A stretch of 60,431 nucleotides of DNA, taken from assembly GCA_021781555.1 (NCBI GenBank), contig JAJXWQ010000011.1:1-60431 (forward strand), read 5' to 3'. This DNA comes from a bacterium (GTDB lineage Bacteria; Cyanobacteriota; Sericytochromatia; S15B-MN24; VGJW01). The notes under the pieces were generated by a model. It did not search any database and was not told the origin of the DNA. It saw only the letters and a list, made by a program, of their open reading frames with translations. Below, piece by piece: positions 1 through 60,431 of this stretch (positions within the stretch are counted from its first letter, which is position 1; the number at the start of each line of letters is the position of its first letter). The position numbers and the translations under genes were made by a program.

Positions 1-331
1 CTACGCTGCGCAACCGGGCCCCGTTTGACTCCTTTGGCCCGATCCTTTCGTGCCGGGGACCGGTTTGAAAGGTCCCTCTGCGCGGTCGCTACGCTGCGCA
101 ACCGGGGCCCGTTTCTTGTTGGGTGTGAACGGGTCCCTCTGCGCGGTCGCTACGCTGCGCAACCGGGCCCCGTTTGACTCCTTTGGCCCGATCCTTTCGT
201 GCCGGGGACCGGTTTGAAAGGTCCCTCTGCGCGGTCGCTACGCTGCGCAACCGGGGCCCGTTTGACTCCTTTGGCCCGATCCTTTCGAGCCGGGGCCCGT
301 TTGACCCTTTTGGCCCGATCGCACCTCGGGG
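1..331 (-). repeat. Degenerate tandem array of the CTAG-bounded palindromic repeat
   Basis: Four head-to-tail partial units begin at about 1, 89, 150 and 238. The first and third (88 bp each) are identical; the second is shorter (61 bp) and the fourth runs into unrelated sequence after about 325. Each unit carries the GGGCCC-containing arm, the GCGCGGTCGC loop and the CCTTTGGCCCGATC segment of the repeat family seen throughout the window. The array stops just before the stop codon of the neighbouring minus-strand gene. It contains short open frames on both strands, but these only follow the repeat and I do not regard them as genes. Confidence 0.85.
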
Positions 332-340
332 TGATCCGCT

Positions 341-988
341 TTAGCGGTCGTCGCGGGGCAGTCCGTCGCGATCGTAGCGAGCGAGGTTGGAGCGATAGGC
401 GCCCAGGACGGTGCGGCTGTATCGGCTGCGCATGAGACCGCGGTCGATGACCTGGATGGGGCCGAAATTGTAGGCGGTCAGAGTCCGGTTCCAGACCTGC
501 CACGCGGTGGCGTCGGGCGGCATGTGGTGGGCCGCCCACTCGTGATACTCGCGCAAGACGCGGCACCCGATATCGAGGTTGGTGGCCGGATCGTAGAGGT
601 TCTGCCCCGGGCGCTCGTGGCCGTGGTTGACCTGCATGAGTCCGCGAGCCCGGCCGGTGCGGCAGTTCGTATCGAAATGACTCTCGTAGTTGATCACGCC
701 CGCCACCAGGAGCGGCGGGAGGCGATACTTGTCGGCCTTGGCGACGATCAGGCGCGTGTACCGCCTGGCCAGGGAGACCCCGGCCTGGCGCTTGATGTAG
801 GCGAAGACGGGGCTGGCCTGCAGGGACTCCCGGGCGACGGATCGGGCCTTGGCCCGAGTCTTGCCAGCGGCCAGCCGGTGCTCGGCTGCGGCCGTGTGCC
901 GATGAGAGTGGCGTGCCAGGGCCGGAATCGGGGCAGCGAGAACCGCTGCGACAAGTGCCGGTCCCATCAGGCGTCTTAACGCTCGCAT
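341..988 (-). CDS. Secreted lytic transglycosylase, SLT domain
   Basis: A 215-residue periplasmic muramidase-like enzyme expected to cleave peptidoglycan glycan strands with 1,6-anhydro ring formation. The N-terminus (MRALRRLMGPALVAAVL...PALA) is a clear signal peptide. The SLT (Slt70 C-terminal) fold is shown by the catalytic glutamate in ESHFD (E102), GLMQVN at 116-121 and AYNFGP at 172-177, all in family order. I chose the ATG at 988 because the signal peptide starts there and a TATACT -10 box lies 10 bp upstream. A longer frame to 1045 would begin upstream of that promoter. The gene stands alone. Housekeeping wall turnover or a role in placing envelope machines are both possible. Confidence 0.88.
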   Translation of the reverse strand: MRALRRLMGPALVAAVLAAPIPALARHSHRHTAAAEHRLAAGKTRAKARSVARESLQASPVFAYIKRQAGVSLARRYTRLIVAKADKYRLPPLLVAGVINYESHFDTNCRTGRARGLMQVNHGHERPGQNLYDPATNLDIGCRVLREYHEWAAHHMPPDATAWQVWNRTLTAYNFGPIQVIDRGLMRSRYSRTVLGAYRSNLARYDRDGLPRDDR

Positions 989-998
989 GGTCGATCCG

Positions 999-1004
999 AG
1001 TATA
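999..1004 (-). promoter_or_regulatory. Extended -10 promoter of the transglycosylase gene
   Basis: On the minus strand TATACT is preceded by TGC, giving an extended -10 (TGCTATACT). It ends 10 nt before the ATG, so the transcript would have a leader of only a few nucleotides. No convincing -35 hexamer is visible. Confidence 0.5.
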
Positions 1005-1232
1005 GCACGGGGATGATTGCGTTCATGTGTTCGAATGTGCTCCACGCCTTCCGGCGAGCGGGTGAACCGGAGATGAATTCTCTCTTGCGCTCTCGTAACG
1101 GGCAGCCCGGGCTTTTCCCGCTAAAGTGGGCGCCAGAAGTGCAACGGGAGCCATCAAGTCGAAAACCTGGCGACCGATGGGAATGGGTATAGGGAGAGCG
1201 AATTGAAAGTGGAGCGGGAGAGGAGTCCATGG

Positions 1233-3095
1233 GTGGATAAGTGGGTCTTGACGCAGGCGCTGGTGCTTGCCCTAGGCGCCGCGACCGTGGGCTGCGTGCC
1301 GGCGATGACCGCCCGCGACCCGATCGCCTCGACCACCGCGCCGGGCCTTGCGAGCGGTCAGGTGATCGATCTGCGCCAGGGCATGTCCACGGCGCCGCGG
1401 GGCTACGGTCTGGTCACGCTTCACGTTTCCGGTCTGCCCGGAGCGTCGGGCTACGGCACGCAGGCGCTGGGCAAGGGGGCCAAGACGCTGGTGATCCGGG
1501 TCCGCTCGAGCAGCGACGCGGCGGACGTTCTGGACGTCACGGGTAATCCCGCCATCTACAAGGCGACGGTCAATGGCACCGCGGCGACGATCGCCTTTCC
1601 GGCCCTGCCCTCGACATCCATCAACCCCGCCGATCTCGATACCACCCACGGGTCGCCCTATATCTTCCAGATGCGCTGTTACAGCGCATCCAAGAGCTTC
1701 CCCACGGCCGTGGTGGACGGGGGCACCACCCTGTCGGCCTGGGTCAACCCTACCGACGTATCCGAGGACATCACGGACCCGACGATCCTGGCCTCGGGTG
1801 AGTCCCGCCAGAACGTCGTCGCCGGCCTGCCGACGACGGTGGCCATCCAGAGCTGGGCGCAGGTGGCCGCCAACATCGACACCACCTCCTCGCCGGCCGT
1901 GAGCCAGGTAGCCCTGTCCCCGGTGCCCGCCGACGCGGCCAAGCACGTGCGCATTCGCCTGACGGGCGTCTCTTATGCGCACCTGGGGGATCCGACCAAG
2001 ACCCCGGCGCTCGCCACGGGTGGCTTCACGTTGAGCGGAGCGCCGCAGGCGGACGACCAGATCTCGGTCTCCTGGACGGACGTCGACGGCAACGTGAACT
2101 CGGCCTCGTACACGGTGAGCCCGACCGACACGCTCGATGGCGTGGCCAGCGGCATCGCGGCGGCGCTTTCCGCGGCGTCGCCCACCGGATCGAACTACGC
2201 CGTATCGAGCAGCGGCACGAGCGTGACGATCGCTTCCAAGATCAAGGACGGCATCTGGGATGCCAGCCCGACCGGCCCGCTGACTGCCACCGTCAAGGGC
2301 CCGCCCGCCTCCATCTCCGCGATCTCCACGGTCCTGTCCGGGGGCAGTGGCTTGCAGCCGGCGGCAGGGACGATGACCTTCGCCCTGGCCAACGGCTTTG
2401 CGGCCCCGCAGGCGGGCGATCTGATCCTCATGAACTTCCAGGACGAGGAAGCGACCCCGCATGCGGTGACCGCCATGTACACGGTGACGTCGGCCGATAC
2501 CTCACTTTCGACCCTCGCCGGAGATATCGTCGCGACGCTCAACAGCGATTCGAGCTTCAACTTGGATTACGCGGCTTCCCAGTCGGGAGCCTCCGTCGAC
2601 ATCGTCGCCAAGAGCGATGGCGCGGAATTCGACTCGGCTGTCGCGATTCCCAACCTCATCCAGCCGCCGGGGGCGTCCGACATCATCTCCCCGGCCGGGG
2701 TAGTCAACGTCGGCGGCGGCGAGCCCCTGACCGTGATCCGGGCTGCCTTGACCTACTCGGCGGCCACGACCGTGCCGGCCTCGTGGTCCGTGAGCACGCT
2801 CGGATTGCCCGGCAGCGGCCCGGGCGACGGCGGGGCCTCGTACCCCGCCTTGACGGGAGTCGCCACGGTGAGCGTGCTCATGGGTGGCGTTGCGCTCGAG
2901 GGCTCGACCCTCCTGCTGCAAGGCTCGGGATTGCCCGTCGCCGACACGGTGCAGTACATCGACATCCCGGTGGTTTCGTCCAACACCGATGGCATCTGGG
3001 AGTTCGATATCTACGATCCGGGCTCCTATACCGCATTCCAGGCCTTCGATCTCGAGACCGGGCGGAGCCTGAGCACGTCGGTGAGTACCCAGTGA
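1233..3095 (+). CDS. Large lipoprotein with two internal beta-rich repeats, function unknown
   Basis: A 620-residue predicted lipoprotein. The GTG at 1233 is chosen because GGGAGAGGAG lies 7 nt upstream and the signal peptide starts at once, with lipobox TVGC and the acylated Cys at position 21. Residues about 45-150 form a domain shared with the lipoprotein encoded at 3358 (both contain GNPAIYKATV, here at 104-113). Two related segments at about 265-335 and 380-460 each run from an ADDQ/AGDL strand through YTVS or YTVT to an alternating Ser/Gly-rich strand, and look like a duplicated beta-sandwich module of surface proteins. It is first in a four-gene lipoprotein operon and its stop overlaps the next start (TGATG). 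No enzymatic motif is seen; a surface or adhesive role is only a guess. Confidence 0.8.
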   Translation: MDKWVLTQALVLALGAATVGCVPAMTARDPIASTTAPGLASGQVIDLRQGMSTAPRGYGLVTLHVSGLPGASGYGTQALGKGAKTLVIRVRSSSDAADVLDVTGNPAIYKATVNGTAATIAFPALPSTSINPADLDTTHGSPYIFQMRCYSASKSFPTAVVDGGTTLSAWVNPTDVSEDITDPTILASGESRQNVVAGLPTTVAIQSWAQVAANIDTTSSPAVSQVALSPVPADAAKHVRIRLTGVSYAHLGDPTKTPALATGGFTLSGAPQADDQISVSWTDVDGNVNSASYTVSPTDTLDGVASGIAAALSAASPTGSNYAVSSSGTSVTIASKIKDGIWDASPTGPLTATVKGPPASISAISTVLSGGSGLQPAAGTMTFALANGFAAPQAGDLILMNFQDEEATPHAVTAMYTVTSADTSLSTLAGDIVATLNSDSSFNLDYAASQSGASVDIVAKSDGAEFDSAVAIPNLIQPPGASDIISPAGVVNVGGGEPLTVIRAALTYSAATTVPASWSVSTLGLPGSGPGDGGASYPALTGVATVSVLMGGVALEGSTLLLQGSGLPVADTVQYIDIPVVSSNTDGIWEFDIYDPGSYTAFQAFDLETGRSLSTSVSTQ

Positions 3096-3346
3096 TGCCC
3101 GCGCTGCTCGTGGCTCTGCTCGCGCTCGGCCTGGCAGCCTGCGCGCCGGGTGCCTGCTGCTCTGGCGAGCGGCCGCTCCCGGCCGATGGCAACAGCGCCG
3201 CTCTGGCGAACCCAGTGCCAACCGGGGCCGTGGCCTTCGACGTGGGCCCGCTGGACTGGACGACGGCGACGGCGTCGTCTGTCGAAGCGGCGCTTGCAGA
3301 CGCCCCGATCGCCACGCCTGTTGCCAGCGCTTCGAGCCGCCCGTGA
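3095..3346 (+). CDS. Small lipoprotein, function unknown
   Basis: An 83-residue predicted lipoprotein that begins on the ATG overlapping the stop of the preceding gene (TGATG). The signal peptide MPALLVALLALGLAAC ends in a lipobox with Cys at 16. The mature part is short, Ala/Pro-rich and has an early CC pair (ACCSG). Its own stop overlaps a possible GTG start of the next gene, so translation is probably coupled through the operon. It has no recognisable domain. The overlap on both sides and the good lipobox make it a likely real gene. Confidence 0.65.
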   Translation: MPALLVALLALGLAACAPGACCSGERPLPADGNSAALANPVPTGAVAFDVGPLDWTTATASSVEAALADAPIATPVASASSRP

Positions 3347-3357
3347 AAGGATTCCGG

Positions 3358-4512
3358 ATGAACTCCAGATACGCGATCGGCCTCGTCGTGATGCTTGCAG
3401 CCGCGAGCTGCGCGGTGCCGAGCCCGGCGACGGGCCCGTCGTCGAGCGGAATGGACGGCTCGAGCCCGATCCTCGATCTGGCTCGCGGGTCCCGGACGCC
3501 GCCGGGCTGGGCGAGTGTCACGCTGCAGGTCAATGGCCTGGATACCGGGCGCACGTCGCAGTCGCTGTCCTCTGCCGGGGCCACGCTGCTGGTCGCGGTG
3601 ACCGACAGCCAGCACCACACGCTGACGGATGGCAACGGCAACCCGGCGATCTACAAGGCCACCGTCAGCAGCGGGGCCGCTACCCTCGTCTTGCCGCCGC
3701 TTCCGCCCACGGCCACCACCGTGAATCCAGCGGCACCGTCGGCCAATGCGGACATTTTCTCGACCTTCCTTCTGCGGTCCAACTTTCCGGTTTCGACTCC
3801 GCCGCAGTACACGGATCTCGAGAACTACGGCACGGATTCCACCCATCCCTGGACGGCCTACGCCAGTGGCGACGCCGTCGTGTGGAATCACCTGGACTAC
3901 GACATGTCGGACGGTCCGGACGCCATACCCTCGCACCCGCAGTTTCTGATGGGCTCGGGTGAGGCTGCGGCCGACGTGGCGGCGGGCTTCCCGATGGTCG
4001 TGCCCCTGGTGAACTGGTTCTTGGTCGGGGCCAAGCTCGACGAGTCGAGCCCACCTGCGGGCTTCAACAGCGCGGACGAGAGCGCGGTGTACGTCTCGGG
4101 CTTCAGCTTGACATCCGGGGGCACGCTGCACCTCCGGTATCCTGGCTTCGTCAACACGCAGCTCACCAGCTTCAGCGGCGAGGTGGCCCGGTTGGTGGTC
4201 AACTTCGCGGCCACCAACGGACCGATCGTCAAGCTGACGGCCCAGACCTTCGACAACACCGACCCGTCAGCACCTCCGGTCACGCTGGGAACCGCCAGCA
4301 CCCCCCTCGTGGCGCTGACGCTGGCGCAAAGCGATGCGACGACGCAGGGCATGGCCGCCTACACGGACCTCGATGTGAGTTCCGTGACGAGTCCGACGAA
4401 CCTCGACCTCACCTTCACCGGGATGCCCTCCGGAGCGACCCTGCTCATGCTCGACAAGAACGTGTACGGAGCCCTGAGCGACAACATGGTCGGGAGCAGC
4501 GCATTCCAGTGA
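3358..4512 (+). CDS. Lipoprotein paralogous to the operon's first gene
   Basis: A 384-residue predicted lipoprotein. The ATG at 3358 is preferred over an in-frame GTG at 3343 because AAAGGA sits 7-8 nt upstream and the signal peptide begins there. The lipobox AAASC places the modified Cys at 18. Residues about 50-150 match the N-terminal domain of the protein encoded at 1233, including GNPAIYKATV and a run of short beta strands, so the two are paralogues. The C-terminal half differs and lacks the duplicated module. Its stop overlaps the GTG of the next gene. Function is unknown; no catalytic motif was seen. Confidence 0.8.
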   Translation: MNSRYAIGLVVMLAAASCAVPSPATGPSSSGMDGSSPILDLARGSRTPPGWASVTLQVNGLDTGRTSQSLSSAGATLLVAVTDSQHHTLTDGNGNPAIYKATVSSGAATLVLPPLPPTATTVNPAAPSANADIFSTFLLRSNFPVSTPPQYTDLENYGTDSTHPWTAYASGDAVVWNHLDYDMSDGPDAIPSHPQFLMGSGEAAADVAAGFPMVVPLVNWFLVGAKLDESSPPAGFNSADESAVYVSGFSLTSGGTLHLRYPGFVNTQLTSFSGEVARLVVNFAATNGPIVKLTAQTFDNTDPSAPPVTLGTASTPLVALTLAQSDATTQGMAAYTDLDVSSVTSPTNLDLTFTGMPSGATLLMLDKNVYGALSDNMVGSSAFQ

Positions 4513-5150
4513 TCGCCGGTAGACCGCCTGGAAGCCGGCGCTGGCGGGTTGCCGCCGCGTCTCTCGTGCCGCTCATGGCCCTGGGCTGCTCCCTGAAGGG
4601 CCTGCCTCCGACCGATCCGTTCGCCGGTCTCATCTCGACCGATGGGGGGGCGGCGGTGCCCGACCTGGCGGCCCCCGCGGCCTCGGCCACTGCGAAGCAG
4701 ATCCCGTCCACGACTCCGACCCCGAGTGGCAGCAGCCGGACCCCGGTCCCTGGCAGCAGCCCGACCCCCGGTGGCAGCAGCCCGACCCCCGGTGGCGGCG
4801 GTCAGACCCTGGCTCCCAGCAGCCCGACTCCGATCCCTGGCGGCAGCCCGACCCCGAGTGGCAGCAGCCGGACCCCGGTCCCTGGCAGTAGCCCGACCCC
4901 CGGTGGCGGCGGTCAGACCCCGGCTCCCGGCGGCAGTCCGGCCCCCGGTGGCGGTGGTCAGACCCCGGCTCCCGGCAGTAGTCCGACCCCCGGTGGCAGC
5001 ACCCCGAAGCCCACCCCTACCCCGAAGCCCACCCCCACCCCGACTCCGGTTCCCACGGTGTCACCCCAGGGCCAGGCCGCGCTCGCCATCGGTGACACGC
5101 TTCCGGACACCCAGTCTCCGCTGCAGAACTTGCTGTCTCACCAGCCCTGA
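4509..5150 (+). CDS. Lipoprotein with long Pro/Thr/Gly/Ser repeat linker
   Basis: A 213-residue predicted lipoprotein starting on a GTG that overlaps the previous stop (GTGA). The signal peptide ends in ALGC with Cys at 27. From about residue 65 to 185 the chain is almost wholly repeats of the form PGSSPTPGGS / PGGGGQTPAP followed by a run of PKPTPTPTP. This is a flexible, envelope-spanning type of linker with potential O-glycosylation sites. The remaining C-terminus is short and has no known domain. It closes the lipoprotein operon. The repeat DNA may vary in copy number between strains. Confidence 0.75.
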   Translation: MIAGRPPGSRRWRVAAASLVPLMALGCSLKGLPPTDPFAGLISTDGGAAVPDLAAPAASATAKQIPSTTPTPSGSSRTPVPGSSPTPGGSSPTPGGGGQTLAPSSPTPIPGGSPTPSGSSRTPVPGSSPTPGGGGQTPAPGGSPAPGGGGQTPAPGSSPTPGGSTPKPTPTPKPTPTPTPVPTVSPQGQAALAIGDTLPDTQSPLQNLLSHQP

Positions 5151-5192
5151 TCCCGGCCTGCGGGGCACCTGGCCGTGGTGGATGGGGCCTGA

Positions 5193-5235
5193 TTGCGCGG
5201 TGACGCCACCGCGCAGAGGGACCCGTTCAAGCTAG
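5193..5235 (+). repeat. Fragment of the palindromic repeat
   Basis: A 43-bp remnant keeps the CACCGCGCAGAGGGACCCGTTCAAGCT segment of the repeat and ends in CTAG. The 5' half of the element is missing. It lies between the lipoprotein operon and the TPR gene; the rest of 5151-5371 shows no gene that I can support. Confidence 0.6.
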
Positions 5236-5371
5236 AAACGCTACCGGTCCTCGTGCGGCAGCCCGGGAAGGTTTGAGCCATCGGGGCGACGGGTATCTGA
5301 GGAGGGGACCGGGCGAGGCACCGTGGCGGCGCCACGCGCGCGAGGGCGGTGGAGAGGGCAAGACTCCCCAG

Positions 5372-6490
5372 ATGGCGAGGGTCGATAGCGAGTTCCGAGC
5401 GGCGGTGCTGGCCGGCACCGCTCCGCGGAATGCCGCGCTTCCGGCCGTTCCAGCCGGTGAGCCACGGCCCTTCATTTTCCATGACACGCGATCCCTCACG
5501 CGTGGCGTCAAGAGCTCGATGCGCTGGTCGCAGACGCGTTTTGGCCGGGACGAGTCGGGCAGTGGCCTCGGTGGCGATCACCTGGATCTCTCGGGCCAGG
5601 GCAAAGCGGGCTCACGCGCCGCAGGCGATCCGCAGCTGGCCGATGCCCACCAGACGCTGACCGATGTCCTGGCGGAGCTGTCTCGCCGTGGTCTGGCCGA
5701 TCACCCCCGCGCCCGTGCCCTGGAGCACCTTCGAGACACGCTCTCGGGACCGGCGTCGCCAGGGGGGCCCGCGCCGGCGTCCCACCCAGGTTCCTGGCAG
5801 GCCGTTCGCGACGAGGCCGCGGATCTTTGGGAGGCACTGCTGGCCACGATCCGGTCCCCTGCCGGGCGGGTGGCCCACAAGACGGACCTTCTCGCCCGGG
5901 CGCAACAGGCTGCTGTCCGCGGCGATCCGGCCGGCGAGCGGCGGTGGCTGCGGCGCGTCCTCGTGGCCGATCCCGGCGACGCGACGGCCCACGTCAGGCT
6001 CGGGCGCCTGCACCTGGATGCCGGCCAGCTCGCCGAGGCCGAGCCTCACCTGGGGGCGGCTGTCGCGGCTCGGCCCAAGGAAGCAGCCGCCCACCTCGCT
6101 CTGGGCGAGCTCCACTACCGGCGCAAGGATCCCGACGCGGCGATCGCTTCTTTCGGCAGGGCCTTGCGGCTCAACCCCGATCATTCCGATGCCAACGCCT
6201 GGCTCGGCATCCTCTCCTACGACGCCCAACGTCCCGTCGAGGCTCAGCGCTTCCTCGAGCGCGCCATCGCCCTGGACTCCAACAACTCCGTGGCTCGCTA
6301 CTATCTGGCGCAGCTGAGCCTGGCCAATGGAGACAAGCTCCGGGCGGACTTCCAGCTTTCGGTTTTCCGCCGCCTCGAGCCCACGGCGCGGCTGGATCGT
6401 TTTTCCAGCACGGCCGATTCCCTGGCGTCCGGCTCGACGGGCAAGGGCTACAGTGGCTGGCAGATGCCACGTCGCGCAGCTGCCCGCTAG
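5372..6490 (+). CDS. TPR-repeat protein
   Basis: A 372-residue soluble protein. The N-terminal half is low-complexity and Pro/Arg-rich with no known domain. From about residue 170 to 335 there are four to five tetratricopeptide repeats, with the expected spacing (for example LGRLHLDAGQLAEAEPHL and LGELHYRRKDPDAAIASFGRAL). These should form a protein-binding superhelix. I chose the ATG at 5372, which has GGAGAGGG about 13 nt upstream; an open frame extends further 5' to 5273 but has unlikely composition. The TAG stop is the border CTAG of the following repeat. The gene lies upstream of motA-motB in the same direction but is separated by two repeat copies. Its partner is unknown. Confidence 0.75.
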   Translation: MARVDSEFRAAVLAGTAPRNAALPAVPAGEPRPFIFHDTRSLTRGVKSSMRWSQTRFGRDESGSGLGGDHLDLSGQGKAGSRAAGDPQLADAHQTLTDVLAELSRRGLADHPRARALEHLRDTLSGPASPGGPAPASHPGSWQAVRDEAADLWEALLATIRSPAGRVAHKTDLLARAQQAAVRGDPAGERRWLRRVLVADPGDATAHVRLGRLHLDAGQLAEAEPHLGAAVAARPKEAAAHLALGELHYRRKDPDAAIASFGRALRLNPDHSDANAWLGILSYDAQRPVEAQRFLERAIALDSNNSVARYYLAQLSLANGDKLRADFQLSVFRRLEPTARLDRFSSTADSLASGSTGKGYSGWQMPRRAAAR

Positions 6491-6683
6491 GCTGCTCCCG
6501 GTTTGACGGGTTCGGGCCAAAGGAGTCAAACGGGGCCCGGTTGCGCAGCGCAGCGACCGCGCAGAGGGACCCGTTCAAGCTGCAAGCGGGTTAGCAAGGT
6601 TCGGGCCAAAGGAGTCAAACGGGGCCCGGTTGCGCAGCGCAGCGACCGCGCAGAGGGACCCGTTCAAGCTGCAAAAGATATAG
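6487..6683 (+). repeat. Two tandem copies of the palindromic repeat
   Basis: Copy one spans 6487-6594 (108 bp, CTAG at the left border, TTAG at the right). Copy two begins on that same TTAG and runs to 6683, lacking about 15 bp near its left end. Both belong to the variant with TTCGGGCCAAAGGAGTC and CAGCGCAGCG. The left CTAG contains the stop codon of the TPR gene. Confidence 0.9.
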
Positions 6684-6812
6684 CCCCCCACAAACAGCCC
6701 CCTTCAAGGCGGGAACTTCGTCGCTGCGAGAGCGCCGCGACGCAGCAGCTTGCCCTGCACGTGCCAGCCGGCCTTTCAATGGGTAAGAAGGTCCGGGAAG
6801 AGAGGCAAGCTC

Positions 6813-7646
6813 GTGTCGTCCATGTTCGGTCTGGTCGTCCTGACGATTTACCTGCTGATCGTCTTGGCGTTGCAGGGCGGCGACATGGCGGCGCTGTGGT
6901 CTCCTCACGCGGCGCTGATGGTCATTGGTGGCACCTTCACGGCCACCTTGATGTCCTTCCCGGCCGGGATGGTCTTGCGCTTCCCGCGCCTGTTCTGGGA
7001 GGCCGTGAGGCCGCCCAAGCTCGAACTCCCGGTCATTGTCGCCACGCTGGTCAAGCTCGCGGACAAGCTTCGCGCAGCGGGCATCGGCGGCATTCAGAAG
7101 GACATCCAGGGTCTCGACGATCCCTTCCTCAAGCGCGGCATGCAGTACATCGCCGAGGGCTTCGACTCCCAGGAGATCCAGGATCTGCTGGAGGCCGAGA
7201 TGCTGGCGATCCGTGGCCGACACCGGGCCAACATCTCGGTCTTCGAGGCGCTCGGCGGCTTCGCGCCCACGATGGGGATCCTCGGGACGGTGGTGTCGAT
7301 GATCTCGGTCCTCGGTAACCTCCAGCGCCCCGATCAGCTGGGGCCCGAGATCGCCACTGCCATGGTCGCGACGCTGTATGGCGTCGGATCCGCCAACTTG
7401 ATCTTCCTTCCCATCGCCACCAAGCTTCGCAAGCTCTCCGAGGAGGAGCTCCGGATCCGCTGGGTCATGGTCGAGGTCGTCCTGGCCCTGCAGGCCGGAG
7501 CCCATCCGCGGCTCATCCGCGAGCGCCTCAAGGTCTCGCTGCCCCCCTCCACGCGCAAGATGATCCAGGACCTCAAGGGACGGCGCCGCCGGTCGGCTCC
7601 GGTCGAGGAGGCCGAGGTCGCGGTGCCGCAGTACGAGGAAGGTTAA
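6813..7646 (+). CDS. motA: Flagellar motor stator protein MotA
   Basis: The 277-residue MotA subunit forms, with MotB, the ion-driven stator that powers flagellar rotation in the inner membrane. Two N-terminal membrane helices are followed by a large cytoplasmic loop (about 70-145) and two further helices. The family signature FAPTMGILGTVV lies at 150-161 (helix 3) and the ATLYGVGSANLIFLPIA segment at about 186-202 is helix 4. The GTG at 6813 is chosen because AGAGAGG lies 7 nt upstream; ATG at 6822 is an alternative. motB follows after 18 nt, so the two form an operon. Coupling ion (proton or sodium) cannot be decided by eye. Confidence 0.93.
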   Translation: MSSMFGLVVLTIYLLIVLALQGGDMAALWSPHAALMVIGGTFTATLMSFPAGMVLRFPRLFWEAVRPPKLELPVIVATLVKLADKLRAAGIGGIQKDIQGLDDPFLKRGMQYIAEGFDSQEIQDLLEAEMLAIRGRHRANISVFEALGGFAPTMGILGTVVSMISVLGNLQRPDQLGPEIATAMVATLYGVGSANLIFLPIATKLRKLSEEELRIRWVMVEVVLALQAGAHPRLIRERLKVSLPPSTRKMIQDLKGRRRRSAPVEEAEVAVPQYEEG

Positions 7647-7664
7647 GGGCGCGGCGGGGAGAGC

Positions 7665-8489
7665 ATGAGCGCGAAGGAATGGCGCCTCCAGCGCGAGGGG
7701 GAAGAAGACAACGCGTCCAACGATTCGCATCGCTGGCTCGTGACCTACGCCGACATGATCACGCTGCTCATGGTGTTCTTCGTGGTCATGTACGCCCTGT
7801 CGAGCCGGATCTCGAACTCCAACTTCACCAAACTCACGCACTCGTTGAGCCAGTCGCTCAATCCCAAGAAGCAAAAAGGGATCGACATCTTCGCCCAGGC
7901 CCCGACGACCAAGCCGACCACCGAGATGCAAGAGGCCCAGATGCGGGTCAAGCAGGCGATCGCCAAGTTCAGTGGCCGTTCCCAGGTCAAGGTGGACCTC
8001 GAGCCGCGTGGGCTCGTCATCAGCCTCTACGACACCGCCTTCTTCAAGCCCAACACCGACGACATCACGCCGCAGATGGCCAAGGCTCTCTACAAGATCG
8101 CAGCAGGCATCGCCACCATGTCCAATGCCATCAGCGTCGAGGGCCACACGGACAACACCCCGACGGCCAAGGGAGCCTTCTCGTCGAACTGGGATCTGGC
8201 GGCGCGGCGCGCCGTCAGGGTCGTGGAGTTTTTCGCCGACAAGTGCCACATCAAGCCCCAGCGGCTTTCGGCCACGACCTTTGCCCAGTACCGGCCGCTC
8301 TTCCCCAATGACACCCCCGAGCACCGGGCCATGAACCGGAGGGTCGACATCGTGCTGTCCAGCAAGGGCCCGCAGCCTGCCATCACGCCGACGCCGACGC
8401 CGCTCAGCCAGCTGGCCCCGGGCAGCCCGCCCCCCAACGCCTTCCAGAACCCCTTCAGCGGCCAGATCGCCAATCCGTTCGGCGGTTGA
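7665..8489 (+). CDS. motB: Flagellar motor stator protein MotB
   Basis: The 274-residue partner of MotA. A single N-terminal membrane helix holds the ion-binding aspartate in WLVTYADMITLL (D30). The C-terminal OmpA-like domain, which anchors the stator to peptidoglycan, shows VEGHTDNTP (158-166), NWDLAARRA (175-183) and NRRVDI (224-229). A GGGGAGAGC ribosome binding site precedes the ATG. The extra C-terminal tail of about 40 residues is Pro-rich and not part of the usual family. No other flagellar structural genes are in the window, apart from a distant FliF-like fragment protein at 14151. Confidence 0.94.
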   Translation: MSAKEWRLQREGEEDNASNDSHRWLVTYADMITLLMVFFVVMYALSSRISNSNFTKLTHSLSQSLNPKKQKGIDIFAQAPTTKPTTEMQEAQMRVKQAIAKFSGRSQVKVDLEPRGLVISLYDTAFFKPNTDDITPQMAKALYKIAAGIATMSNAISVEGHTDNTPTAKGAFSSNWDLAARRAVRVVEFFADKCHIKPQRLSATTFAQYRPLFPNDTPEHRAMNRRVDIVLSSKGPQPAITPTPTPLSQLAPGSPPPNAFQNPFSGQIANPFGG

Positions 8490-8498
8490 TGCGGTCGG

Positions 8499-8543
8499 GC
8501 GGTTCCGGGCAGAAGGGGCCCGAGCCCTTCCGGGCAAAACCGC
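8499..8543. terminator. Hairpin between convergent motB and RCK gene ends
   Basis: Outer arms GCGGTT and AACCGC (8499-8504 and 8538-8543) enclose an inner stem built on GAAGGG and CCCTTC. It sits exactly between two convergent stop codons and could act on either strand. No long T-run follows, so the terminator call is tentative. A CTAG at 8544-8547 directly after it supplies the stop of the minus-strand gene. Confidence 0.45.
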
Positions 8544-8544
8544 T

Positions 8545-9222
8545 CTAGCGGGTGGCCGGTGCCTTCTCGCCGATCAGGACGTGCTTGACCTCGGTCTGGT
8601 GGCCGCTGCGCGTGACCGCGATGATCTCGTCACCCTCCATCAGGACCGTGTTGCCCGTCGGGACCTGGACCGAACCCTGACGCAGGATCGACACCAGGAT
8701 CGTCTCCGGGGGCAACTCGAGGCCGGCAATGGCTCGTCCCACCGAGGGGGAATCAGCCGAGAGCGTGGCTTCGACCATGATGAGGTGCCCGTGCTGCATG
8801 GTCAGGTAGTGGACCATGCTCTTGGGGTTGATCTCCTGGTCGATCATGTTGGCCACCGCCGCGGTGACGTTGATGAGGGCATCGACGCCCATCGAGCGGA
8901 AGAGTTCCTCGTTGCGCGGGTCGTTGATACGGGCGATCGTGCGATTGACCTTGAAGATCTCCTTGGCGATCTGGCAGACGACCAGGTTGTCCTGATCCCG
9001 ACCTGCCACCGACACCACACAATCGGCGCGATTGCAGCCCGCCTCGGCCAGCAGGCGGGGGCTCGTGCCGTCTCCCGTCTGCACCATGACGTCGAAGTGG
9101 TCGGCGATCTGCTCGCAGACCCTGAGGTCCTTTTCGATGACCGAGACTTCGTGCCCCTCGGCCAGGAGTGTCCGGACCAGGTGGTATCCGATCTTTCCGC
9201 CGCCGACGACCAGGATGTACAC
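8545..9222 (-). CDS. TrkA-like potassium channel/transporter regulator (RCK_N + RCK_C)
   Basis: A 225-residue cytosolic regulatory subunit. The N-terminal Rossmann fold (VVGGGKIG at about 5-12) binds NAD(H) or ATP. The C-terminal RCK_C (TrkA_C) domain starts at about 140 and ends in the usual GD.I.. strand. Such proteins gate potassium transporters such as Trk/Ktr. The GTG at 9222 is chosen because GGAGAAGG lies 8 nt upstream and the Rossmann strand begins immediately. It follows a second RCK_N gene by 73 nt in the same direction, so the two form a pair. No potassium pore subunit is encoded nearby. Confidence 0.85.
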   Translation of the reverse strand: MYILVVGGGKIGYHLVRTLLAEGHEVSVIEKDLRVCEQIADHFDVMVQTGDGTSPRLLAEAGCNRADCVVSVAGRDQDNLVVCQIAKEIFKVNRTIARINDPRNEELFRSMGVDALINVTAAVANMIDQEINPKSMVHYLTMQHGHLIMVEATLSADSPSVGRAIAGLELPPETILVSILRQGSVQVPTGNTVLMEGDEIIAVTRSGHQTEVKHVLIGEKAPATR

Positions 9223-9295
9223 GACTAGATCCTTCTCCAGTTGAACACGGCCCCCGGCGCGGCGTTCCACCGCCCACGGGCTCCAGGGAAGCGGC

Positions 9296-9700
9296 TCAGC
9301 AGCCCCTCGAGAGGATCATATCGCCGATCTCTCGGGCCGCGTCGGCGGTGGGGCTGATGGGCTCGATGCCATGGCGCCGGTACAGGTCGACAAGCACCGG
9401 ATCCTCGATGCGTGCGATGACGCGGGGAACCTTGAGCTGGGTCTTTGCCACCAGTGCCGCCATGACGTTGGTGTTGGGATCGCGGGACACCGCGACGAAG
9501 CAACTCGCTTCCCTGACCCGGGCCCGAGTCAGGACATCTCGATCGATGCCAAGGCCCATGACCATCAGGCCCTTGAACTCCTGTCCGAGATTCTCGAGGT
9601 TGTGGCGATCGGGGTCGATGACGCCGACCTCCTGGCCTTCTCCCTCGAGCTGGAGCGCCAGATGAGAGCCCATCTGGCCTACGCCGAAAATGACGATCAT
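9296..9700 (-). CDS. Short TrkA-N (RCK_N) domain protein
   Basis: A 134-residue protein made of a single Rossmann-type RCK_N domain (MIVIFGVGQMGSHLA at the start). It lacks the RCK_C half present in the downstream neighbour. The two could work as a heteromeric gating ring. The ATG at 9700 has GAAGGA 7 nt upstream. A perfect TATAAT lies 43 bp upstream of the start. The divergent gene is an APC permease, not a Trk or Ktr channel, so the regulated transporter is unclear. Confidence 0.8.
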   Translation of the reverse strand: MIVIFGVGQMGSHLALQLEGEGQEVGVIDPDRHNLENLGQEFKGLMVMGLGIDRDVLTRARVREASCFVAVSRDPNTNVMAALVAKTQLKVPRVIARIEDPVLVDLYRRHGIEPISPTADAAREIGDMILSRGC

Positions 9701-9743
9701 GTACCGGTCCTTCGCCTGATGTGACCATTCACGCCAGGTCGTG

Positions 9744-9749
9744 ATTATA
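9744..9749 (-). promoter_or_regulatory. -10 box of the RCK gene pair
   Basis: A perfect TATAAT on the minus strand lies 43 nt upstream of the ATG at 9700. I see no good -35 hexamer at 16-18 bp. It falls in the short divergent region shared with the permease gene. Confidence 0.5.
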
Positions 9750-9794
9750 CCTCCGCTTGCACACGCGGGGCGCGTCGGAGTATCGTGGGCCGCC

Positions 9795-11750
9795 ATGGCA
9801 GCAAACTTGCCCATCCAGGTCGAGAAGAAGACGATGAAGCAGGCCCTCGGGCCTGGCGGGCTCTTTTCGATAGGCTACGCGAACGTCGGGAGCTCGATCT
9901 ACTACGCCCTGGGCGTGGTCGCGGCTTCGGCCCTGGGGGCGACGCCGCTGGCCTTCGCGATCGCCGGCCTCTTCTTCGTCTTTACGGCGCTCACCTACGC
10001 CGAAGGCGCGGCGATGTTCCCCGAATCGGGCGGTGCGTCGAGCTTTGCCCGGCACGCCTTCAACGAGTTCATCAGCTTCGCGGCGGGCTGGGCGCTCATG
10101 CTCGACTACATCGTCACGATCGCCATTTCCGCCTACACCACGGCGACCTACTCGGCGTACTTCTGGGCGCCGCTCAAGGATCCTCACCAGCCGTGGGGAG
10201 TGGTGTTCGCCATCGTCTTGACCGGACTCCTGTGCGTCCTCAACATCCGTGGGATCAAGGAGTCGGCTGCTTTCAACAACTTCTTCGTAATTCTTGACGT
10301 CTGTACCCAGTTCTCGATCATCGTGTTAGGGGCCATCTTGCTCTGGAACTGGCGGGTCCTCTTCAGCTACCCGCACGTGCCCGGCCAGTGGCCCACCCTG
10401 CGCGCCTTCGTCTACAGCGTCTCGATCGCGATGGTCGCGTTCACGGGCATCGAGAGCGTGGCACAGATGGCCGAGGAGGCCAGGGATGCCAGGAAGACGG
10501 TGCCCCGTGCGGTCACGTGGGTCATCGCCGCGGTCCTGATCATGTACGCCGGCATCAACGGCGTGGCCTTCAGCGCCCTCAACCCGCACGTCCTCGGCAC
10601 GACCTACCAGCTCGATCCGGTCCAGGGCATCACCCACGCCCTCGGCATGAGGATGCCCATCCTCGAGACCATCCTGCGGCCGTGGATCGCCGTCCTGGCG
10701 GCGTCGATCCTCATCATCGCCACGAACGCAGGTCTGCTGGGAGTCTCCCGGCTGGCGTACTCGATGGGCATGCACCGTCAGTTGCCAGGCGTGCTCTACA
10801 AGCTGCATCCTCGCCACAACACGCCGTATCTCGCCATCCTGTTCTATACGGCGATCACGGTCTTGTTGCTGGCCACGGGATTCTTTACGCCGAGCTTGAT
10901 GGAGAACCTGGCCGATCTGTACAGCTTCGGGGCCTTGCTGGCCTTCATCGTCGCGCATGCGGCCATCATCTCGCTCCGCATCAAGCAGCCGGATCTCGAG
11001 CGTACCTTCAAGCTGCCCCTCAACATCCGGTTCAGGGGTAGCGCGATCCCGCTCACGGCGATCCTCGGTTTCGTGGCCACGGTTACCACGTGGCTGGTGG
11101 TTGTCGTCTTGCATCCGTGGGGACGAACGGCGGGGTTCCTGTGGCTGGGAGTCGGCATCGTCATGTACGCCTTCCATCGCCAGCGCGAGGAGCTGCCGCT
11201 CACTACGACGGTGGTCATGACGGGTGTCGAACCGCTGCTGGTGCCGATGGCGCTCAAGGTGATCCTGGTGCCGACCATCGGGACGGCCTTCTCGGAGGAG
11301 ATGATCGCGGTCGCCTGCCGGCTCTCCAAGCGCGAGAGGGCGACCGTCAAGGCCATCTACATCTACGAGGTGCCCATGTCCTTGCCGCCCGATGCTCAGC
11401 CGGTGGTCGAGATCGAGCGAGCGCAGGGCATCCTGACCCGGGCGTTGCAGATCGGCGAGGGTCTGGGGGTCAACCTCGAGATCCAGTTCTTGCAAGGCCG
11501 CAGGGCGGGAGAGATCATCGTGGACGAGGCCGAGCGGATGAAGGCCGACGTCATCTTGATGGGGCTCAATCCGACCGACAAGCTGCGGCCCTCGGCCACC
11601 ATCGGCCGGACCGTGGATTATGTCCTCAAGAAAGCCCGGTGCCGCGTGCTCCTCAACCGCCCGCCTCGCGCGACCCCGATCTCCGCCTCGACCCTGCAGC
11701 CTGGCGAGGCCAGGACCTCGCCGATCTCGGCAGGCAGCGAGTTCCTGTGA
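9795..11750 (+). CDS. APC-family amino-acid permease with C-terminal Usp domain
   Basis: A 651-residue inner-membrane transporter. About twelve membrane helices run from residue 20 to 455; the first helix region has the APC-type glycine-rich start (SIGYANVGSSIYYALG). The soluble tail (about 470-630) has the universal-stress-protein fold (VPTIGTAFSEEMI at its start and DVILMGLNPTDKL late), which usually binds a nucleotide. Substrate is probably an amino acid or polyamine, but this is not readable from sequence. The start at 9795 is the ATG that begins the amphipathic N-terminus; TATCGT lies 8 nt upstream and no strong ribosome binding site is seen. Its stop overlaps the next GTG. Confidence 0.85.
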   Translation: MAANLPIQVEKKTMKQALGPGGLFSIGYANVGSSIYYALGVVAASALGATPLAFAIAGLFFVFTALTYAEGAAMFPESGGASSFARHAFNEFISFAAGWALMLDYIVTIAISAYTTATYSAYFWAPLKDPHQPWGVVFAIVLTGLLCVLNIRGIKESAAFNNFFVILDVCTQFSIIVLGAILLWNWRVLFSYPHVPGQWPTLRAFVYSVSIAMVAFTGIESVAQMAEEARDARKTVPRAVTWVIAAVLIMYAGINGVAFSALNPHVLGTTYQLDPVQGITHALGMRMPILETILRPWIAVLAASILIIATNAGLLGVSRLAYSMGMHRQLPGVLYKLHPRHNTPYLAILFYTAITVLLLATGFFTPSLMENLADLYSFGALLAFIVAHAAIISLRIKQPDLERTFKLPLNIRFRGSAIPLTAILGFVATVTTWLVVVVLHPWGRTAGFLWLGVGIVMYAFHRQREELPLTTTVVMTGVEPLLVPMALKVILVPTIGTAFSEEMIAVACRLSKRERATVKAIYIYEVPMSLPPDAQPVVEIERAQGILTRALQIGEGLGVNLEIQFLQGRRAGEIIVDEAERMKADVILMGLNPTDKLRPSATIGRTVDYVLKKARCRVLLNRPPRATPISASTLQPGEARTSPISAGSEFL

Positions 11751-12310
11751 TCGCGCTCCTGGCGATGGTCGCAGCGGCCCGCTGGCCGCTGGGTTCATCC
11801 GACGTAGCGAGCCTCGAGAAGGGGGGGTACGAGACCCGGGACTTCCAGGACGGCGATGCCCGCGGGATGAGCGTCCGCTTCTTCGTCAAGGCTCCGCTGC
11901 ACGAGTGCTACGACATCCTCGCCGACGTCAAGGACATGCCCCAGTACATGCCGGGGCTGAACCGGATACGCGTGCTCTCTGCAACCGGCGACACCAAGAT
12001 CCTGCAGTACCACTCGGGCATCCCGTTGATTCCGGATTTCGTCCTGGCCAGGCACTTCGAGCCCGACAAGAGCATCACCTGGAGCAAGATCAAGGCCCCG
12101 TACAAGCGGATCGACGGGTCATGGCGGTTCCAGGCCCTGCCGGATGGAACCGTGCTGACGTACACGGCGGAGATCGACACCGGGCAGGTGCTCGTCCCGA
12201 GCTGGCTGGCCATCGCCATCGAGCAGCAGGGTCGTTCGCAGCTCGTCCACAACGTCCGCCGCCGCATCGAGTCTGGCGGCACCTGGGTACGGCCCGACTA
12301 CCACAAGTAG
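11747..12310 (+). CDS. Exported SRPBCC (START/COQ10-like) protein
   Basis: A 187-residue protein. It starts on a GTG that overlaps the permease stop (GTGA), implying translational coupling. The first 20 residues resemble a signal peptide or membrane anchor. The rest is an SRPBCC helix-grip fold with the COQ10/RatA-like pattern (VRFFVKAPLHECYDILADV, then MPQYMPG). Such domains bind hydrophobic ligands in a cavity. Ligand and role are unknown. Coupling to the APC-Usp permease suggests co-regulation rather than a shared reaction. Confidence 0.75.
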   Translation: MIALLAMVAAARWPLGSSDVASLEKGGYETRDFQDGDARGMSVRFFVKAPLHECYDILADVKDMPQYMPGLNRIRVLSATGDTKILQYHSGIPLIPDFVLARHFEPDKSITWSKIKAPYKRIDGSWRFQALPDGTVLTYTAEIDTGQVLVPSWLAIAIEQQGRSQLVHNVRRRIESGGTWVRPDYHK

Positions 12311-12329
12311 ATACCCTGCCGGTCGCCGG

Positions 12330-12535
12330 AAACGCTTATCGTGCTAGCGATTTTGCCATCTGCCCGGAGAGGAATGTCGGGTTCGGTCTTTCGACCGGAC
12401 CCGACCCACAGAGATTGGTTTGGAGAGGAGGAGCCACAGGGAGATTACCAGCGGTGACCTGACCGAGAGTCAGGTCACGCCGAGGGTTAGGTTGGAGAGG
12501 AGGTTCGAGGAACTTGCCAGCGGTCTTTTCTTTGA
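12330..12535 (+). other. Hairpin-rich non-coding stretch with repeated GGAGAGGA motifs
   Basis: There is no gene in 12311-12775. A 13-bp stem (12376-12388 with 12393-12405, one G-U pair, 4-nt loop) is followed by a perfect 10-bp stem (GTGACCTGAC at 12454-12463 with GTCAGGTCAC at 12469-12478). GGAGAGGA occurs three times in the single-stranded parts, just before the first hairpin, between the two, and after the second. The spacers around the second and third copies also share CCAGCGGT. This layout suggests a structured RNA or protein-binding decoy, but I cannot assign a family. Confidence 0.45.
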
Positions 12536-12539
12536 CACT

Positions 12540-12647
12540 CTAGGCCTTTTGCAGTTTGAACGGGTCCCTCTGCGCGGTCGCTTCGCTGCGCAACCGGGCC
12601 CCGTTTGACTCATCGGGCTCGATCCATTCAAACCGGGAGCACTCTAG
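12540..12647 (-). repeat. Full copy of the palindromic repeat
   Basis: A 108-bp copy, CTAG at both borders (12540-12543 and 12644-12647), in the reverse orientation. It belongs to the variant with the ATCGGGCTCGATCC segment. A second fragment of the other variant, with GCGGGGCCCCGTTTGACTCC, lies at 12714-12752 just upstream of the MFS gene. Confidence 0.9.
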
Positions 12648-12713
12648 TCATCGCCGAAGGGCCCCTCGAACATTCTTTGGTTCCCATTAAATCCTCATTC
12701 GGAAGCTCTTTGC

Positions 12714-12752
12714 GGGGCCCCGTTTGACTCCTTTGGGCCGAACCACAGGGGG
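12714..12752 (-). repeat. Fragment of the palindromic repeat
   Basis: A 39-bp remnant with the GGGGCCCCGTTTGACTCC arm and CTTTGGGCC segment, belonging to the second sequence variant. It directly precedes the putative promoter of the downstream MFS gene. Between it and the full copy at 12540-12647, the 66 bp hold nothing I recognise apart from an AT-rich TTAAAT. Confidence 0.6.
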
Positions 12753-12763
12753 AGACCCTGGGT

Positions 12764-12769
12764 TATCTT
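12764..12769 (+). promoter_or_regulatory. Putative -10 box directly before the MFS start codon
   Basis: TATCTT ends 6 nt before the ATG at 12776 and no ribosome binding site lies between them. This fits a leaderless transcript. Similar spacing is seen at 39594 and 42130. Confidence 0.4.
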
Positions 12770-12775
12770 GGTTCG

Positions 12776-14095
12776 ATGGCTCGAGTGTCACGGCCAGAGA
12801 TCCACGCCTGGGCTCTGTACGATTTCGCGTACACCATCTGGAGCATGAACGTCCTGTCGGTGTACTTCCAGCTGTACGTCATCAAGGACCTCAAGGCCCC
12901 TGATCTCGCGTACTCGGCCACGCTCTCGGGGGCGATGGCCGTCGTGGCGCTGTTGGCCCCACTCTTGGGGGCATGGTCCGATCGCCAGGGACGTCGGATC
13001 CCGCACCTGGCCTTCTGGACCGCGATCTCGGTTGCGGCCACGGCGCTCATCGGGCGGTTCGCCGGTGCGGGACCGGCGCTGGCACTGTTCTTCCTGGCCA
13101 CCGTCGGGAACCAGCTCGGCCAGGTCTTTTACAACGCCAAGCTGCCCGAGATCGCGGCCCCGGAGGCGATCGGTCGGATCTCGGGATACGGCATCGCCCT
13201 GGGGTTCGTGGGGTCCATCTCGGGGATGCTGGCGGTGCTGCCCTTCGTGACCGGCCACCTCTTCAGCTTGCGCCTGCCCCTGGCCGCCGAGGGCAACGTC
13301 GGCAGCTTCTTGCCCACCGCGATCCTGTTCGGCCTCTTCTCGCTGCCGGCGTTTTTCGTCATCAAGGAGGTCGGGCCCGGCGGAAGTCCTGGCGGCTCGG
13401 CGGCGCGACCCGTCCGGGCCGGTTGGCGCGAGATCTGGAAGGACCTGGTGTCGGGACGCTACCCGGGCGTGGGGCGGTACCTGCTGGCCAACCTGCTGTT
13501 CTTCGACGCCGTCAACACCGTGATCGGCTTCATGTCCTCGTACTGCGTCCAGGTCGAGGGCTTCGACGCCCGCAAGGGGGAGGTGCAGGTCATGCTCATG
13601 ATGGCGACCGTCTGGGCTGTCGTCGGGGCGTGGATCTGGGGCCTGGCATCCGATCGCCTCTCGCCCAAGCGCGCCCTCACGCTGTGCCTGTGGCTCTGGG
13701 TCGTCGTGCTCCTCGCGGCGATCGGTATCCGGGACCGGACCGCCTTCTTCTGGATCGTCGGACCGCTGGCAGGGTTTGCCATGGGGGGCACGGGCGTCAC
13801 GGCGCGGCCGCTGATGGCCGAGCTGGTCCCGGCCGAGCGCCAGGGCGAGTTCTTTGGCTTGTGGAGCCTGTTCGGACGGTTTGCCGCCATCGTCGGACCG
13901 CTGGTCTGGGGCGTGATCACGACCGGGCTGGTCAGCTGGGGAACGGTTCGGTACCCTGTGGCCCTGGGAGCCGAGCTCGCCTTCCTGGTCGCGGGGTTGT
14001 GGGTGCTCCAGGGCGTGCCCGATCCCCACCTGGCTCCAGCTCGCATCCCGCAGAGGGAAACTCCGGATGGACGGCTCGAGCAAAACCAGTTATGA
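12776..14095 (+). CDS. MFS transporter, UMF1/Atg22-like
   Basis: A 439-residue inner-membrane protein with about twelve helices. The N-terminal WALYDFAYTIWSMNV is the hallmark of the UMF1 (vacuole effluxer Atg22-like) family. The cytoplasmic loop after helix 2 has the MFS motif GAWSDRQGRR. Eukaryotic relatives export amino acids from vacuoles; bacterial substrates are not known. The start has no ribosome binding site but has a close upstream TATCTT, so it may be leaderless. The next gene follows after 55 nt in the same direction and has its own strong ribosome binding site. Confidence 0.85.
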   Translation: MARVSRPEIHAWALYDFAYTIWSMNVLSVYFQLYVIKDLKAPDLAYSATLSGAMAVVALLAPLLGAWSDRQGRRIPHLAFWTAISVAATALIGRFAGAGPALALFFLATVGNQLGQVFYNAKLPEIAAPEAIGRISGYGIALGFVGSISGMLAVLPFVTGHLFSLRLPLAAEGNVGSFLPTAILFGLFSLPAFFVIKEVGPGGSPGGSAARPVRAGWREIWKDLVSGRYPGVGRYLLANLLFFDAVNTVIGFMSSYCVQVEGFDARKGEVQVMLMMATVWAVVGAWIWGLASDRLSPKRALTLCLWLWVVVLLAAIGIRDRTAFFWIVGPLAGFAMGGTGVTARPLMAELVPAERQGEFFGLWSLFGRFAAIVGPLVWGVITTGLVSWGTVRYPVALGAELAFLVAGLWVLQGVPDPHLAPARIPQRETPDGRLEQNQL

Positions 14096-14150
14096 GTGCC
14101 AAGGCCTCGGGGCTGGTGCGGGCGACCCGGGCACGACAGGAGGTTCGGTC

Positions 14151-14777
14151 ATGACTTCTCGCTTTGCAGTTGGCCTTGCTGGCGCTCTGATTCTCGCATC
14201 GGCACTTCCGCTCCGGGCCCAACCGGCGGCCATGCACCCGCCGCTGCCGCCGGCCCCGAGGATGTCGGGCATGCCTTGCATGGTGGCGTCTGGGAGCATG
14301 CGATCCGGGATGATGCCCTGGGGGCGGATGGGCGCGGGGCGGATGGGCGCGGGGCCGATGGGAATGATGGGCCGCAGGTTTGCCGGGCGCCAGGCGCTGC
14401 TTGCCGAGGCGCAGGCCAAGCAGCAGGCCGACCTGCAGGGCAGCCTGCAGGCGCTGCTCAACCAGCTTGTCGGCTCGGGCAAGGCGATCGTCCGGGTGCA
14501 CCTGGAGCTCGAGCGGGCTTTTCGCCGCCTGCACAACACCCTCTACTCGCCGGTCAAGGTCAACGGCAAGCCGGTTGCCGGGCGCTTCGACGAGCAGGAA
14601 AGCTGGACGGTCGTCCCGCCCGGCGGCATCCAGCGCATGACCATCGCGGTGCTGCTGCCGACCAGTGTCGGCGCGGCCGAGGTTCCCAAGCTCGCCGCGG
14701 CCATCGCGGCTGCTGCCGGCCTGGATCCGGCTCGTCGCGACGTCCTCGCGATCCACAGGGTCTCGCTGGCACCCTAG
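14151..14777 (+). CDS. Secreted protein with FliF/YscJ C-terminal-like domain and Met-rich linker
   Basis: A 208-residue exported protein. The ATG at 14151 has GGAGG 7 nt upstream; the signal peptide ends near residue 24 (LPLRAQ). Residues 38-76 are extremely Met/Gly-rich. Residues about 98-208 resemble the periplasmic C-terminal domain of the flagellar MS-ring protein FliF: ALLNQLVGSGKAIVRVHLEL corresponds to the LL..IVG.GN..V.V...LD segment, and GGIQRMTIAVLL...AAGLDPARRDVLAI to the G.I.RLSVAVLVD...VG.D..RGD.V.V segment. Unlike FliF, it has no ring-building motifs and no membrane anchors. It may be an accessory to the flagellum or another ring, or an unrelated look-alike. The stop TAG is the CTAG border of a repeat. 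Confidence 0.6.
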   Translation: MTSRFAVGLAGALILASALPLRAQPAAMHPPLPPAPRMSGMPCMVASGSMRSGMMPWGRMGAGRMGAGPMGMMGRRFAGRQALLAEAQAKQQADLQGSLQALLNQLVGSGKAIVRVHLELERAFRRLHNTLYSPVKVNGKPVAGRFDEQESWTVVPPGGIQRMTIAVLLPTSVGAAEVPKLAAAIAAAAGLDPARRDVLAIHRVSLAP

Positions 14778-14941
14778 ACCTTTTGCAGTTTGAACGGGTC
14801 CCTCTGCGCGGTCGCTTCGCTGCGCAACCGGGCCCCGTTTGACTCATCGGGCTCGATCCATTCAAACCGGGAGCACTCTGGGCCTTTTGCAGTTTGAACG
14901 GGTCCCTCTGCGCGGTCGCTTCGCTGCGCAACCGGGCCCCG
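14774..14941 (-). repeat. One full and one truncated copy of the palindromic repeat
   Basis: Copy one is 14774-14881 (108 bp). It starts with the CTAG that ends the upstream gene and ends on CTGG, a one-base variant of the border. Copy two shares that tetranucleotide and stops at 14941 after the GGGCCCCG arm, missing about 44 bp. The stop codon of the convergent glycosyltransferase gene follows within 10 bp. Confidence 0.9.
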
Positions 14942-14948
14942 TCGGCGG

Positions 14949-16160
14949 TCAGCTCCGGCCAGCCGTGGCGACCCGCGCGATCGCCTCCCGGTAAACCTCC
15001 TCGTACTGCTTGATCGACTCGGGGATGGCGTGCTTGGCCACGAGCTCCAGGCTCCGGAGGCCCATGTCGTGCCGGAGCTCGGGATCGGTCAGGAGGTCTG
15101 ACAGGCGATCGGCGAGGTCCTCCGCGTTGCCGGGCACGTGCAGGTACCCGTTGACCCCGTGGTGAACGATCTCGGGAATCGCCAGGGCGTTGGCTCCGAC
15201 CAAGGGCAAGCCGGATGCCGCCGCCTCCAGCAGCACCAGGCCCTGGAGCTCGGCCTCGGACGGCAGCACGAAGACGTCGGCTGCGCGGTAGACCAGGGGC
15301 ATGGCCTGGTCACTCAGCAACCCTGTGAGCGTCACCGCGTCCGACAGGCCCCGGCTCTCGATCTCGCCGGCAATATCGATCGTCCCGGTTCCGACGAAGG
15401 CAAAATGCGCCCGCACGCGCCGCAGCACGGACGGAATCGCGGCCAGCAAGATATCCACGCGTTTTTCGGGACTGAATCGTCCGCAATAGAGGACGACCGG
15501 CCGATCCTGCGGAAACCCGAAGCGGCTCCGGAGCTCGCGGATCTCCGCGTCGGACGACGGGGGGCGGTACCGATCCAGCTCGATGCCGTTGGAAATGGGG
15601 ATCGCCTGCCGGGTCAGGCCGTTGTCGTGCAAGAGATCGCAGGCCGTCACGGTCGGCGCGCAGACCAGGTCGCACGGATCGAGCATCGCCAGGATCATGT
15701 CCCAGAGGCCGTCCTTGACCGCCTTGAAGACGTTCGAGCCCTTGTCCTTGGGACTCCAGTAGTTCTCGGGAATGCTGTGGCAGGTGGCGACCAGCGGGAG
15801 GTTCCGCTTGCGCGCCAGTCGCACGGCGATGGCCCCCGCGTAGCCGGGCGCCTGGAGGTGGACGACGTCGGGCTTGAGGCGGTCCAGCGTGCGCTCGATG
15901 ATGCCGTCCGGGATGAGTGGGACGCGAACCGTGGTCTTGCCCGGTGCCGAGATGATTCTGAGGTCGGGGATGGAGCGGCAGCGGATGACCACGGTCTGTC
16001 CATCGCGTTCCACGTAGTGACGAAAGCCCTTGAGGCCCGGCGCGATCACCCAGACCTCGTGTCCCTGGAGCGCCAGTCCGTGGGCCAGTCGTCTGAAGGC
16101 GATCGCGCTGCCACCCAGCGTGGGCGGGTAGTAGAGATCTGCGACCAGCAGGATCTTCAT
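14949..16160 (-). CDS. GT4-family glycosyltransferase
   Basis: A 403-residue GT-B-fold glycosyltransferase that should use a nucleotide-sugar donor. The N-terminal Rossmann domain starts with MKILLVADLYYPPTLGG, typical of the family-4 acceptor domain. The C-terminal donor domain has CGRFSPEKRVDILL and the E-x7-E segment within PSEAELQGLVLLEAAASG. These resemble lipid- or polysaccharide-modifying enzymes such as diacylglycerol glucosyltransferases, but the acceptor cannot be read off. I chose the ATG at 16160; GTG at 16175 is possible. It is transcribed with the MFS gene upstream, 116 nt apart. Confidence 0.87.
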   Translation of the reverse strand: MKILLVADLYYPPTLGGSAIAFRRLAHGLALQGHEVWVIAPGLKGFRHYVERDGQTVVIRCRSIPDLRIISAPGKTTVRVPLIPDGIIERTLDRLKPDVVHLQAPGYAGAIAVRLARKRNLPLVATCHSIPENYWSPKDKGSNVFKAVKDGLWDMILAMLDPCDLVCAPTVTACDLLHDNGLTRQAIPISNGIELDRYRPPSSDAEIRELRSRFGFPQDRPVVLYCGRFSPEKRVDILLAAIPSVLRRVRAHFAFVGTGTIDIAGEIESRGLSDAVTLTGLLSDQAMPLVYRAADVFVLPSEAELQGLVLLEAAASGLPLVGANALAIPEIVHHGVNGYLHVPGNAEDLADRLSDLLTDPELRHDMGLRSLELVAKHAIPESIKQYEEVYREAIARVATAGRS

Positions 16161-16276
16161 CGACGGGCTACTCACCGGCCCATGCTACCGCAGGACCGGC
16201 CGGTGACAACGCCTGGCCAGCGACGAAGATCTGCGCCGGACCCTCGTGCCAGGGGTTCCCCGCGCGAGAGCGGTCA

Positions 16277-17590
16277 TCAGGCCTCGGGTCCCAGGAGCGG
16301 TGGCTTGGGCGTCCCGGGAAGCCACCTCCAGGCCTTCGAGCCCAGCGACGCCACGAGCATGACCGCGCCCAGCAGGAAGATGAGCGTCCGGACGCCCACC
16401 ACATCGGCGAGGACGCCCACCCCCCCCATGGGCAGGGTGGTGGCGATGTTGGTGGCCATGTTCTGGGTGCCGAACACCTTCCCGCGGCGATCCTCGGGCA
16501 CCTCCTCCTGCAGCACGGTCTGGTTGGGAATCGCGACCCAGGCGGCGGCGTAACCCACGATGCCCGTCAGCAGATAGGCCAGGCCGTTGATCAGCCCCGG
16601 ATTGTTGGCCCAGGCCAGGCCCGGGAAGAGGCTGTGGGCGGTGACCCACTGCACGCCCTTGGCATAGGGTGCCGAACCGAAGAGCGCGAGCACGACCAGG
16701 GCGATGCCCGCCGCCAGGAAGCCGCCGTTGATCATCCGGGTGCGGTTCCAGTGCTGGCCCCACCGGCCGATCGTCCCGGCCCCCAGCGCCATGCCGACCC
16801 CCGCCGTGGCCAGTAGCCAGGAGAAGTTGGTCCGGAGCGACTGCTTGGCAAAGAGGATGGCCACCGTGGACAGGGCCGCGAACATGGCGAAGAGCACGAC
16901 CAGGCGGGCGATCGCCGACCAGACCTGGCGGTGGGCCCGGATGTAGCGGATGCTATGCGCGTATTCGGCATAGATCTCGCGCAGTGGGTGATCGCGCCTG
17001 GGCTGGACCGGCGTGCGGACTTGCCAGAGTCCCAGGGTGGACACGCAATACATGGCCGTGATCGTCCAGGCCGCCAGATTCGAGGTGGCGCCTCCCATGA
17101 GGGTGATCAGGGGTTCACCCAGCGTGAATCCGAGGATGATCGAGCCCACCACGGTCGTCGTGAAAAGGGAATTGGCGGTCAGAAGGGATTCCTTCTCGAC
17201 GACCAGCGGGATGGTGGCGGCCTCGGCGGGGGTGTACGGCTGGCTCAGGGTCGAGATCAAGAACGACAGGACCACCACCGGCCAGGCATGGTGGTGTCCC
17301 ACCAGCGGGACCACCGCGATGCAGCCCCCGCGCAGGAGATTGGTGATCCACTGGGCCCGGACCTTGTCCCAGCGGTCCACGAGGGAACCGGCGATCGCCC
17401 CGAACAGGACCGACGGAATGGTGTAGGCGACCAGGGCTGCGCTCGTCCACGTGCCGTCGTTGTTGGTCAGCGCGGTGACGAGATCGACCATCAAGATGAA
17501 GTAGATCTTGTCCGCCACCTGGCTGAACACCTGGGCGAGCCAGAGGGCGAGGAACGCCCGGTTGGAGAGGACTTCGGAGAATCCACGCAC
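16277..17590 (-). CDS. MFS transporter (DHA3/MFS_3-like)
   Basis: An inner-membrane major facilitator with about twelve helices, beginning NRAFLALWLAQVFSQVADKIY as in the macrolide/enterobactin-efflux-like subfamily. The loop between helices 2 and 3 carries GSLVDRWDKVR. Export of a small molecule is likely; the substrate is unknown. The start is uncertain. The GTG at 17590 gives a normal N-terminus of 437 residues. The frame is open to 17695, and a TATAAG box (17667-17672) followed by GGAGCGGAGGG could also serve an unusual CTG at 17641. Confidence 0.8.
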   Translation of the reverse strand: MRGFSEVLSNRAFLALWLAQVFSQVADKIYFILMVDLVTALTNNDGTWTSAALVAYTIPSVLFGAIAGSLVDRWDKVRAQWITNLLRGGCIAVVPLVGHHHAWPVVVLSFLISTLSQPYTPAEAATIPLVVEKESLLTANSLFTTTVVGSIILGFTLGEPLITLMGGATSNLAAWTITAMYCVSTLGLWQVRTPVQPRRDHPLREIYAEYAHSIRYIRAHRQVWSAIARLVVLFAMFAALSTVAILFAKQSLRTNFSWLLATAGVGMALGAGTIGRWGQHWNRTRMINGGFLAAGIALVVLALFGSAPYAKGVQWVTAHSLFPGLAWANNPGLINGLAYLLTGIVGYAAAWVAIPNQTVLQEEVPEDRRGKVFGTQNMATNIATTLPMGGVGVLADVVGVRTLIFLLGAVMLVASLGSKAWRWLPGTPKPPLLGPEA

Positions 17591-17666
17591 CCTGGCGGGG
17601 ATGCCTTCCCCCAGGGGTCCGGTTCTCGGTTTGTTCGACAGCGCTTTTCGACCCTCCGCTCCTTCC

Positions 17667-17672
17667 CTTATA
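17667..17672 (-). promoter_or_regulatory. Putative -10 box of the minus-strand MFS gene
   Basis: TATAAG on the minus strand is followed by GGAGCGGAGGG, a good Shine-Dalgarno tract about 11 nt before a CTG codon at 17641. No -35 hexamer is evident. Confidence 0.35.
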
Positions 17673-17849
17673 CGTGGCCTGGCCGACGCGTGCAAATGAA
17701 TTCGTCGGGTACGCTAGCTGTGGAAGGAACCCCGGCTCGCCAGCCCTCGTCTTGGGTGGGGAGGCTTAAGGTTGCCTCCAAGGTCAAAGCCAGTGCGGGA
17801 TTCCTGGCCGAGACGTCGGCTTGCTCTCGGCTCTTCGGAGGCGGTCCTC

Positions 17850-18605
17850 ATGGCTCGTGTGCATCCCTTCTGGCGGCGGACGGTTGCGCTGTTGAACCTG
17901 TCGCGCCCGCAGGTTGGCTTGGCGATGGCTCTCTTGCCGCTGGTGGCCGGCTGCGTCCTCACCGGCGCTCCGGGCCTGGTCGGTTCGGGGGGGACGCTGG
18001 CCAGCGATTACTCCTCGAGTAGCGACCCGCTGGCCCTCTATTCGACACCCACGCCCAACCCGGCCACCAACCAGCCCAGCATCATCAAGCTTGCGGCCAA
18101 TCCCGCGATGGTGACCGGCCCTGGCCAGGCGATCGCCCTGACGTGCGAGGCCGTCGACAGCGTGGCCGTGCCGGGCTATGCCTGGTCCGCGACGGGTGGA
18201 ATGCTGAGCGCGACCGTGGGGCAGACCGTCTCGTGGACCCCGCCGACGCAGGCCGGCAACTACGCGGTCACGGTCCTGGTCTCGGTGCCGTCGGGCGGTG
18301 CCGTCACCGGAGCCTTCACGCTCTCGGTGAGCGCCAGCGGATCGACGACGCTCACCACGACCGATCCCGTGGATCCGACCCCCACCCCGGCTCCCCTGCC
18401 CACGCCGCAGTTGTACAACCAGCAGCCGAACGACAGCTACCTCTGGAATGACTCCTACGGCAACGACTCCTATGGCAGCAACTACTACAGTTCGGATCCC
18501 GGCGGTTACAGCGGCGGCTGCACCGACACTTCCAGCAACTACTCGTCCTACAGCGGCCCCTACGGGTCGGTGACCGTCTCGCGCGACCGCTACGCCTGCT
18601 ATTGA
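17850..18605 (+). CDS. Ig-like-fold lipoprotein with Asn/Tyr/Ser-rich tail
   Basis: A 251-residue predicted lipoprotein. The ATG at 17850 has GGAGG 8 nt upstream. An Arg-rich n-region and hydrophobic stretch end in LVAGC, with Cys at 35. Residues about 80-185 look like an Ig/PKD-type beta sandwich (VTGPGQAIALTCEA...YAWSATGGML...VSWTPPTQAGNYAVTV). A TPTPAPLPTP linker follows, then a tail with repeated ND SYGNDSYGSNYYS-type motifs. It is a surface or periplasmic protein of unknown function. It diverges from the MFS gene and is convergent with the phosphodiesterase gene. Confidence 0.75.
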   Translation: MARVHPFWRRTVALLNLSRPQVGLAMALLPLVAGCVLTGAPGLVGSGGTLASDYSSSSDPLALYSTPTPNPATNQPSIIKLAANPAMVTGPGQAIALTCEAVDSVAVPGYAWSATGGMLSATVGQTVSWTPPTQAGNYAVTVLVSVPSGGAVTGAFTLSVSASGSTTLTTTDPVDPTPTPAPLPTPQLYNQQPNDSYLWNDSYGNDSYGSNYYSSDPGGYSGGCTDTSSNYSSYSGPYGSVTVSRDRYACY

Positions 18606-18638
18606 CGGCCCGGGACCGATCCCTTCGAACCGGGGCTC

Positions 18639-20174
18639 TCACGGCAGCGTCGGGTGCTGCAAGGGTTCTCCCCCCGGTCCGGCCCCTGAGCTGTGGCCGT
18701 TGTCGTGGCCTGGTCGCTCGAGCCCGAAGGCTTCCAGGATGGCCGGCAGGACGTCCGTGATGCGGGGCTGAGCCGGAAATGTCACTCCCGCGGAGATGAT
18801 CGCGGTGATCGAGTCCTCGGCGCGCAGCGAGCCGTGGTTGCCATGGCCCATGGTGAACCCCGTAGAGAACTCCCAGCCCGGGCGCGCCGTGACGATCAGG
18901 TCGGCGCTGGGTGGCGACCCCGCGATGCGGAAGAGCGCATCGGGAAAGACCCCGTCGTGCAGCACGGACCCTGCTGGCCTGAGATCGAGCATGCCCGGGT
19001 CGCCCTCGATATCCCACGTGCCGCCGCGCACGTCCTGCCAGGGGCCTCGGGGCCTGAACCGCAGCGTGCGGAGGGTGTCGGGATTCTGCACCCGGAACCA
19101 GCCTTCGGGTTCCCGTCCGATGAGCCGATCGACCGATGGCCAGTGGAGTAGCTCGGCGATGGCACGCTGGCGCGCCGCCTCGTTCGGAGTCGTGATCAGC
19201 GCGCTGCGGTCGTTCGGGGCGATCGCGAGATCGTAGGGCCCGCCCCGCAGCCCCTTGCGTCCGAACGGGACGGGCAACAGATCGCGGAAGGCACGGTAGA
19301 CGTTGACGCTGTAACCATCGAAGCCCCCGATGTCGCTCTGGGCGTGGTCGCCTGTCACGATCCAGCGCGCCTGGCGCGTGGCGTCGTCGAACGACCCGTA
19401 GGCGGCCATCATCTGGCCGATGCGGCGATCGATGGCGTGCAGCTCCCGGCCAACGTTCATCGGGCCCCACTTGTGCGAGTAGAGATCGTTGTCGGGGAGG
19501 TAGGTCAGCACGAACCGAGCTTCGTGACGCTTGACGACCCGGCGCGTGAACCGCGTGGCCCGGGCATCCGAGATCCCATACCGGCCCAGGACTCCGCGGG
19601 GCAGCGAAAGCGAGGGACGGAGGAGATCACCGGCGTAATGCCGGCGAGGGCCCGACATCGCCAGGCGTGCCGGCAAGGAGCCCAGCAGCGCCATGAGAAC
19701 GGGGATGTGGGCCCGGCGCTGGTAAGGGCCGCGGCTGATGGGGAAGTTGACGCAGGCCGAATCGATGCCCGCGGCCTCCAGTCGCTCGAACACGGTGGCC
19801 GCCGAGCGCGCGAGGTGGCTCGTGTTCAGATTTTGCAGGATGTCCCGCATCACCTGCCCGAAGGTCCCGGAGAGCAGCGTCTGGGGCGCTGGCCAGTACG
19901 AGACGTAGCGCTCCTCTTGGGGATTCCACCACACGATGCCGTGGATGCCGTGCTCTGCTGGCGTGCAGCCGGTGGCCAGGCTCGCGAGGCAGGTGGGTGT
20001 GACGGTCGGGAAGACGGACGTGGCCCGCAGCAGCGCTCCGCGCGAGATCAGGTGAGCGAGCGCCGGCAGGCGACGAGCCTCGAGCTCCTGAGCGAGCAGG
20101 CGGGGGTTGAGCCCGTCCACGATGATCAGGTGAAGGGGCAAGCTCGCGTCAGCATCATCCGGAGAGGTGGGCAC
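18639..20174 (-). CDS. Alkaline-phosphatase-superfamily phosphodiesterase (NPP-like)
   Basis: A 511-residue enzyme of the nucleotide pyrophosphatase/phosphodiesterase branch, which hydrolyses phosphodiesters with two metal ions. The first metal ligand lies in IIVDGLNP (D20) and the nucleophile is the Thr in FPTVTPTCLASLATG (T59). Later metal-site motifs are PDNDLYSHKWGP and GDHAQSDIGG. The GTG at 20174 has GGAGG 5 nt upstream, and the first beta strand starts shortly after, so the longer frame to 20324 is not used. No signal peptide is evident with this start. Substrate is unknown. Confidence 0.82.
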   Translation of the reverse strand: MPTSPDDADASLPLHLIIVDGLNPRLLAQELEARRLPALAHLISRGALLRATSVFPTVTPTCLASLATGCTPAEHGIHGIVWWNPQEERYVSYWPAPQTLLSGTFGQVMRDILQNLNTSHLARSAATVFERLEAAGIDSACVNFPISRGPYQRRAHIPVLMALLGSLPARLAMSGPRRHYAGDLLRPSLSLPRGVLGRYGISDARATRFTRRVVKRHEARFVLTYLPDNDLYSHKWGPMNVGRELHAIDRRIGQMMAAYGSFDDATRQARWIVTGDHAQSDIGGFDGYSVNVYRAFRDLLPVPFGRKGLRGGPYDLAIAPNDRSALITTPNEAARQRAIAELLHWPSVDRLIGREPEGWFRVQNPDTLRTLRFRPRGPWQDVRGGTWDIEGDPGMLDLRPAGSVLHDGVFPDALFRIAGSPPSADLIVTARPGWEFSTGFTMGHGNHGSLRAEDSITAIISAGVTFPAQPRITDVLPAILEAFGLERPGHDNGHSSGAGPGGEPLQHPTLP

Positions 20175-20348
20175 CTCGACCTCCTGGGACCGGATCCGGA
20201 GCGCGTCGGCGGCGGCGAGGGTATCTCCTCTTGGCCCTCGGACAACGGCTCCCTGGTCTCGACGATAAGGGCGCCGGCGATGTCGAGTCAACCCACAAGT
20301 TCCCCGGGTCCGCGGGCGAGTCACTCCGATCGGCCGCGAGCCGGGAAA

Positions 20349-20456
20349 CTAGAGTGCTCCCGGTTTGAATGGATCGAGCCCGATGAGTCAAACGGGGCCC
20401 GGTTGCGCAGCGAAGCGACCGCGCAGAGGGCCCCCTTCAAACTGCAAAAGGCCTAG
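20349..20456 (+). repeat. Full copy of the palindromic repeat
   Basis: A 108-bp copy with CTAG at both borders (20349-20352 and 20453-20456). Unlike most copies it lies between divergent genes rather than at a gene end. Confidence 0.92.
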
Positions 20457-20650
20457 CGCGCTTCGGAAAGCTTCACAATCGCTGTGTGTCCGGTAACGGC
20501 CCGCGGGGTCTGTATCGCCTAGGCTAGCTGGAACCGAGATCCTCCGGAACTCTCCCCTGCCGAGGGCGATCCGCTGCGTCGCCCGGCAGGAAAGTCGGCG
20601 GGGTTTCAGCACCGAACGGTGCCGTTCGCAGGGCGGCAGGCCCCATCAGA
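20457..20650 (+). other. Intergenic stretch with two strong hairpins upstream of the glycosidase-like gene
   Basis: No gene is supported here. One hairpin pairs CTGCC..GGGCGA (about 20559-20571) with TCGCCCGGCAG (about 20579-20590). A second pairs CGAACG with CGTTCG across a 4-nt loop (about 20613-20628). They would be in the 5' leader of the gene at 20651. A regulatory leader is possible but no known riboswitch consensus was recognised. Confidence 0.35.
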
Positions 20651-22762
20651 TTGCAAGTAGCACAGGCTAATCGAGTGGTATCGAGAGACTCACGCATCCT
20701 TGCCGCCGCGCTCATCGCAGCCCTGGCGGCAGTCCTTGCCGGGCAGCCGGCAGCCGCTGCCCGATCGCTCCCCGGGGTCAGGCTCGACGCGGCAGCCGGC
20801 GCCAGATTGCAGATCCTGAGCCTGCCACCGCCGGCTGCGCGCCTCGAGCCGCTGCCAGCCCCGTATGACGGTCCTGGCGACGAAGGGCCGCCCGCCCGGG
20901 TGCCGCCGTCACCGCCCAATCCCGTCGAGCCGTGGTGGGCCCTCGGGGATCGCTGGATCGAACTCGAGTCGCGTGCTGATGCCCTGGACCACGACCTGCA
21001 CTATGCCCGCGAGGCCGCCCTGGACGTCCCTTTCGAGAGCGTTCGCCGGGACGAGGAGCTGGCCCGCCGCTACCTGGCCGAGGCCAATCACCTGCGCGAG
21101 GTCGGCCAGGATCTCGATGGCGCCAAGCTGTGGTCCGATCTGGCCGCGTTCAGCTTGCAGGAGGGGGAGCTGGCGCTGACGCCCTCGCGCACCGTAGAGG
21201 CGCGCGGCATGCTGCTCGACGCCGGATCCCTGCCCAAGACGCCGGCTGCCGTGCGCCAGCTCGTCGATCGCCTGGCCGATGCCCACTTCAACCTCTTGCT
21301 GCCCGAGGTCATCCGGCGGGGATATGCGATCTATCCTTCGGCCATCCTGGAGCGCGATCCGTCCTTCGCGGCGGCACCCGACATCCTGCCCGCCCTGATC
21401 TCGGAGGCGCACCTCCGGGGAATGGAGGTCGTGCCGTGGGTCTGGACCTTCCGCGTCCGGAGCTATGACGCCACCCACGACTACGGCAATCCGGTCCTGT
21501 CGCGGTACCCGGATCTGGCGTCGCGGGCCGAGGGCACGATCAAGCCGCGTTTCATGTCGCCGGCCAATCCCCTGGCTCGCCAGCTCGTGAAGGACGAGAT
21601 CGCCGAGCTGGTGCACCGCTATGACGTCGACGGGGTCTTTCTCGACTACATCCGGTACGACGAGCGCACGCCCGACGACTGGACCAGCCGCACGATGTTC
21701 GCCCTCGAGAAGCTTGGCTTCCAGCAGCGCCGTTTGTTCAGCTCGCCCGATGCCACGGGGGATATTCGGCTGGCTGCGGAGCTCGCCCGGGATTATCAGA
21801 TCTGGCGGGAAGAACAGGTGGATCGCACGGTCCGGATGGTCCACGACCTGCTGGCGCGGCAAAAGCGCCACATGGAGCTCGGAGTGGCCACCTTCCGCGA
21901 CGAGTGGTACTCGCGCCAGACCAAGCTCCAGGACTGGCGGAACTGGGCGGATAACAAATGGACGACCTTCACCGCCGAGATGCTCTACAGCACCGATCCC
22001 ACCGAGCTCGGTCAGTGGATCGACCAGGAGACCGACGACGACCGGCGCCAGACCCTGGTCTACCCGATCCTTGGCGTGTTCAAGATGGCGCACCCCCGCC
22101 GTGACCTGCTGGCCGAGATCCGCGCCGCCCGGGCTCACGGTTCCGCCGGGATCTTCCTCTTCTCGCTCTCGCACATGGACGATGCCATGCTCGACGAGCT
22201 CGGCCGCGGTCCCTTCCGCCTGCCGGCAGTGATCCCGCAGCGAAACCTTCTCGCGGCGGCGCATCAGGAGCTGGGCGAAACCCTGGGAAACTACCTGAGC
22301 CTCCGCGAATTTCCGAGCGGCGACTGGGGGACGATCGCCGCGGCTCGGGTGATGGCCTCGGAGCTGGCGCACGTCATGCGGATGTGGCCCCGGAGCCTTC
22401 ACGGGGCCGAGCGTGCGAGGCGAACCCGCCGGCTACCTCGGGCGCTTTCGCCCATGAGCGTGGCGGGACTCGAGCGCCGCCTGCGGGAGCTCGCTGCTGC
22501 CGTCGAGGCCATGGATTGCGCCAATTCGTCCTTTGTCAGCGAGCTGGCGCACCGACTCGGCTATGCCGCCGACCTGGTGCGGGATTACGATTTTCGCCGG
22601 ACCGCTCACGGGTACGTGCCGCCGACCCTCCCGTCGCTCGACTCGTACCTCCGGGCCGTGGAACTGTCGGCCGGGCGGACTCCCGAGCTGGCCGCGGGCG
22701 TGGTGCCGGAGACCGCCGCCACGGCGCCGGATCGGGTTCGCAGCCCGACCCTCAAGAGGTGA
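20651..22762 (+). CDS. Exported family-10-like glycoside hydrolase (GHL10/DUF187)
   Basis: A 703-residue exported protein. A signal peptide (RILAAALIAALAAVLAGQPAAAA) is followed by about 150 residues of unassigned helical sequence. A TIM-barrel domain then runs from about 190 to 520. It has the GHL10 pattern: VDRLADAHFNLLLPEVIRRG early, then MEVVPWVWTFR, and YDVDGVFLDYIRYDE with probable catalytic Asp. The last 180 residues are helical and unassigned. GHL10 proteins are thought to act on cell-surface glycans. The start is uncertain: TTG at 20651 or GTG at 20675, with no clear ribosome binding site. The next gene starts 3 nt after the stop. Confidence 0.78.
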   Translation: MQVAQANRVVSRDSRILAAALIAALAAVLAGQPAAAARSLPGVRLDAAAGARLQILSLPPPAARLEPLPAPYDGPGDEGPPARVPPSPPNPVEPWWALGDRWIELESRADALDHDLHYAREAALDVPFESVRRDEELARRYLAEANHLREVGQDLDGAKLWSDLAAFSLQEGELALTPSRTVEARGMLLDAGSLPKTPAAVRQLVDRLADAHFNLLLPEVIRRGYAIYPSAILERDPSFAAAPDILPALISEAHLRGMEVVPWVWTFRVRSYDATHDYGNPVLSRYPDLASRAEGTIKPRFMSPANPLARQLVKDEIAELVHRYDVDGVFLDYIRYDERTPDDWTSRTMFALEKLGFQQRRLFSSPDATGDIRLAAELARDYQIWREEQVDRTVRMVHDLLARQKRHMELGVATFRDEWYSRQTKLQDWRNWADNKWTTFTAEMLYSTDPTELGQWIDQETDDDRRQTLVYPILGVFKMAHPRRDLLAEIRAARAHGSAGIFLFSLSHMDDAMLDELGRGPFRLPAVIPQRNLLAAAHQELGETLGNYLSLREFPSGDWGTIAAARVMASELAHVMRMWPRSLHGAERARRTRRLPRALSPMSVAGLERRLRELAAAVEAMDCANSSFVSELAHRLGYAADLVRDYDFRRTAHGYVPPTLPSLDSYLRAVELSAGRTPELAAGVVPETAATAPDRVRSPTLKR

Positions 22763-22765
22763 ACC

Positions 22766-23569
22766 GTGCCCACGTTCGCACTTGCATCAGGACCCGCCCA
22801 GGCCCGCGCCTTCGTCTTCGACAAGGACGGGGTCCTGGTCGACTTCGGCCGTTACTGGGGTGCCATGACGATGGCTCGGCTCGCCGGCCTGCGCGAGTTC
22901 CTGAAGATGCGCCAGGGCCGGAGCGGCGACGAGATCGGCGCCGCCGCAGCGTGGCACGAGGCCGAGGAGCCCTGGCAGGACCTGGCGGCCTCCCTCGGAT
23001 ACCCCGGTGGCTCGGTGGATCCGACCGGGCCCCTGGTGCTGGCCACGCGATTCGAATCCGCAGCCGTGGCCTCGGCCTTCCTCTACCGGCGTGGCTTGAC
23101 CTGGGTCGAGGCCCGGGATGCAGTCAGGCAGGCCTTCGATCAGGCCGAAGGGCGGGTCGGCGCCGGGGCGCTGGCTGAATGCCCCGGGGCCCGGGAGGTC
23201 CTGCGGGCGCTCCACGAGCGAGGATGGCGCATCGGCGTTGCGACGACGGATGCGGCCGAGCATGCGTGGTCGACGCTCGAGCGCCTGCAGCTGGCTCCCT
23301 TCGTCCACGCCCTGGCGGGCGGCGACGAGGTGAGCCGCGGCAAGCCCCACCCCGACATGCTGGAACTCGTCTGCGCTCGCCTCGGGGTTGCCGCCCGCGA
23401 GGCGATCGTCGTCGGCGACGGCATCAACGACCTCGAGATGGCCCGCAGCGGCCGGGCCAGGGCTGCCATCGGCGTGCTGACAGGAGTCAGCACGCGCCAG
23501 GAGCTGGCTCCGGCTGCCGATCTCGTGCTGGCCGACCTGTCCCGGTTGCTGGCGGCTTGCTCGCCTTGA
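22766..23569 (+). CDS. HAD-superfamily phosphatase
   Basis: A 267-residue haloacid-dehalogenase-type hydrolase resembling phosphoglycolate phosphatase and beta-phosphoglucomutase. Motif I is FVFDKDGVL (nucleophile D19, acid/base D21), motif II the Thr of GVATTDA, the motif III Lys lies in SRGKPHPDM, and motif IV is VVGDGINDLEMA. An alpha-helical cap sits between motifs I and II. The GTG start has AGAGGTGA upstream and is 3 nt after the preceding gene's stop, so they are co-transcribed. The substrate is a small phosphorylated metabolite, not further identifiable. Confidence 0.87.
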   Translation: MPTFALASGPAQARAFVFDKDGVLVDFGRYWGAMTMARLAGLREFLKMRQGRSGDEIGAAAAWHEAEEPWQDLAASLGYPGGSVDPTGPLVLATRFESAAVASAFLYRRGLTWVEARDAVRQAFDQAEGRVGAGALAECPGAREVLRALHERGWRIGVATTDAAEHAWSTLERLQLAPFVHALAGGDEVSRGKPHPDMLELVCARLGVAAREAIVVGDGINDLEMARSGRARAAIGVLTGVSTRQELAPAADLVLADLSRLLAACSP

Positions 23570-23647
23570 CTTTCTGGCAGCGGGAGCTGCGGCTCGAACG
23601 CCAGGCCCCTGGAGCCGATCCGGTCCCCGGCATGGCAAAATGATCTC

Positions 23648-24118
23648 GTGATCTTCGAGGGCTACTGTGATGCCTCCTGCTCGGGCAACCCCGGGCCGGG
23701 CGCGCCGGCCGCCGTCCTCGTGGCGCGGGAAGGCACTCGCGTGGTGCAGGAGCGCGAGATCGTGGGTCAGGTCGAGCCGTTCACCACCAACCAGCGGGAG
23801 GAACTCAAGGGGGCCATCTTGATCCTCGAGGCCCTCAAGAGACCGGTGGCCATCACGGTGACGAGCGATTCGCGCTACCTCGTCGATGGCATGACCCGGT
23901 GGGTGCCCAACTGGCTGCGCAACGGCTGGGTCAATTCCAAAAAGGAGGCGGTGGCCAACCAGGATCTCTGGCGCCGGCTCGTCGACCTGGCGGCAGGCCA
24001 CGACATTCGCTGGAACTGGGTCAAGGGCCACGCGGGCCATCCTTACAACGAGCGCTGCGATCGCCTCGCCGTGGCCGCGGTGGATGCTTACAAGCGCTCG
24101 CCGCGCCAGAACGGGTAG
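23648..24118 (+). CDS. rnhA: Ribonuclease HI
   Basis: A 156-residue type 1 RNase H that cleaves the RNA strand of RNA-DNA hybrids, for example at R-loops and primers. The four acidic catalytic residues are present: D8 in YCDASCSGNPG, E52 in NQREELKG, D74 in TSDSRYLVDG and D138 in NERCDRLA, with the mobile His in KGHAGHP (H128). The basic protrusion is seen around WLRNGWVNSKK. Length matches the family. The GTG start has no strong ribosome binding site; a CAAAAT lies 6 nt upstream. A membrane-protein gene starts 6 nt downstream. Confidence 0.94.
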   Translation: MIFEGYCDASCSGNPGPGAPAAVLVAREGTRVVQEREIVGQVEPFTTNQREELKGAILILEALKRPVAITVTSDSRYLVDGMTRWVPNWLRNGWVNSKKEAVANQDLWRRLVDLAAGHDIRWNWVKGHAGHPYNERCDRLAVAAVDAYKRSPRQNG

Positions 24119-24124
24119 GCCCTG

Positions 24125-25330
24125 GTGGTTCAAACCGCGCCGGCCGCCACCCCCCGCCTCCTTCCCGCCCGCCTCGTGGCCCCGGCGGTCGGCTTGCTCA
24201 CGTTCGTCATCTACGCGGTGGCGAGTCTGGGGAAGTCGACCGGCTGGAACGCCCATTCCCGCCTGGCGTGGGCGATGCTGCACGGTTCCTTCTCGCTGTC
24301 GCCGCCGTACGGCACGTGGGAACTCATCACCGACGCCGCGGGCCACCACTTCATCGCTTACGGGCCGACCGCCTCGTTCCTGTTGCTGCCGTTTGTCTGG
24401 CTGTTCGGAGCCGCCACCAACCAGACGCTCGTTTCCTGTCTTTTCGGAGCCGTCGCCGTGGCCTTCTGGTGGGCTTACCTGGAGCAGGCGGGGACCACCC
24501 TATCGGCTCGCTCCTGGCTGACCATCCTCTGTGCCGGTGGCACCTCCTTTTTCTTCTATGCTGCCCAGGACGGGGGCAACTGGGGCATCCCGTATACGGT
24601 CGCCATCCTCGGCCTGATGGTAGCCCTCTGGGCGGGCTCGGTGCGCCGGCCTTTGCTGGCAGGGCTCGCCACGGGCGCGGCCATCATGTCCCGCAATCCG
24701 GAGCTCTTCCTCGTGCCCGCGATCGCCATGCAGTTGCTGGCCCCGGATGCCGAGAGCTGGCGCGAGGTCCGCATCGACTGGCCCAAGCTCGTTCGGTTCG
24801 CCGTCGGCCTGGCGATCCTGGGGGCGATCCTCGCCTATTACAACTGGGCGCGGTTCGGCAGTGTTTTCGACAACGGCTACCAACGCCTTTGGCTTACCGA
24901 TCCCCTCGGCGATTTCGGCCGCCGGCCCCTGTTCTCGCTGGCCTACGCGGCCCACGAAATCCCCTTCTACCTGACCGCCCCGCCCATCTGGCTGGGGCGC
25001 TTTCCCTGGCTGGGAGCGGGGCAGGCGGGGCTGAGCATGCTCCTGGTCACGCCGGTGCTCTGGCTCCTGCCTTTCGTGAACTACCGCAAGCCAGCCAACC
25101 TCGTGGCGCTGGCCTGCGCCCTCGCGGTGCAGGCCCTTTACTTCGTGTTTGCGGGCGACGGCCGGAACCAGTTCGGTATGCGGTACACGCTCGATTACCT
25201 CGTGATGGTGCTCCTGCTGGTCACGAGCCTGACGCGGGAGCGTTTCGGGCTCGGTCCGAGGGTGTTGACCGTGCTGGGAATCCTGGTCGAGATCTGGGGA
25301 TTCGTGAGCTGGCACGCGATGGGCTGGTGA
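24125..25330 (+). CDS. Polytopic membrane protein, GT-C-like
   Basis: A 401-residue inner-membrane protein with about ten hydrophobic helices. The layout resembles GT-C glycosyltransferases that use polyprenyl-phosphate sugars: a first periplasmic loop after helix 1 (SRLAWAMLHGSF...HHFIAYGPTASFLLLP) and a late MRYTLDYLVMVLLL segment. The usual acidic DE or DD pair in the first loop is not obvious, so the assignment is weak. It lies 6 nt after rnhA and 6 nt before another polytopic protein, within a run of tightly spaced genes. Confidence 0.65.
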   Translation: MVQTAPAATPRLLPARLVAPAVGLLTFVIYAVASLGKSTGWNAHSRLAWAMLHGSFSLSPPYGTWELITDAAGHHFIAYGPTASFLLLPFVWLFGAATNQTLVSCLFGAVAVAFWWAYLEQAGTTLSARSWLTILCAGGTSFFFYAAQDGGNWGIPYTVAILGLMVALWAGSVRRPLLAGLATGAAIMSRNPELFLVPAIAMQLLAPDAESWREVRIDWPKLVRFAVGLAILGAILAYYNWARFGSVFDNGYQRLWLTDPLGDFGRRPLFSLAYAAHEIPFYLTAPPIWLGRFPWLGAGQAGLSMLLVTPVLWLLPFVNYRKPANLVALACALAVQALYFVFAGDGRNQFGMRYTLDYLVMVLLLVTSLTRERFGLGPRVLTVLGILVEIWGFVSWHAMGW

Positions 25331-25336
25331 GCGCAG

Positions 25337-27073
25337 ATGGCTGACGAAGGCGCGGCGCAGGTCCTCGAGGCTCGGGTTGCTCCGGTCTCGGGTGCCCGGT
25401 CGCTCCCCCGGCGACTGGTCGCGGTGACTTCGGTCCTGGCCCTGGCTGCCACGGTGTTCTTCCTCTTCTGGAAACTCGACTGGATCGGGATGACCTGGGA
25501 CGAGCTCACCGCTTTCGGAATCGTCCGCTCTTACATCCCCGACCTCGCCAACATCCTCGGCAACACCACGAACGCCTCGCAAGGACGCCTCAACTACACC
25601 CTTGCCATTCCGCTCATGGCCTGGCTGGGCCCCACGATCGAGGCCTTCAAGCTGACCTTCGTCTTCATCGCGCTGGGCTGCATCCTTGCGCTGTGGCTGG
25701 CCCTGAAGAAGGCTGTCCGGCCGGTGACGGCCCTCGCCTTGGCCGCTGTCCTCGCGTCGACCCCCGTGTTCATCGGGGCCGGACGGACCGCGGCCAACTC
25801 GGGGGATGTCCTGACGATGCTGGCGATCGTCCTCTACATCTGGACCCTGGCGCGCTGGACCGTCCGCCGCCGCGAGCACGACATGGCGGCCGTGGCGGCC
25901 ATCGCCTGCGGGATCGCCAGCGGCGTGGCCATCGGTTCCAAGCTGACCGATGGCTTGCTGATCCCGGCCGCGATCGTCTGGATCGGCCAGACGCTCGGCT
26001 GGAAGAAGAGCCTGCGGGATTTCTCGTGGTACCTGCCGGTCACGGCCCTCGTCGCCGTCGCCGCGCATCCGCTCTTCCTGCTGGGGCCAGCAGCGGTGAT
26101 CTCCGGGATTCGCGATGCGGACGGCTTCGACCACGCCGCGCAGTTCTACCTCCTGGGGCACTATGTAAAGCATCCGCAGTGGTACTTCCCGCTGGCCGAC
26201 CTGCTGGCCAAGACCTCGATACCCTTGTTCGCCTTCTTCGTGTGGGCGGCCTTCGCGGAGACGGCGCGGTCGCTCAAGGCCCGCAGTCTGAATCCGTGGG
26301 TCGGCGTGGCTGCCCTCGTTTTTGGCCTCGACTACCTCTTCGTCTTCAAGGGCTTCCAGGGCGCCCATTACTACCAGCCGGCGGTCGTCGCCATGGTCTT
26401 CATCTCGGCTCCGCTTCTGGATCGCCTGCTGTCTTCCGCCCGGCGCCGGACCCAGATCCTGGCGGCCCTTGGCGTCGCATTGACCCTGGCCTACCAGGTC
26501 GGACTCGATGTCTGGCTGGCACCCGACTTCCTGCAGGCCGGTCGCCAGTTCGGCGACACCTTCCAGGGCGAGTTCTCGGGCCCGGCGGTCAACCATTGCC
26601 AGGGGGGGCCCGGGGCGCTGGCCAGCCTCAACCGGCTCGAAGCGGCACGCCATTATGGTCACGCCTACGTCCTGGTCCACTGCGGGCCGGTCCTCAATGC
26701 CGACTCCGACGCGGGTCCGGTCCGTTCGGTCTTGCACATCGACGACTATCCTTACGGTGGGCCGTCGGCTCGGCCTTACTGGCTCCTCATCAGCCACGTG
26801 TACGACTACTACTCCTACGGCTCGCCCCAGGCCCAGCGTGACGCACTCGCCCGCAGAGCCAGGGTCGTGCAGGACTGCACCCTGGCATCGGGTACGCCCG
26901 ACAGTTCCTACGAGATCTACGCCTGCCCGGCAGTTACAGGCCAGCCGGCGGCGCCCAGGTCAGCCCCCGTCCAGATGGTGATGAGTGTACCCGCGAGTCT
27001 TTCGGCCAGGCGCGGATCCGTTTCGGGTCCTGACCCTGCGCCGGAGCCCACCCCCCCGAGGAGGGCAAGGTGA
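25337..27073 (+). CDS. GT39/PMT-like membrane glycosyltransferase (GT-C)
   Basis: A 578-residue inner-membrane protein. After helix 1, the first extracytoplasmic loop has [11 protein letters not shown], the Asp-Glu pair typical of GT-C enzymes such as dolichyl-phosphate-mannose protein mannosyltransferases. About ten more helices follow to residue 400. The last 170 residues form a soluble periplasmic domain ending in a Pro/Arg-rich tail. Sugar transfer from a lipid carrier to a protein or glycan outside the membrane is a reasonable expectation. The stop overlaps the start of the next gene. Confidence 0.72.
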
Positions 27074-28770
27074 TGATGCCTGGCGAGCTTGCAGCGGCCC
27101 GTGATAGGGCTTCCGAGCGGACGGCCATCATCATCGGCGCCGGTCCGGCGGGCTTGACCGCGGCCTACGAGCTGCTGGAACGGACCGGGGTCCGGCCGAT
27201 CGTCTTCGAGACCACCGAGGCCCTGGGCGGGCTGGCACAGACCCTGGAGTACAAGGGCAACCGGATGGATATCGGTGGCCATCGCTTCTTCTCCAAGGTC
27301 GACCGGGTGACCGACTGGTGGAAGGCGATCTTGCCCCTGCAGACTGCCCCGGCGCGCGACGATCGCATCCTGGGCCGGGACCCCGGCCTGCCGCAGGTCG
27401 AGCATGGCCAGGTCGACCCCGAGCAGACCGACCGGGTCATGCTGGTGCGGCGGCGGCTGTCGCGGATCTTCTTCATGCGCCGGTTCTTCGACTATCCGGT
27501 GTCGCTCTCGGCCTCGACCTTCCGCAATCTTGGCCCCATCCGGATCCTGCGCATCGGCGCGAGCTACCTCCTGACGCGCCTCTTCCCGCGCCGACAGGAG
27601 GCCTCGCTCGAGGACTTCTTCGTCAACCGGTTCGGAGTCGAGCTGTACCGGACCTTCTTCCGGGACTACACCGAGAAGGTCTGGGGAGTGCCCTGCCGGG
27701 AGATCAAGCCGGAGTGGGGTGCCCAGCGGATCAAGGGGTTGTCCGTCACCCGGGCGATCGCCCATGCCATCAAGACCCGGTTCTTCCGCGACGACTCGGT
27801 GGCCCAGAAGCAGACCGAGACCAGCCTGATCGAGCGGTTCATGTACCCCAAGCTCGGACCGGGGCAGATGTGGCAAGAGGTGGCCCGCAGCGTGACCGAT
27901 CGCGGGGGCGAGATCCACCTGCGCCACCGGGTCGTCGGGCTCCAGATCGGGCGCCCGGGTGATGTCGGGCCCGGGGTTTCCGGTCCGATCGCCGTCACGG
28001 TCCAGGACCTGGACTCCGGGCGCACCTTTCGCCAGGTGGCCGACTACGTCTTCTCGACGATGCCCATCAAGGACCTGGTCGAGGCCCTCGGTCCCGACGT
28101 ACCTGCGGAGGTCCGGCGGGTCGCCGGCGGGCTCCTGTATCGTGACTTCATCACCTGCGGCGTGCTGCTGCGGCGCCTCAAGCTGAGCAACCGGACGACG
28201 ATCCCGACGATCCACGACCTCGTGCCCGACAACTGGATCTACGTGCAGGAGCCCGAGGTCAAGGTCGGTCGCCTGCAGATCTTCAACAACTGGAGCCCGT
28301 ATCTGGTGGCGGATCCCGACACCGTGTGGGTCGGGATGGAGTACTTCTGCAACGAGGGCGACGAGCTCTGGTCCATGCCCGCCGAGGACTTCGAGCGCTT
28401 CGCCATCGACGAGCTGGCTCGCATCGACATCATCGACCCGGCGGACGTCCTGGACAGCACGGTTCACAGGATTCCCAAGGCCTATCCGGCATACTTCGGC
28501 ACCTATGACGAGTTCGCGGTCGTGCGATCATGGCTCGACCGCTTCGAGAATCTGTTCCTCGTCGGCCGCAACGGCATGCACAAGTACAACAATCAGGACC
28601 ATTCGATGCTCACGGCGATGGTCGCCGTGGACAACCTCCTGGCGGGCATCCGCTCCAAGGGCAACCTCTGGGAGGTCAACACTGAGGCCGAGTATCACGA
28701 GGTCAAGGAGCGCCGCATTGCCTCGGCTGCGCTCGAGCCTGACGGCCAACCGGCAGGCTCGGCCCGGTGA
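27073..28770 (+). CDS. FAD-dependent oxidoreductase related to UDP-galactopyranose mutase/amine oxidases
   Basis: A 565-residue flavoprotein. The N-terminal dinucleotide-binding fold is [17 protein letters not shown], followed by [25 protein letters not shown] late [20 protein letters not shown] corresponds to the C-terminal FAD-contacting motif. This subgroup is commonly found beside polysaccharide or glycosyltransferase genes, and a role in sugar isomerisation or oxidation is possible but unproved. The ATG at 27073 overlaps the previous stop and has GGAGG 8 nt upstream. The next gene's GTG overlaps its stop. Confidence 0.8.
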
Positions 28771-29441
28771 TCGAGCCTCCGCCCGCAGTCGCCGAGGTAC
28801 CGGATCCACGAGACCGGACCAGCCGACGCCTTCGATCCGGGGGGACCCTGGTGCTTGGCCTTCTTGCCGTGGTGTTCGTTTCCTCTGGGCCCATGGGAAC
28901 GCCTGCCTTTGCGCGGGGCGCTCTTCAGGTCCCGGGTTTCGACGACCCCTTCGGCCAGCCGACCCCGCCGCCAGCCTACCAGCCGGTCGTGCCGCCGGTC
29001 TACCAACCGGTCCCGACGCCGGTGCCCCCGGCCGATCCACGCCTCCTCGCCCCGCCGCAGGAAACCCGGGCCACCACGACGAAGGCGGCCCACGTCACGG
29101 TGTCCGGCTGCATCGACGTGCCCGGGCTCGGCACGGTGTGCCTCGACCAGGGCCAGAACCAGGCCCGCTCACCGGACGACGCGCAAGCCCGGTCGGCGAT
29201 CCATACCCTGGCGGTCGGTGCCGAGCAGCGTACGGACAACGTCTTCGACGATTACTCCCGCGCCCGCAACGCCCTGGTGGCGATCGGCCAGATCGCCGCT
29301 CAGTACCGCAGCGACCCGATCTGCCACGCGATCTCGGTCACGGCCGAGCAGACCCTCGGTCAGACCAGCTCGGACTGGGATCCCTTCGGCCAGGACAAGA
29401 TCTTCCGGTCCATCGACACCATCGCGCAGCTTTCGCGATAG
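28767..29441 (+). CDS. Secreted Pro-rich protein, function unknown
   Basis: A 224-residue protein starting on a GTG that overlaps the flavoprotein stop. A basic N-terminus and one hydrophobic stretch (about 27-42) indicate a signal anchor. A Pro-rich linker ([19 protein letters not shown]) precedes a C-terminal region of about 110 residues with conserved-looking Cys at [14 protein letters not shown] and a later DPICHAIS. The remainder is helical. I recognise no family. It closes the overlapping gene run and is convergent with the TPP-enzyme gene. Confidence 0.65.
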
Positions 29442-29475
29442 GGCGGCGGGCCTGGCACCGGAGTGCCCGTGCTTT

Positions 29476-29513
29476 GGCCGCGCAGGGGACCCGTTTCAGC
29501 TGCAAAAGGTCCA
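29476..29513 (+). repeat. Right-end fragment of the palindromic repeat
   Basis: A 38-bp fragment, GCCGCGCAGGGGACCCG followed by TTTCAGCTGCAAAAGGTCC, matches the right end of the repeat with a few changes. The stop codon and last codons of the convergent TPP-enzyme gene lie inside it. Confidence 0.7.
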
Positions 29514-31319
29514 ATCTTCGAGCACCGGAACGAGCATGTTCTGCCGGAATTCCTCGCGATCGAGGAACGGCCACAGATCCTCCAGTGGCTTCGAGACCAT
29601 CGACCCGTCGGCCCGGCGGGCCGAGGACAGGCGCGGCACCGTCCGGTGTTCAGGATCCACCACGACCTCGCAGACAACCGGACCCGGAGCTTCGAGAACC
29701 TTGCGGACCGTCTCGCGGATTTCTCCATGAGATGCGATGCGGGCCGCGGGAACGCCGTAAGCTTCGGCGATCCGCAGGGTATCGGGTAGCGAGAGGCCGC
29801 TGCCCGCGTCGCTCGCCACGAAGCGGCCCTCAAAGTACGAGCGCTGGGTGATCCGGATCGAGCCGTACCCCGCGTTGTTGAGCACGAAGAACTTGAGGGG
29901 CAGTCCCAGACGCCGTACGGTCTCGAGCTCCTGGGTGTTCATGTGGAAACCGCCATCTCCGTCCACGCAGACCGTGCGCCGGCCGCCAGAGGCCAGGCAG
30001 GCGCCCAGCGCCGCCGCGATGCCGAACCCCATGGGGCCCAGGCCTTCGCTGTTGAGCACCCGCTGGCCCTTCCGGGTCCGGAAGGCCTGCATGGTGAGCT
30101 CGCTGCAGGCCCCCGAACTCCCGGGCACCAGGAGGTCGGCTGCGGTCATCGCTTCGGACAGGACGTCGATCAGCACGTAGGGATTGACGGAGCCCGCCTC
30201 GTCCCAGTATTCGGGCAGGATCACGGGGTACCGGGCCTGCCAGGCCTGGCAGCGTTCGCGCCACGCGGATCGATCGCATGGCGCGATACTCTCGCCGGCT
30301 GCCAGCAGGGCCCGGATGAAGGCGCCAGCGTCCGCGCAGGCAGCGATCGCCGGTGCGGGCGAGATCTTGGCCAGTTCGGCGGGGTCGATGTCGACGACCA
30401 CCTTGCTGGCGCCGCGGGCGAAGTTGGCATGACTGTAGCCCGTCTGCCCCGGATCCAGGCGCGCCCCGAGGACCAGGAGGAAGTCGGCGTTCTGCTGGGT
30501 GAAGTTGGCGCCCCGCTGGCCGATCGAACCCGGCCGCCCGACAAAGAGAGGGTGGTCTTCGGGCAGGAAGTCGAGCGCCTTCCAGGTGGTGAGCACCGGG
30601 ATCTGCAAGCGGTCCACCAGCTCCCGGAAGGCCGGCAGCCCGCCACCGAGGCGTACGCCGTTGCCAGCCAGGATCACCGGGCGTTCCGATGCGTTGAAAA
30701 GAGCCATCGTGCGTCCCACGAGGGAAGCGAGATCCCCGCCGATCCCTTGATCCGCTGGCTCGGGCACGAACCCGCGCTGGCGCTCGGGGTCGATCGGCAG
30801 CGCCTGCACATCGAGCGGCACGTCGAGCCAGACCGGGCCGGGCCGGCCGTGCCGGGCCAGGTACAGGGCCTTCTCGAGGTGGTAGCGCACTTCCTCCGGC
30901 TCCGTGAGGGTCACGGCGTACTTGGTGATGCCCGACACCATCGAGACGATGTCGATCTCCTGGAATCCGCACTGCCGCAAGCCCCGGCCCGTGGCCAGAT
31001 CGGCGCGCTTGACCTGGCCAGATACAAAGATCGTCGGTGTGGAGTCGAGCCAGGCCGCGGCCACCCCGGTCAGGGCGTTGGTCCCTCCCGGTCCGGTCGT
31101 GACCAGGGCCGCGCCCAGGTTGTTGGTGTACTGCCCGTAAGCATCGGCAGCGATGGCCGCGGCCTGCTCGTGCAGGTTGGCGACGAACTCGAGCCCCTCG
31201 GTGCGGCCCACCGCGTCAACCAGGTGCATGCAGCCGCCGCCGGGGAGCATGAAGAGATGCCGTACTCCGGCATCGCGGATGGCCTGGATCAGGTAGTCGG
31301 CGACGGTGAGGGGAGTCAC
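29496..31319 (-). CDS. TPP-dependent enzyme, acetolactate-synthase-like
   Basis: A 607-residue thiamine-diphosphate enzyme with the three-domain POX/ALS layout. The cofactor-activating glutamate lies in NLHEQAAAIAADAYG (E51). The TPP/metal motif is VDGDGGFHMNTQELETV...FVLNNAGYGSI. The central domain (about 190-335) would bind FAD in related enzymes. The GTG at 31319 has GGGAG 8 nt upstream. Being last in an rfbFGH operon, it could act like YerE, which adds a two-carbon unit from pyruvate to a CDP-3,6-dideoxy-4-ketosugar, rather than in branched amino-acid synthesis; no small ALS subunit gene is nearby. The last residues (DWTFCS) are encoded by a repeat fragment. Confidence 0.85.
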   Translation of the reverse strand: MTPLTVADYLIQAIRDAGVRHLFMLPGGGCMHLVDAVGRTEGLEFVANLHEQAAAIAADAYGQYTNNLGAALVTTGPGGTNALTGVAAAWLDSTPTIFVSGQVKRADLATGRGLRQCGFQEIDIVSMVSGITKYAVTLTEPEEVRYHLEKALYLARHGRPGPVWLDVPLDVQALPIDPERQRGFVPEPADQGIGGDLASLVGRTMALFNASERPVILAGNGVRLGGGLPAFRELVDRLQIPVLTTWKALDFLPEDHPLFVGRPGSIGQRGANFTQQNADFLLVLGARLDPGQTGYSHANFARGASKVVVDIDPAELAKISPAPAIAACADAGAFIRALLAAGESIAPCDRSAWRERCQAWQARYPVILPEYWDEAGSVNPYVLIDVLSEAMTAADLLVPGSSGACSELTMQAFRTRKGQRVLNSEGLGPMGFGIAAALGACLASGGRRTVCVDGDGGFHMNTQELETVRRLGLPLKFFVLNNAGYGSIRITQRSYFEGRFVASDAGSGLSLPDTLRIAEAYGVPAARIASHGEIRETVRKVLEAPGPVVCEVVVDPEHRTVPRLSSARRADGSMVSKPLEDLWPFLDREEFRQNMLVPVLEDWTFCS

Positions 31320-31413
31320 TGGACACACTCCCGGCTTCCGGTCGAGGCTGCTGCATCGCGCCGCAAGCGCTGCGGCGTTCCTTGGAAGGGTCTTGGCGAA
31401 GCCGGCAGGTATC

Positions 31414-32058
31414 TCATCGGATGGAGCCATTCTCGAAAGCCGGCGCCGAGCCGGTCAGGGACAGGATCTGGGCAAGGGCGCCCGAGAGCGCGCTCGCGGG
31501 CCCGCGATTCGCCCATGCGGGGTTCCACGGCCTCGGCACCAGCACGCCCAAGATGCCGACCGCGCGGGCGCCGGCGAGGTTGTCCGGATCGTCGTCCACC
31601 AGGACATCGATCCGGCCGAACTGGGCCAGCATCTCCCCCTTGCTTGCCGGGCCCTTGCTCGTCTTGCTGGCCGGGAGCTCCTCGCCGTCGCGGGGACTCG
31701 GTACCACATTGAACGAGCGGATCCACCTGCCGAAGTGGCGCATGACCCACGCTGCCGACGCTGGCGCCGCCAAGAGGGGCGCTGCCGTGATCGCAAGGTG
31801 TCGGAACTGGTGTCCGTAGAGCTCGAACCAGGAAAGAACTTCCGGGGCGGGCGCGAGCGCATCGAAGCGTTCGAGCCGGAATCGATCGAGCGATTGCAGG
31901 TAGGCCGCTCGGGAAATCCCCAGCAGCGCTTCAGGTGGGTTCTGCCGCAGATCCTCGTAGCGCATGGCGCATTCCGGGTGATCGCCGCGCCAGGCCTCGA
32001 ACCAGGAGCGCATCAGATCGTTGAGCACGTCGTCGACGTCCCAGGCGATGGCAAGCAA
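31414..32058 (-). CDS. HAD-like protein, possible nucleotidase or sugar-phosphate phosphatase
   Basis: A 214-residue protein with HAD motif I as AWDVDDVLNDLM (two Asp), a Thr in LAITAAP, and a motif IV-like VLVDDDPDNLAGARAVG. This pattern resembles 5'-nucleotidase, deoxy type C proteins. In this operon it could remove phosphate from a sugar-acid phosphate made by the NeuB-like enzyme. The start is a TTG with no clear ribosome binding site; the gene begins 9 nt after the NeuB-like stop. Confidence 0.7.
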   Translation of the reverse strand: MLAIAWDVDDVLNDLMRSWFEAWRGDHPECAMRYEDLRQNPPEALLGISRAAYLQSLDRFRLERFDALAPAPEVLSWFELYGHQFRHLAITAAPLLAAPASAAWVMRHFGRWIRSFNVVPSPRDGEELPASKTSKGPASKGEMLAQFGRIDVLVDDDPDNLAGARAVGILGVLVPRPWNPAWANRGPASALSGALAQILSLTGSAPAFENGSIR

Positions 32059-32067
32059 GACGAGAGC

Positions 32068-33631
32068 CTAGAGCCAGTAGGTGAGGCGCGTCTTGCGGCC
32101 GGCATTGCGCCCGATCGCTTCGTCGACGTAGTACGAGTCGTCCCTGGCGTGGGTCGAGGAGATCTCCTCGATCACGGCGCCGGACTGACTCGAGAAGGCG
32201 TGATGGACGCCGCGTTCGATGGTGACGACGTCGCCCACCTGGCACTGCACGCCCACCCCGTTGAGGCTGAGGTCGATGCCGCCGTGCACGACGTGGAAGG
32301 TTTCCTCCTTGACGAGGTGGTACTGCTCGGGGTGCGACTGGCCAGGCAACAGGACGATGAGCTTCTTGCAGTACTCGCGGTTGACCACGGTGATCATCGT
32401 CGCCCCGACCTCGTCGAAGCGCTCGAGGCCGTAGTGGTGCGAGAGCTCGAGCTCCACCTTCCTGGGCACCGCGACGTGGCCGGCCTCGAGAAAGGCCTTC
32501 ACCCGCTGGACGATCTCGTACACACGGTCGCGGGTGTCGACGACGCGTATCGCCGGACCCAGTAGCGGGGCGTCGGGTTCGATGGCTGCCTCGGCGTACA
32601 GCTCGGCGTACTTGGAAAGGTGGTTGGCAGTGAGCTGGCCGCCAGCCGCCGGGAAGGCCAGATAGACGTCTTCGGCGGCGATCCGATCGCCCGCCCGGAG
32701 CGGGCGACGGGCGAAGACGCCGCGGCGCAGGGCATGCAGACTCGAAAGTTCCTCGGCGTCGGCCGCCGTGCGAGCGTCCGTCGCTCCCGTCATCGCGCAG
32801 GCGCTGCGGGCCGCGGCCAGCCAGCGCTCGACCTGCGCGGGTGTGGCCGAGTAGCCGTTGGGCGTGTGGTCGCTGGTGGCGAGGTCCACGTGCTTCTCGA
32901 AGACCAGCGCTCCCTTGGCGATGGCGATCTGGATCGCAGCGGTCGTGTCGGGCGGCTCGTGCGTCGAGTATCCGACGGTCACGTGCGGATAGCGGGACCT
33001 GAAGAGGTCGATCTGCCCGAGCTTGAGGTCAGAGGGCGCGGTGGGGTACTGCGCCACGCAGTGCATCAGGACCAGCGGGATCTCGCGGTGCTCGAAAAAG
33101 CTCACGACCCGGTCGATGTCCTCGAGCGTGGCGCCGGCGGTGGAGGCCACGACGGGCCTACGGGTCCGGGCGACGCGCTCGAGCAGCGGCCAGTCGGTGA
33201 AAGAGCAGCTGGCGATCTTGGCGACGGCAAAGCCCTGCTCGGCGATCCGGTCGACCGAGGGCTCGTCGAACGGCGTGCAGATCGACAGGAATCCCTCGCG
33301 CTCGGCTGCCGCCTTGAGCGCAAGAAAGTCCTCGTCCGACAGGCGGGTCTGGGAGAACCGCTTGACGTACTTGATGTCCATCCGGTCGCGGTAGGCCGGA
33401 TGGATGAAGGTGTCGAGGTCGCGGTACTGGAACTTGAGGCCGAAGTCGAACTCCGGAAAACGGCGCGCTACCTCGCCCATCTCGCGGACGATCGAGAGTC
33501 CATGCTCGAGGCTTCCGCCGTGGTTGTTGGCCAGCTCGAGGATGAAGAGCAGGCGGCCAGGGCGGGGCAGTTTCCGGAACGCGGCTTGCGGGACGGTTTC
33601 CGTGGCCGCTTTGGGGGTCTCCGACAGCACT

Positions 33632-33639
<8 letters not shown>
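32068..33639 (-). CDS. NeuB-like sugar-acid synthase with SAF and C-terminal cupin domains
   Basis: A 523-residue fusion protein. Residues about 30-270 form the NeuB TIM barrel ([28 protein letters not shown]), which condenses phosphoenolpyruvate with a hexosamine-type sugar to make a nonulosonic acid. Residues about 300-365 are an SAF (antifreeze-like) domain ([17 protein letters not shown]). Residues about 390-505 are a cupin ([43 protein letters not shown]) like D-lyxose isomerase. Ordinary NeuB or PseI proteins end after the SAF domain at about 350 residues. The ATG overlaps the end of rfbH by 8 nt. The exact sugar acid is unknown. Confidence 0.85.
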
Positions 33640-34983
<1,344 letters not shown>

Positions 34984-34987
<4 letters not shown>

Positions 34988-35985
34988 GGCGAGGTCCTCG
35001 CAAGTTCTCGCGAGTCGAAGAAAGCCCGGTACCAGGCGATCGTGCGCTCGAGCCCTGCGGCCAGCGAAAAGGCCGGCTCCCAGCCGAGCCGCGTCCGGGC
35101 CTTTTGCGCATCGAGGTACTGGTGGCGGATCTCGCCCGTGGCCTCGTTGCGGATGTCTGGCTCGAGATCGGAGCCCAGTTGCGACAGGATCTGGTTGACC
35201 AGCTCGAGAACCGTCACCTGGAGCTCGTTCGAGAAGTTGAAGCACTCGCCGGCCAGCTGGCGGTCGAGGCTCATCTTGTGGGCCAGGTCGGTGTAGGCGA
35301 TCGCGCCGTCCTCGACGTAGAAGTAGTCGCGAACGTAGAGGCCGTCCGAGCGAATGACCGGGCGCTCGCCATGCAGGACCGAGCGGATCGTGCCCGGCAC
35401 GATGCGGTTCCAGTTGAGATCGCCGCCGCCGTACAGGTTGCCGCACCGCGTGACGCATACCGGCAGGCCGTAGGTGTGGGCGTAGGACTGGGCGATGAGG
35501 TCGGCGCAGGACTTGCTGACGTCGTACGGGTGCCGGCCGACCAGCGGCGTGTCCTCGTCGTAGGGAAGGTCGTCGTGATCGCCGTAGGCCTTGTCCGACG
35601 ACGCCACGACGATCTGCTGGATCCGCGGGCTGCGCCGGCAGGCCTCCAGCAGCGACCACGTGCCCCCGATGTTGGTCTCGAAGGTCGAAAGCGGGTTGCG
35701 GTTGGCGATGCCGACGATGGTCTGCGCGGCCAGGTGGAAGACCGTGTCGATCTCGTACTCGCCCAGGATCCGCTCGAGCAGCGGCCCGTCGCGGACGTCT
35801 CCGCGCACGACCTTGACCCGGTCGAGCATGCCGCCGCTGACCAGCTCGCTCTGCGGCACCCAGTCGCGCACCAGGACGACGACATCGGCTTCCAGGACCA
35901 GCAGCCGCTTGACGAGCCACGAGCCCAGGAGCCCGGTCGCGCCGGTGACCAGAACCGGCCGGTCTCGCCAGAAGGAAGTGTTCAA
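34984..35985 (-). CDS. rfbG: CDP-glucose 4,6-dehydratase
   Basis: A 333-residue short-chain dehydrogenase of the extended class. It converts CDP-glucose to CDP-4-keto-6-deoxyglucose using bound NAD. GATGLLG at 15-21 binds the nucleotide, and the catalytic pair is in [11 protein letters not shown] (Y154, K158). The ending [14 protein letters not shown]...LERTIAWYR is typical of the family. The TTG at 35985 is chosen: it overlaps the rfbF stop (TTGA), has GGAAAG upstream, and gives the usual N-terminus. It is the second gene of the operon. Confidence 0.92.
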
Positions 35986-36764
35986 TTCCAGACTTTCCAG
36001 GGAGCCGCCCCCGAGTTCCAGAGACTCTCGAGCAGCCGAACGTCGCGCAACGTGTCCATGCACTGCCAGAAACCGTGGTGACGGTAGGCCACGAGCTGCC
36101 CCTCGGCGGCCAGGCGCTCCACCGGAGTCGATTCCCAGGACGTGTCGTCGCCGTCTATGTAGTCGAGCACTTGCGGCTCGAGGACGAAAAATCCACCGTT
36201 GATCCAGCCTTCAGCGAGCTGCGGCTTCTCGGCAAATCGGGCGACCCGGCCGTCCCCATCGAGATCGAGGCCTCCGAAGCGCGAGGGCGGTCGCACGGCG
36301 AGGACCGTGGCCAGCTTGCCGTGCTGCCTGTGGAACGCGACCAGGGAGCCTATGTCGACATCCGCAAGCCCGTCGCCGTAAGTCATCATGAAGGTCTCGT
36401 TCCCGACCCACCTGCGCATGCGCTTGATCCGTCCGCCCGTCTGCGTGTGCAGGCCCGTGTCGACCAGGGTGACACGCCAGTCCTCGCGGGGCGCCGCGTG
36501 CTCTGCCTGCACGCTCACGTTGCCGTTGGCGAGATCGACCGTGATATCCGAGTGCAGATGGTAGTAGTTGAGGAAGAAATGCTTGACGACGTCGGCCTTG
36601 TAGCCCAGCGCCACCCCGAACTCGCCGAATCCATGAGCGGCATAGAGCTTCATGAGGTGCCAGAGGATGGGCTTGTCGCCGATCTCCACCATCGGCTTGG
36701 GCTTCCGGATGGTTTCTTCGCTGAGCCGGGTCCCGAGGCCGCCGGTCAAGATGACGGTCTTCAC
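35982..36764 (-). CDS. rfbF: Glucose-1-phosphate cytidylyltransferase
   Basis: A 260-residue nucleotidyltransferase that makes CDP-glucose from glucose-1-phosphate and CTP, the entry step to CDP-3,6-dideoxyhexoses. The N-terminal loop is [15 protein letters not shown] with [16 protein letters not shown], both diagnostic. [10 protein letters not shown] and the late [26 protein letters not shown] also match. Length equals the family's usual 257-260. The GTG at 36764 gives the standard start; the ribosome binding site (AGG, 8 nt) is weak. It is first in the operon. Confidence 0.95.
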
Positions 36765-37130
36765 GAGGTGGACCTGCCCATGGGGGATCGGTGTACCGCC
36801 ATCGACTGCTGCCTCCACGAGCGAGAGATCACCATGAACATTCGGATCGCCCCCATTTTACTTGAATTCGGGCGGGGGCCGCGTTCCTGAGGTCCTTGGC
36901 CAGGCCCGTCGACTGGAGGCAGTTCGGCGGGTAGGCGCTCGGGGAGCGGATCATCGTGGGCAGCTCCTGGGCAGCTCCGAAGCTGTGATGGCCTTCGCCT
37001 CTTCTTTACCCTTGCTTACCCCCCCCTTTTTTAACGTGCTAGCGTACAGGCTGTCTTGGTTCCGGCTTCCGCGTTGCCTTGCGGAAACTTCAGGAAGGAT
37101 GCCTATGCGTGAAGAAATTTGCTCCAGCTA
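36765..37130. other. Non-coding region upstream of rfbF
   Basis: No gene is supported here. On the minus strand a TAAAAT (about 36852-36857) could be the -10 of the rfb operon, about 90 nt upstream of the start. A hairpin with TTCCGC and GCGGAA arms lies at about 37070-37089, and a homopurine/homopyrimidine run (eight C then six T, about 37019-37033) stands out against the GC-rich background. A 90-codon plus-strand frame has no ribosome binding site or domain, and I take it as chance. Confidence 0.4.
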
Positions 37131-37342
37131 TTAGAGTGCTCCCGGTTTGAATGGATCGAGCCCGATGAGTCAAACGGGGCCCGGTTGCGCAGCGAAGCGA
37201 CCGCGCAGAGGGCCCCGTTCAAACTGCAAAAGGCCCAGAGTGCTCCCGGTTTGAATGGATCGAGCCCGAGGAGTCAAACGGGGCCCGGTTGCGCAGCGAA
37301 GCGACCGCGCAGAGGGCCCCGTTCAAACTGCAAAAGGTCTAG
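37131..37342 (+). repeat. Two exact-length tandem copies of the palindromic repeat
   Basis: Copy one is 37131-37238 and copy two is 37235-37342. They share CCAG at 37235-37238, a variant of CTAG. The outer borders are TTAG and CTAG. The two copies are almost identical, which suggests recent duplication with a 104-bp period. Confidence 0.93.
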
Positions 37343-37371
37343 CGGCCTGGCTGGTCTTCGACAGAAGAAGT

Positions 37372-39594
37372 TTACCACCCGGACGAGGATACGCTGCGCA
37401 CCGGCAACCCCAAGGCTTCGGCAACCGAACGCGCCGTGTCGTCACCGTTGTCGAGAACCGCCGTCGCGTATCGGCATGTTGCCACGAAGGTTGCCTGGGA
37501 ATCGTCCACCAAGAGCACATCCGGAATAGTCTCCGGGTCCATGTTCCTGACCGCCAGCCAATCCGCAACCTCCGCCTCGAGATCCATCGCGTCGCGGGAT
37601 CCGGAGTGCAGCACGAGCGCGGTATCAGCCGGTGGCGAGGCGATGAATGCCGCCAGCGACGGCTCCCACCCGGAGCGCGCCGCCACAAGCCACAGGGTCC
37701 GCGCTGAAGTGGCAAGGTCCGGGCCGGGTCCAAACCGTGACGGCAGCAGACTCTTTCCTTCTGCAAGAGCCCGGATGCCAGACTGATCGGGCTGGATCTC
37801 TAGCGATCGACGCCAGCAAGCCAGTGCCTCCTTCGGCTCTCCCAGCAAGGCATGGGCCCTGGCAGCCTGGTTGAGGCTCGCGTGCAAGATGGCGGAGCCC
37901 TCGTTGAGCACGTGGAGGGCGATTGCGTCCTGTGCCAGGGCGTAGTTGTCGAGAGCCAGGTCGCGCACCCGACGAATCTGCGCCTCGGGGGCGCCATCGA
38001 GGTCCAGGAGCGTCACCAGGGCAAAGCGCGCAGCGAAATTGAAGGGATTGAGGTCGATCGCCCTCTGGAAACAGGCCACCGCCTCGTCCACCACGGCGAG
38101 CTCGTACGCCACGGAGCCTCGCTCGGACCAGACTTCCCAGTTCTCTGGCCGCAGGTTGCTCAAGGCCTGCAACCGCTGCAAGGCCAGGGGTAGATCGCCT
38201 TTCTTTCGGGCCACTTCAGCGAGCATGGCAAGGCGCTGGGTCTCCAGGAACGCGGCCCTGGCCTCGTCCGGGTGATCGGCCAGGCCAACCCGCAGCCATT
38301 CCTCGCGGGTGATGTCCCAGCGAGGAATGTAATAGGTCCGGAACCACGGCAAAGCGGGCTGACGCTGCTGGCGCAAAAGGCTCTTGGCGACCTTTTCCGC
38401 CTCATCCACGCGTCCCACATCGATCAGCCAGCGAGCGTAACTCACGGTGGTCACAGGTGACGCGGTGGCAGCCAGTGCGGCACCAAAGAGCTTGTCGGCA
38501 TCGACTTGGCCCGCGGCCGCCTCGACCACGGCGGTTGCGTGCGGCAGTTCAGGGTTTTGCGAAGCGATCGTGGCAAGCTTCGAGAGCGTCTCCCTGGCCT
38601 CGCTGATGAGCCCTCGGGCGTACTGGGCGGCCGCATGGTCGAGCAACCGCTCCGAGCGGGGTCGCCAGGGCTTCGTCCTGGGCGCCTGGCCGAAGGCAGA
38701 GACTTCCTCGAGAACCTTGCGGATCCGATCCACGTACCTGTGGCGCGTCAGCACCTCTGCCTGCCCGGCCGCGGCGATCTGGATGCGCTCACGCTCGTGC
38801 CGAAGGTAGTGAAGAAGCTGTGCCTCGAAACCATCCTCCTCGAAGAGGACCAGATGCCGGCGGTCCTCGAAAAACTGGGAAACGCCCGGCGAAGTGCCGT
38901 TCTCGGTGAACGCGAGGGCCCCGCAGGCCATCGCCTCCAGAACCCGCATATTGAGGCCCTCGCCCAGGGTGCCCACGTTGAGCACGATCTTGGCACTCTG
39001 GTAGACGCTTGCCAGCTGGACCGGGCTGAGGCCGTTGGCGATCGTGACCTTGAGGCCGCGGTTCTGCGCCAGCGTCCGGAGCCTTCCGACCAGACGAGCG
39101 CGATAGGGGTAAAGAGTCGGATTGAACGTCCCCAGGAAGGCCACGTCGATCGTGCGATCCCCGAATACATCCGCAACCATCCAATCTGCGGCAGCGTTCG
39201 GCAGGGAAAAGACGTGCTGGTTGCCGGCGGCCCGGTAGACGTCAGGACGCCGCCGATTCACGGCGACGACATCGTAATCGCGCACGTAGCGAGCCGCCCA
39301 GAAGTGATTCCAAAGCGCCGCCGTCTCGTAGGCCACCGTGGGGCAGTCCAGAGTCTCGACCCCGCGAGGAAGGAACGGCGTGTGGGACTCGATCCAGAAG
39401 AAGAGTTCGGGCTCGAAGCCTGCGGGCAACCGAACGAGGATGTCCTGGACGTGCATGGTGGATCCGCACGGAATGCCCTGCGGACGGCCCGCACTCGGCC
39501 CGCACGTCACGACCTCATGGCCCGAGCGAAGGGAGGCCTCGAAGTAGGTGGCGACGGACTCCTGGGCGTAGCCGTAGGCCAGCAGGATTTTCAT
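37372..39594 (-). CDS. CgeB-like glycosyltransferase with TPR region and C-terminal module
   Basis: A 740-residue protein. Residues 1-310 are a GT-B-like glycosyltransferase of the CgeB/spore-maturation type (MKILLAYGYAQESVATYFEASLRSGHEV; later TIDVAFLGTFNP and LNMRVLEAMACGALAFTENG). Residues about 315-620 are helical with TPR units (for example AVVDEAVACFQRAIDLNPFN). The last 115 residues match a module found in three other glycosyltransferases of the window (ALVLHSGS..., PDVLLVDD..., AVLDNGDDTARSVAEALGLPV). A perfect TATAAT ends 7 nt before the ATG, so the mRNA may be leaderless. Glycosylation of a surface or flagellar protein is a reasonable guess. Confidence 0.78.
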   Translation of the reverse strand: MKILLAYGYAQESVATYFEASLRSGHEVVTCGPSAGRPQGIPCGSTMHVQDILVRLPAGFEPELFFWIESHTPFLPRGVETLDCPTVAYETAALWNHFWAARYVRDYDVVAVNRRRPDVYRAAGNQHVFSLPNAAADWMVADVFGDRTIDVAFLGTFNPTLYPYRARLVGRLRTLAQNRGLKVTIANGLSPVQLASVYQSAKIVLNVGTLGEGLNMRVLEAMACGALAFTENGTSPGVSQFFEDRRHLVLFEEDGFEAQLLHYLRHERERIQIAAAGQAEVLTRHRYVDRIRKVLEEVSAFGQAPRTKPWRPRSERLLDHAAAQYARGLISEARETLSKLATIASQNPELPHATAVVEAAAGQVDADKLFGAALAATASPVTTVSYARWLIDVGRVDEAEKVAKSLLRQQRQPALPWFRTYYIPRWDITREEWLRVGLADHPDEARAAFLETQRLAMLAEVARKKGDLPLALQRLQALSNLRPENWEVWSERGSVAYELAVVDEAVACFQRAIDLNPFNFAARFALVTLLDLDGAPEAQIRRVRDLALDNYALAQDAIALHVLNEGSAILHASLNQAARAHALLGEPKEALACWRRSLEIQPDQSGIRALAEGKSLLPSRFGPGPDLATSARTLWLVAARSGWEPSLAAFIASPPADTALVLHSGSRDAMDLEAEVADWLAVRNMDPETIPDVLLVDDSQATFVATCRYATAVLDNGDDTARSVAEALGLPVRSVSSSGW

Positions 39595-39601
39595 TCAGGC
39601 A

Positions 39602-39607
39602 ATTATA
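39602..39607 (-). promoter_or_regulatory. Perfect -10 box adjoining a start codon
   Basis: TATAAT on the minus strand is followed by 7 nt and then the ATG at 39594. Transcription would start at or next to the A of ATG. No Shine-Dalgarno tract exists in the gap, so a leaderless mRNA is likely. Confidence 0.55.
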
Positions 39608-39612
39608 GGCTC

Positions 39613-39639
39613 AAAAAAACCGGGCCTACGCTCCGGTTT
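39613..39639 (-). terminator. Rho-independent terminator of the hydrolase-like gene
   Basis: On the minus strand a hairpin with ACCGG and CCGGT arms enclosing GCGTAGG-type sequence is followed directly by seven T. It lies 14 nt after the stop of the gene at 39653 and just before the promoter of the next minus-strand gene. Confidence 0.8.
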
Positions 39640-39652
39640 AGCACTCCCGAGT

Positions 39653-40879
39653 TCATGACGCGGTCTGCAGTTTCGGTGCGGGGGGAACGGCGCGATCGGG
39701 CGGACCGGCCTCCGTCGCCGGCGCAAGCGGAGCCTGCGCGGGGGTCGGCGCGGACGGCGGCCATGTCGGCAGCGGCGGGACTATGGGCTGCGGGTCGGAC
39801 AGCATCTGCGGGAGCACGTTGTGCGGCGCAGGTGCGGCGGAAGGCCCCGGCAAACCGGGTTCCGCAGGTGGCGCAGAGGAGGCCGACGTAAGACCACTGA
39901 ACGAGCTGCCCTGCGAACCCGCCGGGTCACCCGCAGCTCCAGCAGCCGGCACCGCCGCAGACCCGGTCGCGCCGAGCGCGAGGTGGAACCACTCGCGGAC
40001 GGTCTCGAAGTACTCGGGGAAGGACGACCACTCGCACGGGAGGCCCGAGCCCGGCAGGAGACTCAAGCTGCGCGGCTCGGCTGCAGCCAGGTAGAGCTGG
40101 CTGGCTGTCCGGGTGGGATCGTCCTGGCTGCCGACGAAGAGCACCGGAACGGGCGAAAGGTGTCCGACCAGATCGGCCATCCGGGGCGATGTCCCGGAGC
40201 CCAGCCGGATCCCGGCGGTCCACCTCCAGAACAGGCGTCCAAAGCCAGAAAGCGGGCTCTCGGCGTAGGTTTCACCGGCGACCGGTTCGCCCCAGTAGCC
40301 CACGGGCCCGGCGATCGCCAGGGCATCGATCGCCCCGTGCTGCCCGACCGTGGCCATCGTCGCCGGCACCGTCGAATCGCCTTCGGCCAGCACCCCGACG
40401 CGCTCGATGCCGAGCGAACGCAGGTAAGCCGCCCCGGCCAGGAGATCGAGGCGCCCCTCGCCGCCGGGCCCCTGGACGCCTTGCGATTGCCCGACGCCGC
40501 GGGGCTGGATGACCAGGACCGCCAGCCCCCGGCTCAGCCAGTCGGCCATCGTCACGACGGCGAAGCCACGGCGACCGGCCACGAAGCTCGGATAGAGAAT
40601 GACGCCGATGTCATGGCTGGCGCCCAGCAGCGTACCCACCAGCGAGACTCCATCGCTCGCCACGAGCTGCACATCCTGTGCCGTCCTGCCATAGGGGAAG
40701 GGCTGATGGGGCAAGGTGTAGCGTGGCTCGGAAGGCAGGGTCGCCCGGTAGCGGCCGTCGGCCTGCATGGCCCACACCCCGGCCAAAAGCAAGCCGACCA
40801 GCGGGGCGCCGACGGCGAGGAGAGAGAGCGTGGGGCGGTCGATGCCCGCAGGATAGCACCGGCCGGCTCCGCAGCACAA
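39653..40879 (-). CDS. Membrane-anchored alpha/beta-hydrolase-like protein with Pro-rich tail
   Basis: A protein of up to 408 residues. One N-terminal hydrophobic segment is followed by an alpha/beta-hydrolase-like core (about 50-290): LAVLVIQPRGVGQSQG is the oxyanion-side loop, GVLAEGDSTVPA occupies the nucleophile elbow and FVGSQDDPT the acid loop. The elbow is GDST rather than GxSxG and no suitable catalytic His is visible near the end, so it may be inactive or differently catalytic. The last 120 residues are Pro/Ala/Ser-rich. The start is uncertain: a TTGTGC-18-TATCCT promoter overlaps the first codons of the longest frame, so the true start is probably near 40843. Confidence 0.65.
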   Translation of the reverse strand: MCCGAGRCYPAGIDRPTLSLLAVGAPLVGLLLAGVWAMQADGRYRATLPSEPRYTLPHQPFPYGRTAQDVQLVASDGVSLVGTLLGASHDIGVILYPSFVAGRRGFAVVTMADWLSRGLAVLVIQPRGVGQSQGVQGPGGEGRLDLLAGAAYLRSLGIERVGVLAEGDSTVPATMATVGQHGAIDALAIAGPVGYWGEPVAGETYAESPLSGFGRLFWRWTAGIRLGSGTSPRMADLVGHLSPVPVLFVGSQDDPTRTASQLYLAAAEPRSLSLLPGSGLPCEWSSFPEYFETVREWFHLALGATGSAAVPAAGAAGDPAGSQGSSFSGLTSASSAPPAEPGLPGPSAAPAPHNVLPQMLSDPQPIVPPLPTWPPSAPTPAQAPLAPATEAGPPDRAVPPAPKLQTAS

Positions 40880-41007
40880 GAAAACCGAAGGTTCTCGACC
40901 GCCGTGTCACGCTCGCTATCCGCAGACCGCGGATGGCCACGGCGCGGGATCGCCCCCTGGCCATCGCCGTGCGTTAGACGAGGGCGCAAGCGGGGCATTG
41001 GGCAGTT

Positions 41008-41751
41008 GTGCGTCGCTGGATCTTTCTTGTAATCGTCGCCGCGATCATCGCGCTCTTCTTTGCCGATCGAGTCAACCGGCAGCAGGTCAATCGCATGCTG
41101 GTCAACGCCGCGGCTGGCAAGCCGGCGATGAAGAACGTGGCGTTCGTGTTCCCTCTCATCCCCCACCCGACGCCTTCGCCCACCCCCGTCCCGGTCTACC
41201 CCGGCTCCATCGCGTACGAAAACGACGTGACACTCCGCTACGAGGATCTGGGGTCGGGCTACTGGCAGACCAACGCCTTCAACATGGTCGACGGCGAGGC
41301 GACCACGCCTGGCGACGACTGGGAGGGCCAGTTCCGCTTCAAGTTCAACCCGCCGGACGATCCGATGCATCCCGGCCACTCGGTCGTGGCGATCGCCGGG
41401 GCGCGTAGCAAGATGGCCTTTGCCAACCTCGGCCTCAAGAACTTCTACGCGGTCCAGAGCCTGGCGGGCGTGCACTGGCTCGTGCCCTCGGCCGGGGAGA
41501 CGCCGGCCGTTTGGAATCTGGCGGCTGGAGACGTCGTGGCGATGCGGATCGAGACCGATCTCTCGGTCCCCATCAAGCCCGCGGCCTCGGGCAGTGCAAC
41601 CGGCTCGGCGGGGCTCGGGCCGACGACCGAGGTCCAGAAGCTGACCTACGCCAAGCTCTTCCTCCGGATGCTGAGCCAGGACAAGGTGGAGTTCGATTAC
41701 GTCTTCAGGGTCGATGGCTCGCCCGTCTTCCCCAGACCGCACGGAGGCTGA
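41008..41751 (+). CDS. Single-pass membrane-anchored protein, function unknown
   Basis: A 247-residue protein starting at GTG 41008. Residues 1-20 are a hydrophobic anchor or signal (MRRWIFLVIVAAIIALFFAD). A short PTPSPTPVPV linker leads to a beta-rich domain of about 170 residues with many aromatic and acidic positions (YENDVTLRYEDLGSGYWQTNAFNM) and no known catalytic motif. It may be a carbohydrate-binding or protein-binding module. It diverges from the hydrolase-like gene and a repeat copy begins 30 nt after its stop. Confidence 0.65.
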   Translation: MRRWIFLVIVAAIIALFFADRVNRQQVNRMLVNAAAGKPAMKNVAFVFPLIPHPTPSPTPVPVYPGSIAYENDVTLRYEDLGSGYWQTNAFNMVDGEATTPGDDWEGQFRFKFNPPDDPMHPGHSVVAIAGARSKMAFANLGLKNFYAVQSLAGVHWLVPSAGETPAVWNLAAGDVVAMRIETDLSVPIKPAASGSATGSAGLGPTTEVQKLTYAKLFLRMLSQDKVEFDYVFRVDGSPVFPRPHGG

Positions 41752-41780
41752 ATGCCCCGGCCTCGTCCGCTGCTGGCGAT

Positions 41781-41888
41781 CTAGAGTGCTCCCGGTTTGA
41801 ATGGATCGAGCCCGATGAGTCAAACGGGGCCCGGTTGCGCAGCGAAGCGACCGCGCAGAGGGCCCCGTTCAAACTGCAAAAGGCCTAG
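41781..41888 (+). repeat. Full copy of the palindromic repeat
   Basis: A 108-bp copy with CTAG at both ends, between two convergent genes. The right-hand CTAG (41885-41888) contains the stop codon (TAG on the minus strand) of the 81-residue gene. Confidence 0.93.
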
Positions 41889-42130
41889 CTGGGGTTGGCC
41901 ATCACGTGGTCGACGATCGCGTCGGCCATGGCCTCGTAGTGGTCACGCACGATCTCGAGGTTGGACTCCGCGTCGGGCGGGAAGAGCTTCAGGACAACCT
42001 GCTTGGGATTCTCGAGGCTGACCGACCAGGGGACATAGCGTGCGATCTCGTCCGCGCTGTAGAAGAGGATGCCGCAGAAGAGCGAGCCGTCCTTGCGCTC
42101 GATGACGACGTTCTCGATGTCGACCGTCAT
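41885..42130 (-). CDS. Small cytoplasmic protein, function unknown
   Basis: An 81-residue acidic protein without signal peptide or membrane segment (begins MTVDIENVVIERKDGSLFCG). It has a mixed alpha/beta pattern and one Cys. Its stop codon is the border of a repeat copy. TATAAG (42137-42142) lies 6 nt upstream of the ATG, with AAGG inside the gap, so the transcript is leaderless or nearly so. No family is recognised. Confidence 0.6.
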   Translation of the reverse strand: MTVDIENVVIERKDGSLFCGILFYSADEIARYVPWSVSLENPKQVVLKLFPPDAESNLEIVRDHYEAMADAIVDHVMANPS

Positions 42131-42136
42131 ACCCGC

Positions 42137-42142
42137 CTTATA
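42137..42142 (-). promoter_or_regulatory. -10 box adjoining a start codon
   Basis: TATAAG on the minus strand ends 6 nt before the ATG at 42130. This is the same arrangement as at 39594 and 12776. Confidence 0.4.
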
Positions 42143-42361
42143 CCCGCCCGAGAGGGCTTTCGCCCCCGCGCGAGCCCGGCCACCCGGGCCCGGTGTGCGT
42201 CACGGCCCGTGGCTGCAACCGGACGGCACCGACCGGGCTGCCGCAGCGAGACCAGTGCCGGGGATCGAAGGAAGGCCGCGGATCTGGCCGGCCCTGGCCA
42301 CTCCGGGTTACGATGATGAAACCGATAGAACCGCTACTCCGTCACAAGGGGCGTGATTTTC

Positions 42362-43525
42362 GTGCGCAAATTCCTGATTTTCGCGGCAGCCTGGCTCGCC
42401 ATGGCACCGCGGGCCCTGGCCATCACGCCTCTCGACCTCGTCGACGCTGTCCAGCAGCACCAGGGCACGGTCAGCTTCGAGGGGCACCGCATCCAGCTCT
42501 TGACGCGCCAGAATCTCGATTTCAAGGCCGTGCTGCAGATCGATTACAAGAACGAACGCAACTATCGCGTCGACATCCTGCAGCCAGCCAAGCTTGCCGA
42601 CGTCAATCTCTGGCTCCGGCACGACCGGGTCAACATCTACTTTCCCGACGAGAATCTCTACTTCCATAACGACAACCAGTCCGGGTCCACCGAGTTCGCT
42701 GCCACGATCCTGGGCCAGATCACGGCGGACCCCGACCTCTTGTTCGCCAACTACGATCTGGATGTCTACAACGACGACCAGATCAAGAGCATGGGCCTCG
42801 ATCCGGTCGTCGCCGGGCGGGATTGCTACATTCTCAACGTCGCCCGCAAGGGTCAGGTCTTCTACTCGACGCCAGCCCACCGGTTCTGGATCGACAAGCA
42901 GACCTTCCAGATCCTGCGCGAAACGCGCACCTGGGGCCCGCAGATCGCGCCTTACTTCGACAGCTCCTTCGACGAGTTCGAGTTGACCAACCAGCTGCAC
43001 CTGAAGGCCCGCGTTCCGCGGGATGTCAACGCGATCCGCCTCAAAACCGGTTCCAGGAACAACAGCTTCGTGACTTACAAGAGCCTGGCAGAAGCCCAGA
43101 CAGCCATCGGCCAGGCAATCGAGATCCCCAGCTTCGTGCCGGCGGGCTTCTCCCTGTACAGCATCGAGGTCCCGATCTTCTATGGCTCCCGGACCATCCT
43201 GCTGTCCTACACCGACGGAGCCAACTGGATGTTCGTGCAGTACCGTCCCAAGCCCACCCTCTGGGTCACGCTGCTTGCCGGCGCGTATGCCGTCAAGCTC
43301 GTCGAGAAGTTCCAGGAGCTGAGCTTCCAGGCGCCCTACAACTACTACGGCGCGGATAAGGGCAACGACGTCGTCTTCACCTACGGCGATCTCTACCCGG
43401 ACGTCCTCAAGCGGATCGGAGACTCGCTCCAGCTGCAGCCCGCGGGTAGCGGCTCCCAGGCGACTCCCGGCACTCTGGCCCCGGGCGCCGCGCCGGCCAC
43501 GCACAGCGCTGCGGCCGGAAGGTAG
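42362..43525 (+). CDS. Exported LolA/RseB-fold-like protein
   Basis: A 387-residue exported protein. I chose GTG at 42362, which has AAGGGG 10 nt upstream; GTG at 42353 is in frame. The signal peptide ends near ALA-IT. The mature N-terminal half has the LolA/RseB half-barrel pattern (FEGHRIQLLTRQNLDFKAVLQIDYKNERNYRVDIL...), which binds lipids or acyl groups. A second region (IPSFVPAGFSLYSIEVP...ILLSYTDGANWMFVQ) resembles the C-terminal domain of sigma-factor regulators such as RseB. A role in envelope stress sensing or lipoprotein traffic is inferred. The next gene starts 10 nt later. Confidence 0.7.
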   Translation: MRKFLIFAAAWLAMAPRALAITPLDLVDAVQQHQGTVSFEGHRIQLLTRQNLDFKAVLQIDYKNERNYRVDILQPAKLADVNLWLRHDRVNIYFPDENLYFHNDNQSGSTEFAATILGQITADPDLLFANYDLDVYNDDQIKSMGLDPVVAGRDCYILNVARKGQVFYSTPAHRFWIDKQTFQILRETRTWGPQIAPYFDSSFDEFELTNQLHLKARVPRDVNAIRLKTGSRNNSFVTYKSLAEAQTAIGQAIEIPSFVPAGFSLYSIEVPIFYGSRTILLSYTDGANWMFVQYRPKPTLWVTLLAGAYAVKLVEKFQELSFQAPYNYYGADKGNDVVFTYGDLYPDVLKRIGDSLQLQPAGSGSQATPGTLAPGAAPATHSAAAGR

Positions 43526-43535
43526 AGGAGGTCCG

Positions 43536-44441
43536 GTGCCACAAAAGCGCTTCCTGGGCGCTTCGCTGGCGTTGCATGCCGCGGTCTTCACCCTCGTCGT
43601 GCTGGCCGGAGAGATTCACATCCACGGCCGGCCGCTGCCTCCGCTTGAGGATCCGGTGAAGATCGTCGACGCTCCCACGCCTCGGCCGCGACCGGTCCCG
43701 CGCAAGGTGGAGTCCGCCATCGCATATCCCCACCGCGTGGCCCCGACACCTCGCCCCACCCCGACGCCCAGGCCCAAGCTGGCAGCCCGTCCCAAGCCCA
43801 GACCCAGCCTCGAGCCCAAGGACCTGGCCCGGTACCGCAAGAAACTCCCCGAACCTGCCCACAAGCCGCTCTCGGAGGCGCAGAAGATCGCCGAGCGCCT
43901 CAAGAAGCTGGGCCTCGACCCCTCGGCCGCCGCCTCGATGGACGCCGCGGTAAGGTTCGCCATCGATTCGGGGGGCGATCGCATCTACCGCCCCACCACG
44001 CCGGGGGCGACGCAGTCCGCAACCGGCAGCGTGACGGCCAGCGCGACGGGCAGTGCGACGGGCACCGGCTTGCCCTTTGCCGTGCCCCAGGCCTGGGCCA
44101 CGCCGTCCTCTCCCCTGCAAGCCTTCCTCGATCGCATCCTGCCGCCCGACCGGGGCTACGATTACCAGCTCACCTCGGATGCCAGCGGAGATCCTGAGCT
44201 TCGCATCCGGTACCGCAACGGCAACTTCGTCCAGGGGGGCGACCTCATCTTCGTCGAAACCTGGAATCCCGGGGCGGTGGCATCTCCGTCAGTCGATGTG
44301 CAGGTGTTCGACGCCACGGGAAAGCCGATCGGGCACTTCGCCTTCACGATGCTCGCGCCTCCGGGTAACTCGCTCGACACCTTCGTCCAGGCGATGGCCG
44401 GGACGGCGATGCTCCAGTGGGTCCAGGACGGGGGCCACTGA
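43536..44441 (+). CDS. TonB-like Pro-rich periplasmic protein
   Basis: A 301-residue protein with an N-terminal membrane anchor (FLGASLALHAAVFTLVVLAG, the His being typical of TonB anchors). A stretch rich in PRP and PTP repeats (about 48-95) and basic charge could span the periplasm. The C-terminal part (about 180-301) is a globular beta-rich domain that does not show a clear TonB C-terminal signature. It may couple inner-membrane energy to an outer-membrane partner, or only act as an anchored scaffold. GGAGG lies 4 nt before the GTG start. It forms an operon with the LolA-like gene. Confidence 0.6.
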   Translation: MPQKRFLGASLALHAAVFTLVVLAGEIHIHGRPLPPLEDPVKIVDAPTPRPRPVPRKVESAIAYPHRVAPTPRPTPTPRPKLAARPKPRPSLEPKDLARYRKKLPEPAHKPLSEAQKIAERLKKLGLDPSAAASMDAAVRFAIDSGGDRIYRPTTPGATQSATGSVTASATGSATGTGLPFAVPQAWATPSSPLQAFLDRILPPDRGYDYQLTSDASGDPELRIRYRNGNFVQGGDLIFVETWNPGAVASPSVDVQVFDATGKPIGHFAFTMLAPPGNSLDTFVQAMAGTAMLQWVQDGGH

Positions 44442-44639
44442 CGGCAGGCGCCAGGTAGCTCCCTTGACCAGGGGCCATCCGGCCTGCGAGCAGGCGCCTT
44501 AACCAAGCTGCGGCTTGATCACGACCTGGCATCGTCGTATCAAAGAGACAGGAGCCGGGCCCGGCAACCGGAGTCCCCGCAGCGACCGGTCGACGGCCCG
44601 AGGCCCCGCACTGCATTCGACGCCAAGGAGGCTCACGGC

Positions 44640-46244
44640 ATGCTTGCGATCGTCAAGAGCGGGTCCGTGCTGGGGATCGACGGCATCCTCGTGCACGTCG
44701 AGGCCGACGTGGCCAACGGGCTCCCCGGCACCAGCATCGTCGGACTTGGGGACACCGCAGTCCAGGAGAGCAAGGAGCGTGTCCGCGCTGCCATCCGCAA
44801 CAGCGGGCACGAGTACCCGGCCACCCGGATCACGGTCAACCTCGCCCCGGCGGATCTCCGCAAGGCCGGGCCGGCTTTCGATCTGGCGATCGCCCTGGCC
44901 GTCCTTGCATCCGAGGGCAAGGTCCCGGCCTTGCTCGCCCTCCCACCCCCGACCGGGGCCGGCTCCCCGGGGGAAACGGATCCGCTGCACACCGCCTCGC
45001 CGCCCGCAATGGCGCCTGCCCCGGCCTTCGACTCCATCGTCTTTCTCGCCGAGGTCGCGCTCGATGGCCGCCTGCGGCCCGTGCACGGCGTACTGGCCGT
45101 TGCGGCCGAGATTCAAGCCCTGGGCCTCAAGCTCGCCGTCTGCGAGGCCAACGCTGCCGAGGCGGCCCTGGTCGATGGCCTGACGGTATGGGGCCTGTCC
45201 TCGCTCAACGACGCCATTGCCCTGGTTGGCGATCCCTCCCGCCTCCCCTTTGCAGGCGCGCCCCCATCTCCAAATTGGACCTTCGGTGCCGATCTCGCCG
45301 AGGTCAAGGGCCAGAGCCATGTCCGGCGCGGGCTCGAGATCGCTGCGGCAGGCGGCCACAATCTGGCCATGGTGGGCCCACCGGGATCCGGCAAGACCAT
45401 GCTGGCCCGCCGGCTGCCCAGCATCCTGCCGCCCATGAGCCCGGCCGAGGCCCTCGAGGTTACCAAGATCTACAGCATCGCCGGGTCCCTGGCTCCCGGC
45501 GCCCCTCTCATCGCCCAGCGCCCGTTTCGAGCCCCCCACCACAGCATTTCGCCTGCGGGCCTCGTTGGCGGCGGCAGCGGCAGCCCGCTGCCCGGCGAGG
45601 TCTCCATGGCCACGCACGGCGTGCTGTTTCTCGACGAGCTCGCCGAGTTCAGCCGCACCGTGCTCGAGGTCCTGCGCCAGCCCCTCGAGGACGGCTTCGT
45701 CACTCTATCGCGATCCCGCGCCCGCCATACCTTTCCGTCCGTATTCACCCTGGCGGCGGCGATGAATCCCTGCCCCTGCGGCTTTGCCGGCGACCGGCTC
45801 CACGCCTGCACCTGCGGCATCCAGCAGGTCAACCGCTACTGGACGCGGATCTCGGGCCCGCTGCTCGATCGCATCGACCTGCAGATCGGCGTGCCCAGGC
45901 TAACCCCGACAGAGATCCTCTCGCGACCCCAGGGAGAGAGCAGCCAGACTGTGCGCGAGCGGGTCCTGGCTGCCCGCGAGCGCCAGCGGCACCGCTTCCA
46001 GGCACAACCCCGGATCTTCGCCAACAGCCAGATCCGCGCCACGGACCTCCAGGAGTTCTGCCAGGTCGATGCGGCCGGCCGGCACCTGCTGGCCGACGCA
46101 CTCGGAAAGATGGGCTTGTCGGCCCGCTCCTACGACCGCGTCCTCAAGGTTGCCCGCACCATCGCCGACCTCGAGGGGCGCGATCGCATCGGCGCCGACC
46201 AGGTGGCCGAGGCCATCCAATACCGCCGAAGGGCCGGGGCGTGA
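44640..46244 (+). CDS. comM: YifB/ComM-family Mg-chelatase-like AAA+ ATPase
   Basis: A 534-residue protein. The N-terminal ChlI-like domain (about 1-185) begins MLAIVKSGSVLGIDGILVHVE with GLPGTSIVGLGDTAVQESKERV, diagnostic for the family. Walker A is MVGPPGSGKTML and Walker B VLFLDELAEF. The C-terminal part includes NPCPCGF and CTCGIQQVNRYW cysteines as in other family members. ComM is a helicase-like factor that helps integrate incoming DNA during natural transformation; whether this organism is competent is not shown. AAGGAGG lies 8 nt upstream of the ATG. Confidence 0.93.
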   Translation: MLAIVKSGSVLGIDGILVHVEADVANGLPGTSIVGLGDTAVQESKERVRAAIRNSGHEYPATRITVNLAPADLRKAGPAFDLAIALAVLASEGKVPALLALPPPTGAGSPGETDPLHTASPPAMAPAPAFDSIVFLAEVALDGRLRPVHGVLAVAAEIQALGLKLAVCEANAAEAALVDGLTVWGLSSLNDAIALVGDPSRLPFAGAPPSPNWTFGADLAEVKGQSHVRRGLEIAAAGGHNLAMVGPPGSGKTMLARRLPSILPPMSPAEALEVTKIYSIAGSLAPGAPLIAQRPFRAPHHSISPAGLVGGGSGSPLPGEVSMATHGVLFLDELAEFSRTVLEVLRQPLEDGFVTLSRSRARHTFPSVFTLAAAMNPCPCGFAGDRLHACTCGIQQVNRYWTRISGPLLDRIDLQIGVPRLTPTEILSRPQGESSQTVRERVLAARERQRHRFQAQPRIFANSQIRATDLQEFCQVDAAGRHLLADALGKMGLSARSYDRVLKVARTIADLEGRDRIGADQVAEAIQYRRRAGA

Positions 46245-46424
46245 CGCGGGAGCGAATGACGGCTGACCACCAGGGTCTCGCCATCATGGCGCGAGCGCCG
46301 GGCATCAGCCACGGCCTCCAGCCTTTCTGAAGAGCTCACAAGAGGACGTCTTCTGGTTGTCCTGCAACAACGGGAGGGACACCGTCCGCGGGACGACTGG
46401 CGGCGCCAGGGTGATCCAGGTTGG

Positions 46425-46500
46425 ATAGGTTCGGGCCCGAGGAGTCCAACGGGGCCCGGTCGCCACGCAACCGAGCCCCGTTCAAACCGCAAAAGGTCAG
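46425..46500 (+). repeat. Shortened copy of the palindromic repeat
   Basis: A 76-bp copy with ATAG at the left and GTCAG at the right. The loop has lost about 20 bp (CGGTCGCCACGCAACCG replaces the usual segment). The last bases contribute to the TGA stop of the minus-strand TPR-GT2 gene. The region 46245-46424 shows no gene I can support. Confidence 0.8.
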
Positions 46501-48884
46501 GCCGGTTGCGCCTCGAGCTTGGCGAGCCTCACCCGCCCGATGGCATGCTGGGGATCGAGGCCCACGCAGGTCTGGTACATCACGAGTGCGTCCTCTGGCT
46601 TGTCGAGGCCAAGGCAGGTCTCGCCGAGCAAGAAGTACAGATCGGGGTTCTCGGGGGTCCGCTCGCGCTGGCGCAGGAGGAAGGTTGCGGCGAGGTCATA
46701 GACCTTCCACTTGAGAAATAGCCGGCCAAGAGTCTCCTCGGAGGTCGGCAGGAACTCGGTTATCACCGTGACCTGGTTGGCAACGGCTTCCACGCGATCG
46801 AACAGCAAGGAGGCGACCGCGAGATCGAGCAATTGCGCCCACTGGCTCGCCATCACATCCGGATCCAGGCCCGTTTGCCGCAGGTCCTCCGCGCTCACGT
46901 TCATTCCATGGGCGACACGGGCGAAGAGCGCCGCCGACCGGAACTCTGACACCCGCTCCGATTTCGGCTGCCGCTCCACGTAACCCTGCCAGGCTTGCAA
47001 GGAATCCGCCAGACGATCGGCCAGGAAGTGGCCGATCCCGAGCCCCAGCGCGGCCGAGCCATGTTCGGGCGTGATCTCCAGCTCGGCTTCGAAGGCCAGG
47101 ATGGCGGCGTCGAGCTGGCGCAGCTTGAGCCAGGCATCGCCCATCAGGAAGTTGATGTCGGGGGACTGCGGCTTCAAGAGGAGCGCCTTGCGCCAGGCCG
47201 AGATCGACTCCGGGAAGCTGCCCTGCCGGTAGCATACCGACCCGAGGTTGAGCCAGGCCACGAAATTACCGCTGTCGATCTCGAGGGCCGCCGTCAAGGA
47301 CTTCAGCGCCGCGGCCCAATCCTCTTCGCTGGCCGCGATGATGCCGAGATTGGTGTGGATCTCGGAGTTGGGCTTCGGCCACTCGCGCAAGGCCCGCTTG
47401 AAGTACTGCTTGGCCAGCGCGTTCTTGCCGAGCTTGGAGTAGCAGACGCCGATGGCATTGGTGGCCTTGTAGGTCGAGGTCCCTGGATCCGTGCCCCCGG
47501 CGAACACCTGCCCGGCGAACTTGCGGCAGCCCTCGAAGGCCTTCAAGGCCTCCTGGTAGCGCTCCATCTGGAGCAAGATGTTCCCCCGGGTGAACTGCAG
47601 GTCGGAAGATCCTGGGAACCTGGCGATGCCTTCCTCGGCCATCGCCAGGGCCTCCTCGAAGCGCCCCACGTCGCGCAGCAGCTCGGTGTAGCTGAAGTAC
47701 AGGCTGCCGTAGTACGGCACGTTGAACGCGGTGTTGCTCTCTTTGAGCAGCTCCAGCGAGCGGGCATAATGGCGCTCGCCTTCCACGTTGTCGTTCAGAA
47801 GCTTGTAGGTCTGGCCCAGGTTGAAGTGGCAGTATGGATTGTCCGGCTCGTTGCGCTCCTGCTCGAGCAAGATCTTGAGGTTGCGCTGGTGCTTGTCGCG
47901 CTGCTCGAGGTACTGGTTGAGATAGCCCTTGTGGATGATGCGAACCGATGACACGCCATACGTCATCCCGGTCTTTTCGGCCGCGGTCGCAATCTGCTCG
48001 TGGATAAGGCCCGCATAACGCATGTCGGGGCGATTCTGGAAGAAGCGGAAGATCATGGCCATCTGACTTCCGTCGCCCGCCTCGTTGCCGAGGAGGTTCT
48101 CGATGAGGAGCGCGTGGCCGATGTGGTGCTTCTCCCGGGAGATCCGGCGGAGTTCCTTCTTGCTCTCCTCGGTGATGTGCTCATCGGCGTCGAGAATGAG
48201 GATCCAGTCCGAGGTTGCCAGCTCGATCGACTTGTTGCGGGCGGTCGCAAAGTCTCCCGTCCACTCGAAGAAGCCGATCTTGGCCCCGTGCCTCCGGGCG
48301 ATGTCGAGAGTCCGATCGGTCGAGCCCGTGTCGACGATGCAGATCTCATCGACGGCTCCTGCAACGCTGGTCAAGCACTCGTCGAGGAACTGCTCCTCAT
48401 TCTTGACGATCATGCAGAGGGCGATGGTGGGCGGCTTGACCTCGAGCAGGGCCTTGATCGAGTCGAACTCGGCCGGTGGCACCTTCTGCTCGAATTTGCC
48501 TTCGCGGATCGCCGCGACGAGATTTCCGTTGGCGCCCTTATGATCCGGATCGTACTCGAGCGCCCGCCGGAAGCTCTGCTCGGCCAGCTGGTACCAGTGC
48601 AGGTTGAACAGCGTGACGCCCAAGAGGTTATAGGCATCGGCCTCATAGGGCGTCAGCTCGACCGTGCGCTTGCCCGCCAGGAGCGCCCGGTCCCACTCGC
48701 CGAGCTCGAGAAGGACCGCTCCGAGCTGGGCAAAGAGACGGCCATTATCGGGCTCGAGCTCCAGGGCCGACAGGAGGCTCGTCTTGGCCCTGGCAAAATC
48801 CTTCCCATCAAAGGCACGAGCGGCCTGGAGGGCGTATTCTTCGGCGGTCTTGGCTTCGGTGACCCTGGCGATCTTCAGGCCCAT
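46497..48884 (-). CDS. GT2 glycosyltransferase embedded in TPR repeats
   Basis: A 795-residue protein. Residues about 1-130 are TPR units (LGVTLFNLHWYQLAEQSFRRAL). Residues 152-390 are a GT-A-fold family-2 domain starting TIALCMIVKNEEQFLDECL, with VDTGSTDRT and a DAD metal-binding motif at 232-234 (LDADEHI). Residues about 400-795 are more TPR units. This arrangement is seen in cytosolic protein glycosyltransferases and surface-glycan enzymes. The ATG at 48884 has GGAGG 5 nt upstream. It heads the glycosyltransferase island and its stop codon is formed with a repeat's last bases. Confidence 0.85.
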   Translation of the reverse strand: MGLKIARVTEAKTAEEYALQAARAFDGKDFARAKTSLLSALELEPDNGRLFAQLGAVLLELGEWDRALLAGKRTVELTPYEADAYNLLGVTLFNLHWYQLAEQSFRRALEYDPDHKGANGNLVAAIREGKFEQKVPPAEFDSIKALLEVKPPTIALCMIVKNEEQFLDECLTSVAGAVDEICIVDTGSTDRTLDIARRHGAKIGFFEWTGDFATARNKSIELATSDWILILDADEHITEESKKELRRISREKHHIGHALLIENLLGNEAGDGSQMAMIFRFFQNRPDMRYAGLIHEQIATAAEKTGMTYGVSSVRIIHKGYLNQYLEQRDKHQRNLKILLEQERNEPDNPYCHFNLGQTYKLLNDNVEGERHYARSLELLKESNTAFNVPYYGSLYFSYTELLRDVGRFEEALAMAEEGIARFPGSSDLQFTRGNILLQMERYQEALKAFEGCRKFAGQVFAGGTDPGTSTYKATNAIGVCYSKLGKNALAKQYFKRALREWPKPNSEIHTNLGIIAASEEDWAAALKSLTAALEIDSGNFVAWLNLGSVCYRQGSFPESISAWRKALLLKPQSPDINFLMGDAWLKLRQLDAAILAFEAELEITPEHGSAALGLGIGHFLADRLADSLQAWQGYVERQPKSERVSEFRSAALFARVAHGMNVSAEDLRQTGLDPDVMASQWAQLLDLAVASLLFDRVEAVANQVTVITEFLPTSEETLGRLFLKWKVYDLAATFLLRQRERTPENPDLYFLLGETCLGLDKPEDALVMYQTCVGLDPQHAIGRVRLAKLEAQPA

Positions 48885-49058
48885 GGATTCCTCCCCATTG
48901 GTCGAGCGTTCACATAACAATCTCGGCAAGCCGAAGCTGACCTTTAGAACCGATCGCGACACCGGCTCGCGTTGCCTGGCGCCGGCTTCCCGATGCCGGT
49001 TCCAGGCTCGCCTGAAAACCCGCCAGGGGGCAACCCCCGATTCCGGCAAGCGCGATGT

Positions 49059-49904
49059 TCACCCCAATGCGATGCGCTCGACCGCGCTCGCCACGGGGCC
49101 ACGCGCGATAACATCCTGGGGCCGATACCAGGGCTGGCCCTCCGCCGGCATGGGCAGCTGCCACTTGTGTCGAAAGCGTTCGAAACCCGCGAGCATCGCC
49201 TGCCGGTATCCTGCCCGGCTGCCCAGCGACAGGAATGTGCGGCTGCCAAAGTGATGGACGAAGCAATCCCGCGCAATCACCAGATCCCAACCCGCCAGCA
49301 GCGCCCGCAGGCAGAAGTCGTCATCTTCGAAGTTGCCGTTGCCGAAGCGCGGATCGAACCCTCCGATCTCGTTGACCAGCTCGCTGCGTACGAGCATGCA
49401 GAACCCCACGATCCGGTGGGCAGATTCACGCTGTCCGGCGTGCTCCTCGGCCCAGCGCTCGGCGAAGAGGACCATGTCGTCGAGGTCATCGTCGTAGGGC
49501 ACCTCCGGGATCAGCTGCGGGCCGTCGAGATAGTTACACATTGGCCCGACGATCCCGGTACGCGGCGAGGCATCCAGAGCTGCGCGCAGGCGCGAGAGCC
49601 AGCCCTGCGTCACGACGGCATCGTTGTTGAGTACGAGGACCTCGGAGCCCCGAGCTGCCGCCAGGCCGGCGTTGACGCCACGGGCAAATCCAAGGTTCTC
49701 GCCCAGGGGTAACACGTGGACGCGCGGGTCGTTCCGGGCCTGTTGCTCGGCCCAGACCCGCGTGTCGTCCGGCGATCCGTTGTCGACCAGGATCAGCTCG
49801 AAGGCCTCGGGCGTGCCGCCGAAAAGGGACTCCACGCATAGCTCGGTATAGGCCAGCTGTCCATGGCACGGGATGATGATCGAGGTCAGTCGTGACGTGG
49901 ACAT
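49059..49904 (-). CDS. GT2-family glycosyltransferase
   Basis: A 281-residue family-2 glycosyltransferase. It starts MSTSRLTSIIIPCHGQLAYT and shows VDNGSPDDT, GFARGVNAG, LNNDAVVTQGW and the late FEDDDFCLRA. The metal motif is NND at about 100. It is closely related to the GT2 domain of the gene at 58708 (both have HHFGSRTF after the ED motif). The frame is open upstream through the adjacent repeat, but the first good start is the ATG at 49904. A repeat copy lies directly upstream and may have replaced its natural leader. Confidence 0.88.
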   Translation of the reverse strand: MSTSRLTSIIIPCHGQLAYTELCVESLFGGTPEAFELILVDNGSPDDTRVWAEQQARNDPRVHVLPLGENLGFARGVNAGLAAARGSEVLVLNNDAVVTQGWLSRLRAALDASPRTGIVGPMCNYLDGPQLIPEVPYDDDLDDMVLFAERWAEEHAGQRESAHRIVGFCMLVRSELVNEIGGFDPRFGNGNFEDDDFCLRALLAGWDLVIARDCFVHHFGSRTFLSLGSRAGYRQAMLAGFERFRHKWQLPMPAEGQPWYRPQDVIARGPVASAVERIALG

Positions 49905-49911
49905 CACTGTG

Positions 49912-50077
49912 CCAGGGAGCTCCCGGTTTGAGTGGATCGGGCCAAAGGCGTCAAACGGGGCCCGGTTGCAAAGTGGTGCCGGACGCAAGGGAACGCAGCG
50001 AGAGCCGCTTGCTCGCTGGCTGTTGTGCGTGCGGCCGGAGCGCGCAGGGGGATCCGTTCGAACTGCAAAAGGTATCG
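49912..50077 (+). repeat. Expanded copy of the palindromic repeat
   Basis: A 166-bp copy. The ends match the family (CCAGGGAGCTCCCGGTTTGAG at the left, CGAACTGCAAAAGG at the right). The usual inner loop is replaced by about 90 bp containing its own inverted segments (GCAGCGAGAGCCGCTTGCTCGCTGGC region). It sits between two co-directional minus-strand genes. Confidence 0.75.
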
Positions 50078-50079
50078 AC

Positions 50080-52881
50080 TCAACGGCTCCCCCAACCGGC
50101 ATGGGCTGCATGGAACGACGCCCGCCGCAGCCCGTCCGGACTCGTGTCCGCCAGGACCGCCAGACCACATGCGACGGCCTCCCGACGGCACCTGTCGTCT
50201 CCGACGTCGAGGTATGCCTGACAGGCGCTGTACAGCCCAGCCAGGGACTCCCTGGCGATCGCCTGGCTCACGATCACGACGTCCGCGATGGCCTCGGGAT
50301 CGTGACCCAACCTCGTCAGCTCACCGAGCACACGCTCCTCGATCCCCGCAGCGTCCGGGCCGGCCCTCAGCACCAAGGCGACGTCATCCTCGGGCCCGAA
50401 GCTCTGCAAGTACGTGTCGAGTGCCAAGACCCAAGCCGCCGAATCCCACCGTGGGATCGCCAGGAAATTGAAACGCCGCAGGCCTTCAATCTGTAGCGGC
50501 CGCGCGTCCGGATGGAACACCCCGGGATCGACGTGATCGGCCTGAAACCGCCTCGGCGTGATCCTGGACAGCTCGCGCATGCGAGCCTCGTACCGATCGG
50601 CCACGTGCTTCCAGGTATAGGCGCCGGCGATGCGCGCACGCGCCTTCATGCCTTTGGATCTGGCCTCCTCGGCGTGGTCGACGACGTGCTGCATGGAGCG
50701 TGCGAGTGCGGCGACGTCCGGTTCGGCCAGGACATATTCGATGGCGGCAGGCGAGCTGCCCTCGGGGATACAGCGAACGAGGCTGGCGGGCACCAGATAC
50801 GATGTTTCGTCGTCGCAATAGTCGAGAGCGGCCCCGAAGCCCGTCACGATGGTGGGGAGGCCGGAGGCCATGGCCTCGGCGATCGGCATGCAGAAGGCTT
50901 CGCCGCGATAGGGGGCGACCAGCACGTCGCAGGCGCGGTACAGAGCAGCCATCTGGACCTCGGTCAGATCGTCCTCGACGAGCTCGACCTCGATCCCAGG
51001 AGCCCTGGCGCGAATCGTCTCGACCAGCTCGCGCGCCGAGACCCCCTGATAGAAGGTCTGCACGCCCGTGGCCTTCACGACCAGGCACGTGTTCGTCGCA
51101 TTTCCGAATCCGGCGGCATAGGCCAGCAACGCCGCATCCATGCCCTTGCGATGGATGGCGCTGCCGACGAAGAGGAAGCGAAACGAACGGTGGGTCCCGA
51201 GCGGATAGCTGGGGCCATCGGGCCGGAAGATCTCGACATCGACCCCGTTGGGGACCACGACGACCCGCTCGTCCGGAACCCCGGCCCGCGTGAAAGCGGC
51301 CTTGGAGTAGGTCGAGGGGGTCCAGACCTCGTCCACGCTCTCGAGCAGATACGGCAGCCAGGCCTCGGGAATGCTGCCGTACTCCCAGGGCTGTAGCATC
51401 ACCCAGGCGCCGTCCCGCGGCGGCTCGAACTTGGGAGGCCACAGGTGCCGGACGTGCACCTGCGGGGGAGAGCTCGTCGGCTTGCGATGGGCGGCCTCAA
51501 TGGCCATGAGCCGAGGATCCCCCATGCTCGTGAACTGAGCCGGCTCGAAGGGCTCGATGGAGATCTCGAGCCCCTGGCGATCGAGAAACTGCGAGCAAAC
51601 CTCGCGGTTGATGAGGGCGAGGCTGTGATAGGCGAACTGGGTACCCTCCCAGATCACCGTGACCTGGTCGCGGCCTCGCGTGGAGGTATCCTCGCCCGCT
51701 CGAAAACGACGGGGGATGAGGCCCGCCAGAGCCCGGATGCGAGCCTCGTACCGATCGGCAGCGTGCTTCCAGGTAAAGGCGCCCACGATGCGTTCTCGCG
51801 CCCTGGCGCCCCTGGCACGGGCCTCGTCGGGGTGGGCCAGCGCGTGCTCCATCAGCTCCACGAGAACGTCGATGTCGGGGCTCGCCAGCCAGTACTCGAG
51901 GGCTGGCGGGGGGAAATCCAGCAAGTTGCACCGGATGGTTCCAGCTGGCACCAGATACGACGTCTCGTCGTCGCAGTAGTCCAGCGCGGCCCCGGATCCG
52001 GTGACAAGGGTCGGCAGGCCGGTAGCCATGGCCTCCGCGATCGGCATGCAGAAGCCCTCGCCCCGATACGGAGCGACCAGCACGTCGCACGCCCGGTACA
52101 GGGCAGCCATCTGGGCCTCTGTCAGATCGTCCTCGATCAGCTCGACCTCGAGGCCAGGGTCCCGGGCCCAGGCGGCTTGCACCATGCCGCGGGCCGAGTG
52201 GTCCTTGTAGACGGACGCAGCGCCCGTCCCCTTGATGACGAGACACGCATCCGCGTGACTCCCGACGGCCCGGGCATAGGCGGCCAGCGTGACGTCCAGT
52301 CCCTTGCGAGCTTCCGCGTTGCCGACGAAGAGGAACTTGAACGGGCGAGCGGTCTTGAGCGGGAACTTTGGCCCCTCGGGGTTGAAAAGATCGGGGTCCA
52401 CTCCGTTGGGAATCACGACGACGCGCTCGTCGGGAATCCCTGCCAGGGTGAAGGCCCGCTTTGAAAAGGTCGAGGGGGTCCAGACCTCGTCGACTCGGTC
52501 CAGAATGTGGGGGACCCAGGTCCGGGGGATGCAGCCGTATTCCCAGGGTTGCATCAGCACCCACGCCCCGCTGCCAGGGGGCTCGAACTTGGGAGGCCAC
52601 ATATGCCGCACATGCACCTGGGCCGGCGAGCCACCCTGGCGGCGGTGGGCTGCCTCCAGCGCGACCAGCTTGGCATCCCCCCCGCTCGAGAACTGGGCCG
52701 GCTCGTAGGGCTCGATCGAGAGTTCGAGCCCCCGGCGATCCAGGAGCTGCGAGCAGACCTCGCGGTTGATGAGAGCGAGGCTGTGATAGGCGAACTGGGT
52801 GCCTTCCCAGACCACCGTGGCTGGCGCAAGGGGTCGGCCGGGGACGATACCGTCCAGATGACCGGCGCTAGCGTCTACCAT
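50080..52881 (-). CDS. Tandem GT4-GT4 glycosyltransferase with C-terminal module
   Basis: A 933-residue protein built from two consecutive complete GT4 units. Unit one is about 23-397 and unit two about 407-781. Both start VxWEGTQFAYHSLALINREV and share PPKFEPP, WTPSTxSK, IPNGVD or VPNGVD, and DVLVAPYRGE.FCMPIAEAMA, so they arose by duplication. Residues about 782-933 match a module seen in three other glycosyltransferases here. The family uses nucleotide-sugar donors; two units could add two residues or one may be structural. The ATG at 52881 starts just before the first unit; the frame continues upstream to 53037 without a ribosome binding site. Confidence 0.85.
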   Translation of the reverse strand: MVDASAGHLDGIVPGRPLAPATVVWEGTQFAYHSLALINREVCSQLLDRRGLELSIEPYEPAQFSSGGDAKLVALEAAHRRQGGSPAQVHVRHMWPPKFEPPGSGAWVLMQPWEYGCIPRTWVPHILDRVDEVWTPSTFSKRAFTLAGIPDERVVVIPNGVDPDLFNPEGPKFPLKTARPFKFLFVGNAEARKGLDVTLAAYARAVGSHADACLVIKGTGAASVYKDHSARGMVQAAWARDPGLEVELIEDDLTEAQMAALYRACDVLVAPYRGEGFCMPIAEAMATGLPTLVTGSGAALDYCDDETSYLVPAGTIRCNLLDFPPPALEYWLASPDIDVLVELMEHALAHPDEARARGARARERIVGAFTWKHAADRYEARIRALAGLIPRRFRAGEDTSTRGRDQVTVIWEGTQFAYHSLALINREVCSQFLDRQGLEISIEPFEPAQFTSMGDPRLMAIEAAHRKPTSSPPQVHVRHLWPPKFEPPRDGAWVMLQPWEYGSIPEAWLPYLLESVDEVWTPSTYSKAAFTRAGVPDERVVVVPNGVDVEIFRPDGPSYPLGTHRSFRFLFVGSAIHRKGMDAALLAYAAGFGNATNTCLVVKATGVQTFYQGVSARELVETIRARAPGIEVELVEDDLTEVQMAALYRACDVLVAPYRGEAFCMPIAEAMASGLPTIVTGFGAALDYCDDETSYLVPASLVRCIPEGSSPAAIEYVLAEPDVAALARSMQHVVDHAEEARSKGMKARARIAGAYTWKHVADRYEARMRELSRITPRRFQADHVDPGVFHPDARPLQIEGLRRFNFLAIPRWDSAAWVLALDTYLQSFGPEDDVALVLRAGPDAAGIEERVLGELTRLGHDPEAIADVVIVSQAIARESLAGLYSACQAYLDVGDDRCRREAVACGLAVLADTSPDGLRRASFHAAHAGWGSR

Positions 52882-53099
52882 GGTGCAGCATCTCGCTCGT
52901 TGATCTCGGATCAAAAATTCCTGGCAAAGCCTCGGAAACTGGCCACTCAAGGTGTTATGTCGGGCGAAAATCAGATGAACTTGAGGGCGCGCTCCCCCCG
53001 GAACAGCTGCCCCCGTGAAGATGTCATCTTTCCCCACCGATGATTCCTATTACTACTGCCAACGAAACCAGACTGAACCTGCCCCGCGAAAGGAACCGC

Positions 53100-56000
53100 A
53101 TGCCGCTCGACCCGCCACTGACCGTCCTGGGCCTCCCCGACTGGAGCACGGACGCTCCGGAAGCCCTGGTCCGGCGCTTCGTGGCAGACGCCTACCCGAG
53201 GACGGATATCAAGCTGGCACTGGGAGTCCCCTCCCGGAATATCGAGGGCAGTACGTTCGAGCGGCGTATCGCCAGCCTCCTGGAATCTCTCGACCTCGCC
53301 CCGACAGCGGATTTTCCGGATCTGGAACTGTTCGAGAGCCCCACCACGGACAGCGAGTGGAAAGCTTGTCTCGCTCGGGCTAGCATCCTCTGGACAGCGG
53401 GCGCCACGCTGCCCGACCTGGCGAGCAGGGGAAAGGAGCTCGATCGACTGCAGGCGAGCAGCCTGGAAGGACTCGCGCTTGCCCTCTGGCTGGCCGAACC
53501 GGTCGGCCCCGAGGATCTGGTGCCTTACGATCCCTCGGATCTGCGCGCCTTCTGGGACGACATGGCGGCCATCCGGGTCCTGAGATTCAGGTTCGAGCGC
53601 ACGAATTCCGGTGCCCATTGCGACACGCTCGTTTACAGCCCCGCGCTTCGCCGGCGCATGATGTGGCAGTTTCTGGCGATCGAGGAATCCGATGGGGTCC
53701 TTCGGCTCCGCCTGCCTGCCTATCTGAGCGAGATGCCCGCGAATCTCCAGGATCCGTTCCGCCTGGCGGTCCTGGAATCCTGGAGCGAGGTCCTGGCGGA
53801 TCCGGCGTACGAACGCCAGCCGATCGTCGTCGTCGAGGTGCCTGACGGGGAACTTCGAGCCTCCGATGCCGGCGATGGTCGCGTCACGCCCGGATATGCT
53901 TTCAACGAGCTGTTCGTTCACAGCGCCAAGCGTTATCGGATGGCCCAGCACCTGTGCCAGAGCAAGACCGTCCTGGATCTGAGCTGCGGGTCGGGCTATG
54001 GCACTCGACTGCTGGCGAAGACAGCTCACCAGGTGACGGGCTGCGACGTCGATCCGGAGGCCGTTGCCTATGGCGAGGAGGTTTACCCGGCCCCGAACGT
54101 CGAACGTAAAACAATTTCCCTCATCCGTGCGAGCGCGCCCCTTCCGTTCGAGACCGGAAGCTTCGATGCCGTGACGAATTTCGAGGTGATCGAGCACGTG
54201 CCCTGGCCGGAGATGGAAGCCTTCTTTTCCGAGATCAAGCGTGTGCTGCGACCGGACGGCACGCTGATCGTCAGCACGCCCAACAAGACCATCTACCGCA
54301 ACTATCCGGACCCCAACCACGTCTCGCTGATGACCGCACCCGAGTTCGATGCGCTTCTGAAGGTCCACTTCGCAGATGTCGCCATGTTCAGCCAGGTGCG
54401 TTCTGGCGGCAGCGGCGACGTCTTTGCCGAGTTCGACATCGTGAGCGGGGCCGACGACCGGCGAGAGATATTCCTGGCGGTCTGCCGGGGACCGCGCTCC
54501 GAGCCCCGTCCGTTCACGCTCGAGGGCCGGTCCGACGCGCTCCGGATCCTGGTATTCAACTGGCACGAACCCTACCTGGCTTTGCTGGCCCGGACGGGCC
54601 ATCGCTTCGACGTGGGAGACTGGATGCCACGCGCCGATGGCATGCGCTCCTGGGATCCGCGCAAGCGCCCCGTTCCCGCCAACATGAACTTGGTTCATGC
54701 CGAGGAGACCATCCGGGCCAACCTGGCCGCAGGCAGCTACGACCTCGTCGTGTGCCAGACTCCGTACGATCTGGCCGTCGTCGGAGATGCCGAGGTGCCG
54801 GTCCTTTACCTGACCCACAACGCCTGGCATGCCGATTATCATTCGGACCTCACGCAGGGCGAGCAGGTACGGCGGCAGCTTCACGAGCACCTGACCCGTC
54901 GGGGCGCTCTTTTTGCGTCGATCTCGACCATGAAACTCGAAAGCTGGCAGATCCCTGGCCTGGTCATTCCGCCGGGCATCGACGTCCGCGACTACCCGCT
55001 GGGGTCCCACGAGCGACCGGAAACCCTCACGGTCGGCGTCATGCTTCGGGCTCGCCCGATCTTCGATCACGCCTTCCTGGAGCAAGTGACCACAGGATTT
55101 CCCCACCAGGTTTTCGGCTTCAATCCGGACCTTGAAGGCGTCGATTACGCCAAATCCTGGCAAGAGCTGATCACGGCGTTCGGGCAGGCCCGCGTCTACG
55201 TCCACGCGACGGCCTGGCCGTACGAGGACGGATATAACCTGGCACTGCTTGAAGCCATGGCCTGCGGTTCTCCGGTCGTCGCCCTGGCCGGGCCCAACGT
55301 CCCGATCGAGGACGGGGTCACCGGATTCGTGGGGACCGATCCCGCCTCCCTCCGGCAGCGCGTCAAGGAGTTGCTGGCCGACCTTGATCTCGCCCGGAAA
55401 CTGGGACGTGCGGCGCGGGAAACGGTGCGGGAACGGTTCGGCCTGGAACCCTTCGTTTCGCGCTGGAACGATGCCTTCCTGGCGGCGCGGGAACAGTTCA
55501 TCCGCCATCGGCAGAGCCATGCGAGAGCCTCTTCGGGCCGCGGTTCCGCGCTGCGACCGCGCATCCTCCTGGCCATCAGCAGCAATGCCATCTCGACCAG
55601 CGCTTACTTCGAGCGGGCCTTTCGCCAGGACTGCGACGTCGTGACGGTCGGTCCCGTGATCGACAGGGCGACACTCGGCCAGTGGAAGCAGGTCACCGAC
55701 CAGCATGCCTTGAAGCCGCCCGGCTCCGGCGATCAGAAGATGGATCTGATCGCCCGCGTCTCCCGCCCGTGCGACATCCCCTGGCCCAAGGGCCAGGCCA
55801 GCATCCCCGAGATCCTCGCGGCCTTGCCTGCCGGCTGGACACCCGACCTGCTCGTCTGGATCGACAACTACTTCGAGATGATGCCCACGGGCTTCGAGCA
55901 CCTGCCCTGCCCCTCGGCCTGCCTGATCGGAGACACGCATACCCAGATGGACTGGCGCATCGAGTATGCCAGGAACTTCGACCACGTGTTCGTGATGTTC

Positions 56001-57401
56001 AATCGACAGCACATCGGCGTATTCAGGCAAGCCGGGTGCCGCAATGTCGAATGGCTACCGGCCGCTTGCGATCCAGATATCCACATCTGCACCGGCGCCG
56101 ACAAGGCCTACGATGTCGGGTTCGTCGGGCAGACCCTGCGCCAGTGGCACCCGGATCGGGTGCGCCTGCTGGAGCGGTTGCAGGAAGCCGGGTTCGACGT
56201 TCACATCGATACCAAGATCCTCCAGGAGATGGCCCTCGTCTTCAACCGGTCCCGCATCATCTTCAACCGGAGCCTGAAGCAGGATCTGAACATGCGGGTC
56301 TTCGAGGCACTGTCGACCGGGAGTCTGCTCTTGACCGATCGCCTTCCGGCCGAGTCCGGCCTCGAGCTCCTGTTCAAGGACCGAGAGCAGCTGGTGCTGT
56401 ACGACGAGGACAACCTCGAGCAGCTGGTAGCCTACTACCTCGAACACCCCGAGGAGCGCGAGCGCACCGCGGCCCGCGGGAGGACCGAGGCCCTGGCCCA
56501 CCATACCTATCGCCACCGGGTTCGCCAGATCCTGGCGGCCGTGGGCTTGAGCCGCCCGGACACAGACGGGGAGTTCGAGCAGCACCCCGCACTGGCCAGG
56601 AAGCCCACCGCCGATCGCAGAGAGGCCGGAGACGGATCGCCGCTGGCCAGCATCGTGATTCCGCTCTTCAACAAGGCGGACTTCACCCGGCAGTGCCTCG
56701 AGGCCATCGAGGCCAGCTCGGGCGAGGAGATCCCCTACGAAGTCGTCCTCGTCGACAACGGGTCGACGGACGGCACGAGGGAGCTGCTCGGCATGCTCGA
56801 GGGCGATGTCAAGATCCTCCGCAACGAGAGCAATCTCGGCTTCGCAGCGGCCTGCAATCAGGGAGCCAGGCTGGCGAGCGGAAAGTACCTGATCTTCCTG
56901 AACAACGATACGGTGCCCCAGCCAGGCTGGCTCTCGGCGCTGGTCCGGTCGGCGCACGCGGACGCCACGATCGGCGTGGTCGGCTGCAAGCTCCTGTATC
57001 CGGGCTCAGGCTTGATCCAGCACGCCGGCATGGACTGGGCCGACGGGACCCCGGACCACCCGTTCCGCCACGCCGCGCCCGATCTTCCCGAGGTCAGCAC
57101 GCCCCGGGATCTGGACATGGTGACGGGGGCCTGCATGCTCGTGCGGCGGGAGCTCTTCGAAGGGTTGGGCGGCTTTGACGAGGGATATCGCAACGGCTGC
57201 GAGGACGTGGATCTCTGCCTGTCGGCCCGAGAAGCTGGCTACCGGGTGCGGTACGAGCCCGCGAGCGTCCTTTTCCACCACGAAGGGACCTCCGACGGCC
57301 GGTTCGCGCATGTGCAGGCCAATCTCATCCGCCTGCGGGAGCGGTGGGGGCACCGCTTCGATGCCGAGGGTCGGTTCCTGGCGGAGGCCCAGGCGCTCTA
57401 G
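53100..57401 (+). CDS. Multi-domain methyltransferase/glycosyltransferase (1433 residues)
   Basis: One continuous polypeptide with at least five parts. (1) Residues 1-115 match the module found at the C-termini of neighbouring glycosyltransferases. (2) About 290-420 is a class I SAM methyltransferase (VLDLSCGSGYG at 291-301, then TGCDVDPEAV and NFEVIEHVPWP). (3) About 500-810 is a GT-B-type domain (LLEAMACGSPVVALAGPNVP). (4) About 830-1150 is a CgeB-like glycosyltransferase (PRILLAISSNAISTSAYFERAF; LNMRVFEALSTGSLLLTDRL). (5) About 1175-1433 is a GT2 domain (SIVIPLFNKADFTRQCL, VDNGSTDGT, LNNDTVPQPGW). The ATG at 53100 has AAAGGA 5 nt upstream. The stop overlaps the convergent gene on a shared CTAG. 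It may assemble a methylated oligosaccharide on one chain. Confidence 0.85.
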   Translation: MPLDPPLTVLGLPDWSTDAPEALVRRFVADAYPRTDIKLALGVPSRNIEGSTFERRIASLLESLDLAPTADFPDLELFESPTTDSEWKACLARASILWTAGATLPDLASRGKELDRLQASSLEGLALALWLAEPVGPEDLVPYDPSDLRAFWDDMAAIRVLRFRFERTNSGAHCDTLVYSPALRRRMMWQFLAIEESDGVLRLRLPAYLSEMPANLQDPFRLAVLESWSEVLADPAYERQPIVVVEVPDGELRASDAGDGRVTPGYAFNELFVHSAKRYRMAQHLCQSKTVLDLSCGSGYGTRLLAKTAHQVTGCDVDPEAVAYGEEVYPAPNVERKTISLIRASAPLPFETGSFDAVTNFEVIEHVPWPEMEAFFSEIKRVLRPDGTLIVSTPNKTIYRNYPDPNHVSLMTAPEFDALLKVHFADVAMFSQVRSGGSGDVFAEFDIVSGADDRREIFLAVCRGPRSEPRPFTLEGRSDALRILVFNWHEPYLALLARTGHRFDVGDWMPRADGMRSWDPRKRPVPANMNLVHAEETIRANLAAGSYDLVVCQTPYDLAVVGDAEVPVLYLTHNAWHADYHSDLTQGEQVRRQLHEHLTRRGALFASISTMKLESWQIPGLVIPPGIDVRDYPLGSHERPETLTVGVMLRARPIFDHAFLEQVTTGFPHQVFGFNPDLEGVDYAKSWQELITAFGQARVYVHATAWPYEDGYNLALLEAMACGSPVVALAGPNVPIEDGVTGFVGTDPASLRQRVKELLADLDLARKLGRAARETVRERFGLEPFVSRWNDAFLAAREQFIRHRQSHARASSGRGSALRPRILLAISSNAISTSAYFERAFRQDCDVVTVGPVIDRATLGQWKQVTDQHALKPPGSGDQKMDLIARVSRPCDIPWPKGQASIPEILAALPAGWTPDLLVWIDNYFEMMPTGFEHLPCPSACLIGDTHTQMDWRIEYARNFDHVFVMFNRQHIGVFRQAGCRNVEWLPAACDPDIHICTGADKAYDVGFVGQTLRQWHPDRVRLLERLQEAGFDVHIDTKILQEMALVFNRSRIIFNRSLKQDLNMRVFEALSTGSLLLTDRLPAESGLELLFKDREQLVLYDEDNLEQLVAYYLEHPEERERTAARGRTEALAHHTYRHRVRQILAAVGLSRPDTDGEFEQHPALARKPTADRREAGDGSPLASIVIPLFNKADFTRQCLEAIEASSGEEIPYEVVLVDNGSTDGTRELLGMLEGDVKILRNESNLGFAAACNQGARLASGKYLIFLNNDTVPQPGWLSALVRSAHADATIGVVGCKLLYPGSGLIQHAGMDWADGTPDHPFRHAAPDLPEVSTPRDLDMVTGACMLVRRELFEGLGGFDEGYRNGCEDVDLCLSAREAGYRVRYEPASVLFHHEGTSDGRFAHVQANLIRLRERWGHRFDAEGRFLAEAQAL

Positions 57402-58708
57402 CCCAGAGACGGCCCTGCGAGGCCGGTTCCTTCGGCCCTGGCCTCGCAGCTGTGTAGCCACGCTTCCAGTGCCGGACGTTCGGGCGGGTCGAGCACCGGT
57501 TTGCCGAGAATCCGGGCCCAGTGGCGGGTATCCCTGGCCCGGGTCGGGGCGGCAGCAATCACCCCCTGGCAAGGCTTCAGCAGTCCCGCCAGGCGGTGCC
57601 CTCCCTCTACGGACAGGACGTCCGGGGCAGCCTCCCCCCGCGTCTCCAGGGCTGCCCCAATCTGCTCGAGGGCCACGTCGGTCGCGCCAAAGACCACCAG
57701 CGCCACCGGGTCCTCGGCCCTGAACCCCGCCGCATAAGCTTCGACGGCCGGCAGCCAGGCCTCAGCCGGCCCGGACCAGTCGGCATCCAGCAGCAGGCTG
57801 AAGCGCTTGAGCCCGTCGATCGCGACACCCTCGACGGTCAACGGTACGCTGGCCGGATCCGGCAACGGCACGTGGAGGTCCTTGCCGACGAACTTGCCCT
57901 GCAGCAGCTCGACCAACCTGTCGATGCCCCACCGATCCTCGATCGGCTCCTCGAGGTTCCACTTCTGCCGGAAGATCGCCTCGTTACGCTTGAGTGAGGC
58001 CCCGTAGTCGACCTTTTCCCCCATGAAGGTTCGAGATCCGAAATGGTGGATGAAAACGTCATCTGCCATCCAGATCCGCTTGCCGGCGAGCTGCGCGCGC
58101 AGGCAGAAGTCGTCGTCCTCGAAGTTCCCGCTTCCGAATCGGGTGTCGAGCCCTCCGATAGTCTCGACGAGCTCCGCCCGGATGAGCATCGCAAACCCGA
58201 TCACGATAGGCAGAAACAGCCCCTGGCCGGCGTGCCCTTCGGCGCGATCGCGGGCAAAATCGTGCATCTCGACCATGTTCTTGTACGGAACGTCGAGGAG
58301 TAGCTGTGCGCCCGACACGCAATTGGACCGTGGGCCCACAATCCCGATCGTCGGATCCACCTCCAGTGGCCGCAGCATCCGAGACAGCCAGCCCTCCGTC
58401 ACGATGACGTCGTTGTTGAGAAGCAGAACGTACTCGCCGCGGGCCAGCGCCATCCCTTGGCTGCACCCCCCCGCGAAGCCTTCGTTCTGCTCGTTGAGGA
58501 CGATCTTGACGTTGTCGCGCTGCTCGGCCAGCTCGAGCAGGTACATCCTCGTGCCGTCCGTCGACCCGTTATCCACCACGATGAGTTCGAAGGGCTCGGG
58601 AGTGAACGCATAGATCGACTCGAAGCACATTCGCGTGTACTCGAGCTGGTTGAGGGTCAAGATGACGATGCTGGTGAGGCCAGGGTCGCGACTGCCACCC
58701 GCGTTCAC
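57398..58708 (-). CDS. GT2 glycosyltransferase with C-terminal module
   Basis: A 436-residue protein. Residues about 10-280 are a family-2 glycosyltransferase (TSIVILTLNQLEYTRMCFESI, VDNGSTDGT, GFAGGCSQGMA, LNNDVIVTEGW, FEDDDFCLRAQ). It is a close paralogue of the gene at 49904. Residues about 295-425 carry the shared module (GLKRFSLLLDADWSGPAEAWLPAV, then DPVALVVFGA and APDVLSVEGG). The GTG at 58708 overlaps the upstream stop (GTGA) and has GAGG 8 nt upstream, so translation is coupled. Confidence 0.88.
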   Translation of the reverse strand: MNAGGSRDPGLTSIVILTLNQLEYTRMCFESIYAFTPEPFELIVVDNGSTDGTRMYLLELAEQRDNVKIVLNEQNEGFAGGCSQGMALARGEYVLLLNNDVIVTEGWLSRMLRPLEVDPTIGIVGPRSNCVSGAQLLLDVPYKNMVEMHDFARDRAEGHAGQGLFLPIVIGFAMLIRAELVETIGGLDTRFGSGNFEDDDFCLRAQLAGKRIWMADDVFIHHFGSRTFMGEKVDYGASLKRNEAIFRQKWNLEEPIEDRWGIDRLVELLQGKFVGKDLHVPLPDPASVPLTVEGVAIDGLKRFSLLLDADWSGPAEAWLPAVEAYAAGFRAEDPVALVVFGATDVALEQIGAALETRGEAAPDVLSVEGGHRLAGLLKPCQGVIAAAPTRARDTRHWARILGKPVLDPPERPALEAWLHSCEARAEGTGLAGPSLG

Positions 58709-59526
58709 TGCTTTGACCTCGCGACTGCAGGAGTTGCCAACACATTCCTCCGGAACCCGGCCAACCCGTCCAGGAATCCTGCCTCGAGAGCCAGGATTCC
58801 ATGCCTTTTCGCCAGGTTGACCGTCTCTGGCCCCCCGAGAACGAGCTCGGCGGCGTTGATGTACGCCACGATGTGCGTGTCGTCAAGCCGCCGGATCAAG
58901 TTGATGTCCGGAACGTGCTCGGTGTCTCGTCCGAGCCCCTCCAGGATCTCGGCGATCGATCCGGCATCGAGGCTCGCCACGGCAAGACCGGGCAGGCGCG
59001 TCAAGCTCGACGGCTCCACGACCCCGGGGTGACCACACTCTATCGTCATCGCGACGCGGCGTCCCATCAGGACCGCGACCAGGAGGGTCGAGTTGAAGCC
59101 CACCACCACATCCGAGGCCGCGATGAACATGTCCGGCGAGACGTCCGGAACCTCGATCGAGACGCCGGCTTCCCGCGCGATCTGCCGGTATTCGTCCGGT
59201 CCGCCATTGTCCACGAACGCGTGGCCGGGATGAGGCCGCAGGATCACGATCGGCGGCTCCTCGAAACTGGCAATGGCATCGAAGAAGCTCCGAACGTCCG
59301 CCCTGATCTTCGCGGCCACGTCGAACGTGGTCAGTGAGTTTGCCCGGGTGCCGGCCAGGCCCACGACCTTCCGCCCGGCATCGATCCCGATCTCGCGGCA
59401 GGCTTTCTCCTTGTCCTCCGTGCCGAAGAACACGACCTCGAACCGGCCGGTCCCTTCGAGGAGCGGGGCAATCCTCGCCGTCGTGTGGTCCCGAGCCAGG
59501 ACGACCCGGCGCCTCCTTGCCGTCAT
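58705..59526 (-). CDS. Surface-polysaccharide transferase-like protein (GT-B, CDP-glycerol/polysialyl-like)
   Basis: A 273-residue protein. The ATG at 59526 overlaps the TGA of an upstream gene remnant (ATGA). The C-terminal half has ILRPHPGHAFVDNGG and DMFIAASDVVVGFNSTLLVAVLMGRR, as in CDP-glycerol glycerophosphotransferases, polysialyltransferases and related capsule enzymes. The N-terminal Rossmann half is short. It is shorter than those families, so a distinct subfamily is possible. The frame is open upstream through the adjacent repeat, but the sequence there is repeat-derived. Confidence 0.65.
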   Translation of the reverse strand: MTARRRRVVLARDHTTARIAPLLEGTGRFEVVFFGTEDKEKACREIGIDAGRKVVGLAGTRANSLTTFDVAAKIRADVRSFFDAIASFEEPPIVILRPHPGHAFVDNGGPDEYRQIAREAGVSIEVPDVSPDMFIAASDVVVGFNSTLLVAVLMGRRVAMTIECGHPGVVEPSSLTRLPGLAVASLDAGSIAEILEGLGRDTEHVPDINLIRRLDDTHIVAYINAAELVLGGPETVNLAKRHGILALEAGFLDGLAGFRRNVLATPAVARSKQ

Positions 59527-59633
59527 GGCGCCTCGATCACGGGTCTCACGACCTGCATCAGCCGGCTCACGACCTCGTACTCGAGCAGCGGCGCCAGTGC
59601 GACTCCGTTGTACAGGAACGGCTCGCCCTCTAG
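59523..59633 (-). pseudogene. 3' remnant of a gene cut off at the repeat border
   Basis: On the minus strand an open frame of about 35 codons runs from the repeat border CTAG (59630-59633) to a TGA at 59523-59525. It reads EGEPFLYNGVALAPLLEYEV and continues to VVRPVIEAP. It overlaps the next gene by ATGA, the normal operon junction in this window, so it looks like the true C-terminus of a lost upstream gene. The 5' part is replaced by the repeat and insertion-sequence DNA. The family is not recognised. Confidence 0.5.
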
Positions 59634-59737
59634 GCCTTTTGCAGTTTGAACGGGGCCCTCTGTGCGCTCGCTTCGCTGCGCAACCGGGCCCCGTTTGACT
59701 CATCGGGCTCGATCCATTCAAACCGGGAGCACTCTAG
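59630..59737 (-). repeat. Full copy of the palindromic repeat
   Basis: A 108-bp copy with CTAG at both ends (59630-59633 and 59734-59737), in reverse orientation. Its left border truncates a coding region and its right border abuts the left end of an IS1380-like element. Confidence 0.93.
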
Positions 59738-60115
59738 CCTGCATAATTCGCGGATCTTGTTGGAAGGCCGGGTCCAACGGTAGGCTATTGTTGCAACACA
59801 ACCCCACCGGAGGCCCGACCATCACATGCAAGATCCTACCACTCTCTTTCCCGTCCCGACGGCGACCGGCGAGAAGGTTTACGCCGCCTTCGACACGGGC
59901 GAGTTGACGACCGATGCGGGCATCGCGTTCGTCCGATCGGTCGATGAGCAGCTCGGCCTGACCGCGGGCCTGGCGCCGTTGCTTCCCGATCCGCGTAACC
60001 CCCTGCTCGTCCACCATCAGCATCTCGCCCTGCTGCGCCAGCGCGTCTACTCGATCTTGGCCGGCTATGAGGACACCAACGACGCGACCAAGCTGCGGAG
60101 CGATCCCGCCAGCCG
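59738..60115 (+). mobile_element. IS1380-family insertion sequence, 3'-truncated
   Basis: The left end begins CCTGCATAATTCGCGG directly after a CTAG. A stem with GTTGGA and TCCAAC arms lies in the leader. The transposase frame follows but is cut after about 95 codons. The right end is missing; at about 60105-60120 the sequence joins a fragment of a different insertion sequence in opposite orientation. Confidence 0.75.
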
Positions 60116-60128
60116 GTCGACGGCATGA
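59826..60128 (+). pseudogene. Truncated IS1380-family transposase
   Basis: A 100-residue N-terminal fragment. FDTGELTTDAGIAF, LLPDPRNPLLVHHQHLALLRQRV and AGYEDTNDATKLRSDP are characteristic of the IS1380 transposase N-terminal region. Full-length proteins are about 400-450 residues, so most of the catalytic DDE domain is missing. The last few residues come from the adjoining sequence. Confidence 0.8.
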
Positions 60129-60431
60129 TGGCGATGTTGAAATCACGCGCCATGCGCTTGGTCGCTCGGGAAATCGGCATCTGGTCATCTGAACGGATTC
60201 GACGAGCTTCTCGCGGCAGCGATTCACGTACCGATTACCGGGCTCGATGAATACCAAGGGCGTCCTGAAGTTGCGCTTCTTGCTGCACCTCGGACAGCGG
60301 TACACGCCCACATGGATTTGCAAAAGGCTCGGCCGGTCGAGGCCGATGTCGATCGCCGAGCGCACAACGCCGTATCGCCTCGGCGACTCCGTTCCGCACC
60401 TCGGGCACGGATGGGACCGGAAGTCGGCGTC
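60105..60431 (-). pseudogene. Fragment of a zinc-ribbon transposase (ISL3-like), frameshifted
   Basis: Reading the minus strand from the window edge gives a zinc-finger region with HPCPRCGTESPRRYGVV and YRCPRCSKKRNFRTP, followed by NRYVNRCREKLVESVQ. Near 60180-60190 the frame shifts, and the homologous sequence seems to continue as QMPISRATKRMARDFNIAI before stopping at the junction with the IS1380 fragment. The Cys pairs and the following helical part suggest an ISL3-type transposase N-terminus. The upstream end lies outside the window. Confidence 0.5.

Follow-up and report, generated by a model that had tools for sequence, protein, structure and literature searches.

A dispersed single-hairpin repeat in a relative of Cyanobacteria is mobile and probably transposes as single-stranded DNA

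What is known of the systems that come closest to the repeat described here? IS200/IS605 elements such as IS608 insert 3' of a fixed target tetranucleotide (PMC5934647), as we infer for the repeat, and PATEs follow the same rule of a target on the left and the element's own end on the right (PMC3119063). With both the repeat has in common the lack of terminal inverted repeats, a subterminal palindrome, the absence of a target duplication, copies too short to code, and insertion 3' of a fixed tetranucleotide that is kept on the left while the element supplies its own on the right (PMC3119063; PMC5934647). It also resembles the REP and REPIN sequences and their RAYTs, with hundreds of short palindromes that carry a guide-like tetranucleotide at the foot of the hairpin (PMC6006769; PMC8266576), and with a Y1 gene that is present once and inherited vertically. 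By what route REP-like repeats spread has in general yet to be proven. Class 1 TnpA-Y1 proteins belong either to mobile insertion sequences (subclass 1.1, multi-copy) or to a repeat-free group (subclass 1.2), whose members have a Y---Q--HH motif and a C-terminal domain (Quentin et al., 2018; PMC6006769). In that classification, a class 1 Y1 protein that goes together with a dispersed family of hairpins would be a novelty. The fixed length and the YTAG borders of the repeat, finally, recall IS5-group and other IS-derived MITEs.

The window that we analysed, a stretch of 60,431 nucleotides, is contig C152 of the source genome (G000; 3.82 Mb, 181 contigs, 98.65% complete), whose host belongs to a little-studied branch related to Cyanobacteria. 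As an earlier note on this DNA had stated, it holds eight full copies of the repeat, each exactly 108 bp between the outer tetranucleotides. Our reference copy (41781..41888, plus strand) consists of a left CTAG, a 100-nt body and a right CTAG, and 11 further places in the genome are identical to it over all 108 nt. Also on the plus strand are an older copy at 6487..6594, followed by a second partial unit to 6684, a young copy at 20349..20456, and a dimer whose first unit (37131..37238) has TTAG as left border and whose second unit (37235..37342) has CTAG as right border. On the minus strand lie young copies at 12540..12647 and 59630..59737, and a copy at 14774..14881 that forms a dimer with a truncated unit (to 14942). 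The partial copies listed in the note could all be located, though those at 12714 and 29476 are short fragments. They include an old degenerate array of hairpin units (1..331, minus strand) and two old copies on the plus strand, one with a shortened hairpin (46405..46496) and one with about 50 bp of extra sequence in it (49911..50074).

Genome-wide, a 23-nt pattern of the hairpin core has 434 matches in the 3.82 Mb and a 21-nt pattern of the left arm has 245, while the reversed control patterns have 0 each, which excludes a chance origin of the repeat. Among 78 intact copies of G000 that were readable with both flanks, 53 differ from the reference copy by 0 or 1 of 100 body bases. Many contigs (C16, C23, C69, C70, C71 and others) start or stop inside copies, so that the element breaks the assembly and its real copy number is probably higher. 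Plasmid and viral contigs gave no match to the repeat DNA, and Rfam gave none above threshold. In some old arrays (L091:15087-15272, L094:15318-15513, L075:2297-2460) only the hairpin and the right tail are repeated, with a period of about 59 nt and without left arm or CTAG; their origin, perhaps by slippage, would differ from that of the 104-nt arrays discussed below.

That the repeat is mobile we regard as practically certain. The closest genome compared, G001 (bacterium isolate DBS2-1.bin124, JAJYIO01), belongs to the same genus, and much of the DNA common to the two is about 85% identical. The joined flanks of 19 young G000 copies served as queries against it. At the site of the window copy 12540, G001 (contig C126) is uninterrupted and both flanks are conserved, the junction reading GATGA-CTAG-AGTGTC in G000 and GATGA-ATAG-AGTGTC in G001. 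Empty sites are also found for the copies C6:16346 and C46:77045, for two copies on C18, where the left flank of one is patchy, and for a TTAG site on C105; conversely, two old G001 copies (sites A and D) are missing from G000. The empty sites are clean: left and right flanks are conserved, and the occupied site is longer by exactly 104 nt. Site 7, which has a deletion, and sites 1, 4, 5, 14 and 17, with one flank only or a patchy alignment, were left out of this count. At the G001 locus matching the reference copy, the left flank ends in one CTAG and the right flank is unrelated, which as evidence of mobility is only suggestive. The view of the earlier note that this is a recently active, non-autonomous mobile element of fixed length is thus borne out; a lack of empty sites in relatives, which it had named as the finding that would speak against mobility, is not what the congener presents.

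The variation of the borders reveals where the element begins and ends. In G000, TTAG forms the left end of 33 copies and the right end of 1 (sign test 4e-9), and of 23 TTAG-left copies with a readable right end, 13 end in CTAG and 1 in TTAG, most of the rest deviating from CTAG by one or two bases. The borders had been described as CTAG or one-base variants, a description that does not apply equally to the two sides: the left is CTAG or TTAG, the right CTAG with scattered decay. At site 19, G001 holds the bare target TACG-TTAG-CGCGCCATG, and G000 holds TTAG-element-CTAG. From the TTAG asymmetry and this site we conclude that the left YTAG (41781..41784 in the reference copy, plus strand) is the pre-existing target, which stays 5' of the element, and that the right CTAG (41885..41888), constant whatever the left border is, represents the terminal four bases of the element. 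With every insertion, 104 nt are added immediately 3' of YTAG. The same added unit follows from head-to-tail arrays, which have a period of 104 and in which neighbours have one tetranucleotide in common; such arrays are explained if the right CTAG of one copy is the target for the next. The element ends, AGTGCTCCCGG and GCCTTTTGCAG, are unrelated except for GTTTGAA/TTCAAAC about 10 nt inside, so terminal inverted repeats are absent. A single-strand insertion rule, with YTAG on the left and CTAG on the right, is therefore highly likely.

Many of these targets are stop codons. Among 64 readable insertions there are 20 whose left TAG terminates a long GC3-rich frame that runs into the element, and 10 whose right CTA terminates a frame of this kind on the opposite strand; for comparison, such stops occur at 5 of the 61 YTAGs of the whole window, elements included. 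Insertions at CTAG or TTAG stop codons keep the stop codon. As CTAG reads identically on the two strands and borders the element left and right, an insertion there does the stop codon no damage. Among neighbouring insertions on a contig, 21 have the same and 20 the opposite orientation, so that this comparison of neighbours shows none of the bias by which lagging-strand insertion would be recognised. Hairpin cores also occur inside reading frames in related genomes: a lone core lies in frame within sufC (G002:C263:2180-2202, L173; MLSIRDLHARI-KESPVAQRGDRAAAAPETR-EILKGIDLEI...) and resembles a protein-coding palindromic insertion, and another lies in frame (NRAPVAQRSVRAEGLVAEKQ) in an apparent phage head protein gene (G001:C244:3981-4003, L182), where it is read in the frame (PVAQR) also used in sufC.

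The constant part of the element is a hairpin with a covarying stem and a conserved loop. In the reference copy this main hairpin occupies 41823..41869 (plus strand), and the elements of structure noted earlier, a 10-bp stem (AACGGGGCCC/GGGCCCCGTT), an inner TGCGC/GCGCA stem and outer GTTTGA/TCAAAC arms, are all present. The repeat folds better than its shuffles (z -2.4 to -2.8). Its core GGTTGCGCAGCGNAGCGACCGCGCAGA is nearly unchanged across G000, G001 and G004 (Cyanobacteria bacterium NC_groundwater_1444, of another genus in the same family), and between the genera the stem has changed on both sides, from GGGGCCC/GGGCCCC in G000 to GACGCC/GGCGTC in G004. Among 24 sequences, 9 of the 10 stem pairs show two-sided changes, and the covariation score is 0.227, where shuffles give 0.107 +/- 0.015 and slid controls no more than 0.099; since relatedness inflates covariation counts, the slid controls and the cross-genus stems weigh most. 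The left arm, GTTTGA...TCAAAC (41795..41825, plus strand), includes a small hairpin, ATCG/CGAT, in the predicted fold, in which GTTTGA may alternatively pair with the right-hand TCAAAC. This left hairpin is weak, leaving one strong hairpin per element.

Could the hairpin position a guide, as in IS608? There, the cut sites TTAC and TCAA pair with the guides AAAG and GAAT just 5' of the hairpins (PMC5934647), and from both pairs we read the rule that guide base 1 complements site base 2, guide base 2 complements site base 1, and guide base 4 complements site base 4. Applied to YTAG, this rule predicts a guide A-G-N-C, whose G pairs with C or wobbles with T. The tetranucleotide AGTC stands one base 5' of the 10-bp stem (41818..41821, plus strand), and 77 of 78 young copies have preserved it; across 20 old copies of the congener it is 65-80% conserved compared with about 45-65% for neighbouring bases, which is a tendency. 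A chance fit having a probability of a few per cent, we take the match of AGTC to a guide for YTAG as supportive, not decisive. A second IS200-like guide (AGNC) was sought at the left hairpin and not found; one guide may serve both cuts, both sites being the same tetranucleotide.

Which enzyme might act on this hairpin? A search with the Pfam Y1_Tnp model finds one Y1 gene in G000 (G000:C155:45215-45640), encoding a protein of 142 aa which scores 63 bits with the NCBIfam IS200/IS605 model (cut-off 55) and 29.4 bits with the RAYT model (cut-off 80). By sequence, its orthologue in G004 is related to solved IS200 transposases. The gene is syntenic in G000 and G001, adjoining an epimerase gene, lies near such a gene in G002 too, and has a dN/dS of about 0.16 between G000 and G001 (NG86). 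A subfamily profile, built from the same four sequences, finds one member each in G000, G001, G002 and G004 (267-281 bits), the next best protein in 98 genomes scoring 69 bits. Matches to the hairpin core are confined to 4 of 292 genomes, G000 (434), G001 (8), G002 (1) and G004 (7), and among the 98 genomes searched for both, core and Y1 subfamily occur in the same four; G003, 98% complete and of the same family, has neither. As the four genomes belong to one family, this co-occurrence amounts to nearly one evolutionary event. The tyrosine motifs of the four orthologues (YLSHQ/YLTRQ/YLQNQ/YIQKQ) are of the form Y---Q. In the HUH motif, Gln takes the place of the first His in G000, G001 and G002, while G004 has His, so that the activity of the Y1 protein is uncertain, although HUQ variants with bound metal are found in circovirus Reps (PMC9973303). 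Element ends do not flank the Y1 gene. In G000 a truncated relic is present about 200 bp upstream of it, none being seen in the others, and when the surroundings of the Y1 genes were scanned with a loose pattern for hairpin relics, the matches were mostly noise. Upstream of the gene in all four genomes stands a conserved palindrome, TTGACAT-N-ATGTC (L074 about 1350-1385, L132, L130, L131), which overlaps a -35-like box and is possibly an operator. The link between enzyme and repeat is circumstantial, but that the resident Y1 moves the repeat seems to us somewhat the better bet.

Taken together, the repeat is probably a non-autonomous mini-element that transposes as a single strand, with a Y1 mobiliser, the AGTC guide and a circle step as its presumed machinery. 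In this mechanism a Y1 (HUH/tyrosine) transposase would bind the hairpin, and the guide AGTC would select YTAG, its G pairing with C or wobbling with T. The element, excised from single-stranded DNA as a circle with CTAG at its junction, would then insert 3' of a new YTAG. Less firmly, the enzyme might be the single IS200-type Y1 protein of G000, domesticated, vertically inherited and acting in trans. A more far-reaching scenario, which we put forward tentatively and with less than even confidence, is that a domesticated class 1 Y1 protein, with Gln for the first HUH His in most members, independently became a REP-like system: it would move a single-hairpin element in trans, use one AGTC guide for both cuts because the YTAG target on the left has the same four letters as the element's right end (CTAG), and would in this way target stop codons without destroying them.

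Against this stands the suggestion of the earlier note that the borders are the YTAR target duplication of an IS5-group transposon. A MITE of this or another DDE transposon, with CTAG/TTAG as a 4-bp target duplication, would explain YTAG on both sides of most copies, the exact length and the single-CTAG empty sites. A DDE target duplication, however, puts the same letters at both borders, whereas TTAG-left copies carry CTAG on the right, at an asymmetry of 33:1, and the ends are not inverted repeats; in both respects, the borders not being a duplication, the repeat differs from IS5-group and IS-derived MITEs. In its simple form this origin is refuted and we consider it very improbable, and the doubt voiced in the same note, that a different mechanism is possible, was justified. 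A static structural repeat, for instance a terminator or a nucleoid site, that multiplied through gene conversion or slippage instead of transposition would agree with the many copies at gene ends and with old arrays of 59-nt and 88-nt periods, which look like slippage products, but it is contradicted for the young subfamily by the clean empty sites with their conserved flanks and exact 104-nt gain; it, too, has very little probability.

Two further explanations concern the mover of the repeat. A single-strand mini-element could have been moved by a full IS200/IS605 element that has been lost or was not assembled, the resident Y1 protein being unrelated. The assembly is indeed broken at repeats, an IS200 element could be missing from the 181 contigs, and the resident Y1 has Gln for a catalytic His and no element ends; yet it is the only Y1 in a genome that is 98.65% complete, and hairpin core and Y1 subfamily are found together in four genomes and are both absent from G003. 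We therefore hold this to be unlikely. Elements of the IS91 or rolling-circle (Y2) kind likewise insert without target duplication next to a tetranucleotide, and G000 has one IS91-type Y2 transposase gene. However, the Y2 locus and the element share only 9-10-bp matches, and the gene lies beside a tyrosine recombinase in an ordinary IS91-like arrangement (L215, G000:C75), so that a role in moving the repeat is hardly credible.

How, then, does the single-strand mini-element preferred here compare with the described systems? It behaves as an IS200/IS605-type PATE and looks REP/RAYT-like by its copy number, hairpin and Y1 gene, and it fully meets neither definition. Unlike in PATEs and IS200/IS605 elements, its left and right tetranucleotides are the same (CTAG), and it shows a single strong hairpin and a single guide, whereas in IS200/IS605 elements both ends are equipped with them. 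No IS200/IS605 element with its ends was found in G000, whose only Y1 gene has no element ends, and it differs from PATEs in being bacterial, with about 434 cores in one genome. In contrast to REP/RAYT systems, the Y1 of this genome is a class 1 protein with Y---Q, not a class 2 TnpA-REP with Y---NP, and falls below the RAYT cut-off; the tag at the hairpin foot is AGTC, not GT[AG]G; and the Y1 gene is not flanked by repeats in the manner of a REPtron. Within class 1, the G000 protein resembles subclass 1.1 in length, core and Y---Q motif and subclass 1.2 in low copy number, but differs from both in that one gene copy goes with a QUH motif and a family of dispersed repeats. If the proposed scenario is true, a scattered population of hairpins can be run by domesticated enzymes of the IS200 type as well as by RAYTs, and the guide-directed movement of a single-hairpin element becomes directly testable. 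The repeat family has recent copies that are nearly identical, empty sites at the level of species, a single candidate enzyme and a simple target rule of four letters.

Besides the repeat, the window contains a tandem duplication (50544-51322 and 51702-52480) with a period of 1158 bp, the copies of which are 67-85% alike, and a short tandem repeat array at 4712-5043 with periods of 45 bp and 21 bp, probably in a coding region.

Follow-up and report, generated by a model that had tools for sequence, protein, structure and literature searches.

The repeats dispersed in the window (the whole stretch of DNA analysed, 60,431 nucleotides) are, with high probability, copies of a young, high-copy, non-autonomous MITE of 102 bp, which would enter the TA of YTAR tetramers by a reaction of the Tc1/mariner-IS630 kind. 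Its copies have a fixed size and YTAR borders, duplicate the TA, preserve stop codons, are biased towards gene ends and are absent from orthologous sites of a related genome. The features of the window are collected in Table 1.

Table 1. The shared CTAG, its two genes and the copies of the repeat in the window
Feature	Position	Strand	Remarks
Vacant CTAG, common TAG stop of two convergent genes, acceptable target	57398-57401		
Large multidomain glycosyltransferase/methyltransferase gene, with its stop in the shared CTAG	53040-57401	+	Start is the first ATG; Pfam domains
Family-2 glycosyltransferase gene, ending in the shared CTAG	57398-58708	-	Pfam domain; G001 homologue
Reference 102-bp element between two CTAGs	41784-41885	+	Right border is the TAG stop of the - gene 41885-42130
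102-bp element, CTAG/CTAG	12543-12644	-	G001 without it, one TA, 104 bp net
102-bp element and truncated second copy to about 14942	14777-14878	-	The + gene 14328-14777 stops at the left border CTAG
102-bp element, CTAG/CTAG	20352-20453	+	
Two tandem elements, period 104, left border TTAG	37134-37339	+	
102-bp element, CTAG/CTAG	59633-59734	-	
Older diverged copies, period 89	6490-6683	+	Downstream of the TAG stop at CTAG 6487-6490

With the copy at 41784-41885 as reference, the left end of the element was matched 227 times, at no more than two mismatches, in the 3.82-Mb genome to which the window belongs, while the reversed control pattern gave no match; the same left-end pattern was matched four times in the genome of a sister species of the same genus (hereafter G001). 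A first look gave 513 candidates in the former genome and 55 in the latter. The borders were read in a sample made up of the window and 20 further stretches of its genome (456,021 bases), which contains 48 paired left and right ends, 46 of them exactly 102 bp apart. The left and right tetramers are CTAG/CTAG in 30 of these elements, TTAG/CTAG in four, CTAG/CTAA in three and TTAG/CTAA in one, and the other ten present substitutions, slips or one diverged end. The bases just outside the element are usually CTA or TTA 5' of the left end and TAG or TAA 3' of the right end. Since the left outer base (Y) and the right outer base (R) vary independently around a constant TA, the target is Y-TA-R, mostly CTAG, only the TA is duplicated, and the flanking G and C are the element's own. 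CTAG at the repeat borders is not a product of chance. The preliminary description of this DNA had taken the whole tetramer as the duplicated target, which the mixed left and right borders (4+3+1 among the 48 paired elements) rule out and the single TA at an empty site in G001 also contradicts.

With its terminal G and C the element restores a CTAG on either side, which accounts for the preserved TAG stops and for the tandems, whose period of 104 bp (102 plus the TA) is the one expected if a new copy enters the border CTAG of an earlier copy. Among the features that define MITEs, the element is short (102 bp), has no transposase gene, occurs in many near-identical dispersed copies, as counted by the left-end matches, and is flanked by a target-site duplication, with TA on each side and a single TA at the empty site. 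Its ends are only loosely inverted, agreeing by eye at about 10 of 18 positions (a common GTTTGAA and scattered positions). The element folds strongly (z of -3.9 on one strand and -2.1 on the other), and no Rfam family reaches its gathering score in the window. That the element serves as an intrinsic terminator was considered and rejected, as there is no terminator-like site at the copy at 41784; near 57398 the sole terminator-like match is at 57709-57697 (one found against 0.2 expected, sd 0.6). Diverged modular relatives lie beside the young copies (1-351, 6490-6683, 46405-46480 and 49911-50074), with periods of 88-89 and elsewhere of about 60. Other repeats of the window are located inside genes, namely direct repeats at 50544-52480 with a spacing of 1158 bp, apparently an internal duplication of the gene 50080-52815 (-), and an imperfect direct-repeat array at 4693-5023, with offsets of 21-87 bp, in the predicted gene 4566-5150.

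Of eight loci compared with G001, only C91:13037 shows an empty site that is clean at either flank. Here G001 reads GACGGA-TA-GTTTGCGG, against GACGCC-TA-(102 bp)-TA-GTTTGCGG in the genome with the element; the stop of the upstream gene in the latter is that TAG, and a TAG is found at the same place in G001. At the locus 12543-12644 of the window, G001 lacks 104 bp and retains one TA, with 7 bp common to the flank and the element end blurring the junction. C91:19590 and C91:22982 present a CTAG without the element in G001, each with one diverged flank. For the remaining loci, all in the window, G001 shows TGA instead of TAG (14774), a replaced flank (20349), a gene that likewise ends in CTAG and is followed by mostly different sequence (6487), and an IS630-type element that starts at apparently the same CTAG, with other sequence beyond (41781). 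The last case is suggestive of a CTAG that may have been a target common to the 102-bp element and the IS630-type element, and it is left at that strength because synteny is lacking on the right and there is an 11-base difference in the left flank.

From the perspective of the genes, three repeat-bordering CTAGs (6487, 14774 and 41885) provide the TAG stops of the predicted genes 5273-6490 (+), 14328-14777 (+) and 41885-42130 (-), and the CTAG at 8545 is the end of the gene 8545-9270 (-), all as first described. To compare occupied with vacant sites, the elements (44, in 42 groups) were removed in silico before genes were called, leaving 451,445 bases, 87.6% of them coding according to a dicodon model trained on these sequences, which is not a curated annotation. 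The occupied sites number 42, of which 27 fall exactly at the stop of a predicted gene, 14 are intergenic and one lies within a coding sequence. The right TA is altered at four of the sites at stops, which makes the joined tetramer less sure, and without them the count is 23 of 38. Vacant CTAGs number 150, leaving out 27 masked ones near repeat relics, and comprise 36 at stops, 52 intergenic, one at an edge and 61 inside genes. Occupied sites are thus more often at stops (Fisher p 4e-6; conservative 5e-5), and they remain so when sites inside genes are set aside (p 0.008; conservative 0.03). Relative to the other CTAGs outside genes, the excess at stops is moderate. Expressed as the occupied share in the sample, elements sit in 19 of 55 CTAG stops, 9 of 62 intergenic or edge CTAGs and 1 of 62 intragenic CTAGs.

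The bias extends to the arrangement of the neighbouring genes. Among the occupied sites outside genes with known neighbours, 17 of 38 lie in a convergent context. The corresponding figures are 52 of 365 for adjacent gene pairs (p 2e-5) and, for vacant CTAGs outside genes, 14 of 88 (p 0.001). CTAG itself is scarce in the window (25 observed, 51 expected from trinucleotides), and the avoidance of genes would be due partly to this scarcity and partly to the loss of harmful insertions. The proposal that the repeat enters CTAG at gene ends and leaves the coding sequence intact is therefore borne out, more exactly for YTAR, with the stop preserved as well and with 27 of 42 sites at stops. A lack of CTAG enrichment at gene ends, or insertion just as frequent within genes, had been named beforehand as evidence against it; CTAG proved to be enriched at gene ends, and one of the 42 insertions is within a gene. 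This provides a base-level view of how a compact genome can come to carry hundreds of copies of a mobile element with hardly any damage to its genes, owing to a target that is scarce within genes and to termini that rebuild the stop codon. It is also a warning that in this lineage a TAG stop or the end of a gene is often part of a transposon border.

Regarding the mobilising enzyme, target and duplication both agree best with the IS630/Tc1-mariner kind, as the element targets and duplicates TA and prefers CTAG, and an IS630-kind DDE transposase probably moves it. The single DDE_3 match of the genome is to a protein of 386 aa, which also has HTH_32 and HTH_29 and is encoded in an intact-looking IS630-type element (L053 610-2131). 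This element has 20-bp perfect terminal repeats (CTAGTACCTCTGCACAGAGG), which start with CTAG, and is likewise seated in a CTAG. Five IS630-type ends were found in the genome, two of which have a 102-bp copy in their border CTAG; ends of more IS630-type copies are located near contig ends in C13, C28 and C173. As direct parent of the 102-bp element this IS630-type element was rejected, since the CTAG target is common to both but the termini differ. No termini like those of the 102-bp element were found on transposase-bearing elements of the genome, where the sole DDE_3 element differs, and for this reason the element is said to work like an IS630-type MITE rather than to be a MITE of the IS630-type element found. 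The assembly consists of 181 contigs, several of which end near copies, so the mobilising transposase could be missing from it.

Other enzymes explain the borders less well. The copies could be REP-like, moved by a Y1 (RAYT) transposase, with the CTAG as a tetranucleotide at the foot of a hairpin and no duplication of the target. The strong fold of the element fits hairpin recognition, and both genomes of the genus have a Y1 transposase-like gene (Y1_Tnp; L087 1456-1884 and L086 1456-1884), single-copy and in the same neighbourhood, about 150 bp upstream of which, in the genome of the window, lies a diverged fragment that resembles the family by eye. Insertion of this kind leaves no duplication, whereas TA is duplicated here, as shown by Y and R varying independently on either side of an invariant TA and by G001 having exactly one TA at its clean empty site. 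Moreover, no full copy with CTAG ends flanks the Y1 gene, and its protein, read against the HUH motif with its two His, apparently lacks the second one (HVV, by eye); the motif appears to be degenerate and the gene is possibly domesticated. Movement by RAYT is accordingly regarded as unlikely. Even less credit is given to an IS5-type transposase making 4-bp YTAR duplications, which is the habit of IS5-group elements and for which the genome has six DDE_Tnp_1 matches, because the tetramers differ between left and right in 8 of 38 elements with clean borders, as predicted by TA duplication and forbidden by a 4-bp one, and the inverted pairs listed for these six loci include none that is like the element's ends.

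The CTAG at 57398-57401 is the last tetramer of the ORFs 53040-57401 (+) and 57398-58708 (-) and reads TAG on each strand. This stop common to a convergent pair had been recognised in the preliminary description, where the + ORF was given a start at 53100 instead of 53040, the first ATG. Both stops are credible, because Pfam glycosyltransferase domains run almost to the end of the + gene (residue 1437 of 1453), and for the - gene there are a Pfam glycosyltransferase domain and a 75%-identical, near-full-length homologue in G001 (residues 4-428 of 436). Convergent 4-base overlaps of CTAG, CTAA, TTAG or TTAA are described as a known class (PMC2174442), and exact 4-bp overlaps occur in 2 of the 52 adjacent convergent gene pairs in 456 kb, one with CTAG and one with CTAA, so that the shared stop is ordinary and by itself unremarkable.

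The same site had also been taken for an empty insertion site, and this part of the description found no support. Vacant unmasked CTAGs number 150 in the 451 kb; this is the sole one among them that serves as the stop of two genes, and none of the 42 occupied sites is at a stop common to two genes. It is highly improbable that 57398 was once occupied, or is specially favoured for insertion, and was emptied by excision: an unoccupied CTAG at a convergent gene end does offer the context enriched for copies, but 36 CTAGs at stops stand vacant in 451 kb, the repeat search of the window revealed no remnant of the 102-bp element near 57398, and the site is probably lineage-specific, as in G001 the homologue of the - gene has a TGA stop and is followed by other genes, with neither a CTAG nor a convergent partner there. 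The CTAG is a valid vacant target without any sign of past use, and taken singly it carries none of the element's wider significance.

According to the mechanism proposed here for the 102-bp element, it would enter the TA of 5'-YTAR-3', most often CTAG, and duplicate the TA alone, its outermost G (left) and C (right) completing a CTAG at each border. A TAG or TAA stop hit by the element would then stay a TAG stop in either orientation, and each border would be a fresh CTAG open to a further copy, giving rise to the 104-bp tandems. Copies would be retained where they are harmless, that is, at stop codons and above all between convergent genes, selection and the scarcity of CTAG within genes being the probable causes of the distribution, and the CTAG at 57398-57401 would be an acceptable target left vacant by happenstance. 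More tentatively, and with rather more doubt than confidence, stop codons may be considered a safe haven for the element: a tetramer that the G and C ends restore either way, scarce in genes and common as a stop, might allow silent filling and self-seeded tandem arrays.

IS630-type elements reportedly prefer the TA in CTAG, as the title of a 1991 paper by Tenzen and Ohtsubo has it. In the literature, covered by titles and abstract openings, nothing was found on the insertion of IS630-type MITEs into stop codons, nor was exact stop rebuilding by a terminal G and C met in these listings, and the present family is a new example. The IS630/Tc1-mariner elements IS630 and ISY100 likewise insert into TA with a 2-bp TA duplication and a preference for CTAG, the duplication by ISY100, of the IS630 family, being documented (PMC2170065). 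Unlike them, the present element is 102 bp long, has no internal transposase gene and carries weak terminal repeats unlike those of any transposase-bearing element found. The Correia elements known from Neisseria duplicate TA and have 26-bp terminal inverted repeats, and they are set beside the present family by description, not by sequence. As outlined in PMC3049150, they are of similar size, and they share its many copies. The same source presents RUP of Streptococcus pneumoniae as a non-autonomous repeat of 107 bp that is associated with an IS630 element and, like other repeats, occurs more often than expected between convergent genes; RUP thus resembles the present element in its non-autonomy, size and enrichment, but it is AT-rich, with terminal repeats like those of IS630-Spn1, whereas the present element is GC-rich, with no matching transposase found. 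Finally, 36 copies of the BOX elements of S. pneumoniae are reported to encode the stop codon of the adjoining gene (PMC3049150): in that case the repeat supplies the stop, while the present element rebuilds exactly the stop that its target already had.
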